Shown here: piece after piece, positions 1 to 64,000 of the stretch
How positions within the stretch are numbered: the first letter of the stretch is position 1
Layout: each line of letters begins with the position of its first letter
Program-made: the position numbers and the translations under genes
The notes under the pieces: generated by a model
The model's input: only the letters and a program-made list of their open reading frames with translations
What the model was told of the DNA's origin: nothing
Database searches by the model: none
Source of the DNA: Chitinophaga filiformis
GTDB taxonomy: Bacteria; Bacteroidota; Bacteroidia; Chitinophagales; Chitinophagaceae
DNA length: 64,000 nt
Direction of reading: 5' to 3'
Assembly: GCF_021646545.1 (NCBI RefSeq)
Contig: NZ_JAKIRP010000010.1
Span: forward strand, 124,001 to 188,000

Positions 1-128
1 ACCAGCGGCTCATTGGTCTGAGCGTCCCTTACCACGCCCTTTACCTGTACTTTCTCCTGTGCCTGCGCCACCAATACCGGCAGCAACAGTAACAGTCCTA
101 TCATTTTATATAAACGCAGACATTGCAT
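1..128 (-). CDS. SusC/RagA-family TonB-dependent receptor, N-terminal fragment
   Basis: Only the first 42 codons lie in the window; the rest continues beyond base 1. The start is the ATG at 128, which gives a hydrophobic signal peptide ending near AQAQ, followed by a segment beginning VKGVVRD. That is the usual opening of the CarboxypepD_reg-like domain that precedes the plug in SusC-type receptors. These outer-membrane barrels import oligosaccharides with TonB energy and pair with SusD lipoproteins. It is the last visible gene of the minus-strand operon that starts at 7223, only 25 bases after the preceding gene, so the operon appears to carry two SusC genes. The family call is fairly secure from the opening motif; substrate cannot be judged. 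Confidence 0.75.
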   Translation of the reverse strand, partial: MQCLRLYKMIGLLLLLPVLVAQAQEKVQVKGVVRDAQTNEPL

Positions 129-153
129 AGTCACAGTTTTTTGTGTTGTTAAC

Positions 154-1194
154 TCATTCATCCCTGAACCTTGGATTATTCCGGAAATAGAAGATGATCT
201 CCCAGTCGCCCTTCTGATAAATATTGAAATTCAGGTCCAGTACACCGATCTCTCTGATATTCCCAAATCCCAGCCTGCTGAAGCTGAACTTCACGTAAGC
301 CTGTGAGCCGTCTCCATTTGTATATCGTGTTTTGAAGCGCATTACCGGTACCGGATAAGCAACCTGGTAAGTGACCTCTGTTGCCGTCATCTGTTTGTTG
401 AAGCCATGTAAAAGGGAATCCCAGGGTGTGAGATTGAATTTCTCAGGATTGATAGGCAGAGAATCCTTATCCATGAACTTGAAGGATAAAGAATTGCCAT
501 CTCCTTTACGATGAAAGAATACCCTGACACTATCGCCTTTCAGCTGCAGATTGGTGCCGTCGTCTATCATGTTGTATACACCCGGGTGATTGTAGATCAG
601 CTCAAATACGGATGAATCATTAGGGTTGGGATAATTCGCGCGATGCATGCCTGTGATCGCATCATATTCATAAGGTGCATAAGGCTGTTCCCTGAATGGC
701 ATCAGTGACAGGTCCTTGTACATATTGGTACCACCGGAATTGGAAGCTTCTACATCGAACAAATAACCGGAGTCTGGTTGCTGGCGCATGGGTGTACTGT
801 TTGCTTCTGCCCAAAGCACAAAATCGCCCGATTGTTGTCTTACCTCAAAAACCGAATGTGTCTCTATTCCACGTTTGGCTTCTATCTCTGCCAGCGATTT
901 TTCCTCGCCGGTATAAGTCGCCTTCCAGACCAATGTCTGCACTTGCTGCTCAAAATCATTGGTGGGTTTACCATCCTTCTTATACCTGACATTCAGTATA
1001 CGGAAGTTGATCGGTGTGGTAGAGTTGTCTGTATTAAAGATCTGAGAATATAAAGTCGTTCTTCCCAGTATTGGAGAGAATACCCGCTGGTTATACACCG
1101 CTCGTTTGCTGAGATAGTCGAGATCATCTGCCGCCCATTTCCTGCAGGCGAAGAGCAACAGTGATAAAGACAGTAATATAAAAAGTCGTCGCAT
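154..1194 (-). CDS. Lipoprotein, DUF5007-like, of a SusCD operon
   Basis: A 346-residue protein with a lipoprotein signal peptide: a hydrophobic stretch followed by LLFAC, so the lipidated cysteine is about residue 17. The rest is a mainly beta, soluble sequence with no catalytic motif that I can identify. I recall proteins of this shape being annotated as DUF5007 next to SusC/SusD and fasciclin genes in Bacteroidota; that assignment is from memory and moderate. It follows the fasciclin/CBM6 gene by 13 bases and precedes the partial SusC gene, so it is part of the operon. By position it is probably a surface glycan-binding accessory lipoprotein. No enzymatic role is supported. Confidence 0.6.
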   Translation of the reverse strand: MRRLFILLSLSLLLFACRKWAADDLDYLSKRAVYNQRVFSPILGRTTLYSQIFNTDNSTTPINFRILNVRYKKDGKPTNDFEQQVQTLVWKATYTGEEKSLAEIEAKRGIETHSVFEVRQQSGDFVLWAEANSTPMRQQPDSGYLFDVEASNSGGTNMYKDLSLMPFREQPYAPYEYDAITGMHRANYPNPNDSSVFELIYNHPGVYNMIDDGTNLQLKGDSVRVFFHRKGDGNSLSFKFMDKDSLPINPEKFNLTPWDSLLHGFNKQMTATEVTYQVAYPVPVMRFKTRYTNGDGSQAYVKFSFSRLGFGNIREIGVLDLNFNIYQKGDWEIIFYFRNNPRFRDE

Positions 1195-1207
1195 GGGTAG
1201 TAATGTT

Positions 1208-2812
1208 TTAGTTTAATGGCCGGAATGTGACAGACTTCACATCAAATCCTTCGTGGTCTACAAAGAAGCGCATCACATGCGTTCCTTTGGTGAGATAGAC
1301 ACTGGTGGTGACGTTCTGTCTTTTATGATAATTGCCGGTGTTAGGCATTTTCAGCTGGCCTGTAACATCTACTCCGTCAAACTCAAGGTGAACAACCCCA
1401 TCACTCCTTTCAGAGCCGGCAAGTATGGATGCGTTATAGTAGCCAGTTTCTTTTACCACCACTGTGTAGTTCATCCATTCGCCTGTACCTGTCCACCCTA
1501 CCTGGTAGCCGCCCCCTTCATTTCTGGCGAAGTCAATATCCACACCTTCAGAGGGGCGGTATTTGCCACCATTATTTTCCGTGTTATTATCATGATAAGC
1601 AACACCTTCCCCGCCGCTGTCAAAGTCTTCCAGCGTGATCACACCGGGAATGGTCATAGGAGCACCTTTGCGCAGGAATTTGAGGTAACGCAGATCGAAG
1701 TTGGCAAAGTCAAAATATATCTTCATCAGATGTCGGCCTGCGGTCAGTTGCACGGTCGTAGTAATATCACGGAAAGTATCATAGCCACCAGTTCCCGGCA
1801 TCACTAAAGCACTACCTACTACCGGCTTTCCATCCATTTCAAGGTGTACCCTGCCATCACTTCCGCCGCTACCATAACGCAAAGTCATATCATACTCACC
1901 CGTCTCGGTCACCTCTACGGTGTAATCCATCCACTCTCCAGTCTCTGTCCATCCTACCTTGAGTCCATTTTCACTGGACGCGGTAGTAATATCCACCTGA
2001 TCGGCAGGACGGTATTGACCGCCCTGGTTGTTCAGTGAGAAGTCCAGGTAGGCCACCTTGTTACCACCACGATTGTATTGTTCCAATCCTATTACACCAG
2101 GTATATAGAAAGGAAATTCATTCCAGGGAGCAGACACCGTAGGATTCATCCTGGGGATGAATTCATCAAAGCCGAACATGTGATCTTTATCCAGCACATT
2201 TACCAGTCCTGTTTTGGTTTTAATGTCAAGGGCTACTGTACTGGCATTACTCCAGCGATTGGTATAGATCACACCTTTGGTGTCACTGAAGGTGATGACG
2301 CCAGGTCCTCCATTCACATGGCCTTCCGCATCGGTACGATTGAATTTGCCATGCATCGGATAATTATACCTGATGGCTGTCAGCCGGATACCATCCTGTA
2401 ATACCATAGCCCTTGAAGGGAAGGTATCACGTATAAAATAGCGGCATACGAGGGTATCCAGTTGTTCATAAGGCACTGTGCTAATGAACATATGTCCCCG
2501 TCCCTGAATGGTGCGCAGGGTATTCATATTCTCTATCGCCTGTTTGAAGCTGGCGTTTGTAGGCGCGAATACCGTATACAGACCGGACTTTAACGTATCT
2601 GTCAGGTGTACCCTTTCCACTGCCAGCAGAAAAGAATCGTACTGATGTTCGCTTTGCAGGAACTCGAGGGTACTGCCATCAAATTCCCTCAGCTGATTCT
2701 CATAACTGTAGTAGCCACTATCCTTTTTGCAGGCCGGAGATAACAACAGTATACCCAGCCCTGCTACCAGGAGCATCTTTATGTTGATCATATATCTCAT
2801 CGTTTTTATCAT
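1208..2812 (-). CDS. Fasciclin-domain lipoprotein with two CBM6 modules
   Basis: A lipoprotein of 534 residues (signal then LLSPAC, lipidated Cys near residue 28). Residues about 45-215 form a fasciclin (FAS1) domain, recognisable by the YTVFAPTNASF segment. Two tandem carbohydrate-binding modules of family 6 type follow (about 235-380 and 385-533); each contains VGWT.TGEWM.YTV and a DG.VHLE.DG segment, and they are clearly internal duplicates. I chose the ATG at 2812, which overlaps the SusD stop in an ATGA arrangement implying translational coupling; a TTG two codons earlier is possible. CBM6 domains bind xylan-like and other beta-glycans, so this is likely a surface glycan-binding protein serving the neighbouring SusCD pair. 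It has no hydrolase domain. Confidence 0.85.
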   Translation of the reverse strand: MIKTMRYMINIKMLLVAGLGILLLSPACKKDSGYYSYENQLREFDGSTLEFLQSEHQYDSFLLAVERVHLTDTLKSGLYTVFAPTNASFKQAIENMNTLRTIQGRGHMFISTVPYEQLDTLVCRYFIRDTFPSRAMVLQDGIRLTAIRYNYPMHGKFNRTDAEGHVNGGPGVITFSDTKGVIYTNRWSNASTVALDIKTKTGLVNVLDKDHMFGFDEFIPRMNPTVSAPWNEFPFYIPGVIGLEQYNRGGNKVAYLDFSLNNQGGQYRPADQVDITTASSENGLKVGWTETGEWMDYTVEVTETGEYDMTLRYGSGGSDGRVHLEMDGKPVVGSALVMPGTGGYDTFRDITTTVQLTAGRHLMKIYFDFANFDLRYLKFLRKGAPMTIPGVITLEDFDSGGEGVAYHDNNTENNGGKYRPSEGVDIDFARNEGGGYQVGWTGTGEWMNYTVVVKETGYYNASILAGSERSDGVVHLEFDGVDVTGQLKMPNTGNYHKRQNVTTSVYLTKGTHVMRFFVDHEGFDVKSVTFRPLN

Positions 2813-4323
2813 TGCCAATAGGGGTTCTGGGTGATCAATGGGTTTTGTTTGATGACCTCATCTGCCACTGGCCAATAGATACCACCTTTGGCAATCAGTT
2901 CCATAAAGGCAGGATCATTCTGTTTGATCTTGTTGTAGCGGATAAGATCAAACCAGCGCCATCCCTCTCCCATCAGCTCTTTACGCCGCTCCTTAAAAAT
3001 GGCATCTATCAGATCGCCCTCTCTGGCGCTGTCATAACGTTTAATCCTTCGCAGGTCCCTGATGGTGTTTAGCAGATCAATGGCCCGCTGCTGCTCTCCG
3101 ATCACTGCCAATGCTTCCGCCTGTAGCAATGCAATGTTTTCCAGACGGGTAATAACGATAGTGCTGGAATATATCCTGAAGGAAGGATCAGATGTATTAC
3201 CGTCCTGTATCACTTTTATCTTGGTGAAAATGGGGATCTGACTATTGAAATTGGCGAAGTAACGCTGGGAAGTAGGCACGCCGGTCAGTGTATCCAGGCT
3301 GAAACGCTCATCCACAGGTTGATCAAAGACGGAAAGGATCGTATCTTTCGGCACATAGATGTCCGGCAGCGCTTTATTGATTACAGGTTCAGCCAGTGTC
3401 ATTTCTTCCAGGTGACCGGAGAAAGAAGCATCCACGTGGCCCCAGTCAAAATTGAAAGCAAGGATATGATTGTCTTTCTTCCATTTGAAGAACCCATTGC
3501 CACTTACCAGTTCATCGGTACCGATGTAGTAGCTACCGCCTTTGGAGTAATTGTCCAGCACAAACTGGCCATATACAGAGGCATCAACATACTTTCCCTG
3601 CCATGCGGCCACATGAGCAAGGATTGCATAAGCAGTATGTTTGCGTGCCAGTACACCATACCAGCGAGTGCTGCTTTCATTATAGTAAGAGCCTGATTGT
3701 TGCGGATCGTCAGCGCTGTATTTATAGGGAAGATCTGCGGCAGATTGCACCAGTTCTTTTTCTACGAATGCGAGTATGGTCAGTTTATCCTCCCTTGGTT
3801 TATTGGCAAACTCGCCGTCATGAGATGATGTGATCAATGGTACATCTCCCCATACAGATACGAGAAAGAAGTAAACATATGCTCTTATACAACGCATCTG
3901 GGCAATATCCACACGCATGTTCTCTTCTGAGTATTTCGGATCGCGTGCCTTTACTTCACCTACGTGTTCCAGGAACATATTGGCAGCATTGATGACAGCG
4001 TAAAAACGCCGCCAGTTCGATAATGATTCCAGCAATGGATAGGCAGCCCGCAGGTCATTGCGTATAATGGCTTTCATATCCTGCCTTTGCAGCGCGTAGA
4101 AATCACCCTTACGTAATTCACCATACATCCACCAGGCATTATTATCCGCCATGGCAGCACGCAGGAGGCCATACACAGCTACCAGCGCTGTACGCGTATC
4201 TTCATGCGAGTTCCAGAAGTTCTCTTCCGACACGGCATGAGAAGAATCAATATCCAGCAGTTTATTGCAACCGGCAAAAGTGGTGCAACAGAAGATGATA
4301 GTTATCAGGAATAAGCGTTTCAT
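2809..4323 (-). CDS. SusD/RagB-family nutrient-binding lipoprotein
   Basis: A 504-residue lipoprotein with a signal peptide ending TFAGC (Cys near 18) and the typical SusD opening KLLDIDSSHAVSEENFW. The C-terminal RagB/SusD signature is present: FKERRKELMGEGWRWFDLIR, then a terminal segment ending in NPLITQNPYW. SusD proteins sit on the outer-membrane surface as the lid of a SusC barrel and bind oligosaccharides. The gene starts at 4323, on the last base of the upstream SusC stop, and its own stop overlaps the next start by four bases, so the three genes are tightly coupled. The length is normal for the family. Confidence 0.95.
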   Translation of the reverse strand: MKRLFLITIIFCCTTFAGCNKLLDIDSSHAVSEENFWNSHEDTRTALVAVYGLLRAAMADNNAWWMYGELRKGDFYALQRQDMKAIIRNDLRAAYPLLESLSNWRRFYAVINAANMFLEHVGEVKARDPKYSEENMRVDIAQMRCIRAYVYFFLVSVWGDVPLITSSHDGEFANKPREDKLTILAFVEKELVQSAADLPYKYSADDPQQSGSYYNESSTRWYGVLARKHTAYAILAHVAAWQGKYVDASVYGQFVLDNYSKGGSYYIGTDELVSGNGFFKWKKDNHILAFNFDWGHVDASFSGHLEEMTLAEPVINKALPDIYVPKDTILSVFDQPVDERFSLDTLTGVPTSQRYFANFNSQIPIFTKIKVIQDGNTSDPSFRIYSSTIVITRLENIALLQAEALAVIGEQQRAIDLLNTIRDLRRIKRYDSAREGDLIDAIFKERRKELMGEGWRWFDLIRYNKIKQNDPAFMELIAKGGIYWPVADEVIKQNPLITQNPYWQ

Positions 4324-7223
4324 CAGAGATCCATTTTTAAACCCATTGTATATGTCCTGGATAATGGCAGGGAATAGCCAGTATCAAAACCATTAAAATC
4401 AACCAACTCAGGATCGCCCCCCGTATAAGGCGTGATTGTAAATACATTTGTAGCCGTAGCATAGATAGACAGCCCGTTGATCTTACCTTTTTTATTCCAC
4501 CACTTCGCCGTGGTCAGATCGTACTGGAGGGACAGTGTACGCAGTTTCAGGAAGGAGCCATTTTCCAGGAACAGGTCCTGGTCTGTACGGTATGCGTCTA
4601 CCGTACTCCATGGATTGTATAAAGGGTATTGGTCATAGTTGCCTGCCTTGCTCCAGAATGTGATTTCCTTCACTGCACTCATATCAATCTTTCCTTCTTT
4701 GTTAATGAAGTCGAAACGATCGGCCACTTCTGCGTTCATTACTTTTCTGCCCAGGGTATAATAGAATGACAGGCCAAGCGTAAAACCTCTCCAATAGAAA
4801 TCATTGTTAAACCCGCCAGAGATAATCGGTGAAACATGTCCCTTCAGCACCTTGTCTTTATCATCGATCACGTTATCGCCATTGATATCTTTCCAGCGCG
4901 GGTCTCCGGCCATCAGCGGAATGCCTTTGTAGTTCAGGCGCTTCCCTTCCTGGCTCGTGGGAATGTCGGCGTCACGGTTATAGATGCCGTCATTCTCCAG
5001 CACCCAGTATTGATCTATTGCCTTACCGACCTTCAATAGTTTAGTGCCATTGGCAACAGTCAGCTCATTCAGACCGCCCGGTAAGGCAAGCAATGTGTTC
5101 CTGTTGTAGTTGAGTGTGATACCAGGTACCCATTGTACGGCACTCTTTGTCGGCAGTACGGTAGCTTTCAGGGCCAGGTCTATCCCACGATTGCGTACCG
5201 ACATTCCGTTCTTATAGCGGAAGTTATAACCGTATTCCGCCGAAAACGGTACTCCCAGCAGCATGTTACGATCGGTTCTGTTGTAGAGGTCAAGGGAGAC
5301 CTGCAGTTTGTTGTTAAGCAATGCGGAACTCACATTAACATTTAGCTGATCGGCATATGGCCATGTGATGCCGTACCCGATATAACCGGAAGAGTAGCCC
5401 CGGCTGATACCCGGAAAACCGTTGTAGGAGAAGCGAACGGGGTTGTTACTGAATGAAAGGTCGGAAGTATATTGCGAGCCTTCACCAAAACGGTCGTCCG
5501 GCATCAGCCTGCCTACTCTTCCCCAACTGGCCTGCAGCTTTAAGGCGTTGATGGTATGGTCATCTTTTAACCAGATATTTTTAGCATTCAATCCGGCAGA
5601 GAATGTCGGAGTAAATAGCCACCAGTTGTCGGGCTGCGCACTGGAAGAACCGTCTGCGCGTAACAGTACGGAAAAGTCCAGCTGATCATTGTAGGAATAT
5701 GCAGCACGGCCATAGAAGGATAATAAACGGGCGCGTTGTTTGTCGAGGAACGAGAAGATCAATGCATGATTGAATGACTTTGGCGATAGATATTCTGTCT
5801 TCGTATTATCTGAATGCAACAGGTTAATACGGATCAGATCATTAGGCCCTTTATAGGCATAAGCATAGTTATACCTGTGATAGTCTGCCTGGAATCCTTC
5901 ACCGGCTTCGATAGTCACGTGATGCTTCTCCTTAAAGGTATGGTCATAGGTGATGGTATTATTGAAGAGTACCCGCTGGTTATAACCGAAATAGTTGGAC
6001 AGGTAGTTTACTGTTTCCAGCAGGGTGCTGGGATAAAACAGGTCCCTCAATCCCTCATTATAATCAAACCCGAATTGCGAATTGATCTGCAGACTGTTAG
6101 ACAACTTTACATTGATCTTAAAATACCCGTTTATCTCATTGGTTTTGTTATCGTCGAATGATTTGGTAAACTCATGCAGGTACTGCCCATAGTACTGTTT
6201 ATTAGGTGGCAGGGGACTGCTCAGATCAGGCAGATACTGCATTTCGGCAAACCTGTCGCGCAGCCATCTGCTCCGTGTCCTCTCCAGTCTCGAAGCACTG
6301 ATCATTGATGACACTGTGAAACCATGCAACGGCACCATGTTTATTTCAAACATGGCGTTGTACCTGTCCATCTTGCTGTTGTCTGCAGTATTGGCGGAAC
6401 GCTGATTGCCGGCGGCAAACCTGAAGTTAGCCCTGTCGGTACCACTGGAAAGACTGGCATTTATGCCGTATACAGGTGTGTTTTTAAAATAGAGGTCCGT
6501 CCAGTTAGACGGCCCATAATAGGCACTATTAGTAGAGTCGCGCAGATAGAGCGGGTAAGTTTGCAACTGTTCAGTAGTAGCATACTTATCGTAGAACCGT
6601 TGCCGAAAATCATTTTCAAACTTAGCGTTCGTCGTATAAATATGCGGCCGTTGTACCATACCAAAGTAGGTATTGAAACTGATCTTACGGCGGCCTGTTA
6701 CAGGCGCCTTGGTAGTGAGAAGGATCACACCGCCATTTACAGCGCGGGGGCCGTATAATGCAGCTCTGCCAAAGTCTTTCACTACTTCTATCTTCTCAAT
6801 ATTGTTCATATCGATAGCGGAGAGAAGATTAGTAGCAGGCCCGAGATGATTGTACCCGAACAGCTGAATGTCAAAAGTGAAAGGATGATCCATGATAAGT
6901 GGAATGCCATCCAATACAATGGTAGGTTGCGACTCATAGATATCCTTACTCGTGATAAAAGGAATCGCTGTGCCTCTCAAAGCTATACTGGAAAAGGACC
7001 CTGACTCTCCTGTCGGCTCCTGTATGTATACCCCTGCACTATTTCCTTTTAACAGTTGTTGTAGTGAGGCATAAGGATAAATATGCTCACGCTCAGGTGA
7101 TATGGAATCCGCTTTTGTCACCCTCACCACCGGATGATATTGTTTAACTGTATCCTGTGAAAAGGCATACTGTGGGCAATACACAGCCAGGCACGTGATG
7201 AAGATCCGTACAAGTACACGCAT
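4323..7223 (-). CDS. SusC/RagA-family TonB-dependent receptor
   Basis: A 966-residue outer-membrane transporter. After the signal peptide (cut near AFSQ) the mature protein goes almost directly to a plug domain (about residues 50-175), with IEVVKDFGRAALYGPRAVNGGVILLTT as the recognisable plug end, then a long beta-barrel closing with a strand ending in MGLKMDL. It lacks the CarboxypepD_reg-like domain that normally precedes the plug in SusC proteins and so is shorter than usual. It is the first gene of the SusC-SusD-fasciclin/CBM6-DUF5007 operon. A perfect palindrome GTAATCGATTAC lies 58 bases upstream of its start. Substrate is unknown; the CBM6 partner suggests a plant-type polysaccharide. 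Confidence 0.93.
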   Translation of the reverse strand: MRVLVRIFITCLAVYCPQYAFSQDTVKQYHPVVRVTKADSISPEREHIYPYASLQQLLKGNSAGVYIQEPTGESGSFSSIALRGTAIPFITSKDIYESQPTIVLDGIPLIMDHPFTFDIQLFGYNHLGPATNLLSAIDMNNIEKIEVVKDFGRAALYGPRAVNGGVILLTTKAPVTGRRKISFNTYFGMVQRPHIYTTNAKFENDFRQRFYDKYATTEQLQTYPLYLRDSTNSAYYGPSNWTDLYFKNTPVYGINASLSSGTDRANFRFAAGNQRSANTADNSKMDRYNAMFEINMVPLHGFTVSSMISASRLERTRSRWLRDRFAEMQYLPDLSSPLPPNKQYYGQYLHEFTKSFDDNKTNEINGYFKINVKLSNSLQINSQFGFDYNEGLRDLFYPSTLLETVNYLSNYFGYNQRVLFNNTITYDHTFKEKHHVTIEAGEGFQADYHRYNYAYAYKGPNDLIRINLLHSDNTKTEYLSPKSFNHALIFSFLDKQRARLLSFYGRAAYSYNDQLDFSVLLRADGSSSAQPDNWWLFTPTFSAGLNAKNIWLKDDHTINALKLQASWGRVGRLMPDDRFGEGSQYTSDLSFSNNPVRFSYNGFPGISRGYSSGYIGYGITWPYADQLNVNVSSALLNNKLQVSLDLYNRTDRNMLLGVPFSAEYGYNFRYKNGMSVRNRGIDLALKATVLPTKSAVQWVPGITLNYNRNTLLALPGGLNELTVANGTKLLKVGKAIDQYWVLENDGIYNRDADIPTSQEGKRLNYKGIPLMAGDPRWKDINGDNVIDDKDKVLKGHVSPIISGGFNNDFYWRGFTLGLSFYYTLGRKVMNAEVADRFDFINKEGKIDMSAVKEITFWSKAGNYDQYPLYNPWSTVDAYRTDQDLFLENGSFLKLRTLSLQYDLTTAKWWNKKGKINGLSIYATATNVFTITPYTGGDPELVDFNGFDTGYSLPLSRTYTMGLKMDL

Positions 7224-8078
7224 AACGTAAATGTTTAAAATAGGCAGAGCAGATCACTACAGTGATGGCAAGCACACTGAGTAATCGATTACATCATGTA
7301 TTTAAAATTGAATTGAATAGAAGGAACAGACCAACAATGATAGGCCTCCCCTCTGCGTAGCTAACGCTAAAAGTGGTATTTATACTTGAGTGAACTGGGT
7401 GAACAACACCGAACCTGACCCCGTGGAAACTATAACGTGAAATAAATATATGCAGTGTTGGCTGCATTGGATTAGTATCTCTTAACTGCTTGTATAAAAC
7501 GTTTTAGCGTATACTTTTCATCAATAGAAATCTGTTTAAGTTTTAAAAATAAGTTGTTTGCTGTTGATACTTTGTGAAGCTACTGGTTACTGTAATCCTG
7601 TTTGCTTGATTTTTCAGTTCCTGCTACAATATCTTCTTGGTTTGCGATTTAGGTTGAACTCTTACGATTAACTAACACTCTTCATTTTCATCAGGGCTTG
7701 TTAACGGGAATCTACAAAGTACAGGTTACATGCTAGTCGCATTTGTGCCTTTATTACGATTCAAATATAATGAGCCGTCTGATAACTTTTTAACCTTTTT
7801 TTATAAAGATTAGACATTCCCAACGCCATTATTTTGAATATCTCGACTACTTCAAACACCACATATAAATATATAAATCAAGCCATTAATAAGCAAATAA
7901 TCTATACAAATAAAATAATATTATTATACAAATAAGATAATCCAAAAGCAATAACATTGTCTTTATAACATCATTAGAATACTATTCGTTATTTAACTTA
8001 CTTTGGTTCGTATCAACCAGATCTCTTACTGAAACAATGGAAAGTTTGGGGGCCTTATAAATTTAAACCAACTGGACT
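7224..8078. other. AT-rich divergent intergenic region, 855 bp
   Basis: No ORF of credible length lies here. The region separates the minus-strand SusCD operon from the plus-strand gene at 8079. It contains the palindrome at 7281-7292 (listed separately). A minus-strand -7-like box, TATATTTG, lies at 7762-7769 without a clear -33 partner; if used, the susC leader would exceed 500 nt. The part nearest 8079 is a run of A/T-rich ataaataa-type sequence. I see no tRNA, hairpin terminator or riboswitch fold that I would defend. Confidence 0.6.
7281..7292. promoter_or_regulatory. Palindromic operator-like site upstream of susC
   Basis: GTAATCGATTAC is a perfect 12-bp palindrome with a central CG/AT step, the architecture of LacI/GalR-family operators. 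It lies 58 bp upstream of the SusC start. The identical 12-mer occurs once more, at 27622-27633 upstream of the GH2 gene, which supports a shared carbohydrate-responsive regulator. The regulator is not in this window. Confidence 0.55.
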
Positions 8079-9590
8079 ATGGCTAAAGCTGATATGCTTA
8101 GCAGACTTATAAATACACTTACAAAAGCTGAAAAAAGATACTTCCGTTTGTATACGGCGCTCCAGCAGGGTAACAAAGACTATGTCAACCTATTCAACAT
8201 GATGGAGCGCATGTCTTTTAGAAGCACTGCTGAATTGAAGCAGGCGTTTCAGCAACAATATGCCGGCTGTAGTTATGAAGTTTGCAGTAAATACCTATAC
8301 AAAGTATTGCTGGATTGCCTTTTGCATCTGCGTTTGCAACGACATCCCACTGCTGCGCTGACAGCAGGCATTCTGAAATGCGACATTCTTTTTGAACGCT
8401 CCCTGCATGAAGATGCATTGAAACAATTACATAAAGCACAAACAACCGCATCCGTCAATGAAAAACAACTATTGCATCTATGGGCACAACAACAGGAGAT
8501 GCAATTGCTGCAGCAAATGAACTTTCCAGGCATCACAGAAGAAGACCTGTTACAAAAACAATCTGGCATACAGCAAACAATGCAGACAATGCAACAGATA
8601 AGACAACAGACATCGCTGTACGAAACACTCCGGCATCATCTGTTATACAGGGGCAGCGCACGCACTGTCAGACAACAGGAAACGGTAGATGCGCTGAATG
8701 CCGGCATGCCTCCACCTGTAGCTCATTCTGCTACCAGTCTGAAAGTACAGCTGCTGTTCGAAGCCCATTACCATCTTGTCACCAGCGATTACCCAGCAGC
8801 ATTACAGGTATTTCACAAACTGCATCATTTACTGGAAACACATCCGGTGCTCTTTGAAGACACACCTGCCGATCATCTGTTGGTCATAGAAGGCATACTG
8901 GACAGTCTGCGTGCAGGCAAACACTATGAGGAGTTATTCTCATTTATAGACAAGGTGAAACGTTTGAATGGCGACAGTGTTTATTTCGACATTATGCAGC
9001 AGCGTCTGTTATTTATCTATGAAGCAGGCGCTTATATCGACAGTGGCAACTTCCCGCTTGCTCTTACATTACTGCAGCAGTATATGCCGGGAATAAAGAA
9101 GAACATCCTGTTGATGGACATCAGCAAGCAGGCAGAGATCTATCTTCATATGACACTTATCTACCTCGGCAATGAAGATATAAACAATGCACATAATAGT
9201 CTTGAGCAGGTATTACAAAGCAATCTTTACAGCACGCTGCCTATCTATCGTACCTGTCGCCTGGTACATCTGCTTATACAATTTGAACTGGGCAATTATG
9301 AATATATCCGTTACGAGACCAGAGCCTTCCGCCGGCACCTCCAGCCGGATGCAAAACGCTCCTATCTGTTGGAGAGAACAGTTATCAAATTCCTTGGAAA
9401 TGGTGAAATACCTCACGTCACTGCTTATCGTACTGCCTTATGGAAAAAGCTTAATGCCAGTTTTGAGAAAATAAAAGCTGACAAATATGAACGCCAGCAG
9501 CTGAAACTTTTCGACTTCTCAGCATGGATAGAAGCAAAGCTGAAGCGGAAGACCTTAAGTGCAGTGCTACAGGAGAAAACCAGACTCTAA
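8079..9590 (+). CDS. Conserved-looking helical protein, function unknown
   Basis: A 503-residue soluble protein with no signal peptide or membrane segment. It opens MAKADMLSRLINTLTKAEKRYF and is Gln/Leu-rich and predicted mostly alpha-helical; the spacing of helices in the middle and C-terminal parts resembles TPR-like repeats, though no canonical TPR consensus is clear. I recall hypothetical proteins with a similar opening (SLTKSEKRYF-like) in Bacteroidota, but know no function. It stands alone, divergent from the SusCD operon and convergent with the exporter at 9620. A near-consensus -7 (TTACTTTG) lies about 80 bp upstream. A helical scaffold or regulatory role is possible but not shown. 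Confidence 0.75.
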   Translation: MAKADMLSRLINTLTKAEKRYFRLYTALQQGNKDYVNLFNMMERMSFRSTAELKQAFQQQYAGCSYEVCSKYLYKVLLDCLLHLRLQRHPTAALTAGILKCDILFERSLHEDALKQLHKAQTTASVNEKQLLHLWAQQQEMQLLQQMNFPGITEEDLLQKQSGIQQTMQTMQQIRQQTSLYETLRHHLLYRGSARTVRQQETVDALNAGMPPPVAHSATSLKVQLLFEAHYHLVTSDYPAALQVFHKLHHLLETHPVLFEDTPADHLLVIEGILDSLRAGKHYEELFSFIDKVKRLNGDSVYFDIMQQRLLFIYEAGAYIDSGNFPLALTLLQQYMPGIKKNILLMDISKQAEIYLHMTLIYLGNEDINNAHNSLEQVLQSNLYSTLPIYRTCRLVHLLIQFELGNYEYIRYETRAFRRHLQPDAKRSYLLERTVIKFLGNGEIPHVTAYRTALWKKLNASFEKIKADKYERQQLKLFDFSAWIEAKLKRKTLSAVLQEKTRL

Positions 9591-9619
9591 GCAGATCGCA
9601 AAGACCTCACTTTATTTGC

Positions 9620-11215
9620 TTAATACGATGCAGGCGCAGGCTGATTATTCCGTAGGTTAATAACAGTTCTGTTCAGATAAGGCAGTAATGCGATCAACAG
9701 AATGATCAGTATCAGGAAACAACTGATCAGGTAATAATAATCCATGGAGAAACGGATCTGCGCCTGTATGTCTGCAGAACGGTATAATAGTCCATTTGCC
9801 ATCTTTGCAGCCTGGTCTGCCGGAATCCCTTTTGCAGTAACAGCGTTTTTATATCCCTCCAGCCTTGCTGTTACGAAGGGATCCAGCGAAGTGACCAGCT
9901 CCAGGAAACGGTTGTAGTGCACCTTCCTGGAAAAGAGTTGAAAATAGTTGATGAGGGCTATGCTGAGACAAAAGCCTGTAAAGCGGAAAAAGACGCCTGT
10001 TGCCGACGCTGTACTTCCCAGGTGCGATGGTACGGAAGAAATGGCGTAGATGATCATCGGCGCCATCAGCATTCCTGCTCCCAGACCCTGTACTATCAAC
10101 GGTACAATAAACGTTGGTGCATCTGCCTGTGTGGCAAACAAAGCATGCATCCACAGATGAAATATCAACAGCAGTGCAAAGCCTAAGATCCATATCCATC
10201 GCATAGGTCTTTTCATTACGATCCATCTTGATGAGTACAATACACCACCTATGATACCGCCAATATTAGCCAACAGGATATAAGATAAATGTCTCGGGTC
10301 CATGCCTAATACAGTAGTAAAATGATTTGTCGTAACGTTCAACGCTCCTCTGCAGATATAGAGGATCAATATAAGGGCAACGCCTGTCACGTAGTTCCTG
10401 TAACGGAACACTTCCAGGCTTAGGTAAGGTCGCTTTAAAAAACGCTGACGAAAGATGTGTATGACCGCCAGCATTATTACCCCTATCGTAGCCGCCATGA
10501 TCCTGTCATTGGCCCACCAGTAATACTGCTGTCCGTACAGGAGAATATATCCCAGCAGACATAACGCTGTAGTATAGATCACATAACTTGCCCAGTCAAG
10601 CTGGTACAAAGGGAACCTCCTGTTAAGCCGTATCCTGTTCATAATCAGTACCAGCAATACCGCACCAGGTACATAAATAAAGATCATCCACTTGTACAGC
10701 ACATTATAATCAAAGGCATCAATAATCGGCGCTGTCAGTAGAGTGGTAATAGCAGTTATACAAAGCAGGATACCATAAAAGAGGGAATAACCTATCTCCC
10801 TGGCACGGCTTGTGCGCAATCTGCTGAACACAAGTGTAATACATACGCTCGTGGTTACACAGTTCGCCATCCCCTGTATGAAGCGAAGCCCCAATAATAT
10901 ATGCAGATCGCGGGTGATATAACAGCCGTAGGAAGCGATGATCTGTATCACAGTCCCTATGATCAAATATTCCTTACTGGCAATAAAGACAAAGAATCGT
11001 CTTTCCAGTGCAAAAAAACCAGCCAGTGAGGCATAGAACAATACCATTGAATACTGTACATCTGCAGGCTCTATACCATAATAACCGGCTGCTGCAGGTC
11101 CACTGGCAGTTGATAGTCCAAACACGAGCATCGAAGGCAGCAGGTTGAGAAAGATCACTGCCCTGATCAGCCATTCGGAGGCCCATGGTTTAAAGATGGG
11201 AGTATGCTTAGCCAT
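9620..11215 (-). CDS. MFS drug:H+ antiporter, DHA2 (EmrB/QacA-like)
   Basis: A 531-residue inner-membrane protein with about 14 hydrophobic segments, the number expected for the DHA2 family. The family would export lipophilic compounds in exchange for protons. It is the last gene of a TolC-HlyD-MFS operon and overlaps the HlyD gene by 8 bp (11208-11215), indicating tight coupling. The middle loop GLRFIQGMANCVTTSVCITLVFSRL corresponds to the motif C region between helices 4 and 5. With the two partners it forms an EmrAB-TolC-like tripartite exporter spanning both membranes. Substrate is unknown; the divergent AraC regulator at 13709 is the likely controller. Confidence 0.9.
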   Translation of the reverse strand: MAKHTPIFKPWASEWLIRAVIFLNLLPSMLVFGLSTASGPAAAGYYGIEPADVQYSMVLFYASLAGFFALERRFFVFIASKEYLIIGTVIQIIASYGCYITRDLHILLGLRFIQGMANCVTTSVCITLVFSRLRTSRAREIGYSLFYGILLCITAITTLLTAPIIDAFDYNVLYKWMIFIYVPGAVLLVLIMNRIRLNRRFPLYQLDWASYVIYTTALCLLGYILLYGQQYYWWANDRIMAATIGVIMLAVIHIFRQRFLKRPYLSLEVFRYRNYVTGVALILILYICRGALNVTTNHFTTVLGMDPRHLSYILLANIGGIIGGVLYSSRWIVMKRPMRWIWILGFALLLIFHLWMHALFATQADAPTFIVPLIVQGLGAGMLMAPMIIYAISSVPSHLGSTASATGVFFRFTGFCLSIALINYFQLFSRKVHYNRFLELVTSLDPFVTARLEGYKNAVTAKGIPADQAAKMANGLLYRSADIQAQIRFSMDYYYLISCFLILIILLIALLPYLNRTVINLRNNQPAPASY

Positions 11216-12275
11216 GCTTCTTACTGATTAAAACAGTGGCATTCATACCAGCACGTAAGAGGGCCGTCTCGCCGGAAGCATTTGTCAGTTTAATGCGGAC
11301 AGGAATTCGTTGTACGATCTTCACGAAATTACCGGATGCATTATCAGGCGGTAAAAGAGAAAAACGGGCACCTGTAGCAGGCGATAGTGACTCTATCGTG
11401 CCGTTGAAGGTTTTACCCGGAAAGGCATCTATTTCAATATCAGCTGCCTGGCCTATATGCATTTTGCTGACCTGTGTTTCCTTGAAGTTGGCAATGATCC
11501 ATTTTCCTGTAGCCTGGTTTACAATAAAGGCCAGTGTCTGCCCTGCCTGCACTAGTTGTCCTTCCTGTATAGTGCGGCGCCCCATTTTGCCATCGTACGG
11601 CGCTCTGATCACTGTATAGGAAACATCCAGTTTGTTACGCCCCAGCAAGGCTTCCCGTCTTTGTATCTCTGCCATCAATACGGCTTTCTGTGACCTGATA
11701 TCATTAATTTTAGATACCGCAGCATCGTAGTTATTAACAATAGACGCATAGTCAGCTTTGGCTACATCCAATGCTGTCTGCACATTCTCCAGTTGTTGTT
11801 TCGTAGCCGATTCCGCGTCATACAGGTTCTTGTAACGATCATATTCCTGCTGTTGCTTCCAGAGCTTTGCTTTGGCGGCCGCGATCTGTGCCTGCGTACC
11901 CTCAGCTGCTTTGCTGCTGGTAGACACATTACTTTCCAGCACCTGTATCTGCGCTCTTGCATTCATCAAAGCAGCACTTGCCTCCTGCTCCTGCAAAACA
12001 TATTCACTGTCATCTATCACAAGTAAAGTATCTCCCTTCTTTACGTCCTGGTTTTCCTCGTAATTGATCCTGCTGATGTAACCTGTCACCCGTGAGGTAA
12101 TCGGATTGATATATTCTTCCACCTGTGCATCATTGGTCTCTTCATACCTGCGCAGTTCAAATAGGGTAATGACACCCCATATGGCCAGCGCCACCAGGAT
12201 GACACCGGCTATCCAACCGGTAATAGTGGTGATCAGTCTGTCGGTCCTCGCATAGTTGTTCATTCTGCCTGTCAT
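11208..12275 (-). CDS. HlyD/EmrA-family membrane-fusion adaptor
   Basis: A 355-residue periplasmic adaptor with one N-terminal transmembrane anchor (about residues 12-35), a lipoyl half-motif around residues 55-90 (YISRINYEENQDVKKGDTLL), a long coiled-coil hairpin (about 95-205) rich in Ala, Gln and Lys, and a second lipoyl half with beta-barrel (about 215-350, including VIRAPYDGKMGRRTIQEGQLV). This layout is that of EmrA-type adaptors linking an MFS pump to TolC. It begins 3 bases after the TolC stop and overlaps the MFS gene by 8 bp. Confidence 0.92.
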   Translation of the reverse strand: MTGRMNNYARTDRLITTITGWIAGVILVALAIWGVITLFELRRYEETNDAQVEEYINPITSRVTGYISRINYEENQDVKKGDTLLVIDDSEYVLQEQEASAALMNARAQIQVLESNVSTSSKAAEGTQAQIAAAKAKLWKQQQEYDRYKNLYDAESATKQQLENVQTALDVAKADYASIVNNYDAAVSKINDIRSQKAVLMAEIQRREALLGRNKLDVSYTVIRAPYDGKMGRRTIQEGQLVQAGQTLAFIVNQATGKWIIANFKETQVSKMHIGQAADIEIDAFPGKTFNGTIESLSPATGARFSLLPPDNASGNFVKIVQRIPVRIKLTNASGETALLRAGMNATVLISKKHG

Positions 12276-12278
12276 AAT

Positions 12279-13616
12279 TTATAAATTGCCTGTAACTTTC
12301 TGTAATTGGTAATACCTGACGCGGGCAGCAATATTTGCCGACACCAGGTCAAAACGTGTCTGTAACATCTGGGTATCCGCGTCAAGCAGATCGGTCACAA
12401 GAGAGAGCTGGTTGAAATAAGTGTTATTCACAATTCTGAGGTTTTCCGCTGCCTGTTTCACATTCGTTCTGGCTACATCTATGCGTGTCAGCGCTTCTTT
12501 ATATCGCAGGAAGGCTTCGTTCACCTGCTGTCTTACCTCGTCGCCTGTCTCCTTATGTTCTACTTCCTGTCTTTCCAATTGCAGTTTCGCTACCTTCTCT
12601 TTATGTTTATTATGATAAAAAGAAGAGATAGGAAAAGATGCTTTCACACCATACATACCTAATCCATACATCGCACCGGCATAAGGATAAAACTGTATCT
12701 GCGGATAGGCCCATGCATATTCTGCAAACAAACCAACCTTAGGAGATACATTTGCTTTTACCTGTTTCAGCGATAACTCTTTAAGGGCAGTCTCTCCCTC
12801 GGAGATCTTATATTCATAGGCATGATCTGCGGCAGCAGCCAGATAATCTTCATACGTACCGGGTATCACAGCCTGTTCTGCCAATGAAGTGTCAGGCTCA
12901 ATCAACACATGTTCATCTGCACCGATCATAATGGCCAGCTTCTGACTGGCAATGGCAATGTCATTATTGATCTGGACCATCCCCATTTGCTGACGGGATA
13001 ATTTTAACTCAGCTCTCAACACATCACTTTTCAGTACAACACCATTTTTCTGTAGCTCCCGGATATGGGCGAGTTGCTTTTCCTGTTCGGCAATATCCTT
13101 TGCTATTAATTCTTTAAACCGGCAACTACGCGCCAGATCCAGGTAACAGACTGCCGCATTGAATTTCACTTCAGCTACGGTCAGGTTTTGTTGTTGTTGT
13201 ACTATAGCATGTTCCGTCGCTTCCTTTTTAATTTCAAGATTAGTTTTATTCCCGTTATAAATATTAAAGTATGCTTCTCCTCCTACCTTGTAATAATTAT
13301 GTAAGACAGGAAACTGTTCTGGTGTATGAAAGAGACCATCTTCATATACAGGCATATTGGTTACACGCGCATAAGCACCAGCTGCATTGATTTCCGGCAG
13401 CCGTTCGGCCTTCGCATCTTTCAATGCTTCTTCGCTACTTTCCAGGCGTAGCCTGGACATCTCTATCCGTTTATTCTTTAACTCCGCCTGTTCCCATATC
13501 TGCTCAATCGATAGATGTAACGGTTTGATAGTGTCATGAGGTTGTTGTGCCATTACACACAATGTCAAAAACATAAAAGGCAACAGTGCGTATGCCTTCC
13601 TGATATTCGTACACAT
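12279..13616 (-). CDS. TolC-family outer-membrane efflux protein
   Basis: With the ATG at 13616 the protein has 445 residues and a clean signal peptide (ALLPFMFLTLCVMAQ). An upstream in-frame ATG at 13661 would add 15 residues that do not fit a signal peptide and would overlap the promoter, so I rejected it. Two repeated OEP domains with long coiled coils follow, ending in the family-typical QLSLVTDLLDADTQMLQTRFDLVSA. It provides the outer-membrane channel of the exporter and is the first gene of the operon. A perfect -7 box (TACCTTTG) lies 17 bases upstream of the start, so the leader is short. Confidence 0.92.
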   Translation of the reverse strand: MCTNIRKAYALLPFMFLTLCVMAQQPHDTIKPLHLSIEQIWEQAELKNKRIEMSRLRLESSEEALKDAKAERLPEINAAGAYARVTNMPVYEDGLFHTPEQFPVLHNYYKVGGEAYFNIYNGNKTNLEIKKEATEHAIVQQQQNLTVAEVKFNAAVCYLDLARSCRFKELIAKDIAEQEKQLAHIRELQKNGVVLKSDVLRAELKLSRQQMGMVQINNDIAIASQKLAIMIGADEHVLIEPDTSLAEQAVIPGTYEDYLAAAADHAYEYKISEGETALKELSLKQVKANVSPKVGLFAEYAWAYPQIQFYPYAGAMYGLGMYGVKASFPISSFYHNKHKEKVAKLQLERQEVEHKETGDEVRQQVNEAFLRYKEALTRIDVARTNVKQAAENLRIVNNTYFNQLSLVTDLLDADTQMLQTRFDLVSANIAARVRYYQLQKVTGNL

Positions 13617-13633
13617 ATTCTTTATTCTGCATG

Positions 13634-13641
13634 CAAAGGTA
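13634..13641 (-). promoter_or_regulatory. -7 element of the tripartite exporter operon
   Basis: On the minus strand this reads TACCTTTG, a full match to the Bacteroidota -7 consensus TAnnTTTG, ending 17 bases before the TolC start codon. No convincing -33 TTTG is visible, which would suit a promoter that needs an activator, such as the divergent AraC protein. Confidence 0.6.
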
Positions 13642-13708
13642 CTATGTGAGGATATGAACACTTTTATCTAAATTGCCAATTATTTATCCATTCAAGCCAT
13701 TTAAGCGC

Positions 13709-14503
13709 ATGCAGCCCCTGGCAGGTTATTTAAGTGAGATAGATGTACATCCACAATCAGTCTATGTTTTACATGAAAAAGTAGAGAGAAGGTTTTCCAT
13801 GCATGCGCATGAAAAAGGACAACTGACCTATGTGGAAGGAGGTATTGCCTATTGTAACATGCCTGACAGATCTTATGTGATACCGGCACGCCATTATATA
13901 TGGGTCCCGAAACATCAGCAGCATTACATGCAGATAAAACATTCAAAAGCTACTACTACGCGTAACCTGTATTTCTATAGTCATAATGATCATTTGAATC
14001 CTTTTTATAGCCGCCTGGGTATCTATCCGGTCAATGAATTACTATTACAAATGATCGGCTATTCAGCCCGTTGGAAGCAGCATGTTTTGCCAGGCGAACC
14101 CGGCTTCAGTTTTCTGAGCGCTATTAAAGACATTCTACCTGATATAAGTACCACAGCGTTGCCTGTGGCATTACCTACCACACAACATGAAAGGTTGCAA
14201 CCAGTACTGCAATATATAGCTCAGCATTTTGATCAGCAGCTGACGTTAGAAAGTGTTAGTCACCAGTTCGACCTGAGCCCCCGTACGCTTTCGCGCCTTT
14301 TCACCAACACACTCGATATGTCTTTTGTACAATACCTGAAGACATTAAGAGTAGTGAAAGGCATTGAAATGATCCTCCAGACGAACCAGACATTAAGTGA
14401 AATTGCTTATCAGACGGGATATAGCAGTATTGCTGCTTTTAGTAAGGTCTTCTATCAGCTTACCAATAAACGACCCTCCGGTTTTCAGCAGGACATTTAC
14501 TAA
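13709..14503 (+). CDS. AraC-family transcriptional regulator
   Basis: A 264-residue regulator. Residues 1-130 resemble a cupin effector domain (MHAHEKGQLTYVEGG, then IPARHYIWVPKHQQHYM). The C-terminal third holds the two AraC helix-turn-helix motifs (LTLESVSHQFDLSPRTLSRLF and LSEIAYQTGYSSIAAFSKVF). I chose the ATG at 13709; a TTG at 13673 would add 12 residues. It is divergent from the TolC-HlyD-MFS operon with about 90 bp between starts, the usual place for a local efflux regulator that responds to a substrate of the pump. Confidence 0.9.
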   Translation: MQPLAGYLSEIDVHPQSVYVLHEKVERRFSMHAHEKGQLTYVEGGIAYCNMPDRSYVIPARHYIWVPKHQQHYMQIKHSKATTTRNLYFYSHNDHLNPFYSRLGIYPVNELLLQMIGYSARWKQHVLPGEPGFSFLSAIKDILPDISTTALPVALPTTQHERLQPVLQYIAQHFDQQLTLESVSHQFDLSPRTLSRLFTNTLDMSFVQYLKTLRVVKGIEMILQTNQTLSEIAYQTGYSSIAAFSKVFYQLTNKRPSGFQQDIY

Positions 14504-14790
14504 AATCACCTGCAAAGCCCTATTTCTCAATAGAATATTACCCCTGTAACATCCATTTTTAATGGAAATCGGTTAATCCAATTGAATAATTCCCTTGCCG
14601 TCGGACAACTTTTAACATTTCCAATACTATTAAATTTCTAATTTGCGTAACAGTATTTCCTTCAGGAGCATTAGGTCAGAGCAACTCAGGATTGGACGTA
14701 GCATTTATTAACAATATTCAATTCAATCTTAAACCAACCCCAGCTAGTCACATATAGAACAGGACTACAGCTGATTCAATGATTTATTAC

Positions 14791-16359
14791 ATGAATATTT
14801 TTAAGCGGGCAGCACTCATTGCCTCATTATTATCCTCAGGTTATATTGCGCAGGCGCAGACACAGAACTGGCAGAACATGGACCTTCAGAAAGATTCCGT
14901 ATTCGGTATCAGTGTTGAGAAAGCCTATACAGAACTGCTAAAGGACAAAAAATCCAAACCAGTAATTGTTGCAGTAATTGACAGTGGCGTTGACACAACG
15001 CACGAGGACCTGAAAAGCGTACTGTGGGTAAACGCTAAAGAAAAAAGGGGCAATGGTAAAGATGATGACAAGAATCATTATGCAGACGATATTAACGGTT
15101 GGAACTTCATCGGCTCTACGAAAGGTAATGTTGACTACGACAACCTGGAACTGACCCGTATCATCCGCCAGCAACAAAAACAATTCGGCAGTCTGAACAG
15201 TGTTCCTAAAGACACTGCCGGCCTGTACCAATATAAAGTGCTCAGAAGTAAGTACGAGCTGAAACTATCGGAAGCACAGCAGACATTATACGGCATCACC
15301 CGTTTTGTAGGTATGCTGGATACTATGCTTACCAAATTGGGCAATAACAACCCGACGGCAGCCGAACTGCAGGCTTACACACCGCAGAACCCGGCAGAAG
15401 CTCAGATCAAACAGGTAGTATCTCAGCAACTCGAACGTTTCCCTGATTTTAAAACCTTCCGTGAAAAAGAACTGGACGCTGCCGTAGCACATTATAAAGA
15501 GCAGGTACAGTACCAGCTGAACCTGGACTATGATCCACGCGCTATTGTGGGCGACGACTATAACAATCCATCTGAAAGATATTATGGATCCGGCGATGCT
15601 ACCGGTCCGGACGCTGACCACGGTACACACGTGGCAGGCATCATTGGTGCAGGCAGAAATAATAGCCTTGGCATTAACGGTGTTGCTAATAATGTACAGA
15701 TCATGTCGGTAAGGGCAGTTCCTAATGGTGATGAAAGAGACAAGGATGTGGCCAATGCCATCCGTTATGCGGCTGATAATGGCGCCCGTGTGATCAATAT
15801 GAGTTTCGGTAAGGCCTACTCCCCTAACAAGAATGTTGTGGACGAAGCAGTTAAATATGCCATCTCCAAAGACGTATTACTTATTCATGCAGCTGGTAAT
15901 GATGCAGAAAACATCGACGTTACACCTAACTATCCCAGCCGTGTATATCAGAATGGTGACACCGCAACTGCCTGGATAGAAGTAGGAGCCTCCGGCCCTG
16001 ACAATGACGAAACACTGGCAGCGCCGTTTTCCAACTACGGTAAGATCTCTGTGGATGTATTTGCTCCTGGCGTAGGCATTTACTCTTCTACCCCGGGTTC
16101 CCACTACGACTACCATGATGGTACCAGTATGGCGGCCCCTGTAGTAACCGGCCTGGCTGCCCTGATCCGTTCTTACTACCCTAAGCTGAGCGCAGTTCAG
16201 GTAAAAGACATCATCCTGAAATCAGTGATAAAAGTAGACCACCCGGTGACTATCGTCGAGGACGGTCAGCCTAAAACAGTACAGATGACAGACCTCTGCC
16301 GTACCGGTGGTGTGGTGAATGCGTACAAAGCACTCGAACTGGCAGCGACGTATAAATAA
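14791..16359 (+). CDS. Secreted subtilisin-like serine peptidase (S8)
   Basis: Starting at the ATG at 14791 (another ATG four codons earlier at 14779) gives a standard signal peptide MNIFKRAALIASLLSSGYIAQAQ. The catalytic triad is visible: Asp in VAVIDSGVD (residue 68 counted from 14779), His in HGTHVAGI (281) and Ser in GTSMAAPV (450). The roughly 210 residues between Asp and His are far more than in subtilisin (about 32) and include a charged, coiled-coil-like insertion. There is no obvious pro-domain or C-terminal sorting domain. Periplasmic or exported protein degradation is likely. The gene is monocistronic with a strong terminator at 16386-16419. Confidence 0.93.
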   Translation: MNIFKRAALIASLLSSGYIAQAQTQNWQNMDLQKDSVFGISVEKAYTELLKDKKSKPVIVAVIDSGVDTTHEDLKSVLWVNAKEKRGNGKDDDKNHYADDINGWNFIGSTKGNVDYDNLELTRIIRQQQKQFGSLNSVPKDTAGLYQYKVLRSKYELKLSEAQQTLYGITRFVGMLDTMLTKLGNNNPTAAELQAYTPQNPAEAQIKQVVSQQLERFPDFKTFREKELDAAVAHYKEQVQYQLNLDYDPRAIVGDDYNNPSERYYGSGDATGPDADHGTHVAGIIGAGRNNSLGINGVANNVQIMSVRAVPNGDERDKDVANAIRYAADNGARVINMSFGKAYSPNKNVVDEAVKYAISKDVLLIHAAGNDAENIDVTPNYPSRVYQNGDTATAWIEVGASGPDNDETLAAPFSNYGKISVDVFAPGVGIYSSTPGSHYDYHDGTSMAAPVVTGLAALIRSYYPKLSAVQVKDIILKSVIKVDHPVTIVEDGQPKTVQMTDLCRTGGVVNAYKALELAATYK

Positions 16360-16385
16360 GACAATCAATCTCCTTTTTCCAATAG

Positions 16386-16419
16386 AAAAGTAGTTTCGCT
16401 TCTGCGAAACTACTTTTTT
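16386..16419 (+). terminator. Rho-independent terminator of the S8 peptidase gene
   Basis: A perfect 13-bp stem (16387-16399 with 16404-16416) closed by a TTCT loop and running into a T-tract, 26 bases after the peptidase stop codon. Confidence 0.9.
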
Positions 16420-16454
16420 GATTTACAGACATTTATAAATTTGTTTAGGATTTT

Positions 16455-16485
16455 TTTGGAAATTGAAGAGAAATATATAATTTTG
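16455..16485 (+). promoter_or_regulatory. Promoter of tRNA-Gln(CTG)
   Basis: A textbook Bacteroidota promoter: -33 TTTG at 16455-16458, a 19-bp spacer, and -7 TAATTTTG at 16478-16485. The predicted start is about 30 bases before the tRNA. Confidence 0.75.
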
Positions 16486-16520
16486 CCGTCCCGAACGGGG
16501 AAATATGTCCCCGGTACTAT

Positions 16521-16591
16521 TGCCTGATAGTATAACGGTAGTACGACAGACTCTGACTCTGTTTGTCTTGGTTCGAATCCAGGTCAGGCAA
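16521..16591 (+). tRNA. tRNA-Gln, anticodon CTG
   Basis: A complete cloverleaf of 71 nt. The acceptor is TGCCTGA/TCAGGCA with discriminator A, opening with the U1-A72 pair common in tRNA-Gln. The D arm is GTA...TAC, the anticodon stem ACAGA/TCTGT encloses loop CTCTGAC (anticodon CTG, reading CAG), and the T stem CTTGG/CCAGG encloses TTCGAAT. CCA is not encoded as a full tail. A second Gln isoacceptor (TTG) is at 61831-61901. Confidence 0.95.
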
Positions 16592-16592
16592 C

Positions 16593-16625
16593 AAAAAAGC
16601 CCGCTCGTTGAGCGGGCTTTTTTTA
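16593..16625 (+). terminator. Terminator of tRNA-Gln(CTG)
   Basis: Stem GCCCGCT/AGCGGGC with a CGTTG loop, flanked by A and T runs, starts two bases after the tRNA 3' end. Confidence 0.9.
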
Positions 16626-16702
16626 TTTCCATTTTCCCGGATTAGGCGGTGGCCAAACGGAAGATCAGATAACACTGCAAAGTAATTCACAACCCATGAA
16701 CC

Positions 16703-17209
16703 TTAGGCAATTTTCAGCACTTTTTCGTAATCGTATTTCTTATATTTTTTTTCCAGCCTTGTCTCTTGTTCAAACTTTAGCATTTCATTTTTAAATTGAA
16801 TCCTGAGCCACAAATCGGCTGGCGTATGAAAGAAATGTCCAAATTTCAGGGCCAATTCTGGATTGAATTTTCTATCTTCTTTATAATATTTGTTTAAGTT
16901 AGCAAGATCAATTTCTATGTAACAGGCAAAATCCCCCTTTTTCAAATTCAAAATACGTAAGAAGTCATTAGCAAAATCTCGGATAGATCGCATTTCATTT
17001 GCCGTAATTGTTTGATTTAAAATATAAGCTTCCATTTGATAACGGATGGCTAGCATTTCATTCCTTATCAATCGCGCGGTGGTTCGATTAGCGTTATGTT
17101 TCTTGGCAGCGGCTGCAACAATTGCCTTATGCTTTGCACTTCTTGCCTGACCATCTTTAGGGCCGAGGGTGACATTTACTTGTTGGCGGGTTTCTCTTTT
17201 CTTTTCCAT
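16703..17209 (-). CDS. HigA-like XRE-family antitoxin/repressor
   Basis: A 168-residue protein. The last 90 residues resemble the HigA addiction-module antidote fold: a helix-turn-helix-like region (ANLNKYYKEDRKFNPELALKFGHFF) followed by HTPADLWLRIQFKNEM, matching the family pattern of an ALRLAKAFGTSPEFWLNLQ-type segment. The first 50 residues are Lys/Ala-rich and unusual for HigA. It is the second gene of a two-gene operon, 16 bases after the 60-residue ORF. The promoter carries a perfect 29-bp inverted repeat and a repeated GTACAAAATGTAC palindrome, as expected for autorepression by such a protein. No HigB toxin is adjacent. Confidence 0.65.
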   Translation of the reverse strand: MEKKRETRQQVNVTLGPKDGQARSAKHKAIVAAAAKKHNANRTTARLIRNEMLAIRYQMEAYILNQTITANEMRSIRDFANDFLRILNLKKGDFACYIEIDLANLNKYYKEDRKFNPELALKFGHFFHTPADLWLRIQFKNEMLKFEQETRLEKKYKKYDYEKVLKIA

Positions 17210-17225
17210 TGCACAAAATTTGAGT

Positions 17226-17408
17226 TTATTCTATTCCTTTTAGGTAGCCTGTTGCATTTTTTAATTTTTTGAGTTCTTTATCAAAATTAAACTGCCAGCC
17301 ATCATGCATTGATGGCATGTCCTTAACCGTACCTTTTCTGATAAGTGCTTCGATCTCACTACCAGATTTAACCTCAAGAATTTTTACTTTCCGTTTTTCC
17401 TCATTCAA
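17226..17408 (-). CDS. Small unknown protein paired with the HigA-like gene
   Basis: A 60-residue Lys/Glu-rich protein. The reading frame has no in-frame ATG near its start; the TTG at 17408 is the only plausible start, 19 bases after a perfect -7 box. Its place as first gene before a HigA-like antitoxin fits a toxin or toxin remnant, but the sequence (MPSMHDGWQFNFDKELKKL) does not match the RelE/HigB fold and is shorter than the usual 90-100 residues. It could be an independent small regulatory protein. I do not recognise the family. Confidence 0.55.
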   Translation of the reverse strand: MNEEKRKVKILEVKSGSEIEALIRKGTVKDMPSMHDGWQFNFDKELKKLKNATGYLKGIE

Positions 17409-17427
17409 CGTGGGTGTAATATATATT

Positions 17428-17435
17428 CAAAGGTA
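17428..17435 (-). promoter_or_regulatory. -7 element of the HigA-like operon
   Basis: TACCTTTG on the minus strand, a full TAnnTTTG match. Its first four bases (TACC) are the outer end of the 29-bp inverted repeat, so a repressor bound to that repeat would cover the promoter. Confidence 0.6.
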
Positions 17436-17494
17436 GATGAAAAATTTGCTTTTTTGGTACAAAATGTACCAAAAAAGCAAATTTTTCATCTACC
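17432..17494. repeat. Perfect 29-bp inverted repeat with 5-nt spacer
   Basis: Bases 17432-17460 and 17466-17494 are exact reverse complements, separated by AAAAT. The centre contains the palindrome GTACAAAATGTAC (17457-17469), and the same 13-mer in reverse orientation recurs at 17501-17513. It lies directly upstream of the HigA-like operon and overlaps its -7 box. It probably serves as an operator for the XRE protein and could also form a cruciform or a strong RNA hairpin. Confidence 0.9.
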
Positions 17495-17500
17495 AGCCTT

Positions 17501-17513
17501 GTACATTTTGTAC
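17501..17513. promoter_or_regulatory. Second copy of the GTAC-type operator palindrome
   Basis: GTACATTTTGTAC is the exact reverse complement of the 13-mer at 17457-17469, with centres 44 bp (about four helical turns) apart, so a dimeric or tetrameric repressor could occupy both sites on one DNA face. Confidence 0.55.
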
Positions 17514-17707
17514 CTAAAAAAAACAAATTGTTCTCATAAAGATACTTCGACGAATACCGGTCTACTCAGGCGGCAACAGTAAAAACAGATGTGATAATGA
17601 TAGTTATACGGAAAAACTAATCCAAAATAACAATCACGAATGGCCATAATCAGCCATTTAAAATGTCAAGTATTTTCCGGAATTTACCTGACGAAATATC
17701 ATAAAAA

Positions 17708-18520
17708 ATGAATATCTCTATCCGCCTTATACTATCCATCACCTTACCCATCCTCATCTCCCCCTCCCTGAAAGCCCAGAAAGCAAATTTCGGCGCCTAT
17801 AAGGCCCAATACGACCAGGGAGCCGGCAGCACCATCTTCGACAAAGGCCTCAAACAAACTGCCCCTGTCAGCGGTTTCCCCTTTGTTCTCATAACAGGCG
17901 TAAAATTTAAAGACTGTGCGAACGGCATACCAACAGAAAATGAATTATCTCATCTATACACCATCTCTGATTCTGTTTACGCAACCGTCACCACTCTTGT
18001 AAAGAACATCATGGCCGGTACATTCACCTATCAATGCGAACGGCTGGAATATTATTATGTTGCTGACACCACGCAGATAAGAGATCGTCTCATTTCGCTG
18101 TTCAAAAAGCACTTTAATTCATACGAGCCCTACATCAATATCAAACTTGACAAAGATTGGGACGCCTACCTCAAGTTCCTGTATCCAAATGAAGAGACAT
18201 TGGAATACACGCAGAATGAGAAAATACTGATGACGCTTGAAAAGCAGGGCGATAAACTGGATAAAGCAAGACGCGTTGATCACTGGATAGGTTTCACCAG
18301 TGAAAGCGATATGGAATGTTTTATCTCTTACACTGCCAAACAAGGCTTTAAAACAGTAACGAAAGGGAGAGACACAAAAAGCGAACTGTTCAAACTACAG
18401 ATTTTCAGAACCGACAAGGTTGATCTGCCGTCGATCAGCAAGATCACGACCGAACTAAGAAAAGAAGCAAAAAAATGTAACGGCGTTTACGATGGTTGGA
18501 AAACAACAGTAGTAAAATAA
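17708..18520 (+). CDS. Secreted DUF695-RraB domain protein
   Basis: A 270-residue protein with a signal peptide (ISIRLILSITLPILISPSLKAQ). Residues about 25-175 look like a DUF695 region. The last 80 residues (DHWIGFTSESDMECF to KCNGVYDGWKTTVV) match the RraB fold, with the characteristic DHWI and YDGW segments. RraB in Proteobacteria inhibits cytoplasmic RNase E, but here a signal peptide precedes the domain, so that role is unlikely and the function is unknown. It is monocistronic with a terminator at 18526-18558. The upstream 300 bp hold the HigA-like operators and a small hairpin (17639-17659). Confidence 0.8.
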   Translation: MNISIRLILSITLPILISPSLKAQKANFGAYKAQYDQGAGSTIFDKGLKQTAPVSGFPFVLITGVKFKDCANGIPTENELSHLYTISDSVYATVTTLVKNIMAGTFTYQCERLEYYYVADTTQIRDRLISLFKKHFNSYEPYINIKLDKDWDAYLKFLYPNEETLEYTQNEKILMTLEKQGDKLDKARRVDHWIGFTSESDMECFISYTAKQGFKTVTKGRDTKSELFKLQIFRTDKVDLPSISKITTELRKEAKKCNGVYDGWKTTVVK

Positions 18521-18525
18521 TGCGA

Positions 18526-18558
18526 AAGCCCGCTGCATCAACTGCAGCGGGCTTTTTT
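18526..18558 (+). terminator. Terminator between convergent genes
   Basis: Stem GCCCGCTGCA/TGCAGCGGGC (18528-18537 with 18543-18552) followed by six T. It ends the RraB-domain gene; the opposite side has only a short A run, so termination for the minus-strand gene is weaker. Confidence 0.88.
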
Positions 18559-18585
18559 ATTAAGCGGGATCCGCCATTATCACGC

Positions 18586-19896
18586 TTATTTTGTGTACAC
18601 CATTTTCTTGCTTTCTACAATCCGTCCGTCTACTTCCAGGCTATAGATATAAGTACCCGCGTTAACACCGTCCAGTGTCAAAGTAACACTGTTACCGCTA
18701 TTAGCTTTCAGATCGTAACGTTTAATCTGTTTGCCACTCAGGTCAGACACAGTCAGATATGCTTTAGCAGCTGAACGTGGGAAAGCGTACTTAATAGTAG
18801 TGCTGCCATTGAACGGATTAGGCGCATTACCGAGAACGAAAGATTCGTTGGAAGTATTTGCATTCACCTGCAGACTACCACTTTTTATTGCGGCTAACTG
18901 TGCCTGTACTTCTGCCAGCGTCTGTTTTAAAGCATTCACTTCCTGTTGCAGAGCAGCTACATCCTCACCTGAACCAGCTGCTTCTGAAGCACGGGCGGCA
19001 CTGGTGCTGCTTTTATATACATATCCGCTATCATCTACTACCAGCACTCTGCCGGTACCTGAAGGCAGGTTCTGGAAGCGCACGTTGCCGTTTACGTGCA
19101 ATTTTGCAGAAGGATTAACAGTATTGATACCAAAGTTACCGCTGCCGTTCAACCTTGCACGTTCCACACCATTAGTACCCTGAGCATCTGTACCCACGCC
19201 AAATACCAGGCTTCCTCCGGTAGTGATAGCATGTAATACAAAGTCACCTACCTGGCTCGTGGTAACAAAAGTTCCCAGCCTTGTTGACAGGCCTATTCTG
19301 GCATAGGGACTGTTAAAAGGAGGTGCGGTAGGCTGAGTTGGCGTCAAGCTGAAATAAAGAGAAGGAGCACGGCCTGACAGGAACGCATTGTTGTCTTCAA
19401 CGTTTGCGTTGCTGTTGTGCACATGCAACAACTTAGCCGCCTGGCTTACACCAATACCTACATTACCATTAGATAGAATGGTGGCTTTTTCTGTGTTGTT
19501 GGTTCTGAATACCAATCTGGCCGTGTCCAGTGTACCAAGAAAGTTAGTTGCTGAATTTGTACCAGCATTACCGGTTAATAACCAGGCGGATCCACTGCCC
19601 AGAGAGGATGCATCCCTCCAGAACAAACGGCCACTGGTATCCTGCACAAGCAGGCGGCTGAATGTGTTATTCTGCGTGATACCTGCAAATCTCACAGTAC
19701 CTGTTGTATGCAGCTGCGCAGAAGGGACATTGGTGCCAATGCCAACAAACAGGCTGCCAAATCTCAGAGAATCATTTACAGCGTACAGTCGCTGTCCGGT
19801 AGCATCAGCTACCCAGCCCTGGGCGGAGGCTGCAAAAGTGGTTAACATGCCACATAGGGCCATAAGCATAGCTTTCCTTGTAAGGATCTTTTTCAT
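18586..19896 (-). CDS. T9SS-exported protein with tail-fibre-like repeats
   Basis: A 436-residue protein with a signal peptide (TFAASAQ). Residues 45-300 contain repeated beta segments of the kind VGIGTNVPSAQLHTTGTVRF, VGIGVSQAAKLLHVHN and FGINTVNPSAKLHVNGNVRF, as in phage tail-fibre or head-fibre-like proteins. A heptad coiled coil follows (VAALQQEVNALKQTLAEVQAQLAAI, about 315-340). The last 75 residues are a type IX secretion C-terminal sorting domain (NAPNPFNGSTTIKYAF through GTYIYSLEVDGRIV). The protein is therefore probably exported and attached to the cell surface as a trimeric fibre. Gene is monocistronic. Role, perhaps adhesion or recognition, is inferred. Confidence 0.85.
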   Translation of the reverse strand: MKKILTRKAMLMALCGMLTTFAASAQGWVADATGQRLYAVNDSLRFGSLFVGIGTNVPSAQLHTTGTVRFAGITQNNTFSRLLVQDTSGRLFWRDASSLGSGSAWLLTGNAGTNSATNFLGTLDTARLVFRTNNTEKATILSNGNVGIGVSQAAKLLHVHNSNANVEDNNAFLSGRAPSLYFSLTPTQPTAPPFNSPYARIGLSTRLGTFVTTSQVGDFVLHAITTGGSLVFGVGTDAQGTNGVERARLNGSGNFGINTVNPSAKLHVNGNVRFQNLPSGTGRVLVVDDSGYVYKSSTSAARASEAAGSGEDVAALQQEVNALKQTLAEVQAQLAAIKSGSLQVNANTSNESFVLGNAPNPFNGSTTIKYAFPRSAAKAYLTVSDLSGKQIKRYDLKANSGNSVTLTLDGVNAGTYIYSLEVDGRIVESKKMVYTK

Positions 19897-20144
19897 AGTA
19901 TGTATTTAGGATTAAAAAAAACGAAGTCTGTTAGTGCCTGAACACTAAGGGTTAATATTGAGATTATCTGGTGGAAATAAATGGTTATTTTATCATTAGA
20001 AGTCCTAATGGGTTAAACAATTCAACACATCAAAAGTATGAAAAAAGAGCGCAATCTGCAAGAAAAATTATGAGAAAAATAGCGCCAGATAGATTCATTA
20101 ATAAACAATCAGCATCACGAAAATAAACACTTGTAATAATAAGA

Positions 20145-20171
20145 AAGCCCGCTGCACTTATCACAACGGGC
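20145..20171 (-). terminator. Terminator of the oxidase/decarboxylase operon
   Basis: On the minus strand a GCCCGTTG/CAGCGGGC stem (one G-U pair) with a 9-nt loop is followed by TTTCTTATTATT, 20 bases after the oxidase stop. The remaining bases 19897-20144 upstream of the T9SS gene show no clear feature. Confidence 0.7.
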
Positions 20172-20191
20172 CTCTTTTCTTCATAAGCAAA

Positions 20192-22204
20192 TCACTTTCC
20201 ACACGGGCATATAAACGGATAATTCGTATTATCAATCAAGGGCTCAACCCCAAAGAAATCATTTAACACCGACTCCGCCGTACAATACGCGCCCTCTACC
20301 CATGCCTGATCATTCGAATACGCTTCTCCGACAATGAAGATATTTGCATCAGCTCCCGGAATGAGCTGCGAAGGCTTTCTAATCTTCTGCTGTACATCAC
20401 AAACATCGTAATGTGCGGCATACGCATGATACCCTGCGTTGAACGGCGGTAGTGACCAGTCCATATACCGCGCTTCCAATGGCTCCGGAACGAATGTATA
20501 ATCTGACGCCGGACCATAATGCACCGCGGCAAGTTGCTTGCGCAGCATCTTCACCATGATGTCCGGCACTATACGCGGACCATCAAGCGTCTGCAGGTCC
20601 TCTGAAGTCGGTATGGTACGTCCCTGTTCCGGCCCAAGCTCCAGCTCCCTCCAGAAGGTAGTGTACATCTCATCATCATAAGCGGCAAGTAGTCCGTATA
20701 CTTTTTCCCCACTCTGATCCAGCGCATTGTTACCGAAATAAACTACCTGCCGGATAGGCATATCGGTGACACTTGGACCGATCGTATAACGCTGTGATGC
20801 CTGTAGCAGCTGTTCTTCCTGCGGCACTGTCAACCGTGCCTGAATAGCATGTTCTACAGCCACGATGAAGTCAGTTCCAGCAGCATAAGGTTCTTCGAGT
20901 ATATTATTGTTCGGATCCTCCATCGCATTCAGATAGCCTTGCGGAAATCCCTGCTGCTGCAGATTATTAATAACATCCTGCGTTACTTCATAACCGTTGA
21001 TCTGCGCAGGATAAACAGCGGCATTATCGCCCTTGTAATTATTCGCCCACCATGGTTCTTTAAAGAACATTCCTACCTTATAGGAAGGCTGCAGCACTGC
21101 AGATTCGAGATACAATTGCACCTTGCTGTCGTTTAAGACGTCTGTATCTTCATGATCTTCATAACGCGTGGCCTGGGCAACCAGCTCAATAGAAGCACGG
21201 GGCATCGCCATCCATGCAGCATCTGTGGTGAAACTGCCGCTCTTCTTATTAGGGTTTGCGCGTGTAGCTGTACTAAACCTCACTTTACCATCACCCGTTG
21301 CCAGAATGGAATGCAGCCGTGTATTAGGCTGATAGTTAAAATTCACGCCCCGGTCTTTCGCCAGCTTTAATATCGCGTCAAATAAGGCATTGAACATGCT
21401 GGAATAACCGGTTTTCAGCGTACGGTACTCCGTACCTGGCGTAAACTCATTATTCGCCTGGAAAGCTACTGCGGAGTTCCAGTTGATCACGTTGGAAGTG
21501 TAGCCATTACCATCAGAAGTATAACTGAATCCTTCTGATCCCAGCTGATCAAACATCAGATTCCAGTAGCCGATATCACTCAATTTATCGCCCTTCCGGA
21601 AAATAGAGGAATCCGGCATATCTACTTTGATCACCCCATTCTGATAGAAGTTACACCACTCCGCTCTTGTCGTCGGACCAGAATTGGCGGTAACCGCCAG
21701 GTTCTCTACCGTGTTGAACCCTGTATCGGGAGAGTCTGAAGCCGCATAATGATCTGCATTGTAAGGAGCAGGTTTGCTGGATGTAATATCATTCAGGTAC
21801 ATGTTCTTTGTACGCAGATAGAACAGGGGATTCGTCGACTCGTTGAATGGTACAGACAATGGCTTCAGGCCGAGTTTTTCGATAACCGTTGTCACCAGCC
21901 GGTGACCCCCGCTTTTGCCGTCGTTATTGCCATCCCAATACGAATAACGCATACCTCCTACTTCCAGATATGATTTATTGGGATCATCCTTGTAATGCCA
22001 TGTGCATACACGCGCACCCGCTTCGCGCGTACCTTTATTTTCGTCATTGAAAGTATACTGGCCCCAGTCGAAGAGTTCGAGGGTATCGCCAGACTGCAAC
22101 TGCTTGGCTTTGCCGGACTCGCTGTTTACAATACCATTGAGCAATCGCCATGCGGTATAAAGCCCGGCTGCGCCGGCGCCGAAAATAGAATAGGTCTTAG
22201 CCAT
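20192..22204 (-). CDS. Flavin-dependent amine/L-amino-acid oxidase
   Basis: A 670-residue cytoplasmic flavoprotein (no signal peptide). It has the N-terminal FAD dinucleotide-binding motif YSIFGAGAAGLYTAW (GxGxxG at about 9-14) and the C-terminal flavin-binding segment IFIVGEAYSNDQAWVEGAY of the monoamine-oxidase/L-amino-acid-oxidase superfamily. It is longer than typical members (450-550), with a large substrate-domain insert. It is 43 bases downstream of a 2-keto acid decarboxylase gene. This suggests an oxidase-decarboxylase route from an amino acid (aromatic, e.g. tryptophan or phenylalanine) through the 2-keto acid to an aldehyde. Substrate is inferred only from context. Confidence 0.82.
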   Translation of the reverse strand: MAKTYSIFGAGAAGLYTAWRLLNGIVNSESGKAKQLQSGDTLELFDWGQYTFNDENKGTREAGARVCTWHYKDDPNKSYLEVGGMRYSYWDGNNDGKSGGHRLVTTVIEKLGLKPLSVPFNESTNPLFYLRTKNMYLNDITSSKPAPYNADHYAASDSPDTGFNTVENLAVTANSGPTTRAEWCNFYQNGVIKVDMPDSSIFRKGDKLSDIGYWNLMFDQLGSEGFSYTSDGNGYTSNVINWNSAVAFQANNEFTPGTEYRTLKTGYSSMFNALFDAILKLAKDRGVNFNYQPNTRLHSILATGDGKVRFSTATRANPNKKSGSFTTDAAWMAMPRASIELVAQATRYEDHEDTDVLNDSKVQLYLESAVLQPSYKVGMFFKEPWWANNYKGDNAAVYPAQINGYEVTQDVINNLQQQGFPQGYLNAMEDPNNNILEEPYAAGTDFIVAVEHAIQARLTVPQEEQLLQASQRYTIGPSVTDMPIRQVVYFGNNALDQSGEKVYGLLAAYDDEMYTTFWRELELGPEQGRTIPTSEDLQTLDGPRIVPDIMVKMLRKQLAAVHYGPASDYTFVPEPLEARYMDWSLPPFNAGYHAYAAHYDVCDVQQKIRKPSQLIPGADANIFIVGEAYSNDQAWVEGAYCTAESVLNDFFGVEPLIDNTNYPFICPCGK

Positions 22205-22247
22205 AGATGTATGGTTTAATATTTGAGAGTGTATTGATATCTGCTTG

Positions 22248-23987
22248 TTATTCGAGACCGAGGCGGCGCATCTGCTGCGGAAGATCTTTTTCAGGGATCA
22301 CTACTTCCACCAGTGCAGGCACTCCACTCAGGTTTTTGAGTTCGCCTAATACACTCACCAGCTCATCTATGGTGGTCACACGAAATCCGCTGGCGCCGAA
22401 GGCTTGCGCAAGTGCCAGATAATCCCATTTAGGCAGGATGTCGAATGTGTCAAACTTGTGTTCAGGGCCGGGTTCAAACGCATCCATATTGACATATACC
22501 TGCTCAATCGCATATACGCCATTACTCATCACGAAGATCACGGCATTAAGTTTGTTCCTTACCAATGTTGATAACGACTGGCAAACCATCATAAAACCGC
22601 CATCTCCTGCTACCGTCCATGCCCGCTTTCCACTGCCAAGCTGCGCTCCTGATGCCGCCCCCGTTTCATACCCAATGATCTGCCAGGCTGCGGATGCCAG
22701 GAAACTGTTCTGCGCCAAACCATAGGCATTGGTGGCCACGTACATGGCAGAGCTGATACCGAAAGTCCACACAATATCTTTCAACATATTATTGTCATTC
22801 AGAAACTTCATGGATTGCTGGAAAAAGCGGTTATAAGTGATCACTTGTGGCTGATCATTCCAACGGGGATCAGAATTTGATAACCAAGGTTCCGGATAAG
22901 GAGGTTGTGCCGGTGCTTTTACGGACAGCGGATAAGGTTTTCCCTGGGCTTTAAAACGGGCTATTAAGGCTTCCATGAAATCGCGCATGGTCACGTTCTT
23001 ATAAGTGAAATATCCTACCCTGATCGTCTCTGTGGTAGCCAGCACCATATCTGCATACTTGTTCTCGATAAACCAGAGATAATCGTCCGTAATGATGGTG
23101 CCCAGTGTCAGGAAACAATCTGCTGCCGACACCAGGTCCAGTACGTTCTGAATAGATGCCTGATCAGAATAAGTACCGATGAACTTATCGCCTCCCTCAT
23201 CCAGCACTGTTTTACCCAGGCTGGTAGTGGTATACAGAAAACCGCTCACGTCGATCAGTTCCTGTAAAAGAGGCGACAGACCATGGCGTAATACTTCCAC
23301 ACCGGCAAAGATCAATGGGTTCTTTGCCTGGGTGATCTGCGTCCAGGCAGTAGTAACGGCATTCTCCAGGTCAAGCGGATCGCTTTTGGGAATGATGGGT
23401 TGCAAAACAGTGTCTGGTGGCGGCGAACAAGGCTCTCCCCATACTTCTTTGTAACATTCGATAAATACCGGTCTTTTGTGCGTCAGCGCTGCTATCAGCA
23501 GATTGTCTATTTTTTCTGCAGCACCGGCAGAAGTACTGAGTGTTTCGCAGGCTACCGTTACCTGGTCATATACCTCCTGGTCTGCCGCCAGGTTGCCGGT
23601 AGAGTGATGGTACAATACATCGTACATCTTCGTGATCTGACGGGCGTCAGCTCCTGGCGTTGCCGAGATAACAACAACGGGGCTACGCTCTACATACGCG
23701 CCTCCAATGGCATTGAGCGCGATGAATGTACTTACGCCGTATTGAAGGGACACGGCGCCCAGTCCCCGGGTCCTGCCATATGCATCAGCCGCATAGGCCG
23801 CATCCAGCTCATTGATACAACCAATGGCTGTTACACCGTCAAAGTGCTCCAATGCCTGGGTAAAGTGTTTCACATAGTCGCCGGGTATCTGGAAGACCTC
23901 TGTGACATTTAATTGTTTTAACCGGGTTAAAAGATAATCCGCAACGGTAAAGGTGGTGTTTTGCATGAACGATGGTTTATGATTCAT
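22248..23987 (-). CDS. Thiamine-diphosphate 2-keto acid decarboxylase
   Basis: A 579-residue enzyme of the pyruvate/indolepyruvate decarboxylase family. Key residues are present: catalytic Glu at about 60 (INELDAAYAADAYGRTRG), the two adjacent His at 127-128 (YHHSTGN), the ThDP motif GDGGFMM with the later SNGVYAIEQ segment carrying the active-site Glu. These features distinguish it from acetolactate synthase. It would turn a 2-keto acid such as indole-3-pyruvate or phenylpyruvate into the aldehyde and CO2. It is the first gene of a two-gene operon with the flavin oxidase. A second ATG seven codons in (23966) is an alternative start. Confidence 0.88.
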   Translation of the reverse strand: MNHKPSFMQNTTFTVADYLLTRLKQLNVTEVFQIPGDYVKHFTQALEHFDGVTAIGCINELDAAYAADAYGRTRGLGAVSLQYGVSTFIALNAIGGAYVERSPVVVISATPGADARQITKMYDVLYHHSTGNLAADQEVYDQVTVACETLSTSAGAAEKIDNLLIAALTHKRPVFIECYKEVWGEPCSPPPDTVLQPIIPKSDPLDLENAVTTAWTQITQAKNPLIFAGVEVLRHGLSPLLQELIDVSGFLYTTTSLGKTVLDEGGDKFIGTYSDQASIQNVLDLVSAADCFLTLGTIITDDYLWFIENKYADMVLATTETIRVGYFTYKNVTMRDFMEALIARFKAQGKPYPLSVKAPAQPPYPEPWLSNSDPRWNDQPQVITYNRFFQQSMKFLNDNNMLKDIVWTFGISSAMYVATNAYGLAQNSFLASAAWQIIGYETGAASGAQLGSGKRAWTVAGDGGFMMVCQSLSTLVRNKLNAVIFVMSNGVYAIEQVYVNMDAFEPGPEHKFDTFDILPKWDYLALAQAFGASGFRVTTIDELVSVLGELKNLSGVPALVEVVIPEKDLPQQMRRLGLE

Positions 23988-24290
23988 TTAAGAACGATAC
24001 AATAGGGTATGGCATTTGCGCCGGACTCACAGCCCGGGTATTAAACAATAAGATGTATTTTCTTTACAGTTTGCGATTCTCAGTAAAAGCACGTAGGCTG
24101 CATTACATCAACACGAATAATGCTTCTGATGTGATAACAGCAATGTAATAATGTCAAAATTTGTTGATGATATTAGAAATTGAGGTCTGGTTATGTTAAA
24201 AGCAAAAAGGTTATCTGAGCACATCTTGTGCACTGAAATTAGAGCAATTTTATAAAAAAACAAAAACTTCGTTACGAAGGGTATCCCGCA
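23988..24290. other. Intergenic region, nothing recognised
   Basis: About 300 AT-rich bases upstream of the decarboxylase operon. I found no full TAnnTTTG element facing the operon, no ORF and no long repeat. A small hairpin-like segment (ACTTCGTTACGAAG) lies near 24267. Confidence 0.5.
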
Positions 24291-24500
24291 TTAATTATTT
24301 TTTACAGGAACAACGGCCACTCCTAACACGCTTGCCAACTCCATCACCTTAGCCGGTGTGTTCAGGCTTCTCTCCATATCCTCCATCTTCAGATTGTTCC
24401 CCTTACTTTTAAACAGATATGTTTTAAATGCATACTGGTTCGCCACTTTGGCCGTATAAGGTTTAGGAACGGTGAAATTACGATTATTATTTATCTGCAA
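24291..24500 (-). CDS. Possible small protein, unknown
   Basis: A 69-residue ORF with protein-like composition (KVMELASVLGVAVVPVKNN at the end) lying in an otherwise empty stretch, so it is not a shadow of another gene. No family is recognised, no strong promoter is visible, and the start could be any of several codons. It may be a real small protein or chance. Confidence 0.3.
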   Translation of the reverse strand: MQINNNRNFTVPKPYTAKVANQYAFKTYLFKSKGNNLKMEDMERSLNTPAKVMELASVLGVAVVPVKNN

Positions 24501-24649
24501 ATCCCGTATACAGGCAAGACCTGTCCCAACATTTGCCCAACAATATTTTTTCTACACAAGGAAAGGAATGTCTGTCAGACACTTAGCTACCGGCGAAGCC
24601 TATCCCGTATCAGTTTCCGCCACTTCCCGATTCGCTTTCTTCAAAAAAA

Positions 24650-24681
24650 TTTGACCGTTTCCAAAAAATACATTCACTTTG
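24650..24681 (+). promoter_or_regulatory. Promoter of the PARG-like gene
   Basis: -33 TTTG at 24650-24653, a 20-bp spacer, and -7 TCACTTTG at 24674-24681 (one mismatch to TAnnTTTG), 32 bases before the start codon at 24714. Confidence 0.6.
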
Positions 24682-24713
24682 CGTCATAATAACACAAAGA
24701 AAATATACCCCTT

Positions 24714-25583
24714 ATGAACAAGAGTGCAAGAGTGGCTATCGCCTATGAAACACTGGACATATTGGCAAATGGCCAGTATCAAAACAAACGAAATGAAGTA
24801 GTGAGTATCAGCAAGGACCTCAAATATGCTATAGAGCATACTATTCATTACAAACCAGAAGACTTTGAAAAAGTATTCATTGCGAGAGATGCTCAACTAA
24901 AGCATATTCCCACCGGCAACTGTCGCATTGAAGTAACTGCTGAAAGTACCTTTGCTGCAGCCCGCAGACTGGTGGTCACCGAAGGAGAGGAAAATGTATG
25001 CTGCCTTAATTTCGCCTCTGCGAAAAATCCCGGTGGTGGTTTCCTCGGCGGTGCACAGGCGCAGGAAGAAAGCCTGGCAAGGGCCAGCGGACTCTATCCT
25101 ACATTGAAACAGCACCATGAAATGTACGACACCAACAGAGCACATAAAAGCTTGCTGTATACAGAACATATGATCTATTCACCTTCAGTGCCTGTGTTCA
25201 GAGATGATAATGATCAACTGATAGATAACCACTATCTCGTATCCATCATTACATCGCCTGCAGTTAACAGAGGAGCGCTGATGACCAACGAACCGGAAAA
25301 CCTTCCAAAGATTGAAAGTGTAATGCTCAACAGGATAGAGAATCTCCTGTCAGTGGCTGTCGTAAATAAACACACTTCCCTGATACTGGGCGCCTGGGGC
25401 TGTGGAGTATTCAGGAATCGCACTGAAGATGTAGCTGCATGGTTTGCACACCACCTGCTGAAGAATGAGACTTTCAAAAATGCTTTCAAACATATCGTCT
25501 TTGCGATCTATGATCCATCAGAGAAAAAGAAAACTGCTGATGCATTCAAAGAACAGTTCGGCCATTTCAACCGTTTAGGTTAG
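24714..25583 (+). CDS. Microbial-type poly(ADP-ribose) glycohydrolase (TIGR02452)
   Basis: A 289-residue cytoplasmic protein. The diagnostic PARG signature is clear: NPGGGFLGGAQAQEE, that is GGG at 107-109 and the catalytic QEE at 117-119, preceded by CLNFASAK. The C-terminal LGAWGCGVFRNRTEDVAAWF segment is the second conserved macro-domain-like block. This family removes ADP-ribose chains from proteins. No ADP-ribosyltransferase is evident in the window. The gene is alone with its own promoter and a hairpin after its stop. Length and motifs fit the family well. Confidence 0.9.
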   Translation: MNKSARVAIAYETLDILANGQYQNKRNEVVSISKDLKYAIEHTIHYKPEDFEKVFIARDAQLKHIPTGNCRIEVTAESTFAAARRLVVTEGEENVCCLNFASAKNPGGGFLGGAQAQEESLARASGLYPTLKQHHEMYDTNRAHKSLLYTEHMIYSPSVPVFRDDNDQLIDNHYLVSIITSPAVNRGALMTNEPENLPKIESVMLNRIENLLSVAVVNKHTSLILGAWGCGVFRNRTEDVAAWFAHHLLKNETFKNAFKHIVFAIYDPSEKKKTADAFKEQFGHFNRLG

Positions 25584-25586
25584 CCC

Positions 25587-25619
25587 ACCGGAATACCGGC
25601 TAACAGCCTGTGTTCCGGT
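25587..25619 (+). terminator. Probable terminator after the PARG-like gene
   Basis: ACCGGAA/TTCCGGT stem with a second inner pairing (GGCT/AGCC), followed by a weak T-rich stretch, three bases after the stop codon. Confidence 0.5.
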
Positions 25620-25725
25620 TTATACCTCTTTCACCCTTTGTTGTTATCCCCAACAGATATTCTATTCCATCATATATCTTCAGCCGCTATCCTTTTCTTA
25701 AATTCGGTCAGGAAAAGGATGGCCC

Positions 25726-27459
25726 ATGAAAAACGCAGTATACATACTCTTTTTATTCCTGTTACTTTCTACGGTTGGTAATGCGCAACAAAAGACCTAT
25801 TGCAATCCCATCAATATAGACTACGGCTTCACCCCTATTCCTAATTTTTCTGAAGCAGGCAGGCACCGCGCTACAGCCGATCCTGTTATCACTCTTTTTA
25901 AAGGCGACTACTACCTCTTCTCTACAAACCAATGGGGCTACTGGTGGAGCAGTGACATGTGTAACTGGCACTTTGTACCCAGAAAATTCCTTAAGCCTTA
26001 TCATAAAGTATATGACGAACTCTGCGCACCGGCAGTATTTGTATTAGGAGATACCTTGCTGGTGATCGGCTCTACCTACGAAAAGAATTTTCCCATCTGG
26101 ATGAGCACCAATCCCAGGGTAGACGACTGGAAAGAAGTGGTAGACTCTTTCCGTGCAGGTGCATGGGATCCCTCCTTTTTCCTGGACGATGATAACCGGC
26201 TGTACCTCTATCACGGCTCCAGTAATACCTACCCGCTGTATGGCCAGGAAGTGGACCGGCATACCTTACAGCCCATCGGGGAACGACACGATCTCATTAA
26301 GCTCCACGATGATCAACATGGATGGGAACGTTTCGGTGAATATAACGACAACAACTTTATGCCTCCCTTCATGGAAGGTGCCTGGGTCAACAAGCATAAC
26401 GGCAAATACTACCTGCAATACGGCGCTCCCGGTACTGAGTTCAGCGGCTATGCGGATGGCGTATATATCAGCGATCATCCTTTAGGACCATTTACCTACC
26501 AAACCCATAATCCTTTCAGTTATAAAGCCGGAGGATTTGCCCGCGGCGCAGGACACGGCGCTACCTACCAGGATAAATACCATCACTGGTGGCATGTTTC
26601 CACCATGGTCATCAACGTAAAAAACAATTTTGAAAGAAGGATCGGCATCTGGCCTGCCGGCTTTGACAAAGACGATATCCTTTACTGTAATACCGCTTTC
26701 GGCGATTACCCTTATTACCTGCCGACAGAAAAAGAACAGGGGCATTTCACTGGCTGGATGCTGTTGAACTATCAACGCCCTGTAACTGTATCCTCCACCT
26801 ATGGCGCTTTCTATGCCAATAACGCCGTGGACGAGAGCATAAAGACTTACTGGTGTGCAGCCACCGCCAATGCCGGAGAATGGATACAAACCGACCTGGG
26901 AGCCATATCTACCGTTAACGCCATCCAGATCAACTATGCAGATCAGGATGCAGATATACTCGGCAAACGAACAGACATCTATCACCAATACCGCCTCTGG
27001 CAATCAACCGATGGCAAAAACTGGAAATTACTGGTAGACAAAAGCCGGAATAAAACCGATGTCCCCCACGATTATATAGAACTATCCCAACCTGTCAGGA
27101 CCCGTTTCATAAAACTGGAAAATATCCACATGGCCAATGGTAAATTCGCCATCAGCGGACTCCGTGTATTCGGTAAAGGCACCGGCGCCCCTCCCGCCGG
27201 AATCAGGAATTTTATCGTACTGCGGCAACAATCCGACAAACGGAACGCCTGGCTGAAATGGTACCCCGCAAACGATGCTTATGCCTGTAACATCTACTAT
27301 GGCATCGCGCCCGACAAACTATACACCAGCATCATGGTTTATAATGCTTCGGAATATTATCTGAAGACGCTTGATAAGAATACCACCTACTATTTTTCCA
27401 TTGAACCCATCAATGAGAATGGAGTTGGCCAAAGGAGCCCGGTGATGAAAGTGGAATGA
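25726..27459 (+). CDS. GH43-like glycosidase with F5/8C and FN3 modules
   Basis: A secreted 577-residue enzyme (signal peptide ending GNAQ). Residues 25-340 form a five-bladed propeller with the three GH43 acids in typical contexts: Asp52 (TADPVI), Asp148 (GAWDPSFF) and Glu217 (FMEGAWV). A discoidin/F5-8 type C-like domain follows (about 350-480, AVDESIKTYWCA, WIQTDLG, RFIKLENIH) and then a fibronectin III-like end. GH43 and related clans release arabinose, xylose or galactose from plant polysaccharides. It precedes a GH2 gene in the same direction with 234 bp between, so the two are probably separate transcripts. Exact subfamily cannot be fixed by eye. Confidence 0.82.
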   Translation: MKNAVYILFLFLLLSTVGNAQQKTYCNPINIDYGFTPIPNFSEAGRHRATADPVITLFKGDYYLFSTNQWGYWWSSDMCNWHFVPRKFLKPYHKVYDELCAPAVFVLGDTLLVIGSTYEKNFPIWMSTNPRVDDWKEVVDSFRAGAWDPSFFLDDDNRLYLYHGSSNTYPLYGQEVDRHTLQPIGERHDLIKLHDDQHGWERFGEYNDNNFMPPFMEGAWVNKHNGKYYLQYGAPGTEFSGYADGVYISDHPLGPFTYQTHNPFSYKAGGFARGAGHGATYQDKYHHWWHVSTMVINVKNNFERRIGIWPAGFDKDDILYCNTAFGDYPYYLPTEKEQGHFTGWMLLNYQRPVTVSSTYGAFYANNAVDESIKTYWCAATANAGEWIQTDLGAISTVNAIQINYADQDADILGKRTDIYHQYRLWQSTDGKNWKLLVDKSRNKTDVPHDYIELSQPVRTRFIKLENIHMANGKFAISGLRVFGKGTGAPPAGIRNFIVLRQQSDKRNAWLKWYPANDAYACNIYYGIAPDKLYTSIMVYNASEYYLKTLDKNTTYYFSIEPINENGVGQRSPVMKVE

Positions 27460-27621
27460 TTATCAACGAATTTCCATATCTTTAGCGCAGACAGATCAAG
27501 ACAAAGAAGTTAGCGACCAAAACAATCTCCATCCGAAGAAATACGGCAACACGTTACCATTTTACCAATAAATACTTATTGAATTGTGATACCTCGAAAG
27601 TGATCTTTTATCATCCACAAC

Positions 27622-27633
27622 GTAATCGATTAC
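27622..27633. promoter_or_regulatory. Palindromic operator-like site upstream of the GH2 gene
   Basis: GTAATCGATTAC, identical to 7281-7292. It is 60 bp before the GH2 start, against 57 bp before susC, so both position and sequence are alike. LacI-type architecture; regulator not in the window. Confidence 0.55.
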
Positions 27634-27693
27634 CTGAGATAAACAGCTTATCTAACAACGAAAAAATCAATTAATAACCAATCATTTACAGCA

Positions 27694-30096
27694 ATGAACC
27701 TGTCTAAGACTGCTAGTGTATGTTTTTTGAGTGTCGTGCTTGGTCAAGGCCTGATGGCGCAGACCAACTGGCAAGTCCAGCCCACAACCATCAAGACCCG
27801 TTGGGCGAAGGATGTTTCCCCCACTAACGCTTTACCTGAGTATCCCCGTCCACAAATGGTGAGGGAGAACTGGCAAAACCTGAACGGACTGTGGAATTAT
27901 ACCATTACGCCTAAAGATGCTGCGATGCCTTCCGGCTATCAGGAACAGATCCTCGTTCCCTACCCCCTGGAATCGGCCCTGTCAGGCGTAAAAAAGCCAT
28001 TACAGCCGTCAGAAAACCTCTGGTATAAACGCTCCTTTACCAAACCTGCCCTGAAAGAAGGTGAGCACGTTTTGCTGCACTTCGGCGCGGTCGACTGGCA
28101 AGCTACCGTATATGTGAACGGTAAAGAAACAGGCAGCCATAGCGGCGGTTACCAGGCCTTCTCCCAGGACATTACCGCCGCACTGAAAGATGGCGAGAAC
28201 GAGATCGTAGTAAAGGTATTTGATCCCACCAGCGAAGGCGTCGGCCCTCATGGTAAACAGGTACTTAATCCGGCTAATATCTACTACACTCCCACCTCCG
28301 GTATCTGGCAAACGGTCTGGCTGGAAACAGTGCCCGCTACCTACATCTCCGGACTGGTCATGACACCTGATATTGACAAAGGCGTTCTGAACGTCACCGT
28401 AAATGCCCCTGCTGGCACGAACGTCGAGCTCATTGCCAGCGATGCAGGTACTGAGGTCAGCAAAGTAAAAGGCAAGGCAGGAACAGCCTTAAAACTGCCT
28501 GTAAAGAACGCGAAGCTGTGGTCACCTTCGAATCCTTTCCTGTATGACCTGACCGTAAAACTCACCAAAGGCGGTCAGACGATAGACCAGGTAAAGAGCT
28601 ACTTCGGTATGCGTAAAATCGCCATCCAGAAAGATGAAAAAGGTGTTGACCGCATCTTCCTCAACAACCGGGCTTACTTCAACCTCGGTACCTTAGACCA
28701 GGGCTTCTGGCCCGATGGTCTGTATACCGCCCCTACAGACAATGCGTTAAAATTCGACATAGAAGCCATCAAAGCGATGGGCTTTAACACCATCCGCAAA
28801 CACATCAAGGTAGAGCCTGCCCGTTGGTACTACCACGCAGACAAACTGGGCATGCTGGTATGGCAGGATTTCGTGAATCCCAACCAGGGATTACCGGAAG
28901 GCGCCAAAGCAGCCTACGAGAAAGAAGTAAAAGAAACGCTCGGACAACTGCACAATAGCCCCGCTATCACCACCTGGGTGATCTTCAATGAGAAATGGGG
29001 TGTGTACGACCAGCAGCGTATCACCGAATGGGTAAAAGCCGCTGACCCTTCCCGTATTGTAAATGGTCACTCCGGCGAAATGCTCTATGTGAATGAACAG
29101 CTCCGCAGTCCGTCTCCCAATGCCTGGGTAAGTGCCGACATGACTGACGTTCACTCCTACCCCGACCCGATGAATGCTCCAGCGGAACCAGGCAAGGCAA
29201 GAGTACTCGGCGAATTTGGCGGTATCGGCGTATTCATTCCGGACCACCAGTGGAATACCAGCAGCGCGTGGGGCTATATCCAGGAAAAAGCGGCCGGTCT
29301 TGCCACCAAATACACCATCATGAATCAGCACCTGAAACTGCTGGAAGTAGAAGGACTGTCAGGCTCTATCTATACCCAGCCCTTTGATGTGGAAGGCGAA
29401 CAGAACGGTCTGCTAACGTACGACCGGGAAGTGGTCAAGATCCCGTTCGACCAGATGCGTAAGATCCATTCCCAGCTGAATCCAGATCTGGGCACCATTC
29501 CACAGGTGACGGCCAAAAATGCCGATCTCACCGATCCCGGCGAAGTGTATAGCAAAATGCTGCAGGACTTCATCAACGGCCGCCGTGATGCCGAATTCCT
29601 CTTCAAAATGGCGATGATGGCTCAACAGGCCGGCGATAAGAACGGCGCCAACATAGCAGGCGGAGCCTATATAGGTACCTTACAGGCCCCTTACACACCT
29701 GAACAGCTGGCGCTTATCCTCCAGTTCACCTCCAGCACAAAAGATAAAGGATTCAGCGTCTTACAGGAACAATTACAATCCAGCAACTCCAAACTGGAAA
29801 AAAGACCTGTTACCGTTAAGCTGATGAATATTGTATTCAAAGATGTGATCGACCCGGTACTGCAGAAAAGCGGAGATACCCCCGACTGGAACGCAATCGC
29901 CAATAGCATCAAACCTTATGGCGAACCAGGTGAAGAGATTTTCCTGAGAGCGAAAACAGTATACACCTTCAACAAACAGGATTGGTCAAATTACGCCTCC
30001 GTAGCAAATACCTACCTGGAGAAATACGGCCAGAATATCCCTGAACAGGAACGGAACATGTTCCGTCAGGCTATCGACAACAACAAAAACCAATAA
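27694..30096 (+). CDS. GH2-family glycoside hydrolase
   Basis: An 800-residue secreted enzyme (signal ends GLMAQ). Domain order is the jelly-roll sugar-binding domain (about 40-215), an immunoglobulin-like domain (215-315), a TIM barrel (315-610) and a helical C-terminal part. The acid/base is Glu433 in WVIFNEKWG and the likely nucleophile Glu507 in VLGEFGGIG, matching the GH2 pattern. Members act as beta-galactosidases, beta-glucuronidases or beta-mannosidases; the specificity cannot be told. The 190-residue C-terminal helical extension after the barrel is not typical of the classic enzymes. The upstream GTAATCGATTAC palindrome suggests co-regulation with the SusCD operon at 7223. Confidence 0.9.
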   Translation: MNLSKTASVCFLSVVLGQGLMAQTNWQVQPTTIKTRWAKDVSPTNALPEYPRPQMVRENWQNLNGLWNYTITPKDAAMPSGYQEQILVPYPLESALSGVKKPLQPSENLWYKRSFTKPALKEGEHVLLHFGAVDWQATVYVNGKETGSHSGGYQAFSQDITAALKDGENEIVVKVFDPTSEGVGPHGKQVLNPANIYYTPTSGIWQTVWLETVPATYISGLVMTPDIDKGVLNVTVNAPAGTNVELIASDAGTEVSKVKGKAGTALKLPVKNAKLWSPSNPFLYDLTVKLTKGGQTIDQVKSYFGMRKIAIQKDEKGVDRIFLNNRAYFNLGTLDQGFWPDGLYTAPTDNALKFDIEAIKAMGFNTIRKHIKVEPARWYYHADKLGMLVWQDFVNPNQGLPEGAKAAYEKEVKETLGQLHNSPAITTWVIFNEKWGVYDQQRITEWVKAADPSRIVNGHSGEMLYVNEQLRSPSPNAWVSADMTDVHSYPDPMNAPAEPGKARVLGEFGGIGVFIPDHQWNTSSAWGYIQEKAAGLATKYTIMNQHLKLLEVEGLSGSIYTQPFDVEGEQNGLLTYDREVVKIPFDQMRKIHSQLNPDLGTIPQVTAKNADLTDPGEVYSKMLQDFINGRRDAEFLFKMAMMAQQAGDKNGANIAGGAYIGTLQAPYTPEQLALILQFTSSTKDKGFSVLQEQLQSSNSKLEKRPVTVKLMNIVFKDVIDPVLQKSGDTPDWNAIANSIKPYGEPGEEIFLRAKTVYTFNKQDWSNYASVANTYLEKYGQNIPEQERNMFRQAIDNNKNQ

Positions 30097-30109
30097 CCAT
30101 CATCCTATA

Positions 30110-30151
30110 GTGAATACAGGTAATACATCACCAAAAATTACCTGTATTCAC
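30110..30151 (+). terminator. Hairpin after the GH2 gene
   Basis: A perfect 15-bp inverted repeat (30110-30124 with 30137-30151) with a 12-nt loop, 13 bases after the GH2 stop. The trailing T run is short. Confidence 0.65.
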
Positions 30152-30301
30152 ATTTCCGCATACTCCTGCCATTATCGATCGTAGCCCTTCCCCTATCCTT
30201 CATTCTCCTCACGAAGCCGCCTTACGTTGTCATTAATGCCCTTAATCGCGTTATAAAGTCGGTTCGCTGCCCGAATTATGACAGCCAGCAATCTCCATAT
30301 G

Positions 30302-30408
30302 ACCAGGATGTAACTAGCATATGACTAGCATTATCCTCCGATTATCTTCCGATTTGATCGGAGGATTATCGGAAGTTAATCCTAGTCATATGCTAGTTAC
30401 ATCCTGGT
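30302..30408. repeat. Nested long palindrome A
   Basis: Outer arms of 27 bp (30302-30328 and 30382-30408) are exact reverse complements. Inside, two different stems compete: ATCCTCCGAT (30333-30342) with ATCGGAGGAT (30357-30366), and CTTCCGAT (30346-30353) with ATCGGAAG (30368-30375); they overlap topologically, so the core could switch. There is no gene within. It is the first of three long palindromes in this gap. Confidence 0.85.
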
Positions 30409-30428
30409 TACATGCTGGTTACATCCTG
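30396..30428. repeat. Three tandem 11-bp repeats
   Basis: GTTACATCCTG, GTTACATGCTG, GTTACATCCTG run head to tail from 30396 to 30428, starting inside the right arm of palindrome A. The unit (about one helical turn) also occurs inverted within the left arm. Confidence 0.85.
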
Positions 30429-30676
30429 ATCATATACTAGTTATATGTAAATTGTATAACACTTGGATACGCATGCAACCATAAATAGAAAACATGGTTT
30501 ACAAATTATTTCGGGGAATTGTGTTGATTTATATTTCTGCCCCGGGTCGCATTCCGGCGGCAGAAAACACAAGGCGCTATCGCTGCTTATCACCGCGATA
30601 GACCTTCACAACTTGTATATGACCAGGATTTTCCTCCGTCCAGTTCAACACCGGATTTTTACCTACCTGCAATCCG

Positions 30677-30771
30677 GTAGAGATTCGGTTGAGATTCGCT
30701 TATCCTCCCTTAATCTTCCCTTTAAAAGGGAGGATTAAGGGAGGATAAGCGAATCTCAACCGGATCTCTAC
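30677..30771. repeat. 95-bp near-perfect palindrome B
   Basis: Bases 30686-30722 pair with 30726-30762 (37 bp, one mismatch) and, after one further mismatch, 30677-30684 pair with 30764-30771. The centre is TTTAAA, so there is practically no loop. No ORF is inside. Such structures are normally unstable, so its persistence is notable. Confidence 0.9.
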
Positions 30772-30796
30772 TATATCCGAAGCCTAAATAATAACT

Positions 30797-30877
30797 AAGG
30801 CTGCCTCATAACAGATGAAGTGCCCCCCAGAAAGCTGGAAGCTTTAGGGAGCATTTCATCTGTTATGGAACAGCCTT
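30797..30877. repeat. Palindrome C with internal hairpin
   Basis: Arms 30797-30823 and 30851-30877 match over 27 bp with four mismatches, and enclose a second small hairpin (AAAGCT/AGCTTT). It lies 60 bp from the 3' end of the DUF1349 gene on the opposite strand and could end its transcript, although the T-tract is poor. Confidence 0.75.
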
Positions 30878-30935
30878 CCAATTACTTGACAGGATTATCC
30901 CTGCATCTGAAGTTGTATTATTTTTTTCTCACATA

Positions 30936-31544
30936 CTACTCAACAGCCTTCACTTCAAAATTCTCATACGTCACATCGAAGCTCTGCTTACCAGGAGCAG
31001 CAGCTACAATCCCAATTCCTGCCTTTACATTTGGCGGGAAGTAAGCTAAACGCAGCATATCATATTTCACCCCATCAAAGGAATATTTTATCTCCACATA
31101 ATCGCCTTTCCTTAAAAGCTTCAGCCAGATGGAAGCGGGACTATCATGTCTTGGCACTACTGACCAATCGGACACTTCGCGGGTCACCACAGCGCTGACA
31201 TTCTGTACGCCATCCACATATTCTATCCCGGTTTTGATCCAGTTTTTCTCATCGATACGCACCATCAGACCGGCCTGGTGAAAGAGTTCTTTGTAATGAC
31301 CGCTGATCTTCACGCTGGCTTCAAAGTTACCGGTCATTTCTTTGTAGTAAAAAGGACCATTATCGCGGATAAAGCCATAATGTGTTACACGCCAGAAATC
31401 TGTATTGGGTTCAATGGTACAGGTCAGTTTCTTTTCATCGCCTGACCATTTTTTGGGTTCGTTATTCCACTTCATCTGATTATTTTGAGCATATAAAAAT
31501 GTTGATGACAAAACAGCACTAAGAATGAATACTAATGTTTTCAT
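30936..31544 (-). CDS. Secreted DUF1349 (concanavalin-like) protein
   Basis: A 202-residue protein with a signal peptide (FLYAQ). The mature part matches DUF1349, a concanavalin A-like lectin/glucanase fold: TDFWRVTHYGFIRDNGPFYY, FHQAGLMVRIDEKNWIKTGIEY and AGIGIVAAAPG. The family has no established reaction; some members are annotated as enolase regulators by old homology. It may bind or trim glycans. It is isolated between repeat-rich gaps, with no partner gene. Confidence 0.85.
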   Translation of the reverse strand: MKTLVFILSAVLSSTFLYAQNNQMKWNNEPKKWSGDEKKLTCTIEPNTDFWRVTHYGFIRDNGPFYYKEMTGNFEASVKISGHYKELFHQAGLMVRIDEKNWIKTGIEYVDGVQNVSAVVTREVSDWSVVPRHDSPASIWLKLLRKGDYVEIKYSFDGVKYDMLRLAYFPPNVKAGIGIVAAAPGKQSFDVTYENFEVKAVE

Positions 31545-31740
31545 GAAATATTTTATAGGTTATAAAAATGACCGGATTACGGGTTACATCATTGCAAAGT
31601 ATTCAAATTTGCAATAAGTACAAAGGGAAGAATTATAACGAAGAAAAGAAGGAGTACACGATTGATACAGGCCAATATACATGCATGAACACATATCTAC
31701 AGCAACTCCCTAACCCAATTGGGAGGCAATAGCAGCAAGC

Positions 31741-31883
31741 GGTTTCAGGAGGAATGCCGGGCCTTCGGCTCTTTGGGCATACGATTGATAACGCCTGATA
31801 GACATTCCCAATCCACACGATTGACAAAGCCTAATCGCCATCCAATGCCCGGAGAGGCGCCGACCGGCATCCTACCTGAAACC
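31741..31883. repeat. Dispersed hairpin repeat, copy 1
   Basis: A 143-bp element beginning GGTTTCAG and ending CTGAAACC. About 30 bases at each end pair imperfectly; the left arm contains GGGCCTTCGGCTCT, the right arm GAGAGGCGCCGAC. The same layout occurs at 49572-49710 (139 bp). The surrounding gap 31545-32045 has no credible gene, only this element and the terminator near 31979. Confidence 0.75.
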
Positions 31884-31978
31884 GTGCAGACGCTATTCCG
31901 TCACATTCAAACAACACTCCGCAATAACACACAACCCAACCGGAAGGTAGCAGCAGCAATATCGCCCCTTCGGCGCAT

Positions 31979-32017
31979 AAAAAAAAGCTGGCAAGCATAC
32001 CGAAGTAGCTTACCAGC
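31979..32017 (-). terminator. Terminator of the DUF4846 gene
   Basis: Minus strand: GCTGGTAAGC, an 11-nt loop, GCTTGCCAGC (one G-U pair), then eight T. It lies 28 bases after the DUF4846 stop. Confidence 0.88.
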
Positions 32018-32045
32018 GTCGCATGGTATAGGGAATCGACAATCT

Positions 32046-32882
32046 TTATCTGAACCGCCTCAACTCCTCCCATTTAAAAATCCATTCAGGCGTAGCCAGC
32101 AATTTACCATCACCAGCCACATACCATGGATGAGAAGAATGAACCGGATTCTTTAATATATGTATATCCTGCGCAGGCATATAACTCTGCGCTAAAAGAA
32201 ACACCTTCTGCCCTGCAGCATTCACCGCCATATCCATCACCAGCACTGCATGCCCCGGAGAACCACCACGAATAAACACATCCCCGGCCTGTATATCCGC
32301 CGGTGTAGCAACAGATACAAGTTCTTTACTCAACGATAAAGTTCCCGCATAAGAAAACACTGTCTGTAAATACTGATTAAAGCACTCCCTGCCCTGACAA
32401 GCCACACTGGTCTGCTGCCGCTGCAAACGCCCGTTCTTAACAGGAAACCGGTATCCCTTCATCCAGCTGTTATAATCCATCAGCGTTCCATCAGTCGCAT
32501 GAAACGCTATCTGTGTATATCGCTCAGAAGCATACTTATATTCTGCATATAACCTGATCACAGCATCCGCACATTGCTGAAGGTCTTTCTTTCCAACAGA
32601 GACATCCAGTACAGCAAACTGCGCTGACTGATTCGGCTTTATTTTACCGTTATAGAGGTATACGGTGTTATTGGTCTTTAAATGTACTCCCCGCAACCAC
32701 GCTCCAAATGATCCCGCCGCCAGTGACACCCGTTTATATCCCGCTGGCAAAGGTATCTGCCCGACAGTTTCATAACGCGCAGCAGGTCGCAGGTGCAGGC
32801 TTCTGGCTTCAAGGTAATGCCAGAACAGAAGGAACGCTCCGCTAACAAACATGACCATTGAGGTCCATGAGAAGTACTTCAA
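32046..32882 (-). CDS. DUF4846 protein, membrane-anchored
   Basis: A 278-residue protein with one N-terminal hydrophobic segment (about 6-24), then a domain matching DUF4846: SFGAWLRGVHLK, DLQQCADAVIRLYAEY, and GDVFIRGGSPGHAVLVMDMA. The GSPGHAV motif and conserved cysteines resemble NlpC/P60-like or amidase folds but no enzymatic proof exists. It is divergent from the metallophosphoesterase at 33135. In the 252 bp between them a plus-strand TAAATTTG (32949-32956) is the only promoter-like box I found. Confidence 0.85.
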   Translation of the reverse strand: MKYFSWTSMVMFVSGAFLLFWHYLEARSLHLRPAARYETVGQIPLPAGYKRVSLAAGSFGAWLRGVHLKTNNTVYLYNGKIKPNQSAQFAVLDVSVGKKDLQQCADAVIRLYAEYKYASERYTQIAFHATDGTLMDYNSWMKGYRFPVKNGRLQRQQTSVACQGRECFNQYLQTVFSYAGTLSLSKELVSVATPADIQAGDVFIRGGSPGHAVLVMDMAVNAAGQKVFLLAQSYMPAQDIHILKNPVHSSHPWYVAGDGKLLATPEWIFKWEELRRFR

Positions 32883-33134
32883 TTCGACAAATTTCTATAA
32901 TGATGCAAGAAATAAAAAGATTCCATAAGACCGTGTTAAATTTTTACATAAATTTGTTCAGGCCACGTAGAAACTTCATCTTAGTGCTGCCATACCGGTA
33001 ATTGCAACCCACGACTTCCTGAGACATATAGCCACAGTTTACTAATATCATATGAATAAGGCCTACTTGTTCGTACGACGCTTTACGCACTTTTCGATCG
33101 TAAACACATTTAATCATTTCCTAAAACCCACTTT

Positions 33135-35183
33135 ATGTCTCTGCAAAACTTTGTACGGGTACACAATGCCACTCTGTCCTTCTGGCAATCAGTGGTATCA
33201 CAACGCGTGCGCCAACAATTGGAGCTGACCGGCGCTAAGGTTAGCCATAATCTACTACTCAAACATCCGGCAATCGCCGCAACCGCACAACATGTTAAAC
33301 TAACGGCTAAGGGAACTCCTCCTGGTCCGGACACCTTAGACCTTACTGATCCTGACCAGCAGATGGTATATCTCTCCCATTTGGCCTACGAAAAAGCACT
33401 GTGCCTGGTAGAAAGCGATGTGCAAAGAGCCGGGGCGTTCGATACGGAATACCGTAAGTACAGCGACAAGGATATCATTGGCTTCGCCTCCTGCGTTACT
33501 ACTTTCGCGGAGTACTACCTGAAATACGCAGGTGTCTTCGCTTACAACGACTGGAAAGAATTAGGGGAAGATATCTCTACCTACGGCGTTATCAATGAAA
33601 ATGATAACGGCAATGGTTTTTCCCTTCCTTCTGATGCAAGGGTAGCCATCATTGGCGACTGGGGTACCGGACTGGCAGACGCACAGGCTTTGCTGGTAGA
33701 CATCATCGAACGGCATAATCCGCATTGTATCATTCACCTGGGTGATATCTATTATTCCGGTACACCTGAAGAATGTGTCAACAATTTCTCCGCTATCATT
33801 AAAAACGCTTTTGACATCGCTGAAAAGGATCCTGTCCCTGTTTTCACCATTCCCGGCAACCATGATTATTACTCACTGGGCTGGGGCTATTACAGCATGG
33901 TATATGGCCTGAACAGCGAGATCGGAACAGCTGCTTTTCAACCAGCCAGTTACTTCTGTCTCCGTACAGAAGACGGCGGATGGCAGTTCCTCGGAATGGA
34001 TACCGGTTATAATGATAGTGACCCTGCCGATCAGGCAGACCCGTTCTATGCAGGCCCCTGGCTGCAACCTAATGAGATAGAATGGCACCAGGATAAACTG
34101 AACAACTTTGCAGGAGCTACTATCCTGCTTTCACACCACCAGCTGTTCTCCAGCAATGCCAAGATCAACGGAGCCTGGTCTGACTTCAGCGCATTGCCTT
34201 CACAGAATCCTTATCTCTACCAGACCTTCCTCCCCTATTTTTCAAAGATAGCTGCCTGGATCTGGGGACATGAACACAACTTTGTGATGTTTGAAAATGA
34301 CCTGCTGGGACTCTCCAAAGGACGGCTACTGGGTTGCAGTGCATTCGAAGAACTGACCTCTTCCGATCCTTATGCGATCAACTATCCGGACATCAAAAAT
34401 TTCATTGATCCGGAAACAGGCAATATGATTCAACTCTCCACTAATGCTGATCTGAATGGTGTGACTTACTACAATCACGCTTACGCGGTCATTGACTTCA
34501 GTGGCAGAACAAATCCTACCGATCCGGTTACAACTACTTATTACGAGTACCCTTCCTGGGGAGACAATCCTCCGGACAATCCTGAAGCTACTCAGTTGTA
34601 CCAGGAACAGTATAGCCTTCCTGCGGTATCAGAGGTACAGGTACCTTACCTTGCCAATACTTACCTCCTCTCCCAGGACGGACAGTTCATCGGGCCGGAG
34701 TATAAAGACTATCCATATATGAGTAATGATACACCGGTAGCACAGCAGTTCTATCCTGTGGTTGTCACATCTGGCAACTATCTGACGCATGGAGATAAGT
34801 TGCGCATACTTACTACAGACAGCAGTGTAGGCGACAAAAATCAGCTGGGCGCCTTCACCAGAAAGTCGCTGTATTATGATGATGACAACAACGATAAAAC
34901 AGCATGGTATGTGTACAAACGGGATACTTCCAATGGAATGGATATTCATTACGGCGATGAAGTATATTTTGTCAATGCAGACTGGAACCAATGGATGCTG
35001 CCTTATGATAGTGTCGGGCTCAGTGTACTGTACCTGACTACGGAGGAAAATGCTAATTATTACTGGAGCATCACACTGCCACAGAACAGTGCTTTGGAAG
35101 GTATTACGGCAATACCGAAAAAGAGCCCTTATCGAAAGAAACACCTGCCGTTTATGAAGCAGGAAAAGAATGTTATTGTGTAA
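33135..35183 (+). CDS. Calcineurin-like metallophosphoesterase
   Basis: A 682-residue protein without a signal peptide. The five metal-binding motifs of the calcineurin superfamily are all present: GDWG (about 174), LGDIYYSG (about 202), GNHD (about 240), SHHQ (about 332) and GHEH (about 377). The order and the Tyr after GD resemble purple acid phosphatase-like enzymes. About 150 residues precede and 250 follow the catalytic domain; the C-terminal part, with Tyr/Asp-rich beta segments, could be a lectin-like module. Substrate unknown. It ends at a bidirectional terminator. Confidence 0.88.
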   Translation: MSLQNFVRVHNATLSFWQSVVSQRVRQQLELTGAKVSHNLLLKHPAIAATAQHVKLTAKGTPPGPDTLDLTDPDQQMVYLSHLAYEKALCLVESDVQRAGAFDTEYRKYSDKDIIGFASCVTTFAEYYLKYAGVFAYNDWKELGEDISTYGVINENDNGNGFSLPSDARVAIIGDWGTGLADAQALLVDIIERHNPHCIIHLGDIYYSGTPEECVNNFSAIIKNAFDIAEKDPVPVFTIPGNHDYYSLGWGYYSMVYGLNSEIGTAAFQPASYFCLRTEDGGWQFLGMDTGYNDSDPADQADPFYAGPWLQPNEIEWHQDKLNNFAGATILLSHHQLFSSNAKINGAWSDFSALPSQNPYLYQTFLPYFSKIAAWIWGHEHNFVMFENDLLGLSKGRLLGCSAFEELTSSDPYAINYPDIKNFIDPETGNMIQLSTNADLNGVTYYNHAYAVIDFSGRTNPTDPVTTTYYEYPSWGDNPPDNPEATQLYQEQYSLPAVSEVQVPYLANTYLLSQDGQFIGPEYKDYPYMSNDTPVAQQFYPVVVTSGNYLTHGDKLRILTTDSSVGDKNQLGAFTRKSLYYDDDNNDKTAWYVYKRDTSNGMDIHYGDEVYFVNADWNQWMLPYDSVGLSVLYLTTEENANYYWSITLPQNSALEGITAIPKKSPYRKKHLPFMKQEKNVIV

Positions 35184-35199
35184 AACACAAATAACATTA

Positions 35200-35249
35200 T
35201 ATAAAGAAAAGAGACTGCCCATCAGTATGAGCAGTCTCTTTTCTTTATA
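35200..35249. terminator. Bidirectional terminator
   Basis: A perfect 19-bp inverted repeat (35200-35218 with 35231-35249) with A and T runs on either side, placed exactly between the convergent metallophosphoesterase and Suppressor-of-fused genes. Confidence 0.92.
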
Positions 35250-35259
35250 TTCTCTTTCA

Positions 35260-35913
35260 TTAATCTACCCTGTCGAGGTCTGTGATCAACAAAGGATTAT
35301 TCAATCGCATCTCATTGATCAGTTTCTCCACTTCACTTGTCTGCGGTTTGGCCAGTAAACGCTCCACTTCTTTAGTAGTCAGCCCCACCATCTGCAGAAA
35401 AGTAACTTCTCCGTGAGGCGTTTGAATAGCGCCAAGTTCAGGATCAGGAACGAATGCCAGTCCGACAATGTCGGTAGCAGTGTCCAGCCTGATAGGCCCG
35501 TTAGCAGGAACAAAATGATAGGGTTCAAACCAGCGTTTGCTTTCAAATACATAACGCGCCAGGTTATTCATCACCTGAATAGCCCAGGTAGGATCACCGT
35601 CATCTTCTGCAAAAGGCTTGACCCTGAAAGTAAATTCAAATCCCCATTTACTGAATTCACCACCCGCCTGTTCTTCATCATAATACAACTGCGACATGCC
35701 GTAGCTCACCATGTGCAGGTGCGGGATCTGTTTTTCACTGTCGTAAATACTGGTACCATCAATAGGGTCTTCACCTCCTATTGCAAAATGTAAGGGTGGA
35801 GCATAATGTCTTGGCTCCGTTGTGCCATAGATGCCTTCCAGTTGTTTATCTATTGCCAGCCATCCCACTGCATCCTCTTCTTTGAATAACTTTTTGTACT
35901 CTTCCTTAGTCAT
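35260..35913 (-). CDS. Suppressor-of-fused (SUFU) domain protein
   Basis: A 217-residue cytoplasmic protein. Residues 30-190 match the bacterial SUFU family: PLHFAIGGEDPIDGTSIY, HLHMVSYGMSQLYY, GFEFTFRV, and FVPDPELGAIQTPHGEVTFLQMVGLT. In animals SUFU restrains Hedgehog signalling; bacterial relatives are of unknown function, often linked to toxin immunity. Here it starts 14 bases after the lysA stop and so shares its operon, and no toxin gene is adjacent. It may simply ride on the lysA transcript. Confidence 0.88.
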   Translation of the reverse strand: MTKEEYKKLFKEEDAVGWLAIDKQLEGIYGTTEPRHYAPPLHFAIGGEDPIDGTSIYDSEKQIPHLHMVSYGMSQLYYDEEQAGGEFSKWGFEFTFRVKPFAEDDGDPTWAIQVMNNLARYVFESKRWFEPYHFVPANGPIRLDTATDIVGLAFVPDPELGAIQTPHGEVTFLQMVGLTTKEVERLLAKPQTSEVEKLINEMRLNNPLLITDLDRVD

Positions 35914-35927
35914 AGGTTGATTAACAT

Positions 35928-37235
35928 TTACAGTTCATGTCTGATCATTTTCCTTACCAGGTCCTGCTGTGTTTCGCGCTCCCTGATAACATATATTTTG
36001 TCTTTGTCGATCATGATTTCTGCCGGCCTCACATGCAGATTGTAATTGCTGGCCATTACCATTCCATAAGCACCCACAGTAAATACCGCTACATAATCTC
36101 CCTGGTGCAAAGCCGGTAGAGGCCTTTCTTTAGCGAGATAATCGGACGATTCACAGATAGGTCCCACCACATCATAAGTGGTCAGCCCATCCTGTGGTAC
36201 CGGGTAGTTACGGTTGGCCAGGATATGCTCGGCCTGTGGCTTTACCGGCCAGATGAAGTGAAAGGCGTTGTACATGGCCGGACGGATCAGCTCCGTCATA
36301 CCGCCATCCAGTACAACAATGTTCTTATCGCCTGATTGTTTTACATACAACACCTTACAGATCATGATCCCTGCATTCGCAGAAATAGAACGTCCCGGTT
36401 CCAGGATGATCTTAAAGCCTTCATTCTTTACATAAGGCTCCAGCAGTTCAGTGATCGGCCCGGCGAAACTCTCCCAGGAGAAATTGTCATTATCCATATA
36501 ATTTGCCGGGAAACCACCACCGATATTCAATACATCCAGACGGATGTTCTTACGCTTCAGGGCCTCCACCAGCTCCACCATTTTATGAATGGCGGCTACA
36601 TAGAATGTATACGAAGAAATAGGAGAACCGATGTGGGAATGCAGACCCCTGATCTTCACATAGGGATGATCTGCATTCTCTTCTATCAGCGCTTCCACAT
36701 TGGCGTAATCAATGCCGAATTTCGCGCCCTTATGACCGGTACGGGTCTTTTCATTCGTTTTCTCATCCAGCACATCCGGCAGCATACGGATCAGCACATT
36801 CACCTCTCTTTTTAGCTCTCCGGCCAGCTCCTGTACTTTTGCCAGCTCCTGTTCTGATTCGATATTAATAAAACCCACTTCACTCAGGATCGCATCAGTG
36901 ATCTCTTCATCCGATTTACCAACACCGGCAAACACGACCTTCGAAAGATCTGCATTACTCTGTTTCACAACAAACAGTTCTCCGCCGCTTACAATGTCCA
37001 TCCCCGCGCCCAGGTCGGCCAGTTCATTCAGCAGGTGTACGTTATTGCTCGACTTCACAGAAAAGCAGATCATAGGCTGCAACTTTTCAAAGATGCCGTA
37101 GATCTTCTGATAATGTGTCTTTAAGGTATTCGCTGAATACAGGTAAAAAGGCGTAGGAAGACCTTTCGCCGGCAAACTGTCTACCGGGATATCTTCGCAA
37201 TGCAGCACCCCATTCTTATATTGAAACAGATCCAT
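35928..37235 (-). CDS. lysA: Diaminopimelate decarboxylase
   Basis: A 435-residue PLP enzyme of the group IV decarboxylases that makes L-lysine from meso-diaminopimelate, the last step of the pathway. The PLP lysine is Lys61 in CFSVKSSNN. The glycine-rich phosphate-binding region (VLNIGGGFPANY) and EPGRSI are present, as is the intersubunit CESSD motif (GPICESSDYLA) that provides the active-site cysteine. The length is usual. It is the first gene of an operon with the SUFU gene and is divergent from the ArsR regulator, with about 115 bp between them. Confidence 0.95.
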   Translation of the reverse strand: MDLFQYKNGVLHCEDIPVDSLPAKGLPTPFYLYSANTLKTHYQKIYGIFEKLQPMICFSVKSSNNVHLLNELADLGAGMDIVSGGELFVVKQSNADLSKVVFAGVGKSDEEITDAILSEVGFINIESEQELAKVQELAGELKREVNVLIRMLPDVLDEKTNEKTRTGHKGAKFGIDYANVEALIEENADHPYVKIRGLHSHIGSPISSYTFYVAAIHKMVELVEALKRKNIRLDVLNIGGGFPANYMDNDNFSWESFAGPITELLEPYVKNEGFKIILEPGRSISANAGIMICKVLYVKQSGDKNIVVLDGGMTELIRPAMYNAFHFIWPVKPQAEHILANRNYPVPQDGLTTYDVVGPICESSDYLAKERPLPALHQGDYVAVFTVGAYGMVMASNYNLHVRPAEIMIDKDKIYVIRERETQQDLVRKMIRHEL

Positions 37236-37322
37236 AATAAATTATCTATAAAACAGTAAGATAAAAGAATTTATTGTTATAAAAACGTTATTAAACCATT
37301 GTAAAACCCCAATTCCATTAAA

Positions 37323-37345
37323 ATCGGTAAATTCCGATACCTTTG
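37323..37345 (+). promoter_or_regulatory. ArsR promoter with overlapping palindrome
   Basis: ATCGG (37323-37327), six bases, CCGAT (37334-37338) form an inverted repeat that runs into a perfect -7 box TACCTTTG (37338-37345). Only four bases separate the box from the ATG at 37350, so the transcript should be leaderless. The palindrome is a good candidate for the ArsR protein's own operator. Confidence 0.6.
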
Positions 37346-37349
37346 CAGT

Positions 37350-37652
37350 ATGGATCAAGTTGAAGTTTTTAAGGCCTTATCCAACAAAAAAAGGCTCGAA
37401 ATTTTAGCCTGGCTGAAGGAACCGGAAAAGCATTTCCCGAAACAGGAATGCGGGGAATTCAGCAAGACAGGCGTGTGCGTGGGTCATATTCAGCAGAAAT
37501 CAGGGCTCACTCAATCCACCGTATCTGAATATCTGTCTATGCTGCAGCGGGCGGACCTGCTGATAGCTACCCGTTTGGGCCAATGGACGCACTATAAACG
37601 GAATGAGGAAGCCATCAAAAAACTGGGCCTTCATATCCAGGACGAACTGTAG
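37350..37652 (+). CDS. ArsR-family transcriptional regulator
   Basis: A 100-residue winged-helix regulator: VFKALSNKKRLEILAWLK at the start and SGLTQSTVSEYLSMLQRADLL as the recognition helix region. Two cysteines (CGEFSKTGVC) lie between helices and could sense a metal or redox state, but they are not the classic ELCVCDL arsenic site. No transporter or arsenate reductase is adjacent; the divergent gene is lysA. The start is the ATG at 37350, four bases after the -7 box. Confidence 0.88.
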   Translation: MDQVEVFKALSNKKRLEILAWLKEPEKHFPKQECGEFSKTGVCVGHIQQKSGLTQSTVSEYLSMLQRADLLIATRLGQWTHYKRNEEAIKKLGLHIQDEL

Positions 37653-37668
37653 ATCTTTCCAGATATAA

Positions 37669-37702
37669 GATAAGGAATGAACCTTCCTGGTCATTCCTTA
37701 TC
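37669..37702. terminator. Hairpin between convergent ArsR and GH92 genes
   Basis: GATAAGGAATGA (37669-37680) pairs perfectly with 37691-37702 across a 10-nt loop. T-tracts are weak, but position between two convergent stops supports termination. Confidence 0.6.
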
Positions 37703-37712
37703 CCGATAAAAG

Positions 37713-39944
37713 CTACTCCGGCTTATATTGCAAAGATGAAGGCGGCGCGGCCTGTTCCCCGCTACCCCATTGCTTATTTGGCGCTTCTCCCATCACTAGT
37801 TTCAGTACTCCTCCTTTCAGCAGGGCCTCGTGTGTGAACCAGGGCGTATTCAACGGCTGACCGTTCAATGATGCCTGCTGGATGTACTTATTCTTTGCAG
37901 AACTGCCAGGCGCAGACACGGTGAATACCTTGTCATTGGACAGTTTGATGGTCACTTCTTCAAATACAGGACTGCCGATATTGTATACCGGTACACCGGG
38001 TGTCACCGGACAAAAACCCATCATGGAAAATACCACGAAAGCCGTCATACCACCACCATCTTCGTCACCCGGAATACCGAACAGGTTATCAGTATACCAG
38101 GTATCCAGCAGCATGCGGATACGCTTCTGCGTCTTCCAGGGGGCGCCCATATAGTTGTACAGGTAAGGGATATGGAAGCTTGGCTCATTTCCCATCACAA
38201 ACTGTCCTACCAGGCCGGTAGCATCCGGGAAGGTGTACCATAACTGGTATTTGCTGCGACCCAGACCCTCCCGGAACAGATTGTCCAGTTTCTCCTCTGC
38301 CTTTGCGCGACCTCCCATCAGTTGAAACAGGCCATGCAGGTCATGTTTCACGTCCCAGTTATACGTGTAGGCGTTATTTTCAGTGAAGTAATCACGTCCA
38401 CCCTGACCGCCGGAAAATTTAGGATCGAAGGGCTCTATCCAGTTACCATCCGCATCTTTGGGCCACATGAAACCGTGGTCCGCACGGTACACATTTTTAT
38501 AGTTGGCTGCCCGTTTCAGGAACAGGGCAGTATCACCCGGCTGGCCCGCGGCTTTCGCCAGCTGCGCAATACACCAGTCGTCATAACTGTTTTCCAGTGT
38601 TACCGCTACCGCCTGACGGCGTTCAAAGCCATGCACTTCTTTCACGGTCTCCTTCTCTCCTGGTTTCAGCGCCGGCATATATCCATGTTCATTGTAAAAC
38701 GAATCCAGGGAAGTGGCAGGACCATTCCTCCAGGGTAGTAGTGTAGCCTGCAAGGAATTCTTTTTCAGTCCTTCATAAGCTTTCTTTACATCAAAGTCCC
38801 TGATGCCTTTGAACCAGGCGTCCGCCATCCAGGCAGCAGCGTGGTTGCCCGTCATACAGGGATTATCGCCCCATACTATAGAGAAGGAAGGCATCCATCC
38901 GCTCTGCTCATACATGGTCACATACGAGCGGATCTTATCTGCCTCCATAGTGGGATTCAGCAGGGTTTGTAATGGCTCCAGGGCAATATAAGTATCCCAC
39001 AACCAGTTATCCACATAAAAAGGTTTGTCGGAAGTATGTACCTGGTGATCGTAAGCGCTGTAATACTTACCGTATTCATTAATGTTCACCATCCGCTCAT
39101 ATGCGCGGTACAGGGAAGTGTAGAATACTCTCTTCTGGGCAGGCGTACCACCTTTTACATTGATCTGCCCCAGCACCTTGTCCCAGGCCTGGAATGCCTT
39201 ATTGGTAACAGCAGCAATGCCCCATTCAGGGATCTCTTTCTGCAGGTTTGCCTTTGCCTGTTCTGTGCTGATGAAGGAGATGCCATAACGCACATCCACC
39301 TGCCCGGCTTTATTACCCGTAGCTACAAACATGTGTTTTTTCTCACCCTGATATGTTACACCTGTAATATCTGTATTCAGCTCGGCATAAAAGTAAGCCT
39401 TCATACCACTGAAATTCTCCTCACCAACTATAACGCGCTTACCAACAACGGCCAGCTCGCCCCCCTTGTTAAGAATGCTGAACCGCAGCTGATGCGGTAT
39501 ATTGCCGGCAAAACGGACACTGAAGTAACCACTGCGGGCTGCAGGAGAAAACTGCACATTATCAGTATCATCCAGGTAAACATCGTATTTATACGGCGTA
39601 GCTTCCTCTCTGTCAGATACCCGTGACTGCCGCCAGTTATCATCATTGATCTCACCGGAGAGAGGCAGTAAGCCAAAGAGGCTTTCCTGACGGTGTGAAG
39701 CGATCGTTAAAGGAAAGTAGCTGATCTTATCATCCAGCTGGTCCTTACGCCCGGGAAATACTCTTACCATGCTATTGGGCAGGTGCATAACCGGACGGGT
39801 AGGTTCCAATATGAGCCCTACACTCCCAATAGTGGGATCTACATACGATACATTGCTGGCCTTCGATGGCTGTTGAGCCATCACCGCAGTGACCGATCCT
39901 AACAACAGAATAGCTGTACTTATCAAGTGCCTGTAACTTTTCAT
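37713..39944 (-). CDS. GH92 alpha-mannosidase-like enzyme
   Basis: From the ATG at 39944 the protein has 743 residues and a good signal peptide (LISTAILLLGSVTAVMAQ); upstream in-frame sequence is not a signal, so the longer form starting at 40052 was rejected. GH92 hallmarks: YVDPTIGSVG at the start, LWDTYIALEPL, TGNHAAAWMADAWFKG, and near residue 620 FGIPGDEDGGGMTAFVVFSMMGF, which contains the catalytic acids. These calcium-dependent exo-enzymes remove alpha-mannose from N-glycans or yeast mannan. The gene is monocistronic. Confidence 0.92.
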   Translation of the reverse strand: MKSYRHLISTAILLLGSVTAVMAQQPSKASNVSYVDPTIGSVGLILEPTRPVMHLPNSMVRVFPGRKDQLDDKISYFPLTIASHRQESLFGLLPLSGEINDDNWRQSRVSDREEATPYKYDVYLDDTDNVQFSPAARSGYFSVRFAGNIPHQLRFSILNKGGELAVVGKRVIVGEENFSGMKAYFYAELNTDITGVTYQGEKKHMFVATGNKAGQVDVRYGISFISTEQAKANLQKEIPEWGIAAVTNKAFQAWDKVLGQINVKGGTPAQKRVFYTSLYRAYERMVNINEYGKYYSAYDHQVHTSDKPFYVDNWLWDTYIALEPLQTLLNPTMEADKIRSYVTMYEQSGWMPSFSIVWGDNPCMTGNHAAAWMADAWFKGIRDFDVKKAYEGLKKNSLQATLLPWRNGPATSLDSFYNEHGYMPALKPGEKETVKEVHGFERRQAVAVTLENSYDDWCIAQLAKAAGQPGDTALFLKRAANYKNVYRADHGFMWPKDADGNWIEPFDPKFSGGQGGRDYFTENNAYTYNWDVKHDLHGLFQLMGGRAKAEEKLDNLFREGLGRSKYQLWYTFPDATGLVGQFVMGNEPSFHIPYLYNYMGAPWKTQKRIRMLLDTWYTDNLFGIPGDEDGGGMTAFVVFSMMGFCPVTPGVPVYNIGSPVFEEVTIKLSNDKVFTVSAPGSSAKNKYIQQASLNGQPLNTPWFTHEALLKGGVLKLVMGEAPNKQWGSGEQAAPPSSLQYKPE

Positions 39945-40030
39945 AGATTCTTTTTGAATGATCAGGACGGACAATGTACAAATGAAAAAAGAGACTCCAA
40001 AACCAGCGCCTCTTTTTTCTATTCCGCAAT

Positions 40031-40269
40031 ATGAAAACAGAGAAGGAAACAACTACCTTAACCCGCAGCGAAAAAGAAGTACTACAGCTGATCATTGATG
40101 AACACACCAACCAGGAAATTGCCGACAACTCTTTCTCAGCCTGCACACAGTAGAAAATCACCGTGTCGGCCGCCTGTACAAACTGCAAGTGAAGAGTACT
40201 GCGGGGTTGACAAAAGCAGCGTTACGGACGGGGCAGGTATGGCATGTTTATATGCTCATTATTTCGTAG
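40031..40269 (+). pseudogene. LuxR/GerE DNA-binding domain with a frameshift
   Basis: From ATG 40031 the first frame reads LTRSEKEVLQLIIDEHTNQEIADN and then hits a stop; from about 40128 the next frame continues LFLSLHTVENHRVGRLYKLQVKSTAGLTKAA and ends at 40269. Together they make one intact LuxR-type helix-turn-helix domain, joined by a single missing base around 40127-40130. The receiver or sensor half is absent. It is therefore a truncated and frameshifted remnant of a response regulator, or a sequencing error in a stand-alone HTH gene. Confidence 0.75.
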
Positions 40270-40278
40270 TATCGTATC

Positions 40279-41184
40279 ATGAGTAAACGGAGTTTTCGCT
40301 TTAACAGCCTGCTGCTGATCATGCTTTCTGTCGCTATTGCAGCACCGGCACAGAAAAAGAAACATAAGAAGAAGAAAAAAGCCAAACAGACGACGGAGTC
40401 TGTTCAACCAGTGGTGCTCGGCATTGTACAATCACCCGCCATTGCCGAGGCGTCAGGCATTGCAGCCAGCAAAGCGCTTCCAGGCGATTTCTGGACGCAC
40501 AATGACAGTGGTAATAAACCCGAAGTATACCTGCTGGATAACAAAGGCCAGCTGGTGAGTACCATACATCTCGAAGGTGTGTTCAACCGTGACTGGGAAG
40601 ATATTGCAGAAGGCTCCGGTCCGATTCCGCACAAACAATATGTATATGTCGGCGATATTGGCAACAATGTCCAGGTAGATCTGCGTACGCGTATCTTACG
40701 CTTTCCTGCGCCGGTACATGTGCCGGGGAAGCAGGAGAATGTCAAACCTGAGGTATTACATGTCGCCTTTGCCGACGGTCCGCGGGACGCGGAGACGCTG
40801 ATGGTGGATCCTATCGGTCGGCAATTTTATATTGTCAGCAAGCGGGAGAAGGCTGTGGGGATTTATAAGGCCCCTTTGGATTTTAAGGATGGAGATAAAG
40901 CGGTATTTCAGAAAGTAGGAACGGTGCCTTATACGTGGATTACTGCCGGGGACATTTCGCAGGATGGGAGGCATATTGTGATTAAGAACAAAGAGCAGAT
41001 CTTTTACTGGCATCGTAACGCCGGGGAGAGTGTGGAGGCGGCGATGGCGAGAGCTGCTGTCGTGCTGCCTTATGTACCGGAGAAGCAGGGGGAAGGGGTA
41101 ACTTTTAGTGTTGATAATTCCGGGTATATAACAATCAGCGAAGGGAAAAATCCGGCCGTGAATTTTTATCCGCATAAGTTTTAA
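40279..41184 (+). CDS. Secreted beta-propeller-like protein, unknown function
   Basis: A 301-residue protein with a signal peptide (LLLIMLSVAIAAPAQ) directly followed by a stretch of lysines and histidine (KKKHKKKKKAK). The remainder has repeated beta segments, e.g. EASGIAASKALPGDFWTHNDSGN, DWEDIAEGSG, YVYVGDIGNN and GYITISEGKNPAVNFY, resembling a propeller. I recall similar sequences in Bacteroidota only as hypothetical proteins. It follows the LuxR remnant. No catalytic motif is evident. Confidence 0.7.
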   Translation: MSKRSFRFNSLLLIMLSVAIAAPAQKKKHKKKKKAKQTTESVQPVVLGIVQSPAIAEASGIAASKALPGDFWTHNDSGNKPEVYLLDNKGQLVSTIHLEGVFNRDWEDIAEGSGPIPHKQYVYVGDIGNNVQVDLRTRILRFPAPVHVPGKQENVKPEVLHVAFADGPRDAETLMVDPIGRQFYIVSKREKAVGIYKAPLDFKDGDKAVFQKVGTVPYTWITAGDISQDGRHIVIKNKEQIFYWHRNAGESVEAAMARAAVVLPYVPEKQGEGVTFSVDNSGYITISEGKNPAVNFYPHKF

Positions 41185-41324
41185 GTTGATGTGTTATGGA
41201 TGCTTTCTTTGATTTCGGGGCTGCTTCTTTCGCATACTTGATGAGGTATTTCACGCATGCTGACAGTTTCTAGCTGGCTCGTAAGCTTGTTTACTGGCCG
41301 CTGAACTTTCAAAGCTGTTTTGTT

Positions 41325-41528
41325 TTGGGCTGACAGTAATTCTAGTGTTGGCCTTCTGGCTCACGGTGCAGGCTGGGATCACTGGCTGAGTTCTTTGAAG
41401 TTTCTTACTATGGAGCTTTGGAGGGCGGATTAGCGGTTGGGGGACTATTAAACCCCTCGCGGGTCGTATCAGCATACTTCAAACAACTTAGGCCAGCGAT
41501 TCCCACCTGCCCGCTCGCTGCGTACGGC
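41325..41528 (-). repeat. Inverted copy of the 251-bp repeat core
   Basis: On the minus strand these 204 bases match the plus-strand core at 42320-42524, with the two ends (GCCGTACGCAGCGAGCGGGC and ACTGTCAGCCCAAA) almost unchanged and a diverged middle around 41410-41455. The 3' end of the ORF at 41408-42115 lies inside it. Confidence 0.85.
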
Positions 41529-42115
41529 GCCCAAATTATAGTCGGACGTCCATAACATATGGCATACTTTTGTTCACATGATGCGAGCTTTTCCCATTTA
41601 ATTACTGATTTAATATCGGCTATGATATCTTCTGCAATCTCTACCTGTCGAGGCAAATAAACAGCTTCAGGCATAGTGATCACATCTTCTACACCAGTTC
41701 CTTCTCTCAACAGTGGCAATTCTTCTTCCTGTTCAGCTGCTGGTTTAGTTCCAGCCATGATATCTCCTGCAATCTCCACTTGTCGAGGCAAATAAACAGC
41801 TTCAAGCATAGTGATCACATCTTCTGTATCAAAACCCTCTTTCAGCAGGGTCATGGCCTTTCCGGTAATTTCCCGATACTGTTTATAAACACGTTCATCA
41901 ACCGGCATTTGTTTATAGACAAATGAAGCAATACGAGCCGCTTGTTTTAAGCGGCCAGCCCATTCCATGGTTCTGGCAAATATGGGATCTTTCTTAACAC
42001 GTTTTCCTGTAAGCGAACTTTTAGTGCGGGCAATATATTCTCCATTCATAAGATATATTGTCACATTATCTCTGGTACCAATAAAGGGAGGTACGGAGCC
42101 AACAATCTTTGCCAT
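41408..42115 (-). CDS. Unknown protein with internal duplication, repeat-derived C-terminus
   Basis: A 235-residue protein with no recognised domain, signal or membrane segment. The N-terminal 90 residues (MAKIVGSVPPFIGTRDNVTIY; ARTKSSLTGKRVKK; EWAGRLKQAARIASFVYK) look like a small basic domain; I dimly recall similar multi-copy hypotheticals in Chitinophagaceae. A 45-codon in-frame duplication repeats EDVITM.EAVYLPRQVEIA (nucleotides 41620-41690 and 41755-41825). The last 38 residues are translated from the inverted 251-bp repeat, so the normal C-terminus may have been replaced. It is enclosed by the inverted repeat pair. Confidence 0.55.
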   Translation of the reverse strand: MAKIVGSVPPFIGTRDNVTIYLMNGEYIARTKSSLTGKRVKKDPIFARTMEWAGRLKQAARIASFVYKQMPVDERVYKQYREITGKAMTLLKEGFDTEDVITMLEAVYLPRQVEIAGDIMAGTKPAAEQEEELPLLREGTGVEDVITMPEAVYLPRQVEIAEDIIADIKSVIKWEKLASCEQKYAICYGRPTIIWAPYAASGQVGIAGLSCLKYADTTREGFNSPPTANPPSKAP

Positions 42116-42295
42116 ATAGATCAGTTTAAAAGATTTATACGAATATACACCCCGCCATTGGTACGTTGGGTTAACGGCATAGTAACGGCATGTTTAAAGC
42201 GTACCTCATTGCCGTTTATGCCAATTATGCCATTTTTGCCGCTTTTGCCACCACTCTCCCGCTTCCCCTTTAAATCACATGATCATAAAGAATCG

Positions 42296-42833
42296 GCCGC
42301 CATACAATCACTTTTTGAGGCCGTACGCAGCGAGCGGGCAGGTGGGAATCGCTGGCCTAAGTTATTTGAAGTATGCTGACGCGCCCCACCAGGGGTTAAA
42401 TAGACATCCAATCGTCAACCCACATTCCAAGGCCAAATAGCAAGAGACTTCAAAGAACTCAGCCAGTGATCCCAGCCTGCTCCGTGAGCCAGAAGGCCAA
42501 CACTGGAATCACTGTCAGCTCAAATCCGCGCCCACAATGATAACCAGCCGCCATACAATCACTTTTTGAGGCCGTACGCAGCGAGCGGGCAGGTGGGAAT
42601 CACTGGCCTAAGTTATTTGAAGTATGCTGACGCGCCCCACCAGGGGTTAAATAGACATCCAATCGTCAATCCGCATCCCAAGGCCAAATAGCAAGAGACT
42701 TCAAAGAACTCAGCCAGTGATCCCAGCCTGCTCCGTGAGCCAGAAGGCCAACACTAGAATCACTGTCAGCCCAAATCCGCGCCCACAATGATAACCGGCC
42801 GCCATACAGTCACTTTTTGAGGCCGTACGCAGC
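42296..42833 (+). repeat. 251-bp tandem repeat, two copies plus a partial third
   Basis: Copies at 42296-42546 and 42547-42797 differ at only a few positions; a third stops after 36 bases (42798-42833). Each unit is itself an imperfect palindrome: the segment near GGAATCGCTGGCCTAAGTT pairs with that near AGAACTCAGCCAGTGATCCC. An inverted copy lies at 41325-41528. The gap 42116-42897 holds nothing else recognisable; ORFs here are repeat-derived. Confidence 0.92.
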
Positions 42834-42845
42834 CCACATTGAGCG

Positions 42846-42880
42846 CAAAAAAGGCCTGGCAACATACATCGCCAGGCCTT
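42846..42880 (-). terminator. Terminator of the GH127-GH78 operon
   Basis: Minus strand AAGGCCTGGC/GCCAGGCCTT perfect 10-bp stem with a 10-nt loop, continued by T's, 17 bases after the GH78 stop. Confidence 0.92.
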
Positions 42881-42897
42881 ACAAAAAACTATTTCAT

Positions 42898-45234
42898 TTA
42901 CTTCGCTTGCAACTCAAAAGCATACTTCCCACCTCGCACCAACACTTCATCCACTTGCGCCCCACTCTTCACCCGCACCTTCGGCGAAACCAACGCCCCC
43001 GCCGGCAACCGCACAGTCGCCGTTGCCCCTGCCGGTACCTCAAAAGAAAAGCGAATCCCGCTGCCACTACGTCGCCATTCCGATTTAATCACACCATACC
43101 TACTTTCATAATCCGCTTTCACAAAATTCAGCCCCTTCACAAAAACCGGCTGTAAAAAGAAATGCTTAAACCCAGGCGCATCCTCATCCGGCCGGATCCC
43201 TGCCAAAGTTTTATAAAACCACGCACAATAATCCCCAAAGAAGATATGATTATGCGACAACTCCCCGGGCCAGTCTTCAAACAAGGTAGTAGCACCCTGC
43301 GCAATCCAATGGCCCCAGCCGGCATAACCAGTATCTGTTAACATCCGGAAAGCAATATCCCCATAACCATGCTCACTCAATACAGGCAACACATACTTCG
43401 TCCCCATCACCCCAAAATCCGCATGATAATTACTCCGCACTACTTTAGATGCCAATTGCGCAGCAGCAGTAGTCGCCGCATCAGGAGACGCAAGTTCATG
43501 GAACACAGCCGCACTCAATGCAGTCATGGTACTGTCTTTATAACGGCCCGCAACAGGATCAAAGAAGGTACGGTTAAACGCCATACGGATACTATCAGCG
43601 AGTTTGGCATAAAAAACTTCATCAGCCTTATTACCTAACACCCGCGCCATTTTAGCCACAAGAATAGCATCAGTGTAAAAGTAAGCCGTGGAAGTAAAGG
43701 TCTTCGGTGTTTGCACCAACGACATCCAGTCATCCAGACCATATTTAAACAAATAACCCTCCGCCTCTTTCGCTACAACGTCTGTATATTTTTTAATGGC
43801 AGGATAGTGTTTTTGTACCAGCGCAGTATCACCATGATACAGGTACATATACCACGTCACAAACCCCAGTGCACTTCCCCAGGCAGGCCCGAAAGTATGC
43901 TCTTCTTCACCCGGCCTGTCATATCCCCAGCCATTGGATGGTGCGATACCAGGCATGGCGCCGCTAGGCAATTGTGCATCACTCACATCATCCAGCCATT
44001 TGCGATACCCCGCTGCCGCTTTATAATTCCAGAGCCCTACTTCTGTGGAGATATGCGCATCTGCTGTCCAGCCGTTCTTCTCACGCTGCGGACAGTCAGT
44101 AGGGATGCTCAGAAAGTTACTGCGATATGACTGTCGCGCCGCATCATACAGTTTATTCACCATGGTGTCTGAACTGGTGAAATGCCCCGCTTCTTCAAAA
44201 GCAGTGCTGTAAAATAGTCCCTCGAGCGAATGAATATCCAGCGCAAGCGCATTGTCAGTTTCTACCTGTACATACTGAAAACCATGATATACAAAGCGGG
44301 GTGTGAAAGTCTCATTGCCGCTTCCTTTCAGATAATATACATCTGTCTGAAAACGCAATTCACCAGGCATACTGCGCATATGTTCTGTATTGTGTTTCAT
44401 ATCCAGCTCACCATCTTTCAGTACTTCGCCGTAATACATCGTTACCTTCGTACCTGCTTTTCCTTTCACCCGCAGCGTAGCGACACCGGCAAAGTTCTGC
44501 CCCATGTCAAAAAGATACCGGCCGTTGCCCAGCTTCTTTACAGACACCGGCTTGATATGACGGATGACTTTGATAGACGGCATCACCTGCTCATGCAATG
44601 TACCTCCGGGAGCAGATGTTTTCAATGCATGCGCCCATGCCGCATCATTGAAGGATGGTTGATTCCATCCAGGCACTTCCTCGCGGGCATCATATATCTC
44701 ACCTGTATACAGACAGTTGAATTGACTAGGGCCGGTAGCACATTTCCAGCTATCGTCAGTAGCAATGGTTTCGCTGCTGCCATCGGTGTATTTGACAACG
44801 AGGTCTAATAACAGGCGCGGCGTCTTTCTCCAGGGAGCGTTCTGAAAGCCCCATACAGCGTGCGACTGGATATTGTACCAGCCATTACCCAGCTCCGCAG
44901 CTATGCTTTGTGTAGCAACATTACTTTTAGACAACAAAGCAGTTACGTCATACACTTTATACAAAAGACGTTTGTCATAACGTGTATATGCCTGTTCAAG
45001 CACAGCATCAGTAACGGGTTTACCGTTTACATACACAATGTGATACCCCACACCAACCACGTAAGCGGTGGCGCTGGCTACTTTCTTTTGCAGTTTGAAT
45101 GTCTTTCTGAAATAAGGCGCCCTGGTAGCGGTAGTATCTTCCGTATTGGTGATCCAGCTTCCTTTCCAGTCAGGACGCTGGGCATACGCGCTACAGGTAA
45201 AAAAGATAAGAATGGCGGAAATGATAATTCTCAA
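42898..45234 (-). CDS. GH78 alpha-L-rhamnosidase
   Basis: A 778-residue secreted enzyme (signal ends SAYAQ). It has N-terminal beta domains (WITNTEDTTATRAPYFRKTF; AYVVGVGYHIVYVNGKPV), a central (alpha/alpha)6 barrel with the family signature TDCPQREKNGWTADAH at about 378-392 carrying catalytic acids, GYDRPGEEEHTFGPAWGSA further on, and a C-terminal beta domain. GH78 enzymes remove terminal rhamnose from rhamnogalacturonan and plant glycosides. It follows the GH127 gene by 12 bases in one operon, a pairing that suits pectin side-chain breakdown. Confidence 0.93.
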   Translation of the reverse strand: MRIIISAILIFFTCSAYAQRPDWKGSWITNTEDTTATRAPYFRKTFKLQKKVASATAYVVGVGYHIVYVNGKPVTDAVLEQAYTRYDKRLLYKVYDVTALLSKSNVATQSIAAELGNGWYNIQSHAVWGFQNAPWRKTPRLLLDLVVKYTDGSSETIATDDSWKCATGPSQFNCLYTGEIYDAREEVPGWNQPSFNDAAWAHALKTSAPGGTLHEQVMPSIKVIRHIKPVSVKKLGNGRYLFDMGQNFAGVATLRVKGKAGTKVTMYYGEVLKDGELDMKHNTEHMRSMPGELRFQTDVYYLKGSGNETFTPRFVYHGFQYVQVETDNALALDIHSLEGLFYSTAFEEAGHFTSSDTMVNKLYDAARQSYRSNFLSIPTDCPQREKNGWTADAHISTEVGLWNYKAAAGYRKWLDDVSDAQLPSGAMPGIAPSNGWGYDRPGEEEHTFGPAWGSALGFVTWYMYLYHGDTALVQKHYPAIKKYTDVVAKEAEGYLFKYGLDDWMSLVQTPKTFTSTAYFYTDAILVAKMARVLGNKADEVFYAKLADSIRMAFNRTFFDPVAGRYKDSTMTALSAAVFHELASPDAATTAAAQLASKVVRSNYHADFGVMGTKYVLPVLSEHGYGDIAFRMLTDTGYAGWGHWIAQGATTLFEDWPGELSHNHIFFGDYCAWFYKTLAGIRPDEDAPGFKHFFLQPVFVKGLNFVKADYESRYGVIKSEWRRSGSGIRFSFEVPAGATATVRLPAGALVSPKVRVKSGAQVDEVLVRGGKYAFELQAK

Positions 45235-45246
45235 TGTGTGTTATTT

Positions 45247-47289
45247 TTATGGTACAACAGGAAATGCTACAACTCTGACTTTAGTGAAACCATAAGGCAC
45301 AAGGGTGATACGTTGCACAACAGTATCCACTTTCCCCTTATAAATACCTTCACGATCAGTAGGCGGCTGATACGCTACACCGTTCAATACTTTCCAGGAC
45401 GGTATCTTTTTAGCAGGCGCAGTGATCTCTATAGGAACATGCTGCAGGTTCCATACAAAGCTGTCATCTACAGGCCGCTGCATACTTACCTTCATACTAT
45501 CTGCAGGATGCCGTACATCTACACGGCGCAGACCATAGTTCCAGTTACTTTCGGGATATACGCTGAAGTACTCTCCCTCGACAGTATCAATAGCTTTCTC
45601 CCATCGCTCCTGTATCTTCAGGGCATATACCAATGGACCTCTTTCCACAGCGCTGGAGTTTCGTCCCCAGGTACCTGTAGCGATCTTCATCGGCAGTTGC
45701 AACGTCAGGACATCCTTATTTTTCCACTCACGTTTAATCGTAATGACCTGCCCTCCTTTCTCCTGACTGTAAGGCTGGCCATTTAACAGGATGACGGCGG
45801 CTTCGCACCATTGGGGAATGCGTAGTTGTAAAGGGAATGTTGTTTCCTTCTTTAACGCAATTTCAAACCTGATCGTTTCATTGAAGGGATAGTCGGTGAT
45901 CTCTCTGATGGTCACTTCCTGCTGCTTCTTCCCCACCTTGGCAGTCACTGTGTTCGGACCATAAGCCAGTGCAGCCAGACCATTATCGGGCGACTGATAC
46001 CACAGATGCGTAGCGAATTTCGTCCAGCCCTGATGCATATTGGCCAGGCAACAGGTATAACCGGCGCGGGGGCCTAATACGTTACACATTTCACGATCAA
46101 AAGGCAGCGAAAAGTTAAATACGCCTTTGCTGATCTGCAACTGGTTCGCTACCTGGAAATATTGTCTGGCATTGTAGTCGTCTGTCGTTTGCGTGGGCAA
46201 AGCATTAAATGCCATCTTCTCCAGCGCATCCATATAGGCTACATCTCCGGTAATAGCACTGATCTGCTCCAGTGAATACATTGCTTCTACTATGGCACAT
46301 AGCTCCACACCCTGGGTGGGATCATTACCATTCAGGTCCTCGTCTCCTGAAAAGATCCCCATCGGTAATCCGTGAATGGTCATTAAATCTTTCCAGCCGG
46401 TGTGCAGATTTTGCAGGTATTGTTTGTTGCCCGTACGCTGATAGTTGACAGCCGGTGCTTTCAGTCCCATAGCCACATTCACGGCGTGCCGGTTCATCCA
46501 CTGATAATTGTTGCGATAAGTAGTGGTGCTGATCACCCAGTCCCTGTTACCAAACCAGGTGGTCCAGGGAAATGCCTGCTGCTCTATCAGACTGGCCAGT
46601 TCCAGCAGATAGTCTTCTTTGGTGATGCCATATAGCCATTGTGCCATCATCACATTCTCGGCGCCGCGGGAGGCGGCCCATTCTGTCCATTTACCTATAG
46701 GAGCTACTTTTAAGGCTTCCGTTTGATAGCGGAAATACCTTGACATCAGCTTAATAACCTTCTCGTCTCCGGTAGCGGAATAGTACTGTTGCAATACCTT
46801 CAGCATGACCATCTTAGGCCACCAGTCTTCACCATAGGTCGCATGTTGTGGATCAATGGTGACATTACTGTCCAGTTCCATTCTCGTCAGCGGACCAAAA
46901 TAACCGCTTGGACGCTGATGTTCAATGGTCCAGTTAACATAGCGGAGTACTTTTTCTTTCAGGATCTTGTCATCCAGTAAATAAGCCAGCGGTAATGCAC
47001 CGTCCAGCCAATAAGGGGTTTCCTCCCAGCCATCGCCACGGCCGCCCAGCCAGCCATTGTCGTTCTTTACTTTGGCATACGTTTCATCGAGGTGACCGGT
47101 TGCACCGTCACGCATGATCTGTAACTGGCGTTTCAGCCATCCCGTGGGTTTAACGGAACCCAATGGCAACGCTTCATAGGCGGGAGGAGTGTAGGCGCCG
47201 GGTGAGACCTGTTTAATGCCGGCTTGTGCCCCCAGTGGTAACATGAAAACCACTGGAAGTGCACAACACACCATCCATTTAATTTTCAT
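45247..47289 (-). CDS. GH127-family beta-L-arabinofuranosidase-like enzyme
   Basis: A 680-residue secreted protein (signal ends GAQA). The (alpha/alpha)6 barrel holds the metal/catalytic residues known from the family: Glu and Cys in GVELCAIVE (about 326-328) and the CC pair in YTCCLANMHQG (about 413-414), equivalent to the Glu-Cys-Cys-Cys zinc site of HypBA1. A C-terminal beta region follows (SSAVERGPLVYAL). It would release beta-L-arabinofuranose or a related sugar from pectin or extensin-type glycans. First gene of the GH127-GH78 operon. GH146 or another related family is possible. Confidence 0.9.
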   Translation of the reverse strand: MKIKWMVCCALPVVFMLPLGAQAGIKQVSPGAYTPPAYEALPLGSVKPTGWLKRQLQIMRDGATGHLDETYAKVKNDNGWLGGRGDGWEETPYWLDGALPLAYLLDDKILKEKVLRYVNWTIEHQRPSGYFGPLTRMELDSNVTIDPQHATYGEDWWPKMVMLKVLQQYYSATGDEKVIKLMSRYFRYQTEALKVAPIGKWTEWAASRGAENVMMAQWLYGITKEDYLLELASLIEQQAFPWTTWFGNRDWVISTTTYRNNYQWMNRHAVNVAMGLKAPAVNYQRTGNKQYLQNLHTGWKDLMTIHGLPMGIFSGDEDLNGNDPTQGVELCAIVEAMYSLEQISAITGDVAYMDALEKMAFNALPTQTTDDYNARQYFQVANQLQISKGVFNFSLPFDREMCNVLGPRAGYTCCLANMHQGWTKFATHLWYQSPDNGLAALAYGPNTVTAKVGKKQQEVTIREITDYPFNETIRFEIALKKETTFPLQLRIPQWCEAAVILLNGQPYSQEKGGQVITIKREWKNKDVLTLQLPMKIATGTWGRNSSAVERGPLVYALKIQERWEKAIDTVEGEYFSVYPESNWNYGLRRVDVRHPADSMKVSMQRPVDDSFVWNLQHVPIEITAPAKKIPSWKVLNGVAYQPPTDREGIYKGKVDTVVQRITLVPYGFTKVRVVAFPVVP

Positions 47290-47432
47290 TTAGTTTGACT
47301 TGAGTAGTGAATAATATGGAATTCTAACGTGAGGCTACAAAATAGTAAATCCTGCTTAATATTTAAGCATTAAAAGTCCCGCTGGTACTGGGACAGTATG
47401 GGATAGACAACTCGAAAAAACAACTGTTGCTG

Positions 47433-48131
47433 CTACGGTAACGTTGCATATAACAGGGGCAGTACATCAGAAATATGTTCTACCTGTTTGAAGTTGGGAT
47501 TATCAATATGTACATCTACATGTTCATGTTCCCATGTAACATGATAAGGAATGTGAACAGCATGACCGCCAATAGCCAATACCGGCAATACATCAGATTT
47601 CAATGAATTCCCGATCATCAGGAACTGGTCAGGGGTAATATCAAGATGCTTCAATAATTTACGGTAATCTGCCTCCTGTTTGTCTGACATCACTTCCACA
47701 TGGTGAAAGAAATGCAGAATACCGGAATTACGCAATTTACGCTCCTGGTCCAGCAGGTCGCCTTTAGTAGCTACCACCAGGCGATAATTATCTTTCAGAG
47801 CCGACAACACATCAGGCACGCCATCCAGCACTTCTACCGGCCTGGCCAGCAGCGCTTTACCCAACTCGATGATCTTTTCAACAGCACTGATATCAATGGT
47901 TTTGTTGGATACTGTCAAAGCCGTTTCGATCATCGACAGCATAAATCCTTTAATACCGTAACCATATAGTGCAAGATTCCTGATTTCCACCTGCAATAGT
48001 TCACGCGCTGCAGTATGCTGCGGTAAGTAACTTTCCATCAGTTGGCAAAACTCGTCCTCAGTTTCGCGGAAATAGGGTTCGTTTATCCATAATGTATCGT
48101 CCGCGTCAAAGGCAATAACTTTTATATCCAT
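47433..48131 (-). CDS. HAD-superfamily hydrolase
   Basis: From the ATG at 48131 the protein has 232 residues and opens straight into HAD motif I (VIAFDADDTLW). Motif II is in VVATKGD, and motif III/IV in DYRKLLKHL ... FLMIGNSLKSDVLPVLAIGG. The cap lies at about 20-100. An upstream in-frame start at 48200 adds 23 residues without homologous features and was rejected. These enzymes hydrolyse phosphate esters of small molecules; substrate is not predictable. The gene stands alone. Confidence 0.9.
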   Translation of the reverse strand: MDIKVIAFDADDTLWINEPYFRETEDEFCQLMESYLPQHTAARELLQVEIRNLALYGYGIKGFMLSMIETALTVSNKTIDISAVEKIIELGKALLARPVEVLDGVPDVLSALKDNYRLVVATKGDLLDQERKLRNSGILHFFHHVEVMSDKQEADYRKLLKHLDITPDQFLMIGNSLKSDVLPVLAIGGHAVHIPYHVTWEHEHVDVHIDNPNFKQVEHISDVLPLLYATLP

Positions 48132-48379
48132 ATACTCTTCAAGGGTTATACTGTAACAAAAGTATCCAATTAAAGGCGCTTTTCCTCCTTTTTTAACCAT
48201 TAAACTTCACCGCAGCAGTGGCGCAGATTTTGTGATACCCTCAATTGCCATGTAGAAGCAACAATCTCATCAATGCACATATTTTTTATCAGGACACCAA
48301 TAGTAAGTTGTCAATAAACTTCCTGATCAGCTTAAAAAATTGTAAGATTGCGGCATCAAACCTATAATGCACATTAAAT

Positions 48380-49186
48380 ATGGATCTTTTTTCCGCCGAA
48401 GGCTTGTTTACAGTAGACTCATTGATCAGCCTTTTGACCTTAAGCGTACTTGAAATAGTACTTGGAATTGATAATATCGTCTTCATCTCCATCATGGCGG
48501 GAAAACTGCCTGCAGAGAAGCAAAAGAAGGCCCGTCGTCTCGGTTTGAGCCTTGCTATGTTCGTCCGCATATTGTTGCTCTTGTCCATCAGCTGGATCAT
48601 GTCATTGACCAGTACGCTGTTCAACGTAGGAGACTGGATAGGCATAGAAAATGAAAAATGGCTGGAAGCCACTGCTATCTCCGGAAGGGATCTCATCCTG
48701 CTCATCGGTGGCCTCTTCCTGATCTACAAAAGTACTGCCGAGATACATGAAAAGTTGGAAGGCGGCGGACTCGAGGAAGCGAATCCAAAGCCCGTTAGCT
48801 TCACGCAGACCATCATCCAGATCTTACTGCTTGACATCGTCTTTTCCCTGGACTCCGTCATCACCGCAGTGGGTATGGCCGACCACATCCAGATCATGAT
48901 CGTTGCCGTGATCATCGCCGTAGGCGTCATGGTGATAGCATCCGAAGGCATCAGTAACTTCGTAAATAAGCACCCTACGGTGAAAATGCTGGCACTCTCC
49001 TTCCTGCTGCTCATCGGTGTATCCCTGATCGCAGAAAGCTTCGAACAGCATATCCCGAAAGGATATATCTATTTCGCAATGGCATTCTCTGTTTTCATAG
49101 AAATGCTGAACCTGAAAATGAAATCCAAGGCAAGCAAGCCCGTACAGTTACACCAGCCAAGACTGGAAAAAGAACAGCAGGTGTAA
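48380..49186 (+). CDS. TerC-family integral membrane protein
   Basis: A 268-residue protein with about seven transmembrane segments. The two acidic TerC motifs are present: LEIVLGIDNIVFI (about 22-34) and LLDIVFSLDSVITAVGM (about 150-166). Family members export manganese or support metal loading of exoenzymes. The upstream 248 bp show no yybP-ykoY-type riboswitch; only a weak -7-like TAAGATTG is visible. It ends with a good terminator. Confidence 0.92.
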   Translation: MDLFSAEGLFTVDSLISLLTLSVLEIVLGIDNIVFISIMAGKLPAEKQKKARRLGLSLAMFVRILLLLSISWIMSLTSTLFNVGDWIGIENEKWLEATAISGRDLILLIGGLFLIYKSTAEIHEKLEGGGLEEANPKPVSFTQTIIQILLLDIVFSLDSVITAVGMADHIQIMIVAVIIAVGVMVIASEGISNFVNKHPTVKMLALSFLLLIGVSLIAESFEQHIPKGYIYFAMAFSVFIEMLNLKMKSKASKPVQLHQPRLEKEQQV

Positions 49187-49209
49187 TCGTAACATCATAA
49201 AAATTATAA

Positions 49210-49243
49210 AGAGCTGTCTTCCACCCGGGAAGGCAGCTTTTTT
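49210..49243 (+). terminator. Terminator of the TerC gene
   Basis: AGCTGTCTTCC/GGAAGGCAGCT stem (one G-U) at 49212-49222 and 49228-49238, followed by a T-tract. Confidence 0.88.
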
Positions 49244-49359
49244 ATTTCCCTACTCCTTGACCCTTGCTCTAAATGATTGAATGCTAGGCTTTCTCCCTTC
49301 GGGGAAGATCTGAGCCGTATTACCCATCTTTGCGCCCGATAGTAACCGGCCGCAGCTAC

Positions 49360-49790
49360 TTGCCGTCGTCATTACAACCACACAAAAGCTCTTCAGCCAG
49401 GCTCATAATAAGGAAACTGTATAAACAGTATAGGGAGAGCGAAAGTAGCACCCGGTTCCCGACATCCCATGCTGAAACCCGGCGCTACTTAGCGTTTATC
49501 TACCTCAAGGCTCATCAGGGCCTTAACAAGGAGACCGTATAACCAGCCATAGGGAGAGCGAAGTAGCACCCGGTTTCAGATGGGAATGTCGGGCCTTCGG
49601 CTCTCCGGTGACACTACAGGTGCTGTCCAATCCGCATTCAACATCCCATTCGCCTGACAACGCCCAATCGTCATTCAGAGAGGCGCCGACCGACATCCCA
49701 TGCTGAAACCCGGCGCTACTTAGCGTTTATCTATCAGCAAAACTCTTAATAAGCAGACCGCATAAACAGTAACAGGAGAGCCGCCGGTTT
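49360..49790. repeat. Cluster of degenerate repeats
   Basis: Three diverged copies of a roughly 100-bp unit (starts near 49360, 49480 and 49713; common elements GGCGCTACTTAGCGTTTATC and ATAAACAGTA.AGGAGAGC), including a 42-bp exact direct repeat (49461-49502 and 49692-49733). The gap 49187-49917 contains no credible gene. The hairpin element at 49572-49710 is embedded in this cluster. Confidence 0.8.
49572..49710. repeat. Dispersed hairpin repeat, copy 2
   Basis: A 139-bp element, GGTTTCAG at the left end and CTGAAACC at the right, with GGGCCTTCGGCTCT and AGAGGCGCCGACC inside the arms; the same layout as 31741-31883. The central 60-70 bp are less conserved. Confidence 0.75.
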
Positions 49791-49917
49791 CAGATGGGAA
49801 TGGCAAGCCGCGTAAATAATAGGATAAATTACTTATATTACAATATTACTGCCTGAACCCTACAATCCTGAAACAGCACTAGATAAATCGCCCCTGTAAT
49901 CAACAAGCGTATCAACC

Positions 49918-50577
49918 ATGAGATACCTGTTATATTTTTTATATGTCGGATGGCACTGGGGATTAGATCTGGCCTTTTTCATCATCAGGCACGAAATCCG
50001 CGGAGAGAAGAAATACGGCATCCGGACAATTGGGACAGACAGCCTCGCCTCAGATGTTTCCAAAGAGGACAGGAAACATATTGCCATGTACGAGCCAGTC
50101 AACTACTATACCGCCACCTGGCTGTTTAATCATCTGCAGCCTGCCGATCTGTCCACTACCCTGCTGGACGTCGGCTGCGGAAAAGGACGTGTATTAGCCA
50201 TGGGAGCCGCCTATGGTTTCACTGCCCTTGCCGGCATAGACCTTTCACCCAAACTATACCAGGCAGCCGTTAAAATGCGGGATATGCTATACAACCGGTA
50301 CCAGAATATCAGGATTAATGTTGCCTGCCAGGACGCCCGTGCTTATACCATTCCTGAGACTGTTGGGGTGATCTTCCTTTTTAACCCCTTCGACCATGTG
50401 ATCATGGAGGAATTTATCGCCAAAGTTGAAGAAAGCCTGCGCAGAAAACAACGGCCAATAAAGATCCTATATGCTAATCCGCAGTGCAAACAACAATGGC
50501 TGGATGCAGGATTTGAAGAAACAGACTCTTTTGTTAAAATGAATTTCCTGAAAGGGTGTGTATTGGAGAAAGCTTAG
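49918..50577 (+). CDS. Class I SAM-dependent methyltransferase
   Basis: A 219-residue protein with SAM-binding motif I LLDVGCGKGRVLAMG (about 84-98), the acidic residue after strand 2 (LAGIDLS), and VIFLFNPFDH at motif IV. The N-terminal 40 residues begin with a hydrophobic stretch (LLYFLYVGWHWGLDLAFFIIR), suggesting membrane association. Substrate unknown. Its stop overlaps the convergent gene's stop by four bases (50574-50577). Confidence 0.88.
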   Translation: MRYLLYFLYVGWHWGLDLAFFIIRHEIRGEKKYGIRTIGTDSLASDVSKEDRKHIAMYEPVNYYTATWLFNHLQPADLSTTLLDVGCGKGRVLAMGAAYGFTALAGIDLSPKLYQAAVKMRDMLYNRYQNIRINVACQDARAYTIPETVGVIFLFNPFDHVIMEEFIAKVEESLRRKQRPIKILYANPQCKQQWLDAGFEETDSFVKMNFLKGCVLEKA

Positions 50578-51302
50578 GTTGCAGGAAAATAGATCAGCAT
50601 TACCTGCAATGCTGCCAGCGCCACAGCGATGATCGCTGTAGTTTTCTTCATATTCTCTGTAATGCCGAATAATACTTTCACCTTCGGGCGTGAGACGATC
50701 ACCACAAACAATATATAAGCCAGGTTTACTATGAGGAATCTTCCACCAGGAAAACTGTAGTCCTCCTTATATTTTATAAAACTAAATATCTGATCTAACC
50801 CTGCGTTAACAAACGTAGCCAGACAATAACCAAACAACAACATCCATCCCCACTTGTTCCTGTAAAGCATCAGACAGACGGTCACAGCAAGCAAAACCGG
50901 AGTGAGAAAGGAAAGCGCCCGCCATGTATCAAAGCACATTTTGCAGTTGTAAAATAATCCTCCCGGCCTATAATAAACATAGCTAAGATACACGCATTGA
51001 AATGCAATCAACATCACAACCCCATTCGCATATAACAGGTCATTGCCGCCATTGGGACGTACGAATGTGAGAAAGAAATCCCTTACTGCATTTTCCCGTT
51101 CTATCCTCTTCTCATGAATGACCCTCTCCTGCTTAAAGAAGCTGTCAACATATAACATTTCATCCTCGGATATCTCTCTTTCGGAAAGCACCTGCTGTGC
51201 TGCAGCAGTAGCTTCGGGTTCATATTGGTCTGCCTGTCGTACAATCTTCAGGAGTTCGGTGGTGGAGAATTCCTTATATTTTTCATAAAAGTTAAAATTC
51301 AT
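50574..51302 (-). CDS. Membrane protein of unknown function
   Basis: A 242-residue protein: a soluble N-terminal part of about 85 residues (FSTTELLKIVRQADQYEPEATAAAQQVL, a motif I recall at the start of several Bacteroidota membrane proteins) and then about five hydrophobic segments between residues 90 and 240. No catalytic motif is seen. Tail-to-tail with the methyltransferase and divergent from the dioxygenase at 51369. Confidence 0.75.
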   Translation of the reverse strand: MNFNFYEKYKEFSTTELLKIVRQADQYEPEATAAAQQVLSEREISEDEMLYVDSFFKQERVIHEKRIERENAVRDFFLTFVRPNGGNDLLYANGVVMLIAFQCVYLSYVYYRPGGLFYNCKMCFDTWRALSFLTPVLLAVTVCLMLYRNKWGWMLLFGYCLATFVNAGLDQIFSFIKYKEDYSFPGGRFLIVNLAYILFVVIVSRPKVKVLFGITENMKKTTAIIAVALAALQVMLIYFPAT

Positions 51303-51368
51303 AGGTACACATAGGTTGTTCTTAAAAGTAAATATATTTATCCGGTTTTATAACATTATAAAAGTGGT

Positions 51369-52217
51369 ATGGAGCGGAAAAGATTCATTAAAATGGCGGC
51401 ATTACTGCCTCTGATCCCCTATTCATCGCAGATAGAGCGCTTACTAAACTTACCAGGCATTTTCCAGCCTGCCGAAAAGATGCCGGTGTTTTTTGTGGGT
51501 CATGGCGATCCGGAAAATGCGTTCAGAGACAATCCTTTTACCCAAAGCCTGCGTAAAATGGGAGCTGGACTCACACGGAAGCCATCCGCCATACTGGTCA
51601 TTTCCGGCCATTATCTCACGGCAGAAAACTCCTGGCTGAAGGTTCCTGCACATTTCAACTGCTCTTATTACGACGTAGCCGGAGCTACCAGCTTCAGTAC
51701 TGTCATACCTGAGTTGTCTCCGCAGGTCAAAATAGACGAAAGTACTGACCTTGACCATGGAGCCTGGGCCATCCTCCGGCATATGATGCCCGACGCTAAT
51801 ATTCCGGTAATGGAATTAAGCGTTCCTGTCAGTCAGCGGCTGGATTATCACTGGAATCTGGCTCAGCAACTGAAGCCATTACGAGAAAAAGGCGTATTGA
51901 TCGTCGGTAGCGGCAATATTGTGCATAACCTGCAACTCAGCCTGCTGAAGGGAACATTCAGTAATGGGAAGCCTTATTCCTGGGCTATTGAGTTCGATGA
52001 ATGGGTGAAGGCCAGGATCAATGAACGCGACTTCGGCAGTCTGTTCTATTACCGGAATCTGGGAAAACTGGCCCGTAGGGCGGTGCCTACGGAAGACCAC
52101 TACATTCCAATGTTATACAGCATAGCACTGGCAGACAAACATGAAGAGATCCACTATACCTACGAAGAAGTACTTGCCGCAGTAAGCATGCGTTGCTTCA
52201 CCGTCGGACGCTGTTAA
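51369..52217 (+). CDS. ygiD: Extradiol dioxygenase, 4,5-DOPA dioxygenase family
   Basis: A 282-residue member of the LigB-like class III extradiol ring-cleavage dioxygenases. Metal-ligand contexts are visible: FFVGHGDPENAF (first His), SGHYL, DLDHGAWAILRHMMP (second His) and GSGNIVHNL, and EDHYIPMLY near the end. In most YgiD proteins the first motif reads GHGSPMNA; here it is GHGDPENA, a small departure. The first 20 residues are hydrophobic and could be a twin-arginine-like or simple signal (MERKRFIKMAALLPL). The 3' end of the gene is duplicated 75 bp downstream. Confidence 0.85.
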   Translation: MERKRFIKMAALLPLIPYSSQIERLLNLPGIFQPAEKMPVFFVGHGDPENAFRDNPFTQSLRKMGAGLTRKPSAILVISGHYLTAENSWLKVPAHFNCSYYDVAGATSFSTVIPELSPQVKIDESTDLDHGAWAILRHMMPDANIPVMELSVPVSQRLDYHWNLAQQLKPLREKGVLIVGSGNIVHNLQLSLLKGTFSNGKPYSWAIEFDEWVKARINERDFGSLFYYRNLGKLARRAVPTEDHYIPMLYSIALADKHEEIHYTYEEVLAAVSMRCFTVGRC

Positions 52218-52292
52218 CCATCCTCTCTTTATGCCCGCAAAGAAACATTTAGCACAGTAATTATGCGTTGCTTCACCGCCGGACGCTGTTAA
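52181..52292. repeat. 37-bp direct repeat of the dioxygenase 3' end
   Basis: 52181-52217 (last 12 codons and stop of the dioxygenase) is repeated at 52256-52292 with three mismatches. The second copy overlaps the last bases of the thioesterase gene on the other strand. Confidence 0.85.
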
Positions 52293-52684
52293 TCCTCCTC
52301 CCTCAGGCGTTCATCAGTATAGGTGATCTTGGTACGGCCATGCGGCGCCGGTACACCATTTTCATCCACACTTACAAATACCATTTTATCTACCGTGAGG
52401 ATCGTTTTCTGCGTGATCTTATTCCTTACCTGGCAGGTCAGTGTTAAAGACGTTCTTCCGAAATGGATGGCCTTGATCCCCAACTCTACAATATCACCCT
52501 GTCTGGCAGAGTTGATAAAATTGATCTCTGACATATACTTGGTCACACACCTGTTTGTACCCAGCTGAATGATAGAATAAATAGCTGCCTCTTCATCTAT
52601 CCAACGCAGCAGGCTGCCGCCAAATAAAGTCCCATGTGCATTCAGATCTTCGGGTTTCACCCATTTACGTGTATAGAAATTCAT
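52289..52684 (-). CDS. Hotdog-fold acyl-CoA thioesterase
   Basis: From the ATG at 52684 the protein has 131 residues, the normal size for the YciA/BFIT single-hotdog family. Motifs: NAHGTLFGGSLLRWIDEEAAIYS (catalytic Asp/Glu helix), VTKYMSEINFINSARQGDIVELG. It hydrolyses acyl-CoA esters in the cytoplasm. A longer in-frame start at 52723 overlaps the -7 box and was rejected. It is transcribed alone from a good promoter at 52721-52751. Confidence 0.92.
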   Translation of the reverse strand: MNFYTRKWVKPEDLNAHGTLFGGSLLRWIDEEAAIYSIIQLGTNRCVTKYMSEINFINSARQGDIVELGIKAIHFGRTSLTLTCQVRNKITQKTILTVDKMVFVSVDENGVPAPHGRTKITYTDERLREED

Positions 52685-52720
52685 TGCTCGATTAATTTTA
52701 CCGTCCCCGGATACTGGGCG

Positions 52721-52751
52721 CAAAATTAAAACACAGGCGACAAATTTTCAA
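52721..52751 (-). promoter_or_regulatory. Promoter of the thioesterase gene
   Basis: Minus strand: -33 TTG at 52749-52751, 20-bp spacer, -7 TAATTTTG at 52721-52728. The box is 36 bases upstream of the start at 52684. Confidence 0.7.
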
Positions 52752-52962
52752 TCATTTTGCTGTCTGTTGTAGTGTTGGTGCTTGTTATATCCCGGAAAGA
52801 CGCTCCCTCAGGCAAGAGAAGCAGCAGGTATTTAAACTCATTCATACAGCCAAAAGAGCGCCCACTAAAGCGAACGCCCTTTTTTATGTTTGGATATGAT
52901 GGAATCTCTGTGTTGGATTATTTGACTTTCCGCTTAAAATGAGGAATAACTGTTTACGAATA

Positions 52963-53391
52963 CTACTCACGTGTAAAAACAGAAGTCTGACCGAACATGG
53001 GGTTGCCGACGTATCCCCTTATTTCTAATTTCTCGCCTTTAAGCTTCATTTCACTGCTGTACGTTTTACCACTTTTTGGGTCATACACCTCCCCACCAAT
53101 CCATTTGCCATCTTCATATACAAAATCATTTAGAATTACCGTATTCAGCAATGTCCGGCTGCGGAGCTTTGTGTCTTTGTTTTTGCTGTCCTTACGAAGT
53201 GTTTTTCCATCTGGCTCGAACTGATCTTTCATCCAGATCAGTTTACCATAATATTTGTTTCCTCTTTCATAAATTTCCACTTTACCATCCTTTTCCTCAT
53301 TGAACCATTTTCCAACAATAACTTTTCCGGTTTGTGCATTGGCCACCAGGCTAAAAAAAACGCTTACTGTTAATAACGATAATAATTTCAT
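52963..53391 (-). CDS. Secreted DUF2147 protein
   Basis: A 142-residue protein with a signal peptide (FFSLVANAQ). The DUF2147 pattern is clear: VGKWFNEEKDGKVEIYERGNKYYGKLIW, then GGEVYDPKSGKTYSSEMKLKG and LEIRGYVG. The family is lipocalin-like and of unknown function. Its promoter contains an FNR-box-like palindrome at the same distance from the -7 box as in the RND operon, so it is likely a regulon partner. Confidence 0.9.
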   Translation of the reverse strand: MKLLSLLTVSVFFSLVANAQTGKVIVGKWFNEEKDGKVEIYERGNKYYGKLIWMKDQFEPDGKTLRKDSKNKDTKLRSRTLLNTVILNDFVYEDGKWIGGEVYDPKSGKTYSSEMKLKGEKLEIRGYVGNPMFGQTSVFTRE

Positions 53392-53410
53392 GTTTTAAGT
53401 TTGTTAGTTA

Positions 53411-53458
53411 CAAAGTAAAGAAGGAGTACCCGGGCCTTTTTTAATATAAATTAAAAAA
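53411..53458 (-). promoter_or_regulatory. DUF2147 promoter with Crp/Fnr-like palindrome
   Basis: Minus-strand -7-like box TTACTTTG (53411-53418). The palindrome TTTTTTAAT-ATAA-ATTAAAAAA spans 53437-53458, core TTAAT-N4-ATTAA, centred at 53447.5, which is 36.5 bp from the box edge; if transcription starts about 5 bases after the box this is near -41.5, the class II Crp/Fnr activator position. Confidence 0.65.
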
Positions 53459-53497
53459 TGTGGGAAGCTCCAGCCGGGTAAGTTGTTCATAAACCGG

Positions 53498-54268
53498 CTA
53501 AGGGAAACGGTAGATTAAACGAAGATTCACCATAGGAATCACCCGCCAGTTAACAAGGTCTTCCAGATATGTAGTTACGACAGGCGAGACAGCATCCGAC
53601 AAATCTTGTGTAAATTGACTTGAATGGTTCGAATCTATCCGGGCTGTTGTTTGTATCGTGGCAGAAGCGCCAATCGCTGTTACAACGAAAACCGATTTAC
53701 GCTTGTTTAAAGCAAACTGGTACCCACCCGATACTGATATCTGATGCGCATGAGCAATAGAAGTGATCAGGTAATTGCTGTAAAGATTATTAAACAAAGT
53801 ATTCCTTGCAGCCATATCGGATAAAATTTCTTTGAGCGCCTGACCATCATACACCAACGCATCAATCAGCTCTTTTGAAGACTCTTTGTCAATGACGTAA
53901 TTTAGCTTACTATAGGCAATGTCAACATTGAAATACCTGCTAAAATGCCACCGGATGCCCGCACCATAACCAATTCTACCAGTGAGATGCTGCTTGAGGT
54001 ATTCTTTTGCCGTTTCATTTTCAGTGACAGAAACTTCTACCAGGGGCCTGATGTACTCCCTTGGCGGAAGCCCCAATTGTGCATAAGCTTCAAATACCGG
54101 ACCCTTTGTGAAAATCCAACCAAACTGCAACATGTGCTGCAGCGGAAAAGAAGTTCCGGCATTGATGGTAAAATCAGATGACCTATGTTCCTGACCGGAA
54201 GCTTCGAATGGCAGCAGGTAAACTGCCCCAACCAATAAGGATAACTTACAGGCATGATTTAAATTCAT
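53498..54268 (-). CDS. Outer-membrane beta-barrel protein
   Basis: A 256-residue protein with a signal peptide (LPFEASG) and alternating beta strands: FTINAGTSFPL, GWIFTKGPVFEAYAQLG, GRIGYGAGIRWHFSRYFNVDIAYSKLNYV, ending in a strand LRLIYRFP with the C-terminal aromatic typical of outer-membrane proteins. About 80 residues in the middle are helical. No specific family is recognised. It follows the RND operon's TolC gene by 103 bp and may be co-transcribed. Confidence 0.65.
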   Translation of the reverse strand: MNLNHACKLSLLVGAVYLLPFEASGQEHRSSDFTINAGTSFPLQHMLQFGWIFTKGPVFEAYAQLGLPPREYIRPLVEVSVTENETAKEYLKQHLTGRIGYGAGIRWHFSRYFNVDIAYSKLNYVIDKESSKELIDALVYDGQALKEILSDMAARNTLFNNLYSNYLITSIAHAHQISVSGGYQFALNKRKSVFVVTAIGASATIQTTARIDSNHSSQFTQDLSDAVSPVVTTYLEDLVNWRVIPMVNLRLIYRFP

Positions 54269-54371
54269 GTGTAATGAAATTTGTGTATTCGGTTAATGAA
54301 ATAGGTCGCCCTGTCAATATCCATATTGCAGATATGAGAACCGGTACTTTTGCAGTAACAAGGGCCTGATC

Positions 54372-55718
54372 TTATTGTCCTGTCAGTATTTTTAAGTCGG
54401 AAACCGCTATCAGATAAGACAACTGAGCCGCATACATGTCGGCCTCAGATTTTGCCAATGAAGATTTTGCGTTGAGCAGATCAGTTTTCACATTAAGACC
54501 AGCAGCCTGCTTATCCTCCTGCAGTTTAAACGCTTCCTTCTGATAAAAAAGCGCTTTTTGCGCAACAGCGATCAATGCCTGCGATTGGCTAATCTTCCGG
54601 TAAGCTTTAGCGATATCATTGTCCACCTGCTGTTGTGTATACTGGATATTTTCCTCCGCCTGCTTTAGCTGGAACTGTCTTTGCTTTAATACTTGTTTAT
54701 TAGAAAAGACGTCTTGTACATTCCATTTGAGGTTCACCCCTAAAAATGGGATATGAGAAGGTAATATTGCATTTCCATACTGATAGGAATAGCCGCCAAC
54801 AAGGCCAAAATCGGGGATATTACTTTGTCTGGCTGCTTTGATGCCCAATAAGGCTTTAGATTTACTCAGCTTAGCTATCTGCATATCTGCGTTTGAGTCA
54901 GACGCCGCACTTTTATAACCTTCCAATTGGTCTATTGGCTGGACCTCCGGCTCAATTACTTCCAGTTTTAAAGATTGCGCATTAATACCTGTCAGGTTTA
55001 TTAAGTCTCCCATATAATCCTGTAGCTGAATATTCAATTTGAGGATATTTTGCTCTTCATTGGCAACAGCAGCCTGCAGGCCCGCTTTATCTGCATTGGT
55101 CGTTTTACCTGCCAGTTGTGCATTCTCCAGATCCGTTAGTCTTGAACTGGCTAAAGCCAGCTTTGCTTCCGCTTCCTCCAGCTGCTTTTGTGTTATTAAA
55201 GTTCCGTAGTAAAGCTTATCTATTGCCTGTTTTATTTGCAGGGATATTTTAAATCGCTCTTTTTCTGTCACCGCCATATCAGTCTTATCTATTTCCAGTC
55301 CGGTTTTTATCTTAGCCTGCTGGGTAATAGGCTGGTATGCCAACATTCCAATGGTAAAGTTATTATGCTGGCCTACTTCAAAAGTCTTGTCAGTATTAGG
55401 AAGTAGTGCGGTATTAGTCGGACTGAGCTGCAACTCACCAATGGTACCAGCAGGTATGGTTATTTCTCCCAGGTTAAAATTGTATAAGTAATTGCCGTTC
55501 ACCGTTGCTGAAGGATACTTCCTGATTTCATCTTCTTTGATCTTCGCCTGCTTTTCTTTTATTTGCCATTCCTTGATGGCAAGTGTATGGTTGTTCCTTA
55601 AAGCAGTGGCTTTTAACTGCTCCAGGGAGTACGACTGGCTATCCTGCGCTTTCAGCAAGCTGCAGCAGCAGAGGAAAGCCATGAATAAAAGGGCAAGATG
55701 TTTTATATATTGCTTCAT
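54372..55718 (-). CDS. TolC-family outer-membrane channel (RND operon)
   Basis: A 448-residue outer-membrane efflux protein with signal peptide (FLCCCSLLKAQ), two coiled-coil OEP repeats, and the family ending AGLNVKTDLLNAKSSLAKSEADMYAAQLSYLIAVSDL. It starts 13 bases after the RND pump stop. It is the exit duct of the tripartite pump coded by the four-gene operon. Confidence 0.92.
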   Translation of the reverse strand: MKQYIKHLALLFMAFLCCCSLLKAQDSQSYSLEQLKATALRNNHTLAIKEWQIKEKQAKIKEDEIRKYPSATVNGNYLYNFNLGEITIPAGTIGELQLSPTNTALLPNTDKTFEVGQHNNFTIGMLAYQPITQQAKIKTGLEIDKTDMAVTEKERFKISLQIKQAIDKLYYGTLITQKQLEEAEAKLALASSRLTDLENAQLAGKTTNADKAGLQAAVANEEQNILKLNIQLQDYMGDLINLTGINAQSLKLEVIEPEVQPIDQLEGYKSAASDSNADMQIAKLSKSKALLGIKAARQSNIPDFGLVGGYSYQYGNAILPSHIPFLGVNLKWNVQDVFSNKQVLKQRQFQLKQAEENIQYTQQQVDNDIAKAYRKISQSQALIAVAQKALFYQKEAFKLQEDKQAAGLNVKTDLLNAKSSLAKSEADMYAAQLSYLIAVSDLKILTGQ

Positions 55719-55731
55719 TTCGCTGTTGACT

Positions 55732-58700
55732 TTATTGTTCTACATTAACAGGTTTTGACTTTATTCGGGATATATACATTACCGGAACAGAAAGCAATGC
55801 CATGATCATACTCCATACCACACCAAATGCCAGCACGCTTGCAAGTGGCGCCCACATGGGAGATCCGGATATAATCATTGGCAACACCCCAATAGCCGCC
55901 GCCATTGCTGTAAGGAAGATGGGCCTCAGACGCCTTTTACCCGATTCAATTGCCGCTGCTCTGATATCAAGCCCATGTTTCATCAGTTCATGCGTATGAT
56001 CCACCAGGATGATGGCATTACGGACAACAATACCCGACAGTGCAATCAAACCAACAAAGGCAGTAAAGCTGAAAAAGTTACCTGTAACATACAATCCCAT
56101 GATAGCGCCAAACAGGCTTAATGGTATTGTAAGCATCACAATCAGCACCTCTTTGATATTCCTGAACTGGAACAGCAGAATGAAGAATATCAACACAAGG
56201 CTCACCAATAGTGCAGCTATTAACTGCCCCAGTACTTCTTTCTTATTAAACTCCTCCCCTCCATATTCGATGCGGTATCCATTTGGAAGCGCCAGTTTAT
56301 TTATCGCCGGCTGTATGGCGGCCAGCAACTCGGAGGGCAGTACACCCGGTGCTGTTTCGCTCTGAATAGTAAGCGTCCGTACACCATTACGGTGCATAAT
56401 CCTGCCGGTTTGCCATTGAGGGCTCAAGTCAGCGATCTGCCTTAAAGGCACTGCCGCACCTGTTATCGGAGATTTCAAATAGAGATTCTCCAGATCGTTG
56501 GTTGATTGCCTGCTCTTTTCATCCAGACGTAGCAATATGTTTATCGGATCATTGCCTTCATACATGGTAGAAACAGCTGCGCCACTGAAGCCGGTATACA
56601 CTGACTGAGAGATGCTGGTGGTTGTATAACCTAACCGGCTGGCCTCTTCTTTCAATCTTATGCCGATACCGTAATAATCCTCCGCAAAATCGCTTCTCAC
56701 AAAACGGGCTCCCTTTGTATTCCTGACTATGTTGGTTACATCGGCCCCAATGGCCTTTAAATGATTGATATCCTCGCCAGTGATCCTTACTTCCACAGGC
56801 GCCTTTAAAGCCGATCCCTGCTGCATCAGCTTGACATAAGTGGTACCTTCAGGTACCAGTTCGCCTACTTTGCTGCTTAACTCCCGGGAGAGTTCCTCCG
56901 TGGTTTCTTCCGTAGTGGTATTAATCAGTATCTGCGCATAATTAGATGTGGGAAACTCTGGTGAGAAGTTATAATAAAACCTGGGCGAAGCAGTTCCTGT
57001 AAATGTTGCATATGACACTACACGCTTATCATTCTTCAACAATGCCTCTACCCGCAGGATAGCTTCATTGGTCGTTTCCAGCTTCGTTCCGGTCGGCATC
57101 CACAGTTCTACCACAAACTGGCTTCTTTCTGCTGCCGGGAAAAATTGTTGCCTTACACCCTTTGAAAACAGCAAGCCAGCAAAAATAATCGGCACAAGAC
57201 TGCTGACAATTGTAAGCCGGGGATGTAGTACGCACCAATCCAGCAACGCATTATATCCATCCTGCATCAGATCCAGCACTGATCTTTTTTTCTTCTTTGC
57301 AGGAACATTATCAGTTTCCCCTGTGGTGGCTGGGTGCTGGTGAAGACCTTTCTTAATAAAAGTGTAACAAAGCAATGGCGTCAGCACCATGGCAACGAAA
57401 AATGAAGAAGCGAGGGCCACCGCGACTGTTATGGGCAGGGCGAAAATGAATTCTCCTACAGTACCCCTTAGCAGGATCATTGGCATAAAGGACGCAATAA
57501 TGGTAACTGTTGCTGTCAGTACAGGTATTACCAGATCATTGGCACTACGCCAGGCGGCCGTCCACCTGTCCACACCTTCGTCCAGCAATTCCACATAGTT
57601 GTCTGCAATGACAATAGCATCATCCACCACCATTCCCAATACCAGTATTAACGCGGCCAGGGATACCTGGTGTAACTCAATACCCAATGCATGCATGACG
57701 GCAAATGTTACTGCCACCGTCATGGGAATGGCCATAGCTGCCACCATTGCTATGCGCAGCGGTAGTAATAAAACAACCACAACGATCACAGAAAGGATGG
57801 CCAGGAAGAACTCATGGATAAAATGTGAAATATTTTCATCTACTACGTGTGGCTGGTTAACAATAGTGGTGATCTTAACAGAGGAAGGAATAACCTTTCT
57901 GGCATCTTCAATCTTTTTATTCACATCTTCTCCGAACTTTACAATATTGTTGCCCTCCTGCATCTGAATGGAAAGCATCATCGCCTTATTACCATTTACG
58001 GTAATAATACTCTGCGGCTCCGCATAATCTCTTTTCAGGCTGGCAACATCACCCAGCTTAACTACTGCACCCGACTGGGAAGTACCGACAATCTGGCTGG
58101 CCAGGTCAGTTTCGGTATTATAATAACCATTGGTATACAGCGGCGCCTTGCTGCTGCTGGTTTTCACCTCTCCTGTTGCATTAATGCTATTCTGAGATTG
58201 CAATAACTTTACCACCTGGTCTGTACTTACCCCGTATTGGGAGAGCTTTTCCGAAGTAGACGATACTACAATCTCTTCCTGCTGTTCACCTATTCGTTTT
58301 ATCTTTGAGGCGGCAGGAATAGTTCGCAGATAGTCCTCCAGGCGTTGAGCATACCGCTTTAATTCTTCATAGCTGGCGCTGTTGCTTTCCAACCCGATCA
58401 CCATGGCTTCCGTATCGCCAAAATCTGAATTCACAATGGGCCCTCTTACTCCTTCCGGCAGGTCAATCTGTCTTGAGACGAGCAGTTGATGACGAAGTTT
58501 GCTCCAGAATATATCAGGTTGCTTCACATTCTCTGTAAGTTCCACGTTTACTACAACCACTCCGTCTTTTGTAGTAGAATAGGTTTTAGATTTATCGACC
58601 TCCTCATACTGAAAGAGGTACTGTTCGAGCTTCCTGCTAACCTGGTCTTCCACCTGCACAGAGTTGGCCCCCGGAAAGTATGCAATAACCAATCCCTGCC

Positions 58701-58827
58701 GTATGGTAATCTTAGGATCCTCCCTGCGTGGCATATTGAACAGGGAATTGACACCTATTGCAAAAAGCAATAACAATACAGACAAGGTTACATGCTTATA
58801 CTTTAGTGATGATTTTATAATGTTCAT
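55732..58827 (-). CDS. RND efflux transporter permease
   Basis: A 1031-residue inner-membrane pump of the AcrB/MdtB type (HAE-1/HME-like). It has twelve transmembrane segments and two large periplasmic loops. The proton-relay aspartates occur in TM4 (GMVVDDAIVIADN, about 400-412), and the second half repeats the layout (LSGIVVRNAIILVDHTHELM). It begins 9 bases after the adaptor gene. Exported compounds are unknown; the sequence does not show the Met cluster of copper pumps clearly. Confidence 0.93.
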   Translation of the reverse strand: MNIIKSSLKYKHVTLSVLLLLFAIGVNSLFNMPRREDPKITIRQGLVIAYFPGANSVQVEDQVSRKLEQYLFQYEEVDKSKTYSTTKDGVVVVNVELTENVKQPDIFWSKLRHQLLVSRQIDLPEGVRGPIVNSDFGDTEAMVIGLESNSASYEELKRYAQRLEDYLRTIPAASKIKRIGEQQEEIVVSSTSEKLSQYGVSTDQVVKLLQSQNSINATGEVKTSSSKAPLYTNGYYNTETDLASQIVGTSQSGAVVKLGDVASLKRDYAEPQSIITVNGNKAMMLSIQMQEGNNIVKFGEDVNKKIEDARKVIPSSVKITTIVNQPHVVDENISHFIHEFFLAILSVIVVVVLLLPLRIAMVAAMAIPMTVAVTFAVMHALGIELHQVSLAALILVLGMVVDDAIVIADNYVELLDEGVDRWTAAWRSANDLVIPVLTATVTIIASFMPMILLRGTVGEFIFALPITVAVALASSFFVAMVLTPLLCYTFIKKGLHQHPATTGETDNVPAKKKKRSVLDLMQDGYNALLDWCVLHPRLTIVSSLVPIIFAGLLFSKGVRQQFFPAAERSQFVVELWMPTGTKLETTNEAILRVEALLKNDKRVVSYATFTGTASPRFYYNFSPEFPTSNYAQILINTTTEETTEELSRELSSKVGELVPEGTTYVKLMQQGSALKAPVEVRITGEDINHLKAIGADVTNIVRNTKGARFVRSDFAEDYYGIGIRLKEEASRLGYTTTSISQSVYTGFSGAAVSTMYEGNDPINILLRLDEKSRQSTNDLENLYLKSPITGAAVPLRQIADLSPQWQTGRIMHRNGVRTLTIQSETAPGVLPSELLAAIQPAINKLALPNGYRIEYGGEEFNKKEVLGQLIAALLVSLVLIFFILLFQFRNIKEVLIVMLTIPLSLFGAIMGLYVTGNFFSFTAFVGLIALSGIVVRNAIILVDHTHELMKHGLDIRAAAIESGKRRLRPIFLTAMAAAIGVLPMIISGSPMWAPLASVLAFGVVWSMIMALLSVPVMYISRIKSKPVNVEQ

Positions 58828-58836
58828 TTGCAGTAA

Positions 58837-59874
58837 TTATTTAGTAATAGTGATCAGGGAACCATCAGACAATCTTTTCTGACCGCCGGTAACTACGACC
58901 TCGTTCTCAGAAAGCCCTGATACAATCTCGATCTTGTTGTTCACCATACTTCCCAGACTTACTCTGCGCTGGAATACTTTATTCTGTGCTTTGTCCACCA
59001 CAAAGACAAAGCTCTGATTGGCCAGGTCCTGCTGAATGCATTCGGCAGGCAACAGGATCACCTGTTTATTACTATTAGTAGCAATGCGCGCTTCCGCAAT
59101 CATTCCCGGACGAATTATCAATCCCGGATTCTCTATCCCGATCTTTATTGTAAAAGCCCTGGATGTGGCGTCGGCAGCAGAACCGACCTCCATCACTTTA
59201 CCGGCAAACGTTCTGCCGAGAGATGAAATACTAATGTTTGCAGTCTGACCTATTCTGATTTCATGCAGCTCACCCTCCGGAACATAGGCCAGTACTTTTA
59301 CCGTTTTGATATCAGATACAATAAACAATGGTAAGCCAACGCTTACGATCTCTCCTACTTCTGCCTGTCTTTTTAACAATACACCGCTAACCGGCGAATA
59401 CAAGCGGGTGTCGGACAGGTTTTTCTGCTGTAACTGCTGCTGAAGCTTCGCCTGCTGGAGGTTGAATCCTATTTTAGAAAAGTCACTTTCGCTGAGGCTT
59501 CCCCGGTCATGTAGTATTTTCAGGCGGTTAAATTCATCGTTCGCTGTACTTACCTGAACGTCTGCCAGCCCCTTAGCAATGGAATAACTGGTTGGATCGA
59601 GGCTGGCAATCAATTGCCCCTTGGATATATTATCCCCTTCGTTGTTAGAGATATAATTGATCTTGCCACCAACCATAAAGCCCAACTTTACGGTAGTATT
59701 GCCTTCTATATTTCCACTCACTGAAACTTCACCGGAGATGGTTGTGGGGTGTACTTCCTCAACTTTGACGGCTAAAGGTGAAGAAGTATCTGCGGACGTA
59801 TGTGTTTCTTTATTCTTGCAAGCTGAGAAAAGCAAGATGGCAATCAGTGTAAAATAAAATAGAGATCGTCTCAT
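58837..59874 (-). CDS. RND periplasmic adaptor lipoprotein
   Basis: A 345-residue membrane-fusion protein, lipid-anchored (ILLFSAC, Cys about 19). Domain order: lipoyl half (VKLGFMVGGKINYISNNEGDNISKGQLIASLD), short coiled coil (100-140), second lipoyl half (LYSPVSGVLLKRQAEVGEIVSVG), beta-barrel and membrane-proximal domains. It lies between the FNR-like gene and the pump in one operon. Confidence 0.92.
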   Translation of the reverse strand: MRRSLFYFTLIAILLFSACKNKETHTSADTSSPLAVKVEEVHPTTISGEVSVSGNIEGNTTVKLGFMVGGKINYISNNEGDNISKGQLIASLDPTSYSIAKGLADVQVSTANDEFNRLKILHDRGSLSESDFSKIGFNLQQAKLQQQLQQKNLSDTRLYSPVSGVLLKRQAEVGEIVSVGLPLFIVSDIKTVKVLAYVPEGELHEIRIGQTANISISSLGRTFAGKVMEVGSAADATSRAFTIKIGIENPGLIIRPGMIAEARIATNSNKQVILLPAECIQQDLANQSFVFVVDKAQNKVFQRRVSLGSMVNNKIEIVSGLSENEVVVTGGQKRLSDGSLITITK

Positions 59875-59888
59875 CTTTTTATGTTTTA

Positions 59889-60275
59889 TTATTCTGTGAA
59901 ATATTGTTCTTGTATCGCTACATTTTCTATACCCAGAAAAAGCAGTACCTCTTTGACGTTTGCAGTAAATAACTCGTTACCGGATATAATGAAACTCATT
60001 TGCCGCATGGTGTTTGCATTCAATACTGCTTCAATCTCACTCTGCTGGATAGCCCATTGTCCGGTTGGCCTTTTTGAATAGTAGTATACCAATAACCGCG
60101 TTGGAAAATGCTTTTGGAGAATCTCCAATTCTTTTTGGAACTCGTATGGGTTATCGGCAGAACAATAAAGCAGCGACACATGTGTGTGGCCAGGTTTGGC
60201 AAGCCTGTCTTTTAAAGCAGGATAGATGGAGGCAATGCCTAAATCATCTGCAAAAAATACATAATGAATACCCAT
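59889..60275 (-). CDS. Stand-alone ferredoxin-reductase-like NAD-binding domain
   Basis: A 128-residue protein resembling only the C-terminal NAD(P)-binding half of ferredoxin-NADP reductases: a Rossmann-like strand-helix (YVFFADDLGIASIYPALKDRL), HTHVSLLYCSADNPYEFQKELEIL, and the ending SFIISGNELFTANVKEVLLFLGIENVAIQEQYF that mirrors the usual YICGP...VKEVL...ENIH.E.F close. The FAD-binding half is missing, so it probably does not act as a reductase by itself. It is the first gene of the RND operon, with the FNR-box-like promoter upstream. A redox-linked sensor or partner role is a guess. Confidence 0.65.
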   Translation of the reverse strand: MGIHYVFFADDLGIASIYPALKDRLAKPGHTHVSLLYCSADNPYEFQKELEILQKHFPTRLLVYYYSKRPTGQWAIQQSEIEAVLNANTMRQMSFIISGNELFTANVKEVLLFLGIENVAIQEQYFTE

Positions 60276-60313
60276 TCCTCATATAGCTTTTGTATTGATT
60301 AATAATTACAATG

Positions 60314-60359
60314 CAAAGCAAAGAAAGAAGTGCGGGACCACTTTTAATCTATATTAAAA
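60314..60359 (-). promoter_or_regulatory. RND-operon promoter with Crp/Fnr-like palindrome
   Basis: Minus-strand -7-like box TTGCTTTG (60314-60321) and palindrome TTTTAAT-CTAT-ATTAAAA (60342-60359), centre 60350.5, again 36.5 bp from the box edge as at 53411-53458. The 130-bp gap between the operon and the Crp/Fnr gene holds only this promoter. Confidence 0.65.
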
Positions 60360-60404
60360 AATGAACACTCAAAACCGGGTTTTGTTTCGTTGGGGGCAGG
60401 TAAA

Positions 60405-60965
60405 CTAATATTTAGCTCTTATAACGCTTAGCGTTTGTTGGGTAATACCGAGGTAAGAGGCGATATGTCCGAGTGGGGCTCTTGACAGTATATTTGAATA
60501 ATTATCCATCATAAACTTATAACGTTGCTCCGCCGTCTGGAACTGCAACGAATATAATTTGTCGGAGAACAGTTTCAGGAATTCAATGGCTACCATAAGG
60601 CCCAGCTGCTTAAATGCTCCTATTTCTTCGAGCAATGCATTAAAGTCCCTGAATAGGATTACTCTTAATGTTGTATGCTCCAGTACTTCTCTGCCATATG
60701 GGTCTACCCGGTTAAAATAAACATTATCCAGGGACAGACTAAACTTGTTCTCATCGAAGAAAAAATGCGTAATGTCTTTTCCGTTCTTATTATAAAACGT
60801 CCGGATCAGGCCCTTCTCTACAAAGAAGACTTTTTGGGAATTATTGTCGGGATGCATTAAAATGGTTCCCTTAGGATATGTCTCCGTTTTAAAGGCAGCA
60901 TCAATGATAGCACTTTCCTCTTCGCTAAGTTTCACTTTAGTGTTGATATACTGGATCAGTTCCAT
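60405..60965 (-). CDS. Crp/Fnr-family transcriptional regulator
   Basis: A 186-residue regulator. Residues 10-125 are a cyclic-nucleotide-binding-type beta-roll (YPKGTILMHPDNNSQKVFFVEKGLIRTFY) without the Arg-Ser pair needed for cAMP contact; there is no Fe-S cysteine cluster. The C-terminal helix-turn-helix is short: IASYLGITQQTLSVIRAKY. It stands directly upstream of the RND operon in the same orientation, and FNR-box-like sites occur in that operon's promoter and at the DUF2147 promoter. A minus-strand TATCTTTA at 60983-60990 may be its -7 box. Confidence 0.88.
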   Translation of the reverse strand: MELIQYINTKVKLSEEESAIIDAAFKTETYPKGTILMHPDNNSQKVFFVEKGLIRTFYNKNGKDITHFFFDENKFSLSLDNVYFNRVDPYGREVLEHTTLRVILFRDFNALLEEIGAFKQLGLMVAIEFLKLFSDKLYSLQFQTAEQRYKFMMDNYSNILSRAPLGHIASYLGITQQTLSVIRAKY

Positions 60966-61123
60966 ATTTCACGCTATTGCACTAAAGATAACAGAAAAAA
61001 CGCATCAATACATGTAATCCTTTTCCTTGGAACTAGCTGCCGGCATATACAATCTCCAAATGAAAAGCCAACAGACCATCTATGCCTGTAGATCAGCTTT
61101 AAAAAGTCTATGCTAAATTTTAA

Positions 61124-61473
61124 CGCCTTAACATATCGCTCATATTTGACTACTTCCCATTCCTTATCGGTATTATCCTTGTCGTGAGCGCCGCAGGTAA
61201 TACCGATGCCAAATACCGGGCGGGGTTGAACGAATATGACATTAATATCAAGCTGGATGATTTCGACAGGCAGAACATGGAAGATGTAGAAAACGTAACT
61301 TCCTTAAATACGGCAGACAACAGATAAAACTGTCACAGTTTGCATTTTTTGTGCCGATGGTGTATCACTTAGTGGATAAAGTGAAAGAAAAATTAGCACA
61401 GGGAAGGAGAACAGATGAAAAGACACTAACAGGAGTGCTACAGGCATACCCCCATATTATAACATCATTATAA
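61124..61473 (+). pseudogene. Frameshifted remnant of an unknown gene
   Basis: Frame one, from 61124 with no start codon, reads FDYFPFLIGIILVVSAAGN ... KLDDFDRQNMEDVENV and stops at 61327. The next frame, entered near 61297, continues NFLKYGRQQIKLSQFAFF ... VDKVKEKLAQGRRTDEKTL and stops at 61473. Both pieces have coding-like composition and join at one point, so this looks like the 3' part of a decayed gene. Family not recognised. The rest of the gap 60966-61971 has terminators, short repeats and the tRNA. Confidence 0.5.
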
Positions 61474-61499
61474 CATGGATTATTGATTGGTGCGAACAC

Positions 61500-61537
61500 G
61501 AGCCCGTATCAAAAGTAAGATACGGGTTCTTTTTATT
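61500..61537 (+). terminator. Terminator after the gene remnant
   Basis: GAGCCCGTATC/GATACGGGTTC stem (one G-U pair) with an 8-nt loop and TTTTTATT. It lies 27 bases after the remnant's stop, suggesting that it once served a working gene. Confidence 0.85.
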
Positions 61538-61674
61538 CGGATACCTGACGGAGACCGACAGGCTTTTAAGCTATTCTCAGGAGGCTCATTTATTTTTGGC
61601 ACGTCCCTCTTTTCTATAGTTTACAACAAACGTATCCAACAAAACATAACAGGACTCCGTCAGGAGTCCCAGTG

Positions 61675-61771
61675 TTTGTAGCGCGGGGTGTAACCCCGGG
61701 ACCGCCAGGGGCCAGATATTTGTAACACGCCGGTGCAACCCTAATACGGATATTTGTAACCGGGTCACCCC
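61675..61771. repeat. Three short diverged repeats
   Basis: TTTGTAGCGCGGGGTGTAAC (61675), TTTGTAACACGCCGGTGCAA (61719) and TTTGTAACCGGGTCACCCC (61753) are related units spaced 44 and 34 bp apart. A small hairpin GGACTCC/GGAGTCC precedes them at 61652-61669. Confidence 0.55.
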
Positions 61772-61796
61772 AAAACAATTCACAAAACACCTAAAA

Positions 61797-61824
61797 TGCA
61801 AAAACCCTCAGCAATAGCTGAGGG
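61797..61824 (-). terminator. Terminator of tRNA-Gln(TTG)
   Basis: Minus strand CCCTCAGC/GCTGAGGG stem with TATT loop and a T run, seven bases after the tRNA 3' end. Confidence 0.92.
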
Positions 61825-61830
61825 CCTCTG

Positions 61831-61901
61831 TTGTCCCACCAGGATTCGAACCTAGACAAACTGAACCAAAATCAGTTGTACTACCATTATACTATGGGAC
61901 A
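61831..61901 (-). tRNA. tRNA-Gln, anticodon TTG
   Basis: A complete cloverleaf on the minus strand: acceptor TGTCCCA/TGGGACA, D arm GTA...TAC, anticodon stem AACTGA/TCAGTT region with loop TTTTGGT (anticodon TTG, reading CAA), T arm with TTCGAAT. 71 nt, same plan as the tRNA-Gln(CTG) at 16521. Confidence 0.95.
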
Positions 61902-61920
61902 ATCCCGTTATTTGGGATGG

Positions 61921-61950
61921 CGAAATTAGTATTTTTTCTCATTTCCCAAA
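61921..61950 (-). promoter_or_regulatory. Promoter of tRNA-Gln(TTG)
   Basis: Minus strand -33 TTTG (61947-61950), 18-bp spacer, -7 TAATTTCG (61921-61928; one mismatch), 19 bases before the tRNA. Confidence 0.5.
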
Positions 61951-61971
61951 AAAAAGTTTTAAAATTTATTC

Positions 61972-63018
61972 TCACCCAGCCACTTTTACTACCTTATCCA
62001 CAATAGCGGCGGGCGGAATCCACTCCATACAGGCATGGTCTCCTCTGAAACACGGCTTATTACCAAATATTGAGCACGGGCGACAGGAAAGGCTTTCCAG
62101 CTGCACCGCATTAGCCTCACTCTGCCCAAATCCCATAAACCCGGCAAAAGGATGCGTAGCCCCCCAGACAGAGACCACGGGTACCCGGAACAGGGAGGCC
62201 AGGTGCATATTGGCCGAATCCATGCTGATCATCACATCCAGATTGCTGATAATGGCCAGCTCCGCCGGCAGTTTGAATCGTCCTGCCACCACAACTGCTT
62301 CCGGGTATTTGAGGGCCAGGGAGGTCAGTTGGGCTATTTCAGCGGCCCCTCCCCCCATCAGCAGTACTTTGACTCCGCGATGCTTCACCAACGCGGCCAA
62401 CACCTCCTCCATCTTCGCCAGCGGATAGGTTTTTTCCTTATACGTGGCAAAAGGCGCCAGTCCTATCCATTTATCCCCGTTTTTAGGCCCTGTAATGGCC
62501 ATTAGCTCCGCCGTAAGCGGCTGACGGGGAAATACAGGCCGGGTAGCATTAATGGTCAGGGATAGCCCCAATTGACGGAATACAGCGGCATATCGCTCTA
62601 TAGTACTGGTCAGCGGCAGGAGGACCTTCTCCTCCGGTCTGGCCAGGGCCTTCTTTTCTGCCCTTCCCTTGTCTATGGCAGCCACGGGACAACCACTGAG
62701 CCGGAAAAACGTGCGCACTATCTGGGAACGTAGTACCTGGTGCAGATCTGCCACTGCGTCTATCTTCCACGATTTTCTGATCGCCTTGTAAAGCCGGTAT
62801 AATCCCTTAAAGCCATTATGCTCCCCTTTCAGGTCCGCCGGAAAGAAGATCAGCCGGGGAATGCCTTCACATAAGGCCCCCCAGTTCTTATTAGAGACAA
62901 AAACGATCTGTATGTCAGGATTCTGCTCCAGGACCTGCTGCATCACCGGAATGGTCATAGCCACATCTCCCATGGCGGAAAAGCGGATAGACAGTATCGT
63001 TCTCAATTGTTCTGGCAT
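61972..63018 (-). CDS. Glycosyltransferase family 9 (heptosyltransferase-like)
   Basis: A 348-residue protein with the GT9 layout: N-terminal ILSIRFSAMGDVAMTIPV, a middle ADLHQVLRSQIVRTFF, C-terminal nucleotide-sugar domain with WIGLAPFATYKEKTYPLAKM, VLLMGGGAAEI and ISMDSANMHLASLFRVPVVSVWGATHP. Such enzymes add heptose or similar sugars to the lipopolysaccharide core. It follows the DUF4254 gene by three bases, a pair I recall in other Bacteroidota. Confidence 0.92.
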   Translation of the reverse strand: MPEQLRTILSIRFSAMGDVAMTIPVMQQVLEQNPDIQIVFVSNKNWGALCEGIPRLIFFPADLKGEHNGFKGLYRLYKAIRKSWKIDAVADLHQVLRSQIVRTFFRLSGCPVAAIDKGRAEKKALARPEEKVLLPLTSTIERYAAVFRQLGLSLTINATRPVFPRQPLTAELMAITGPKNGDKWIGLAPFATYKEKTYPLAKMEEVLAALVKHRGVKVLLMGGGAAEIAQLTSLALKYPEAVVVAGRFKLPAELAIISNLDVMISMDSANMHLASLFRVPVVSVWGATHPFAGFMGFGQSEANAVQLESLSCRPCSIFGNKPCFRGDHACMEWIPPAAIVDKVVKVAG

Positions 63019-63021
63019 ATA

Positions 63022-63624
63022 TTATTTCCCCTTATAAAGAACAGGGTTTAAGGCAGGATCATTATACATTTTCATCTGCTTGTACACCTTCATGTACTTC
63101 TTACCAGCGGCGATGTCCGCCAGCAACTGGGTAATAGCACTTCCCAGGTCACTGCGCTGCTCCAAAAGGATGTCCAGCTTACGCTGACAGGCTTCCCTGT
63201 GCGCTGGCGTAGCATCCGGCCGGGTAGCTTCCTCCCGCATGTGATAGATCTTTAACGCCAGTATAGACAGACGGTCTATTGCCCAGGCAGGACTTTCCGT
63301 ATTGATGATGGCGCCGGCAGCTGGCTTCACATCTTTATATTTATCAAGAAAATAGCTGTCAATATATTCCACCACATCCGTACGCTCCTGGTTGGAACGG
63401 TCTATCCAACGCTTGATTTCCAATGCTTTCACCGGATCGATCAGCGGATCACGGATAATATCCTCCAGGTGCCACTGCACCGTATCAATCCAGTTTTTCA
63501 GATAGAGCAGGTGCTCAAAAGCTGTTTTTTCGTAAGGGTTCAGGATAGGCTGATGTACACTGTTATGCACATGATAATCGGCAATACTCTGATCAAATAT
63601 TTGATTGTACAGTTCTGTAGACAT
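63022..63624 (-). CDS. DUF4254 protein
   Basis: From the ATG at 63624 the protein has 200 residues, mostly helical, cytoplasmic, matching DUF4254 (NPYEKTAFEHLLYLKNWIDTVQWHLEDIIRDP; SPAWAIDRLSILALKIYHMREEATR). Function unknown; it is commonly next to a GT9 glycosyltransferase, as here (3-base gap). The longer frame from 63684 runs through the promoter and was rejected. Confidence 0.88.
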   Translation of the reverse strand: MSTELYNQIFDQSIADYHVHNSVHQPILNPYEKTAFEHLLYLKNWIDTVQWHLEDIIRDPLIDPVKALEIKRWIDRSNQERTDVVEYIDSYFLDKYKDVKPAAGAIINTESPAWAIDRLSILALKIYHMREEATRPDATPAHREACQRKLDILLEQRSDLGSAITQLLADIAAGKKYMKVYKQMKMYNDPALNPVLYKGK

Positions 63625-63628
63625 GGGA

Positions 63629-63636
63629 CAAAAGTA
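63629..63636 (-). promoter_or_regulatory. -7 element abutting the DUF4254 start codon
   Basis: Minus strand TACTTTTG, a full TAnnTTTG match, with only four bases between it and the ATG at 63624, which predicts a leaderless transcript. No -33 is visible. Confidence 0.55.
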
Positions 63637-63778
63637 TATAAATTGGCGAAATAGTCCATAGAAGGGTCCCCCTCCCCCCTCCAACCCTCCCCAAATGCAG
63701 GACTACAGAGTCTTAACATTCAAGTAACATGTAAGGCCTACATTTATTTTCCATTATAGCAACCACATATCAAACTAT

Positions 63779-64000
63779 ATGTCTGATAACCCATCCAGAA
63801 TACTCTTTGGTCAATTATTTGAATCCAACAGGGAAAAGGTGTACCGGTTTGCATTCAAACTAACCGATGACCGGCAACGGGCGGAAGAGATCACCCAGCA
63901 GTGCTTCATCAAGCTCTGGGAAAACATGCATAAAGTACAGGAAGGACAGGATGTCTTCCCGCTATTGTTCGTATTTACCAAACACATTGTCATCGATGAA
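63779..64000 (+). CDS. ECF-type RNA polymerase sigma factor, N-terminal fragment
   Basis: 74 codons are visible before the window ends. The sequence matches sigma-70 region 2 of ECF factors: LFGQLFESNREKVYRFAFKLTDDRQRAEEITQQCFIKLWEN, then FPLLFVFTKHIVIDE. In Bacteroidota such genes usually precede an anti-sigma FecR and a SusC/SusD pair; what follows here is outside the window. The start is the ATG at 63779. Confidence 0.85.
   Translation, partial: MSDNPSRILFGQLFESNREKVYRFAFKLTDDRQRAEEITQQCFIKLWENMHKVQEGQDVFPLLFVFTKHIVIDE

Follow-up and report, generated by a model that had tools for sequence, protein, structure and literature searches.

CRP and FNR bind class II promoters at position -41.5, where they contact RNA polymerase; the FNR site is TTGATnnnnATCAA, and CRP is marked by a cAMP-binding motif. 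PrfA, a Firmicute regulator of other genes, has the Crp/Fnr fold and the box TTAACA-N2-TGTTAA, and its TTAA-N6-TTAA site resembles the putative operators described below. The principle that residues of the recognition helix go with bases of the operator is already known for positions 180 and 181 of CRP/FNR proteins, as described in PMC1274295: the box correlates with these residues, a TTAACnnnnGTTAA box going with A180/Q181, and in NssR of Campylobacter and in HcpR2, where E181 is replaced by Q or P, the boxes are TTAAC or GTAAC (TTAACnnnnGTTAA and GTAACnnnnGTTAC) and the targets belong to nitrogen-oxide stress or are hcp.

The regulator and the genes beside it

The locus described here lies in a window of 64,000 nucleotides of DNA from Chitinophaga filiformis, an organism described as a soil bacterium, and consists of the following genes:

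60405 to 60965, minus strand: Crp/Fnr-type regulator, 186 amino acids, recognition helix ITQQTLSVIR
59889 to 60275, minus strand: NAD-binding-domain-like protein, 128 amino acids (Pfam NAD_binding_1, 21.3 bits, cut-off 22)
58837 to 59874, minus strand: RND pump periplasmic adaptor (RND_mfp)
55732 to 58827, minus strand: RND efflux permease (Pfam ACR_tran)
54372 to 55718, minus strand: TolC-type outer membrane channel (Pfam OEP)
53498 to 54268, minus strand: outer-membrane-barrel-like protein, 256 amino acids (OMP_b-brl, 17.4 bits, below the cut-off of 28.7)
52963 to 53391, minus strand: DUF2147 protein (Pfam, E 2.3e-31)

From right to left on the minus strand, the order is regulator, palindrome, NAD-domain-like gene, adaptor, RND permease, TolC, beta-barrel-like gene, palindrome and DUF2147, the NAD-domain-like gene being the first behind the pump promoter. 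The NAD-domain assignment of its 128-residue product is weak, and so are the PDB matches, which include two reductases. The DUF2147 protein matches the Helicobacter pylori HP1028 structure 4inn weakly (E 6.9e-4, ninth in the list), below eight WD-40-repeat proteins whose matches are confined to residues 57-84. HP1028 is termed a lipocalin in the title of a work cited by PMC9570263.

The regulator has the two domains that define the Crp/Fnr superfamily, a cNMP-binding-like N-terminal domain (Pfam cNMP_binding, 24.4 bits, E 2.9e-5, under the cut-off of 27.5) and a C-terminal helix-turn-helix. The nearest solved structure is 3dn7 (profile E 7.4e-27), a cyclic nucleotide binding regulatory protein with the helix PEYLSE, which is also the closest in sequence along almost all of the protein; FNR-type regulators appear from 7e-13, and with their structures the profile alignment runs through the helix-turn-helix, where ...YLGITQQTLSV... 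of the regulator sits on ...YLGLTVETISR.... FNR and the regulator share the superfamily, the TTnA-N6-TnAA layout of the site and, presumably, its position relative to the transcription start. FNR differs in its cysteines and iron-sulphur cluster, in its E209/S212/R213 helix and in the half-site TTGAT, whereas the regulator has Q, S and V in the helix, the half-site TTAAT and no cysteine among 186 residues. Lacking cysteines, and with them an iron-sulphur cluster, it is not an oxygen-sensing FNR; the likeness to FNR drawn in the preliminary description holds for the layout of the box and fails for the TTGA sequence and for oxygen sensing. The TGTGA half-site of CRP is replaced by TTTAA, and a cAMP motif was not seen in the regulator when the alignment was inspected by eye. 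The FNR regulon is global, whereas the targets of the window regulator are local as far as genome motif scans show. NssR and HcpR2 follow the same residue-base logic (PMC1274295), but in the clade of the window regulator the boxes are TTAA(T/G), position 185 is V and most targets concern efflux.

Two palindromes at one spacing and their rarity in the genome

The candidate promoter elements of the window are as follows:

60342 to 60359: putative operator palindrome 2 (pump operon), TTTTAATCTATATTAAAA, centre 60350.5, from the sequence, the genome motif scan and conservation
60314 to 60321, minus strand: -7 box of the pump promoter, TTGCTTTG, G at 60314
53439 to 53456: putative operator palindrome 1 (DUF2147 promoter), TTTTAATATAAATTAAAA, centre 53447.5, from the sequence and the genome motif scan
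53411 to 53418, minus strand: -7 box of the DUF2147 promoter, TTACTTTG, G at 53411

The half-site reads TTTAA/TTAAT at both. The centre of palindrome 1 is exactly 36.5 bp from the G of the TTACTTTG box and the centre of palindrome 2 exactly 36.5 bp from the G of the TTGCTTTG box, so that both palindromes and both TTTG boxes are where the preliminary description had placed them; the palindrome that it gave as 53437-53458 is the same site with two extra A/T pairs included. A TAnnTTTG box has been mapped at -12 to -5 in Flavobacterium psychrophilum (PMC9723704), and if the two boxes are placed likewise, the palindrome centres would be at about -41.5, with the DUF2147 transcript starting near 53406 and the pump operon transcript near 60309.

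The exact 18-mer TTTTAAT-N4-ATTAAAA occurs at three places in 9,065,853 bases (reversed control, none), two of them in the window, a result that does not bear out the concern that the palindrome might be widespread at random AT-rich sites. With two mismatches it is ordinary both in the genome (143 places against 119 in the reversed control) and in the window (three against 0.76 expected, a number reached by 3 of 100 shuffles); therefore only the exact form and the promoter spacing are informative, and the bare palindrome was rejected as a genome-wide regulon marker. The exact composite TTTAA-N6-TTAAA-N25-TTTG is found three times (control, none), namely at the two window sites and at one further site:

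C11:251163-251207: third exact composite site, adjoining a Crp/Fnr paralogue gene at 251218-251742

The near-identical palindrome of this paralogue, C11:251191, is among the 12 one-mismatch 18-mers of the genome. The third exact 18-mer (locus L003) does not recur among the exact composites. An ORF ends 60 bp before it, and behind it the 3-kb locus shows no complete ORF of at least 90 amino acids, in a list that excludes ORFs running off the end.

When up to one mismatch is allowed, the composite count rises to 25 in the genome and 6 in the control. Of the 22 one-mismatch composites, 14 are not followed within 200 bp by the start of an ORF of 80 amino acids. Of the eight that are, L153, L163 and L164 fall within another ORF of at least 100 amino acids, which leaves five loose candidates, L156, L160, L166, L170 and L172, two of which (L160 and L166) have their mismatch in TTTG itself. 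A scan of the whole genus for the exact composite gave 72 hits against 28 in the control by a hand count, in 42 of 79 genomes. These hits were rejected as a clean regulon because they mix several regulator families, for example TTTAACCTGGGTTAAA.

Conservation of the site and its agreement with the recognition helix

Crp/Fnr-like matches are present in all 79 genomes of the genus, with clear relatives of the regulator (40-94% identical) in about a dozen. Relatives with 41-94% identity, one at 40%, are present in 54 named loci, a 55th match being a short fragment; the conservation set excludes seven loci that duplicate named ones. The nearest named match (94%) is in Chitinophaga sp. CF418, the regulator of C. 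filiformis DSM 527 is 89% identical, and the genera include Chitinophaga, Mucilaginibacter, Sphingobacterium, Larkinella, Spirosoma, Dyadobacter, Flectobacillus, Runella, Chryseobacterium, Capnocytophaga and others. A pump follows the regulator in 28 of the 54 named loci. In 12 orthologous loci (L046-L057) the first palindrome begins 26-60 bp behind the regulator coding match, with two mismatches in L056. The palindrome is sometimes present in two or three copies behind the regulator gene, as in C. tropicalis (L051/L116), where three copies follow one another in 58-bp steps, two of them with one mismatch.

The recognition helices, taken from a MAFFT alignment, were sorted by the residues at positions 181 and 185 (CRP numbering), here called Q+V when they are those of the window regulator and E+R when they are those of FNR. 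Among 60 distinct Q+V regulators, a palindrome with at most two mismatches lies within 400 bp behind the gene in 50, and TTTG stands exactly 36.5 bp from it in 46; an offset of 31.5 occurs in nine, corresponding in the sequences examined to the first TTTG of TTTGCTTTG-like repeats, and every other offset occurs at most once. The 36.5 arrangement is missing within 400 bp in the remaining 14: in L098, L020/L107, L126 and L131 it is at or past the limit, in L117 and L118 (the same site) the site is upstream of the regulator, facing the opposite way in L117, and for eight regulators (L099, two in L121, L128, L132, L134, L137 and L144) none was found. Counted by site, TTTG is at 36.5 in 37 of 40 Q+V sites and 34 of 50 E+R sites, other offsets of the latter occurring at most once. 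The conservation check called for by the preliminary description thus finds the palindrome and the 36.5-bp spacing kept in orthologous loci of many Bacteroidota genera.

The 46 Q+V promoters, selected by a site of no more than two mismatches with TTTG placed 36.5 bp from it, were merged into 31 non-redundant ones. No spacer column between +10.5 and +32.5 reaches 60% in these, so it is the length of the spacer that is kept and not its sequence. In the -33 area TTG occurs in 3 of the 31, about chance level by our own estimate, which fits dependence on an activator. The E+R set (30 promoters merged to 29) has two conserved spacer columns, +30.5 and +32.5.

The relation between helix and operator base was tabulated for 188 distinct proteins (209 ORFs reduced by identical last 150 residues), which are mostly best matches to the window regulator and not a random sample, by counting TTnA-N6-TnAA palindromes, with any n, in the 330 bp behind each gene. 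The regulators came from loci L016-L045, L066-L148, L175-L203 and L234-L313, with L001-L015, L046-L065, L149-L174 and L204-L233 outside the scan; the sources were 30 of the 34 matches in the window's own genome, 30 genus loci, 54 named loci and 78 further places picked from the genus match list plus loci of the genus-wide composite scan. The training set excludes L090 (no helix), L089 (no tblastn hit), and L037 and L041 (wrong helix match).

The 74 E+R regulators have G in 54 cases, A in three (all three with TTGA as well), T in one and no palindrome in 20, and the 60 Q+V regulators have A in 38, G in one, T in one and none in 21, where one regulator may hold two letters. Where R is kept and E lost (41 regulators) the counts are A 4, G 1 and none 36, and where R is lost otherwise (13 regulators) they are A 6, T 3 and none 4; shuffled regions give about one to two per letter in each large helix class. 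When TTTG at 36.5 is also required (86 regulators), TTGA accompanies E+R in 36 of 36 and TTAA accompanies Q+V in 37 of 37, with A 5 and T 3 where R is lost otherwise and A 4 and G 1 where E is lost.

Relatedness limits the weight of these counts. The Fisher tests on the residue-base table treat related rows as independent. Clustered at 60% identity, the 19 Q+V clusters divide into 13 with A and six with none, and the 29 E+R clusters into 11 with G, one with both, one with T and 16 with none. On the tree there are four base changes, with one independent pair on well supported branches and three on all branches, and because these pairs are so few the agreement is not significant by the independent-pairs test. 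The helix-base rule is consistent and in agreement with the published 180/181 correlation, with modest independent support.

Linkage of DUF2147 to the pump is visible in six loci of the genus (L052-L057), in which regulator, adaptor, permease and TolC are followed directly by DUF2147, without the NAD-domain gene; they represent about two lineages, five being nearly the same sequence. In the three closest relatives (L047-L049, regulator 87-94% identical), DUF2147 and the beta-barrel gene were not found at the locus, and the regulon is not one fixed set. In this respect the joint regulon put forward in the preliminary description needs correcting. In Dyadobacter endophyticus (L112), a beta-barrel homologue (53%) is divergent to the regulator and has its own one-mismatch site with TTTG at 36.5. 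Of 30 DUF2147 loci examined, a subset of a longer list of matches, six have DUF2147 following the pump, four have a site of one mismatch or fewer around -54 (three of the four with TTTA instead of TTTG) and 20 have neither site nor pump linkage. DUF2147 footprinting was rejected as strong independent proof on account of these four loci, three with TTTA.

Probable activation, its alternatives and the putative ligand

The protein encoded at 60405-60965 is proposed to be a local class II activator, the dimer of which would bind the TTTTTAA-N6-TTAAAAA palindrome centred at about -41.5, with the downstream half of the palindrome replacing the -33 element. In this position the protein would contact the polymerase in the way known for CRP and FNR at class II promoters and recruit the sigma-A enzyme to the TTTG -7 boxes of two promoters, one serving the NAD-domain/RND pump operon that immediately follows its own gene and the other, seven kilobases away, serving DUF2147. 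The half-site would be TTAAT rather than TTGAT because the helix has Gln and Val where FNR has Glu209 and Arg213. It is very probable that the adjacent Crp/Fnr protein binds both palindromes and activates both promoters in the class II manner, as the preliminary description proposed, because the site and spacing are conserved, residue and base agree among 188 relatives, and DUF2147 lies behind TolC in six loci.

Pump operons are often under repressor control, and the site overlaps the -33 region, where a bound protein could repress; the regulator might then bind the same sites and mainly repress, being released by a toxic compound. This is unlikely, however, since a repressor site needs no fixed phase, whereas the 36.5-bp spacing is fixed in many genera, and the absence of any sign of a -33 TTG fits an activator. 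Slightly less likely again is that the real regulator is another of the genome's Crp/Fnr-like proteins (33 further matches, some of them duplicates) or that several share the sites. Cross-talk is possible with the paralogue at C11:251218-251742 (helix QQYLSN), whose palindrome is almost identical and equally spaced, but the site accompanies orthologues of the neighbouring regulator across genera, and 74 of the 128 regulators other than Q+V have E+R helices, which go with TTGA-type sites. A transcription terminator behind the regulator, with a chance copy at DUF2147, is a scarcely credible reading of the palindrome, even though it is a T/A-rich inverted repeat beginning so close behind the coding region in L046-L057, given that it has no G-C stem, that neither site appears in the terminator scan, that its phase to the -7 box is fixed, that no regulator gene precedes the copies at DUF2147 and in Dyadobacter and that the operator base goes with the recognition helix. 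Sequence comparison thus makes the window regulator most probably a class II activator of the Crp/Fnr kind that uses a TTAA-type box.

Distant relatives, only 42-45% identical to the window regulator, have other targets: in L130 a P450-BM3-like fusion protein, in L141 a 3-hydroxyacyl-CoA dehydrogenase together with an MCRA family protein and, in Capnocytophaga (L139), an ABC-2 type tripartite exporter. Fatty acids are the substrates of both P450-BM3 and MCRA proteins, and fatty-acid genes stand behind the same site in two of these relatives. These few cases suggest hydrophobic substrates, and a first guess at the ligand of the regulator would be a hydrophobic amphiphile or fatty acid. Elsewhere the first gene is an alpha/beta hydrolase (L113) or an epimerase-like protein (L142), which do not favour lipids. 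A cyclic nucleotide would also be a possible ligand, because the regulator and the NAD-domain gene of L111 are separated by a gene that matches Guanylate_cyc.

More tentatively, and with low confidence, the locus could belong to a large and decodable set of Bacteroidota Crp/Fnr switches that each govern one operon, with their own palindrome at -41.5 behind the regulator gene and with helix residues 181 and 185 (CRP numbering) predicting the operator; the clade of the window regulator might then be a sensor of fatty acids or similar amphiphiles. Under its control would be efflux, by RND pumps or, in Capnocytophaga, by ABC-2, together with a lipocalin-like secreted protein and, in distant relatives, a P450-BM3-like hydroxylase and a protein of the oleate hydratase family. 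In open-licence papers, no report was found of the extension to position 185 with fixed spacing in Bacteroidota, nor of the regulator-pump-DUF2147 unit. Environmental Bacteroidota have many Crp/Fnr-like proteins, with 34 matches in this genome, some of them on duplicate contigs or fragments. With a fixed operator position and a two-residue rule, target promoters would be predictable from sequence. If this is true, the targets of many orphan Crp/Fnr regulators would be readable from the genome, and at this locus the operator rule would tie DUF2147 and a beta-barrel-like protein to an efflux pump as a single unit open to testing.

Paralogous regulator and probable duplicated stretches in the C. 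filiformis assembly

On contig C11 of the C. filiformis genome (G000), a gene for a Crp/Fnr paralogue of the window's regulator (gene and palindrome together G000:C11:251163-251742; loci L062 and L152) encodes a protein that is 35% identical, with the recognition helix QQYLSN. A palindrome near-identical to the putative operator of the window's regulator (type TTTTAAT-N4-ATTAAAA, hereafter the site) is located at the 3′ end of this gene, followed by a TTTG box whose G stands 36.5 bp from the palindrome centre and then by a 198-aa orf. A sister arrangement is present in locus L261.

Pairs of Crp/Fnr matches across G000 contigs C22/C23, C13/C15 and C12/C14 score identically, four Crp/Fnr pairs (L080/L081, L082/L083, L087/L088 and L091/L092) have identical C-termini as far as shown, and the contamination value listed for the assembly is 6.22. 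Therefore, the assembly probably contains duplicated stretches.

Genes adjoining orthologous regulators

Two loci encode lipid-related proteins behind an orthologous regulator and the site:
L130:10652-13810, P450-BM3-like fusion protein
L141:10657-13188, 3-hydroxyacyl-CoA dehydrogenase, together with a protein of the MCRA (oleate hydratase) family

Three others (L104:10645-10974, L112 and L027) have no pump behind the site, but instead a secreted-looking protein of 110 aa that resembles DUF2147 by eye; a Pfam search of the L104 copy returned no match. In L126 (1-3698), a 431-aa orf, transposase-like by eye, separates the regulator from its palindrome at +1799.

At L111:10656-11744, a Guanylate_cyc-like gene is flanked by two copies of the site; its place is occupied in L107 (10652-11727) by two orfs. 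L110 likewise carries two sites and a gap of this kind. Chitinophaga tropicalis possesses a gene resembling that of L111 by eye (L312:4057-5142), followed by a further copy of the site, with a short regulator fragment (L149) nearby. At L101:2318-3538, the regulator gene is separated from the pump operon by a gene whose product has a PycTM domain (Pycsar effector).

Recognition helices and other site families

Another family of sites, TTTAAC..GTTAAA with TTTG at 36.5, recurs across several Chitinophaga genomes. Its members include L187 and L196, where the site stands behind genes for Crp/Fnr proteins with the helix GPSLSR, as well as further sites. Regulators with the helix QQSLSR (L074, L170) seem, by eye, to be paired with TTTACCA..TGGTAAA-like palindromes, a pairing which suggests that base 4 of the half-site also follows the recognition helix.
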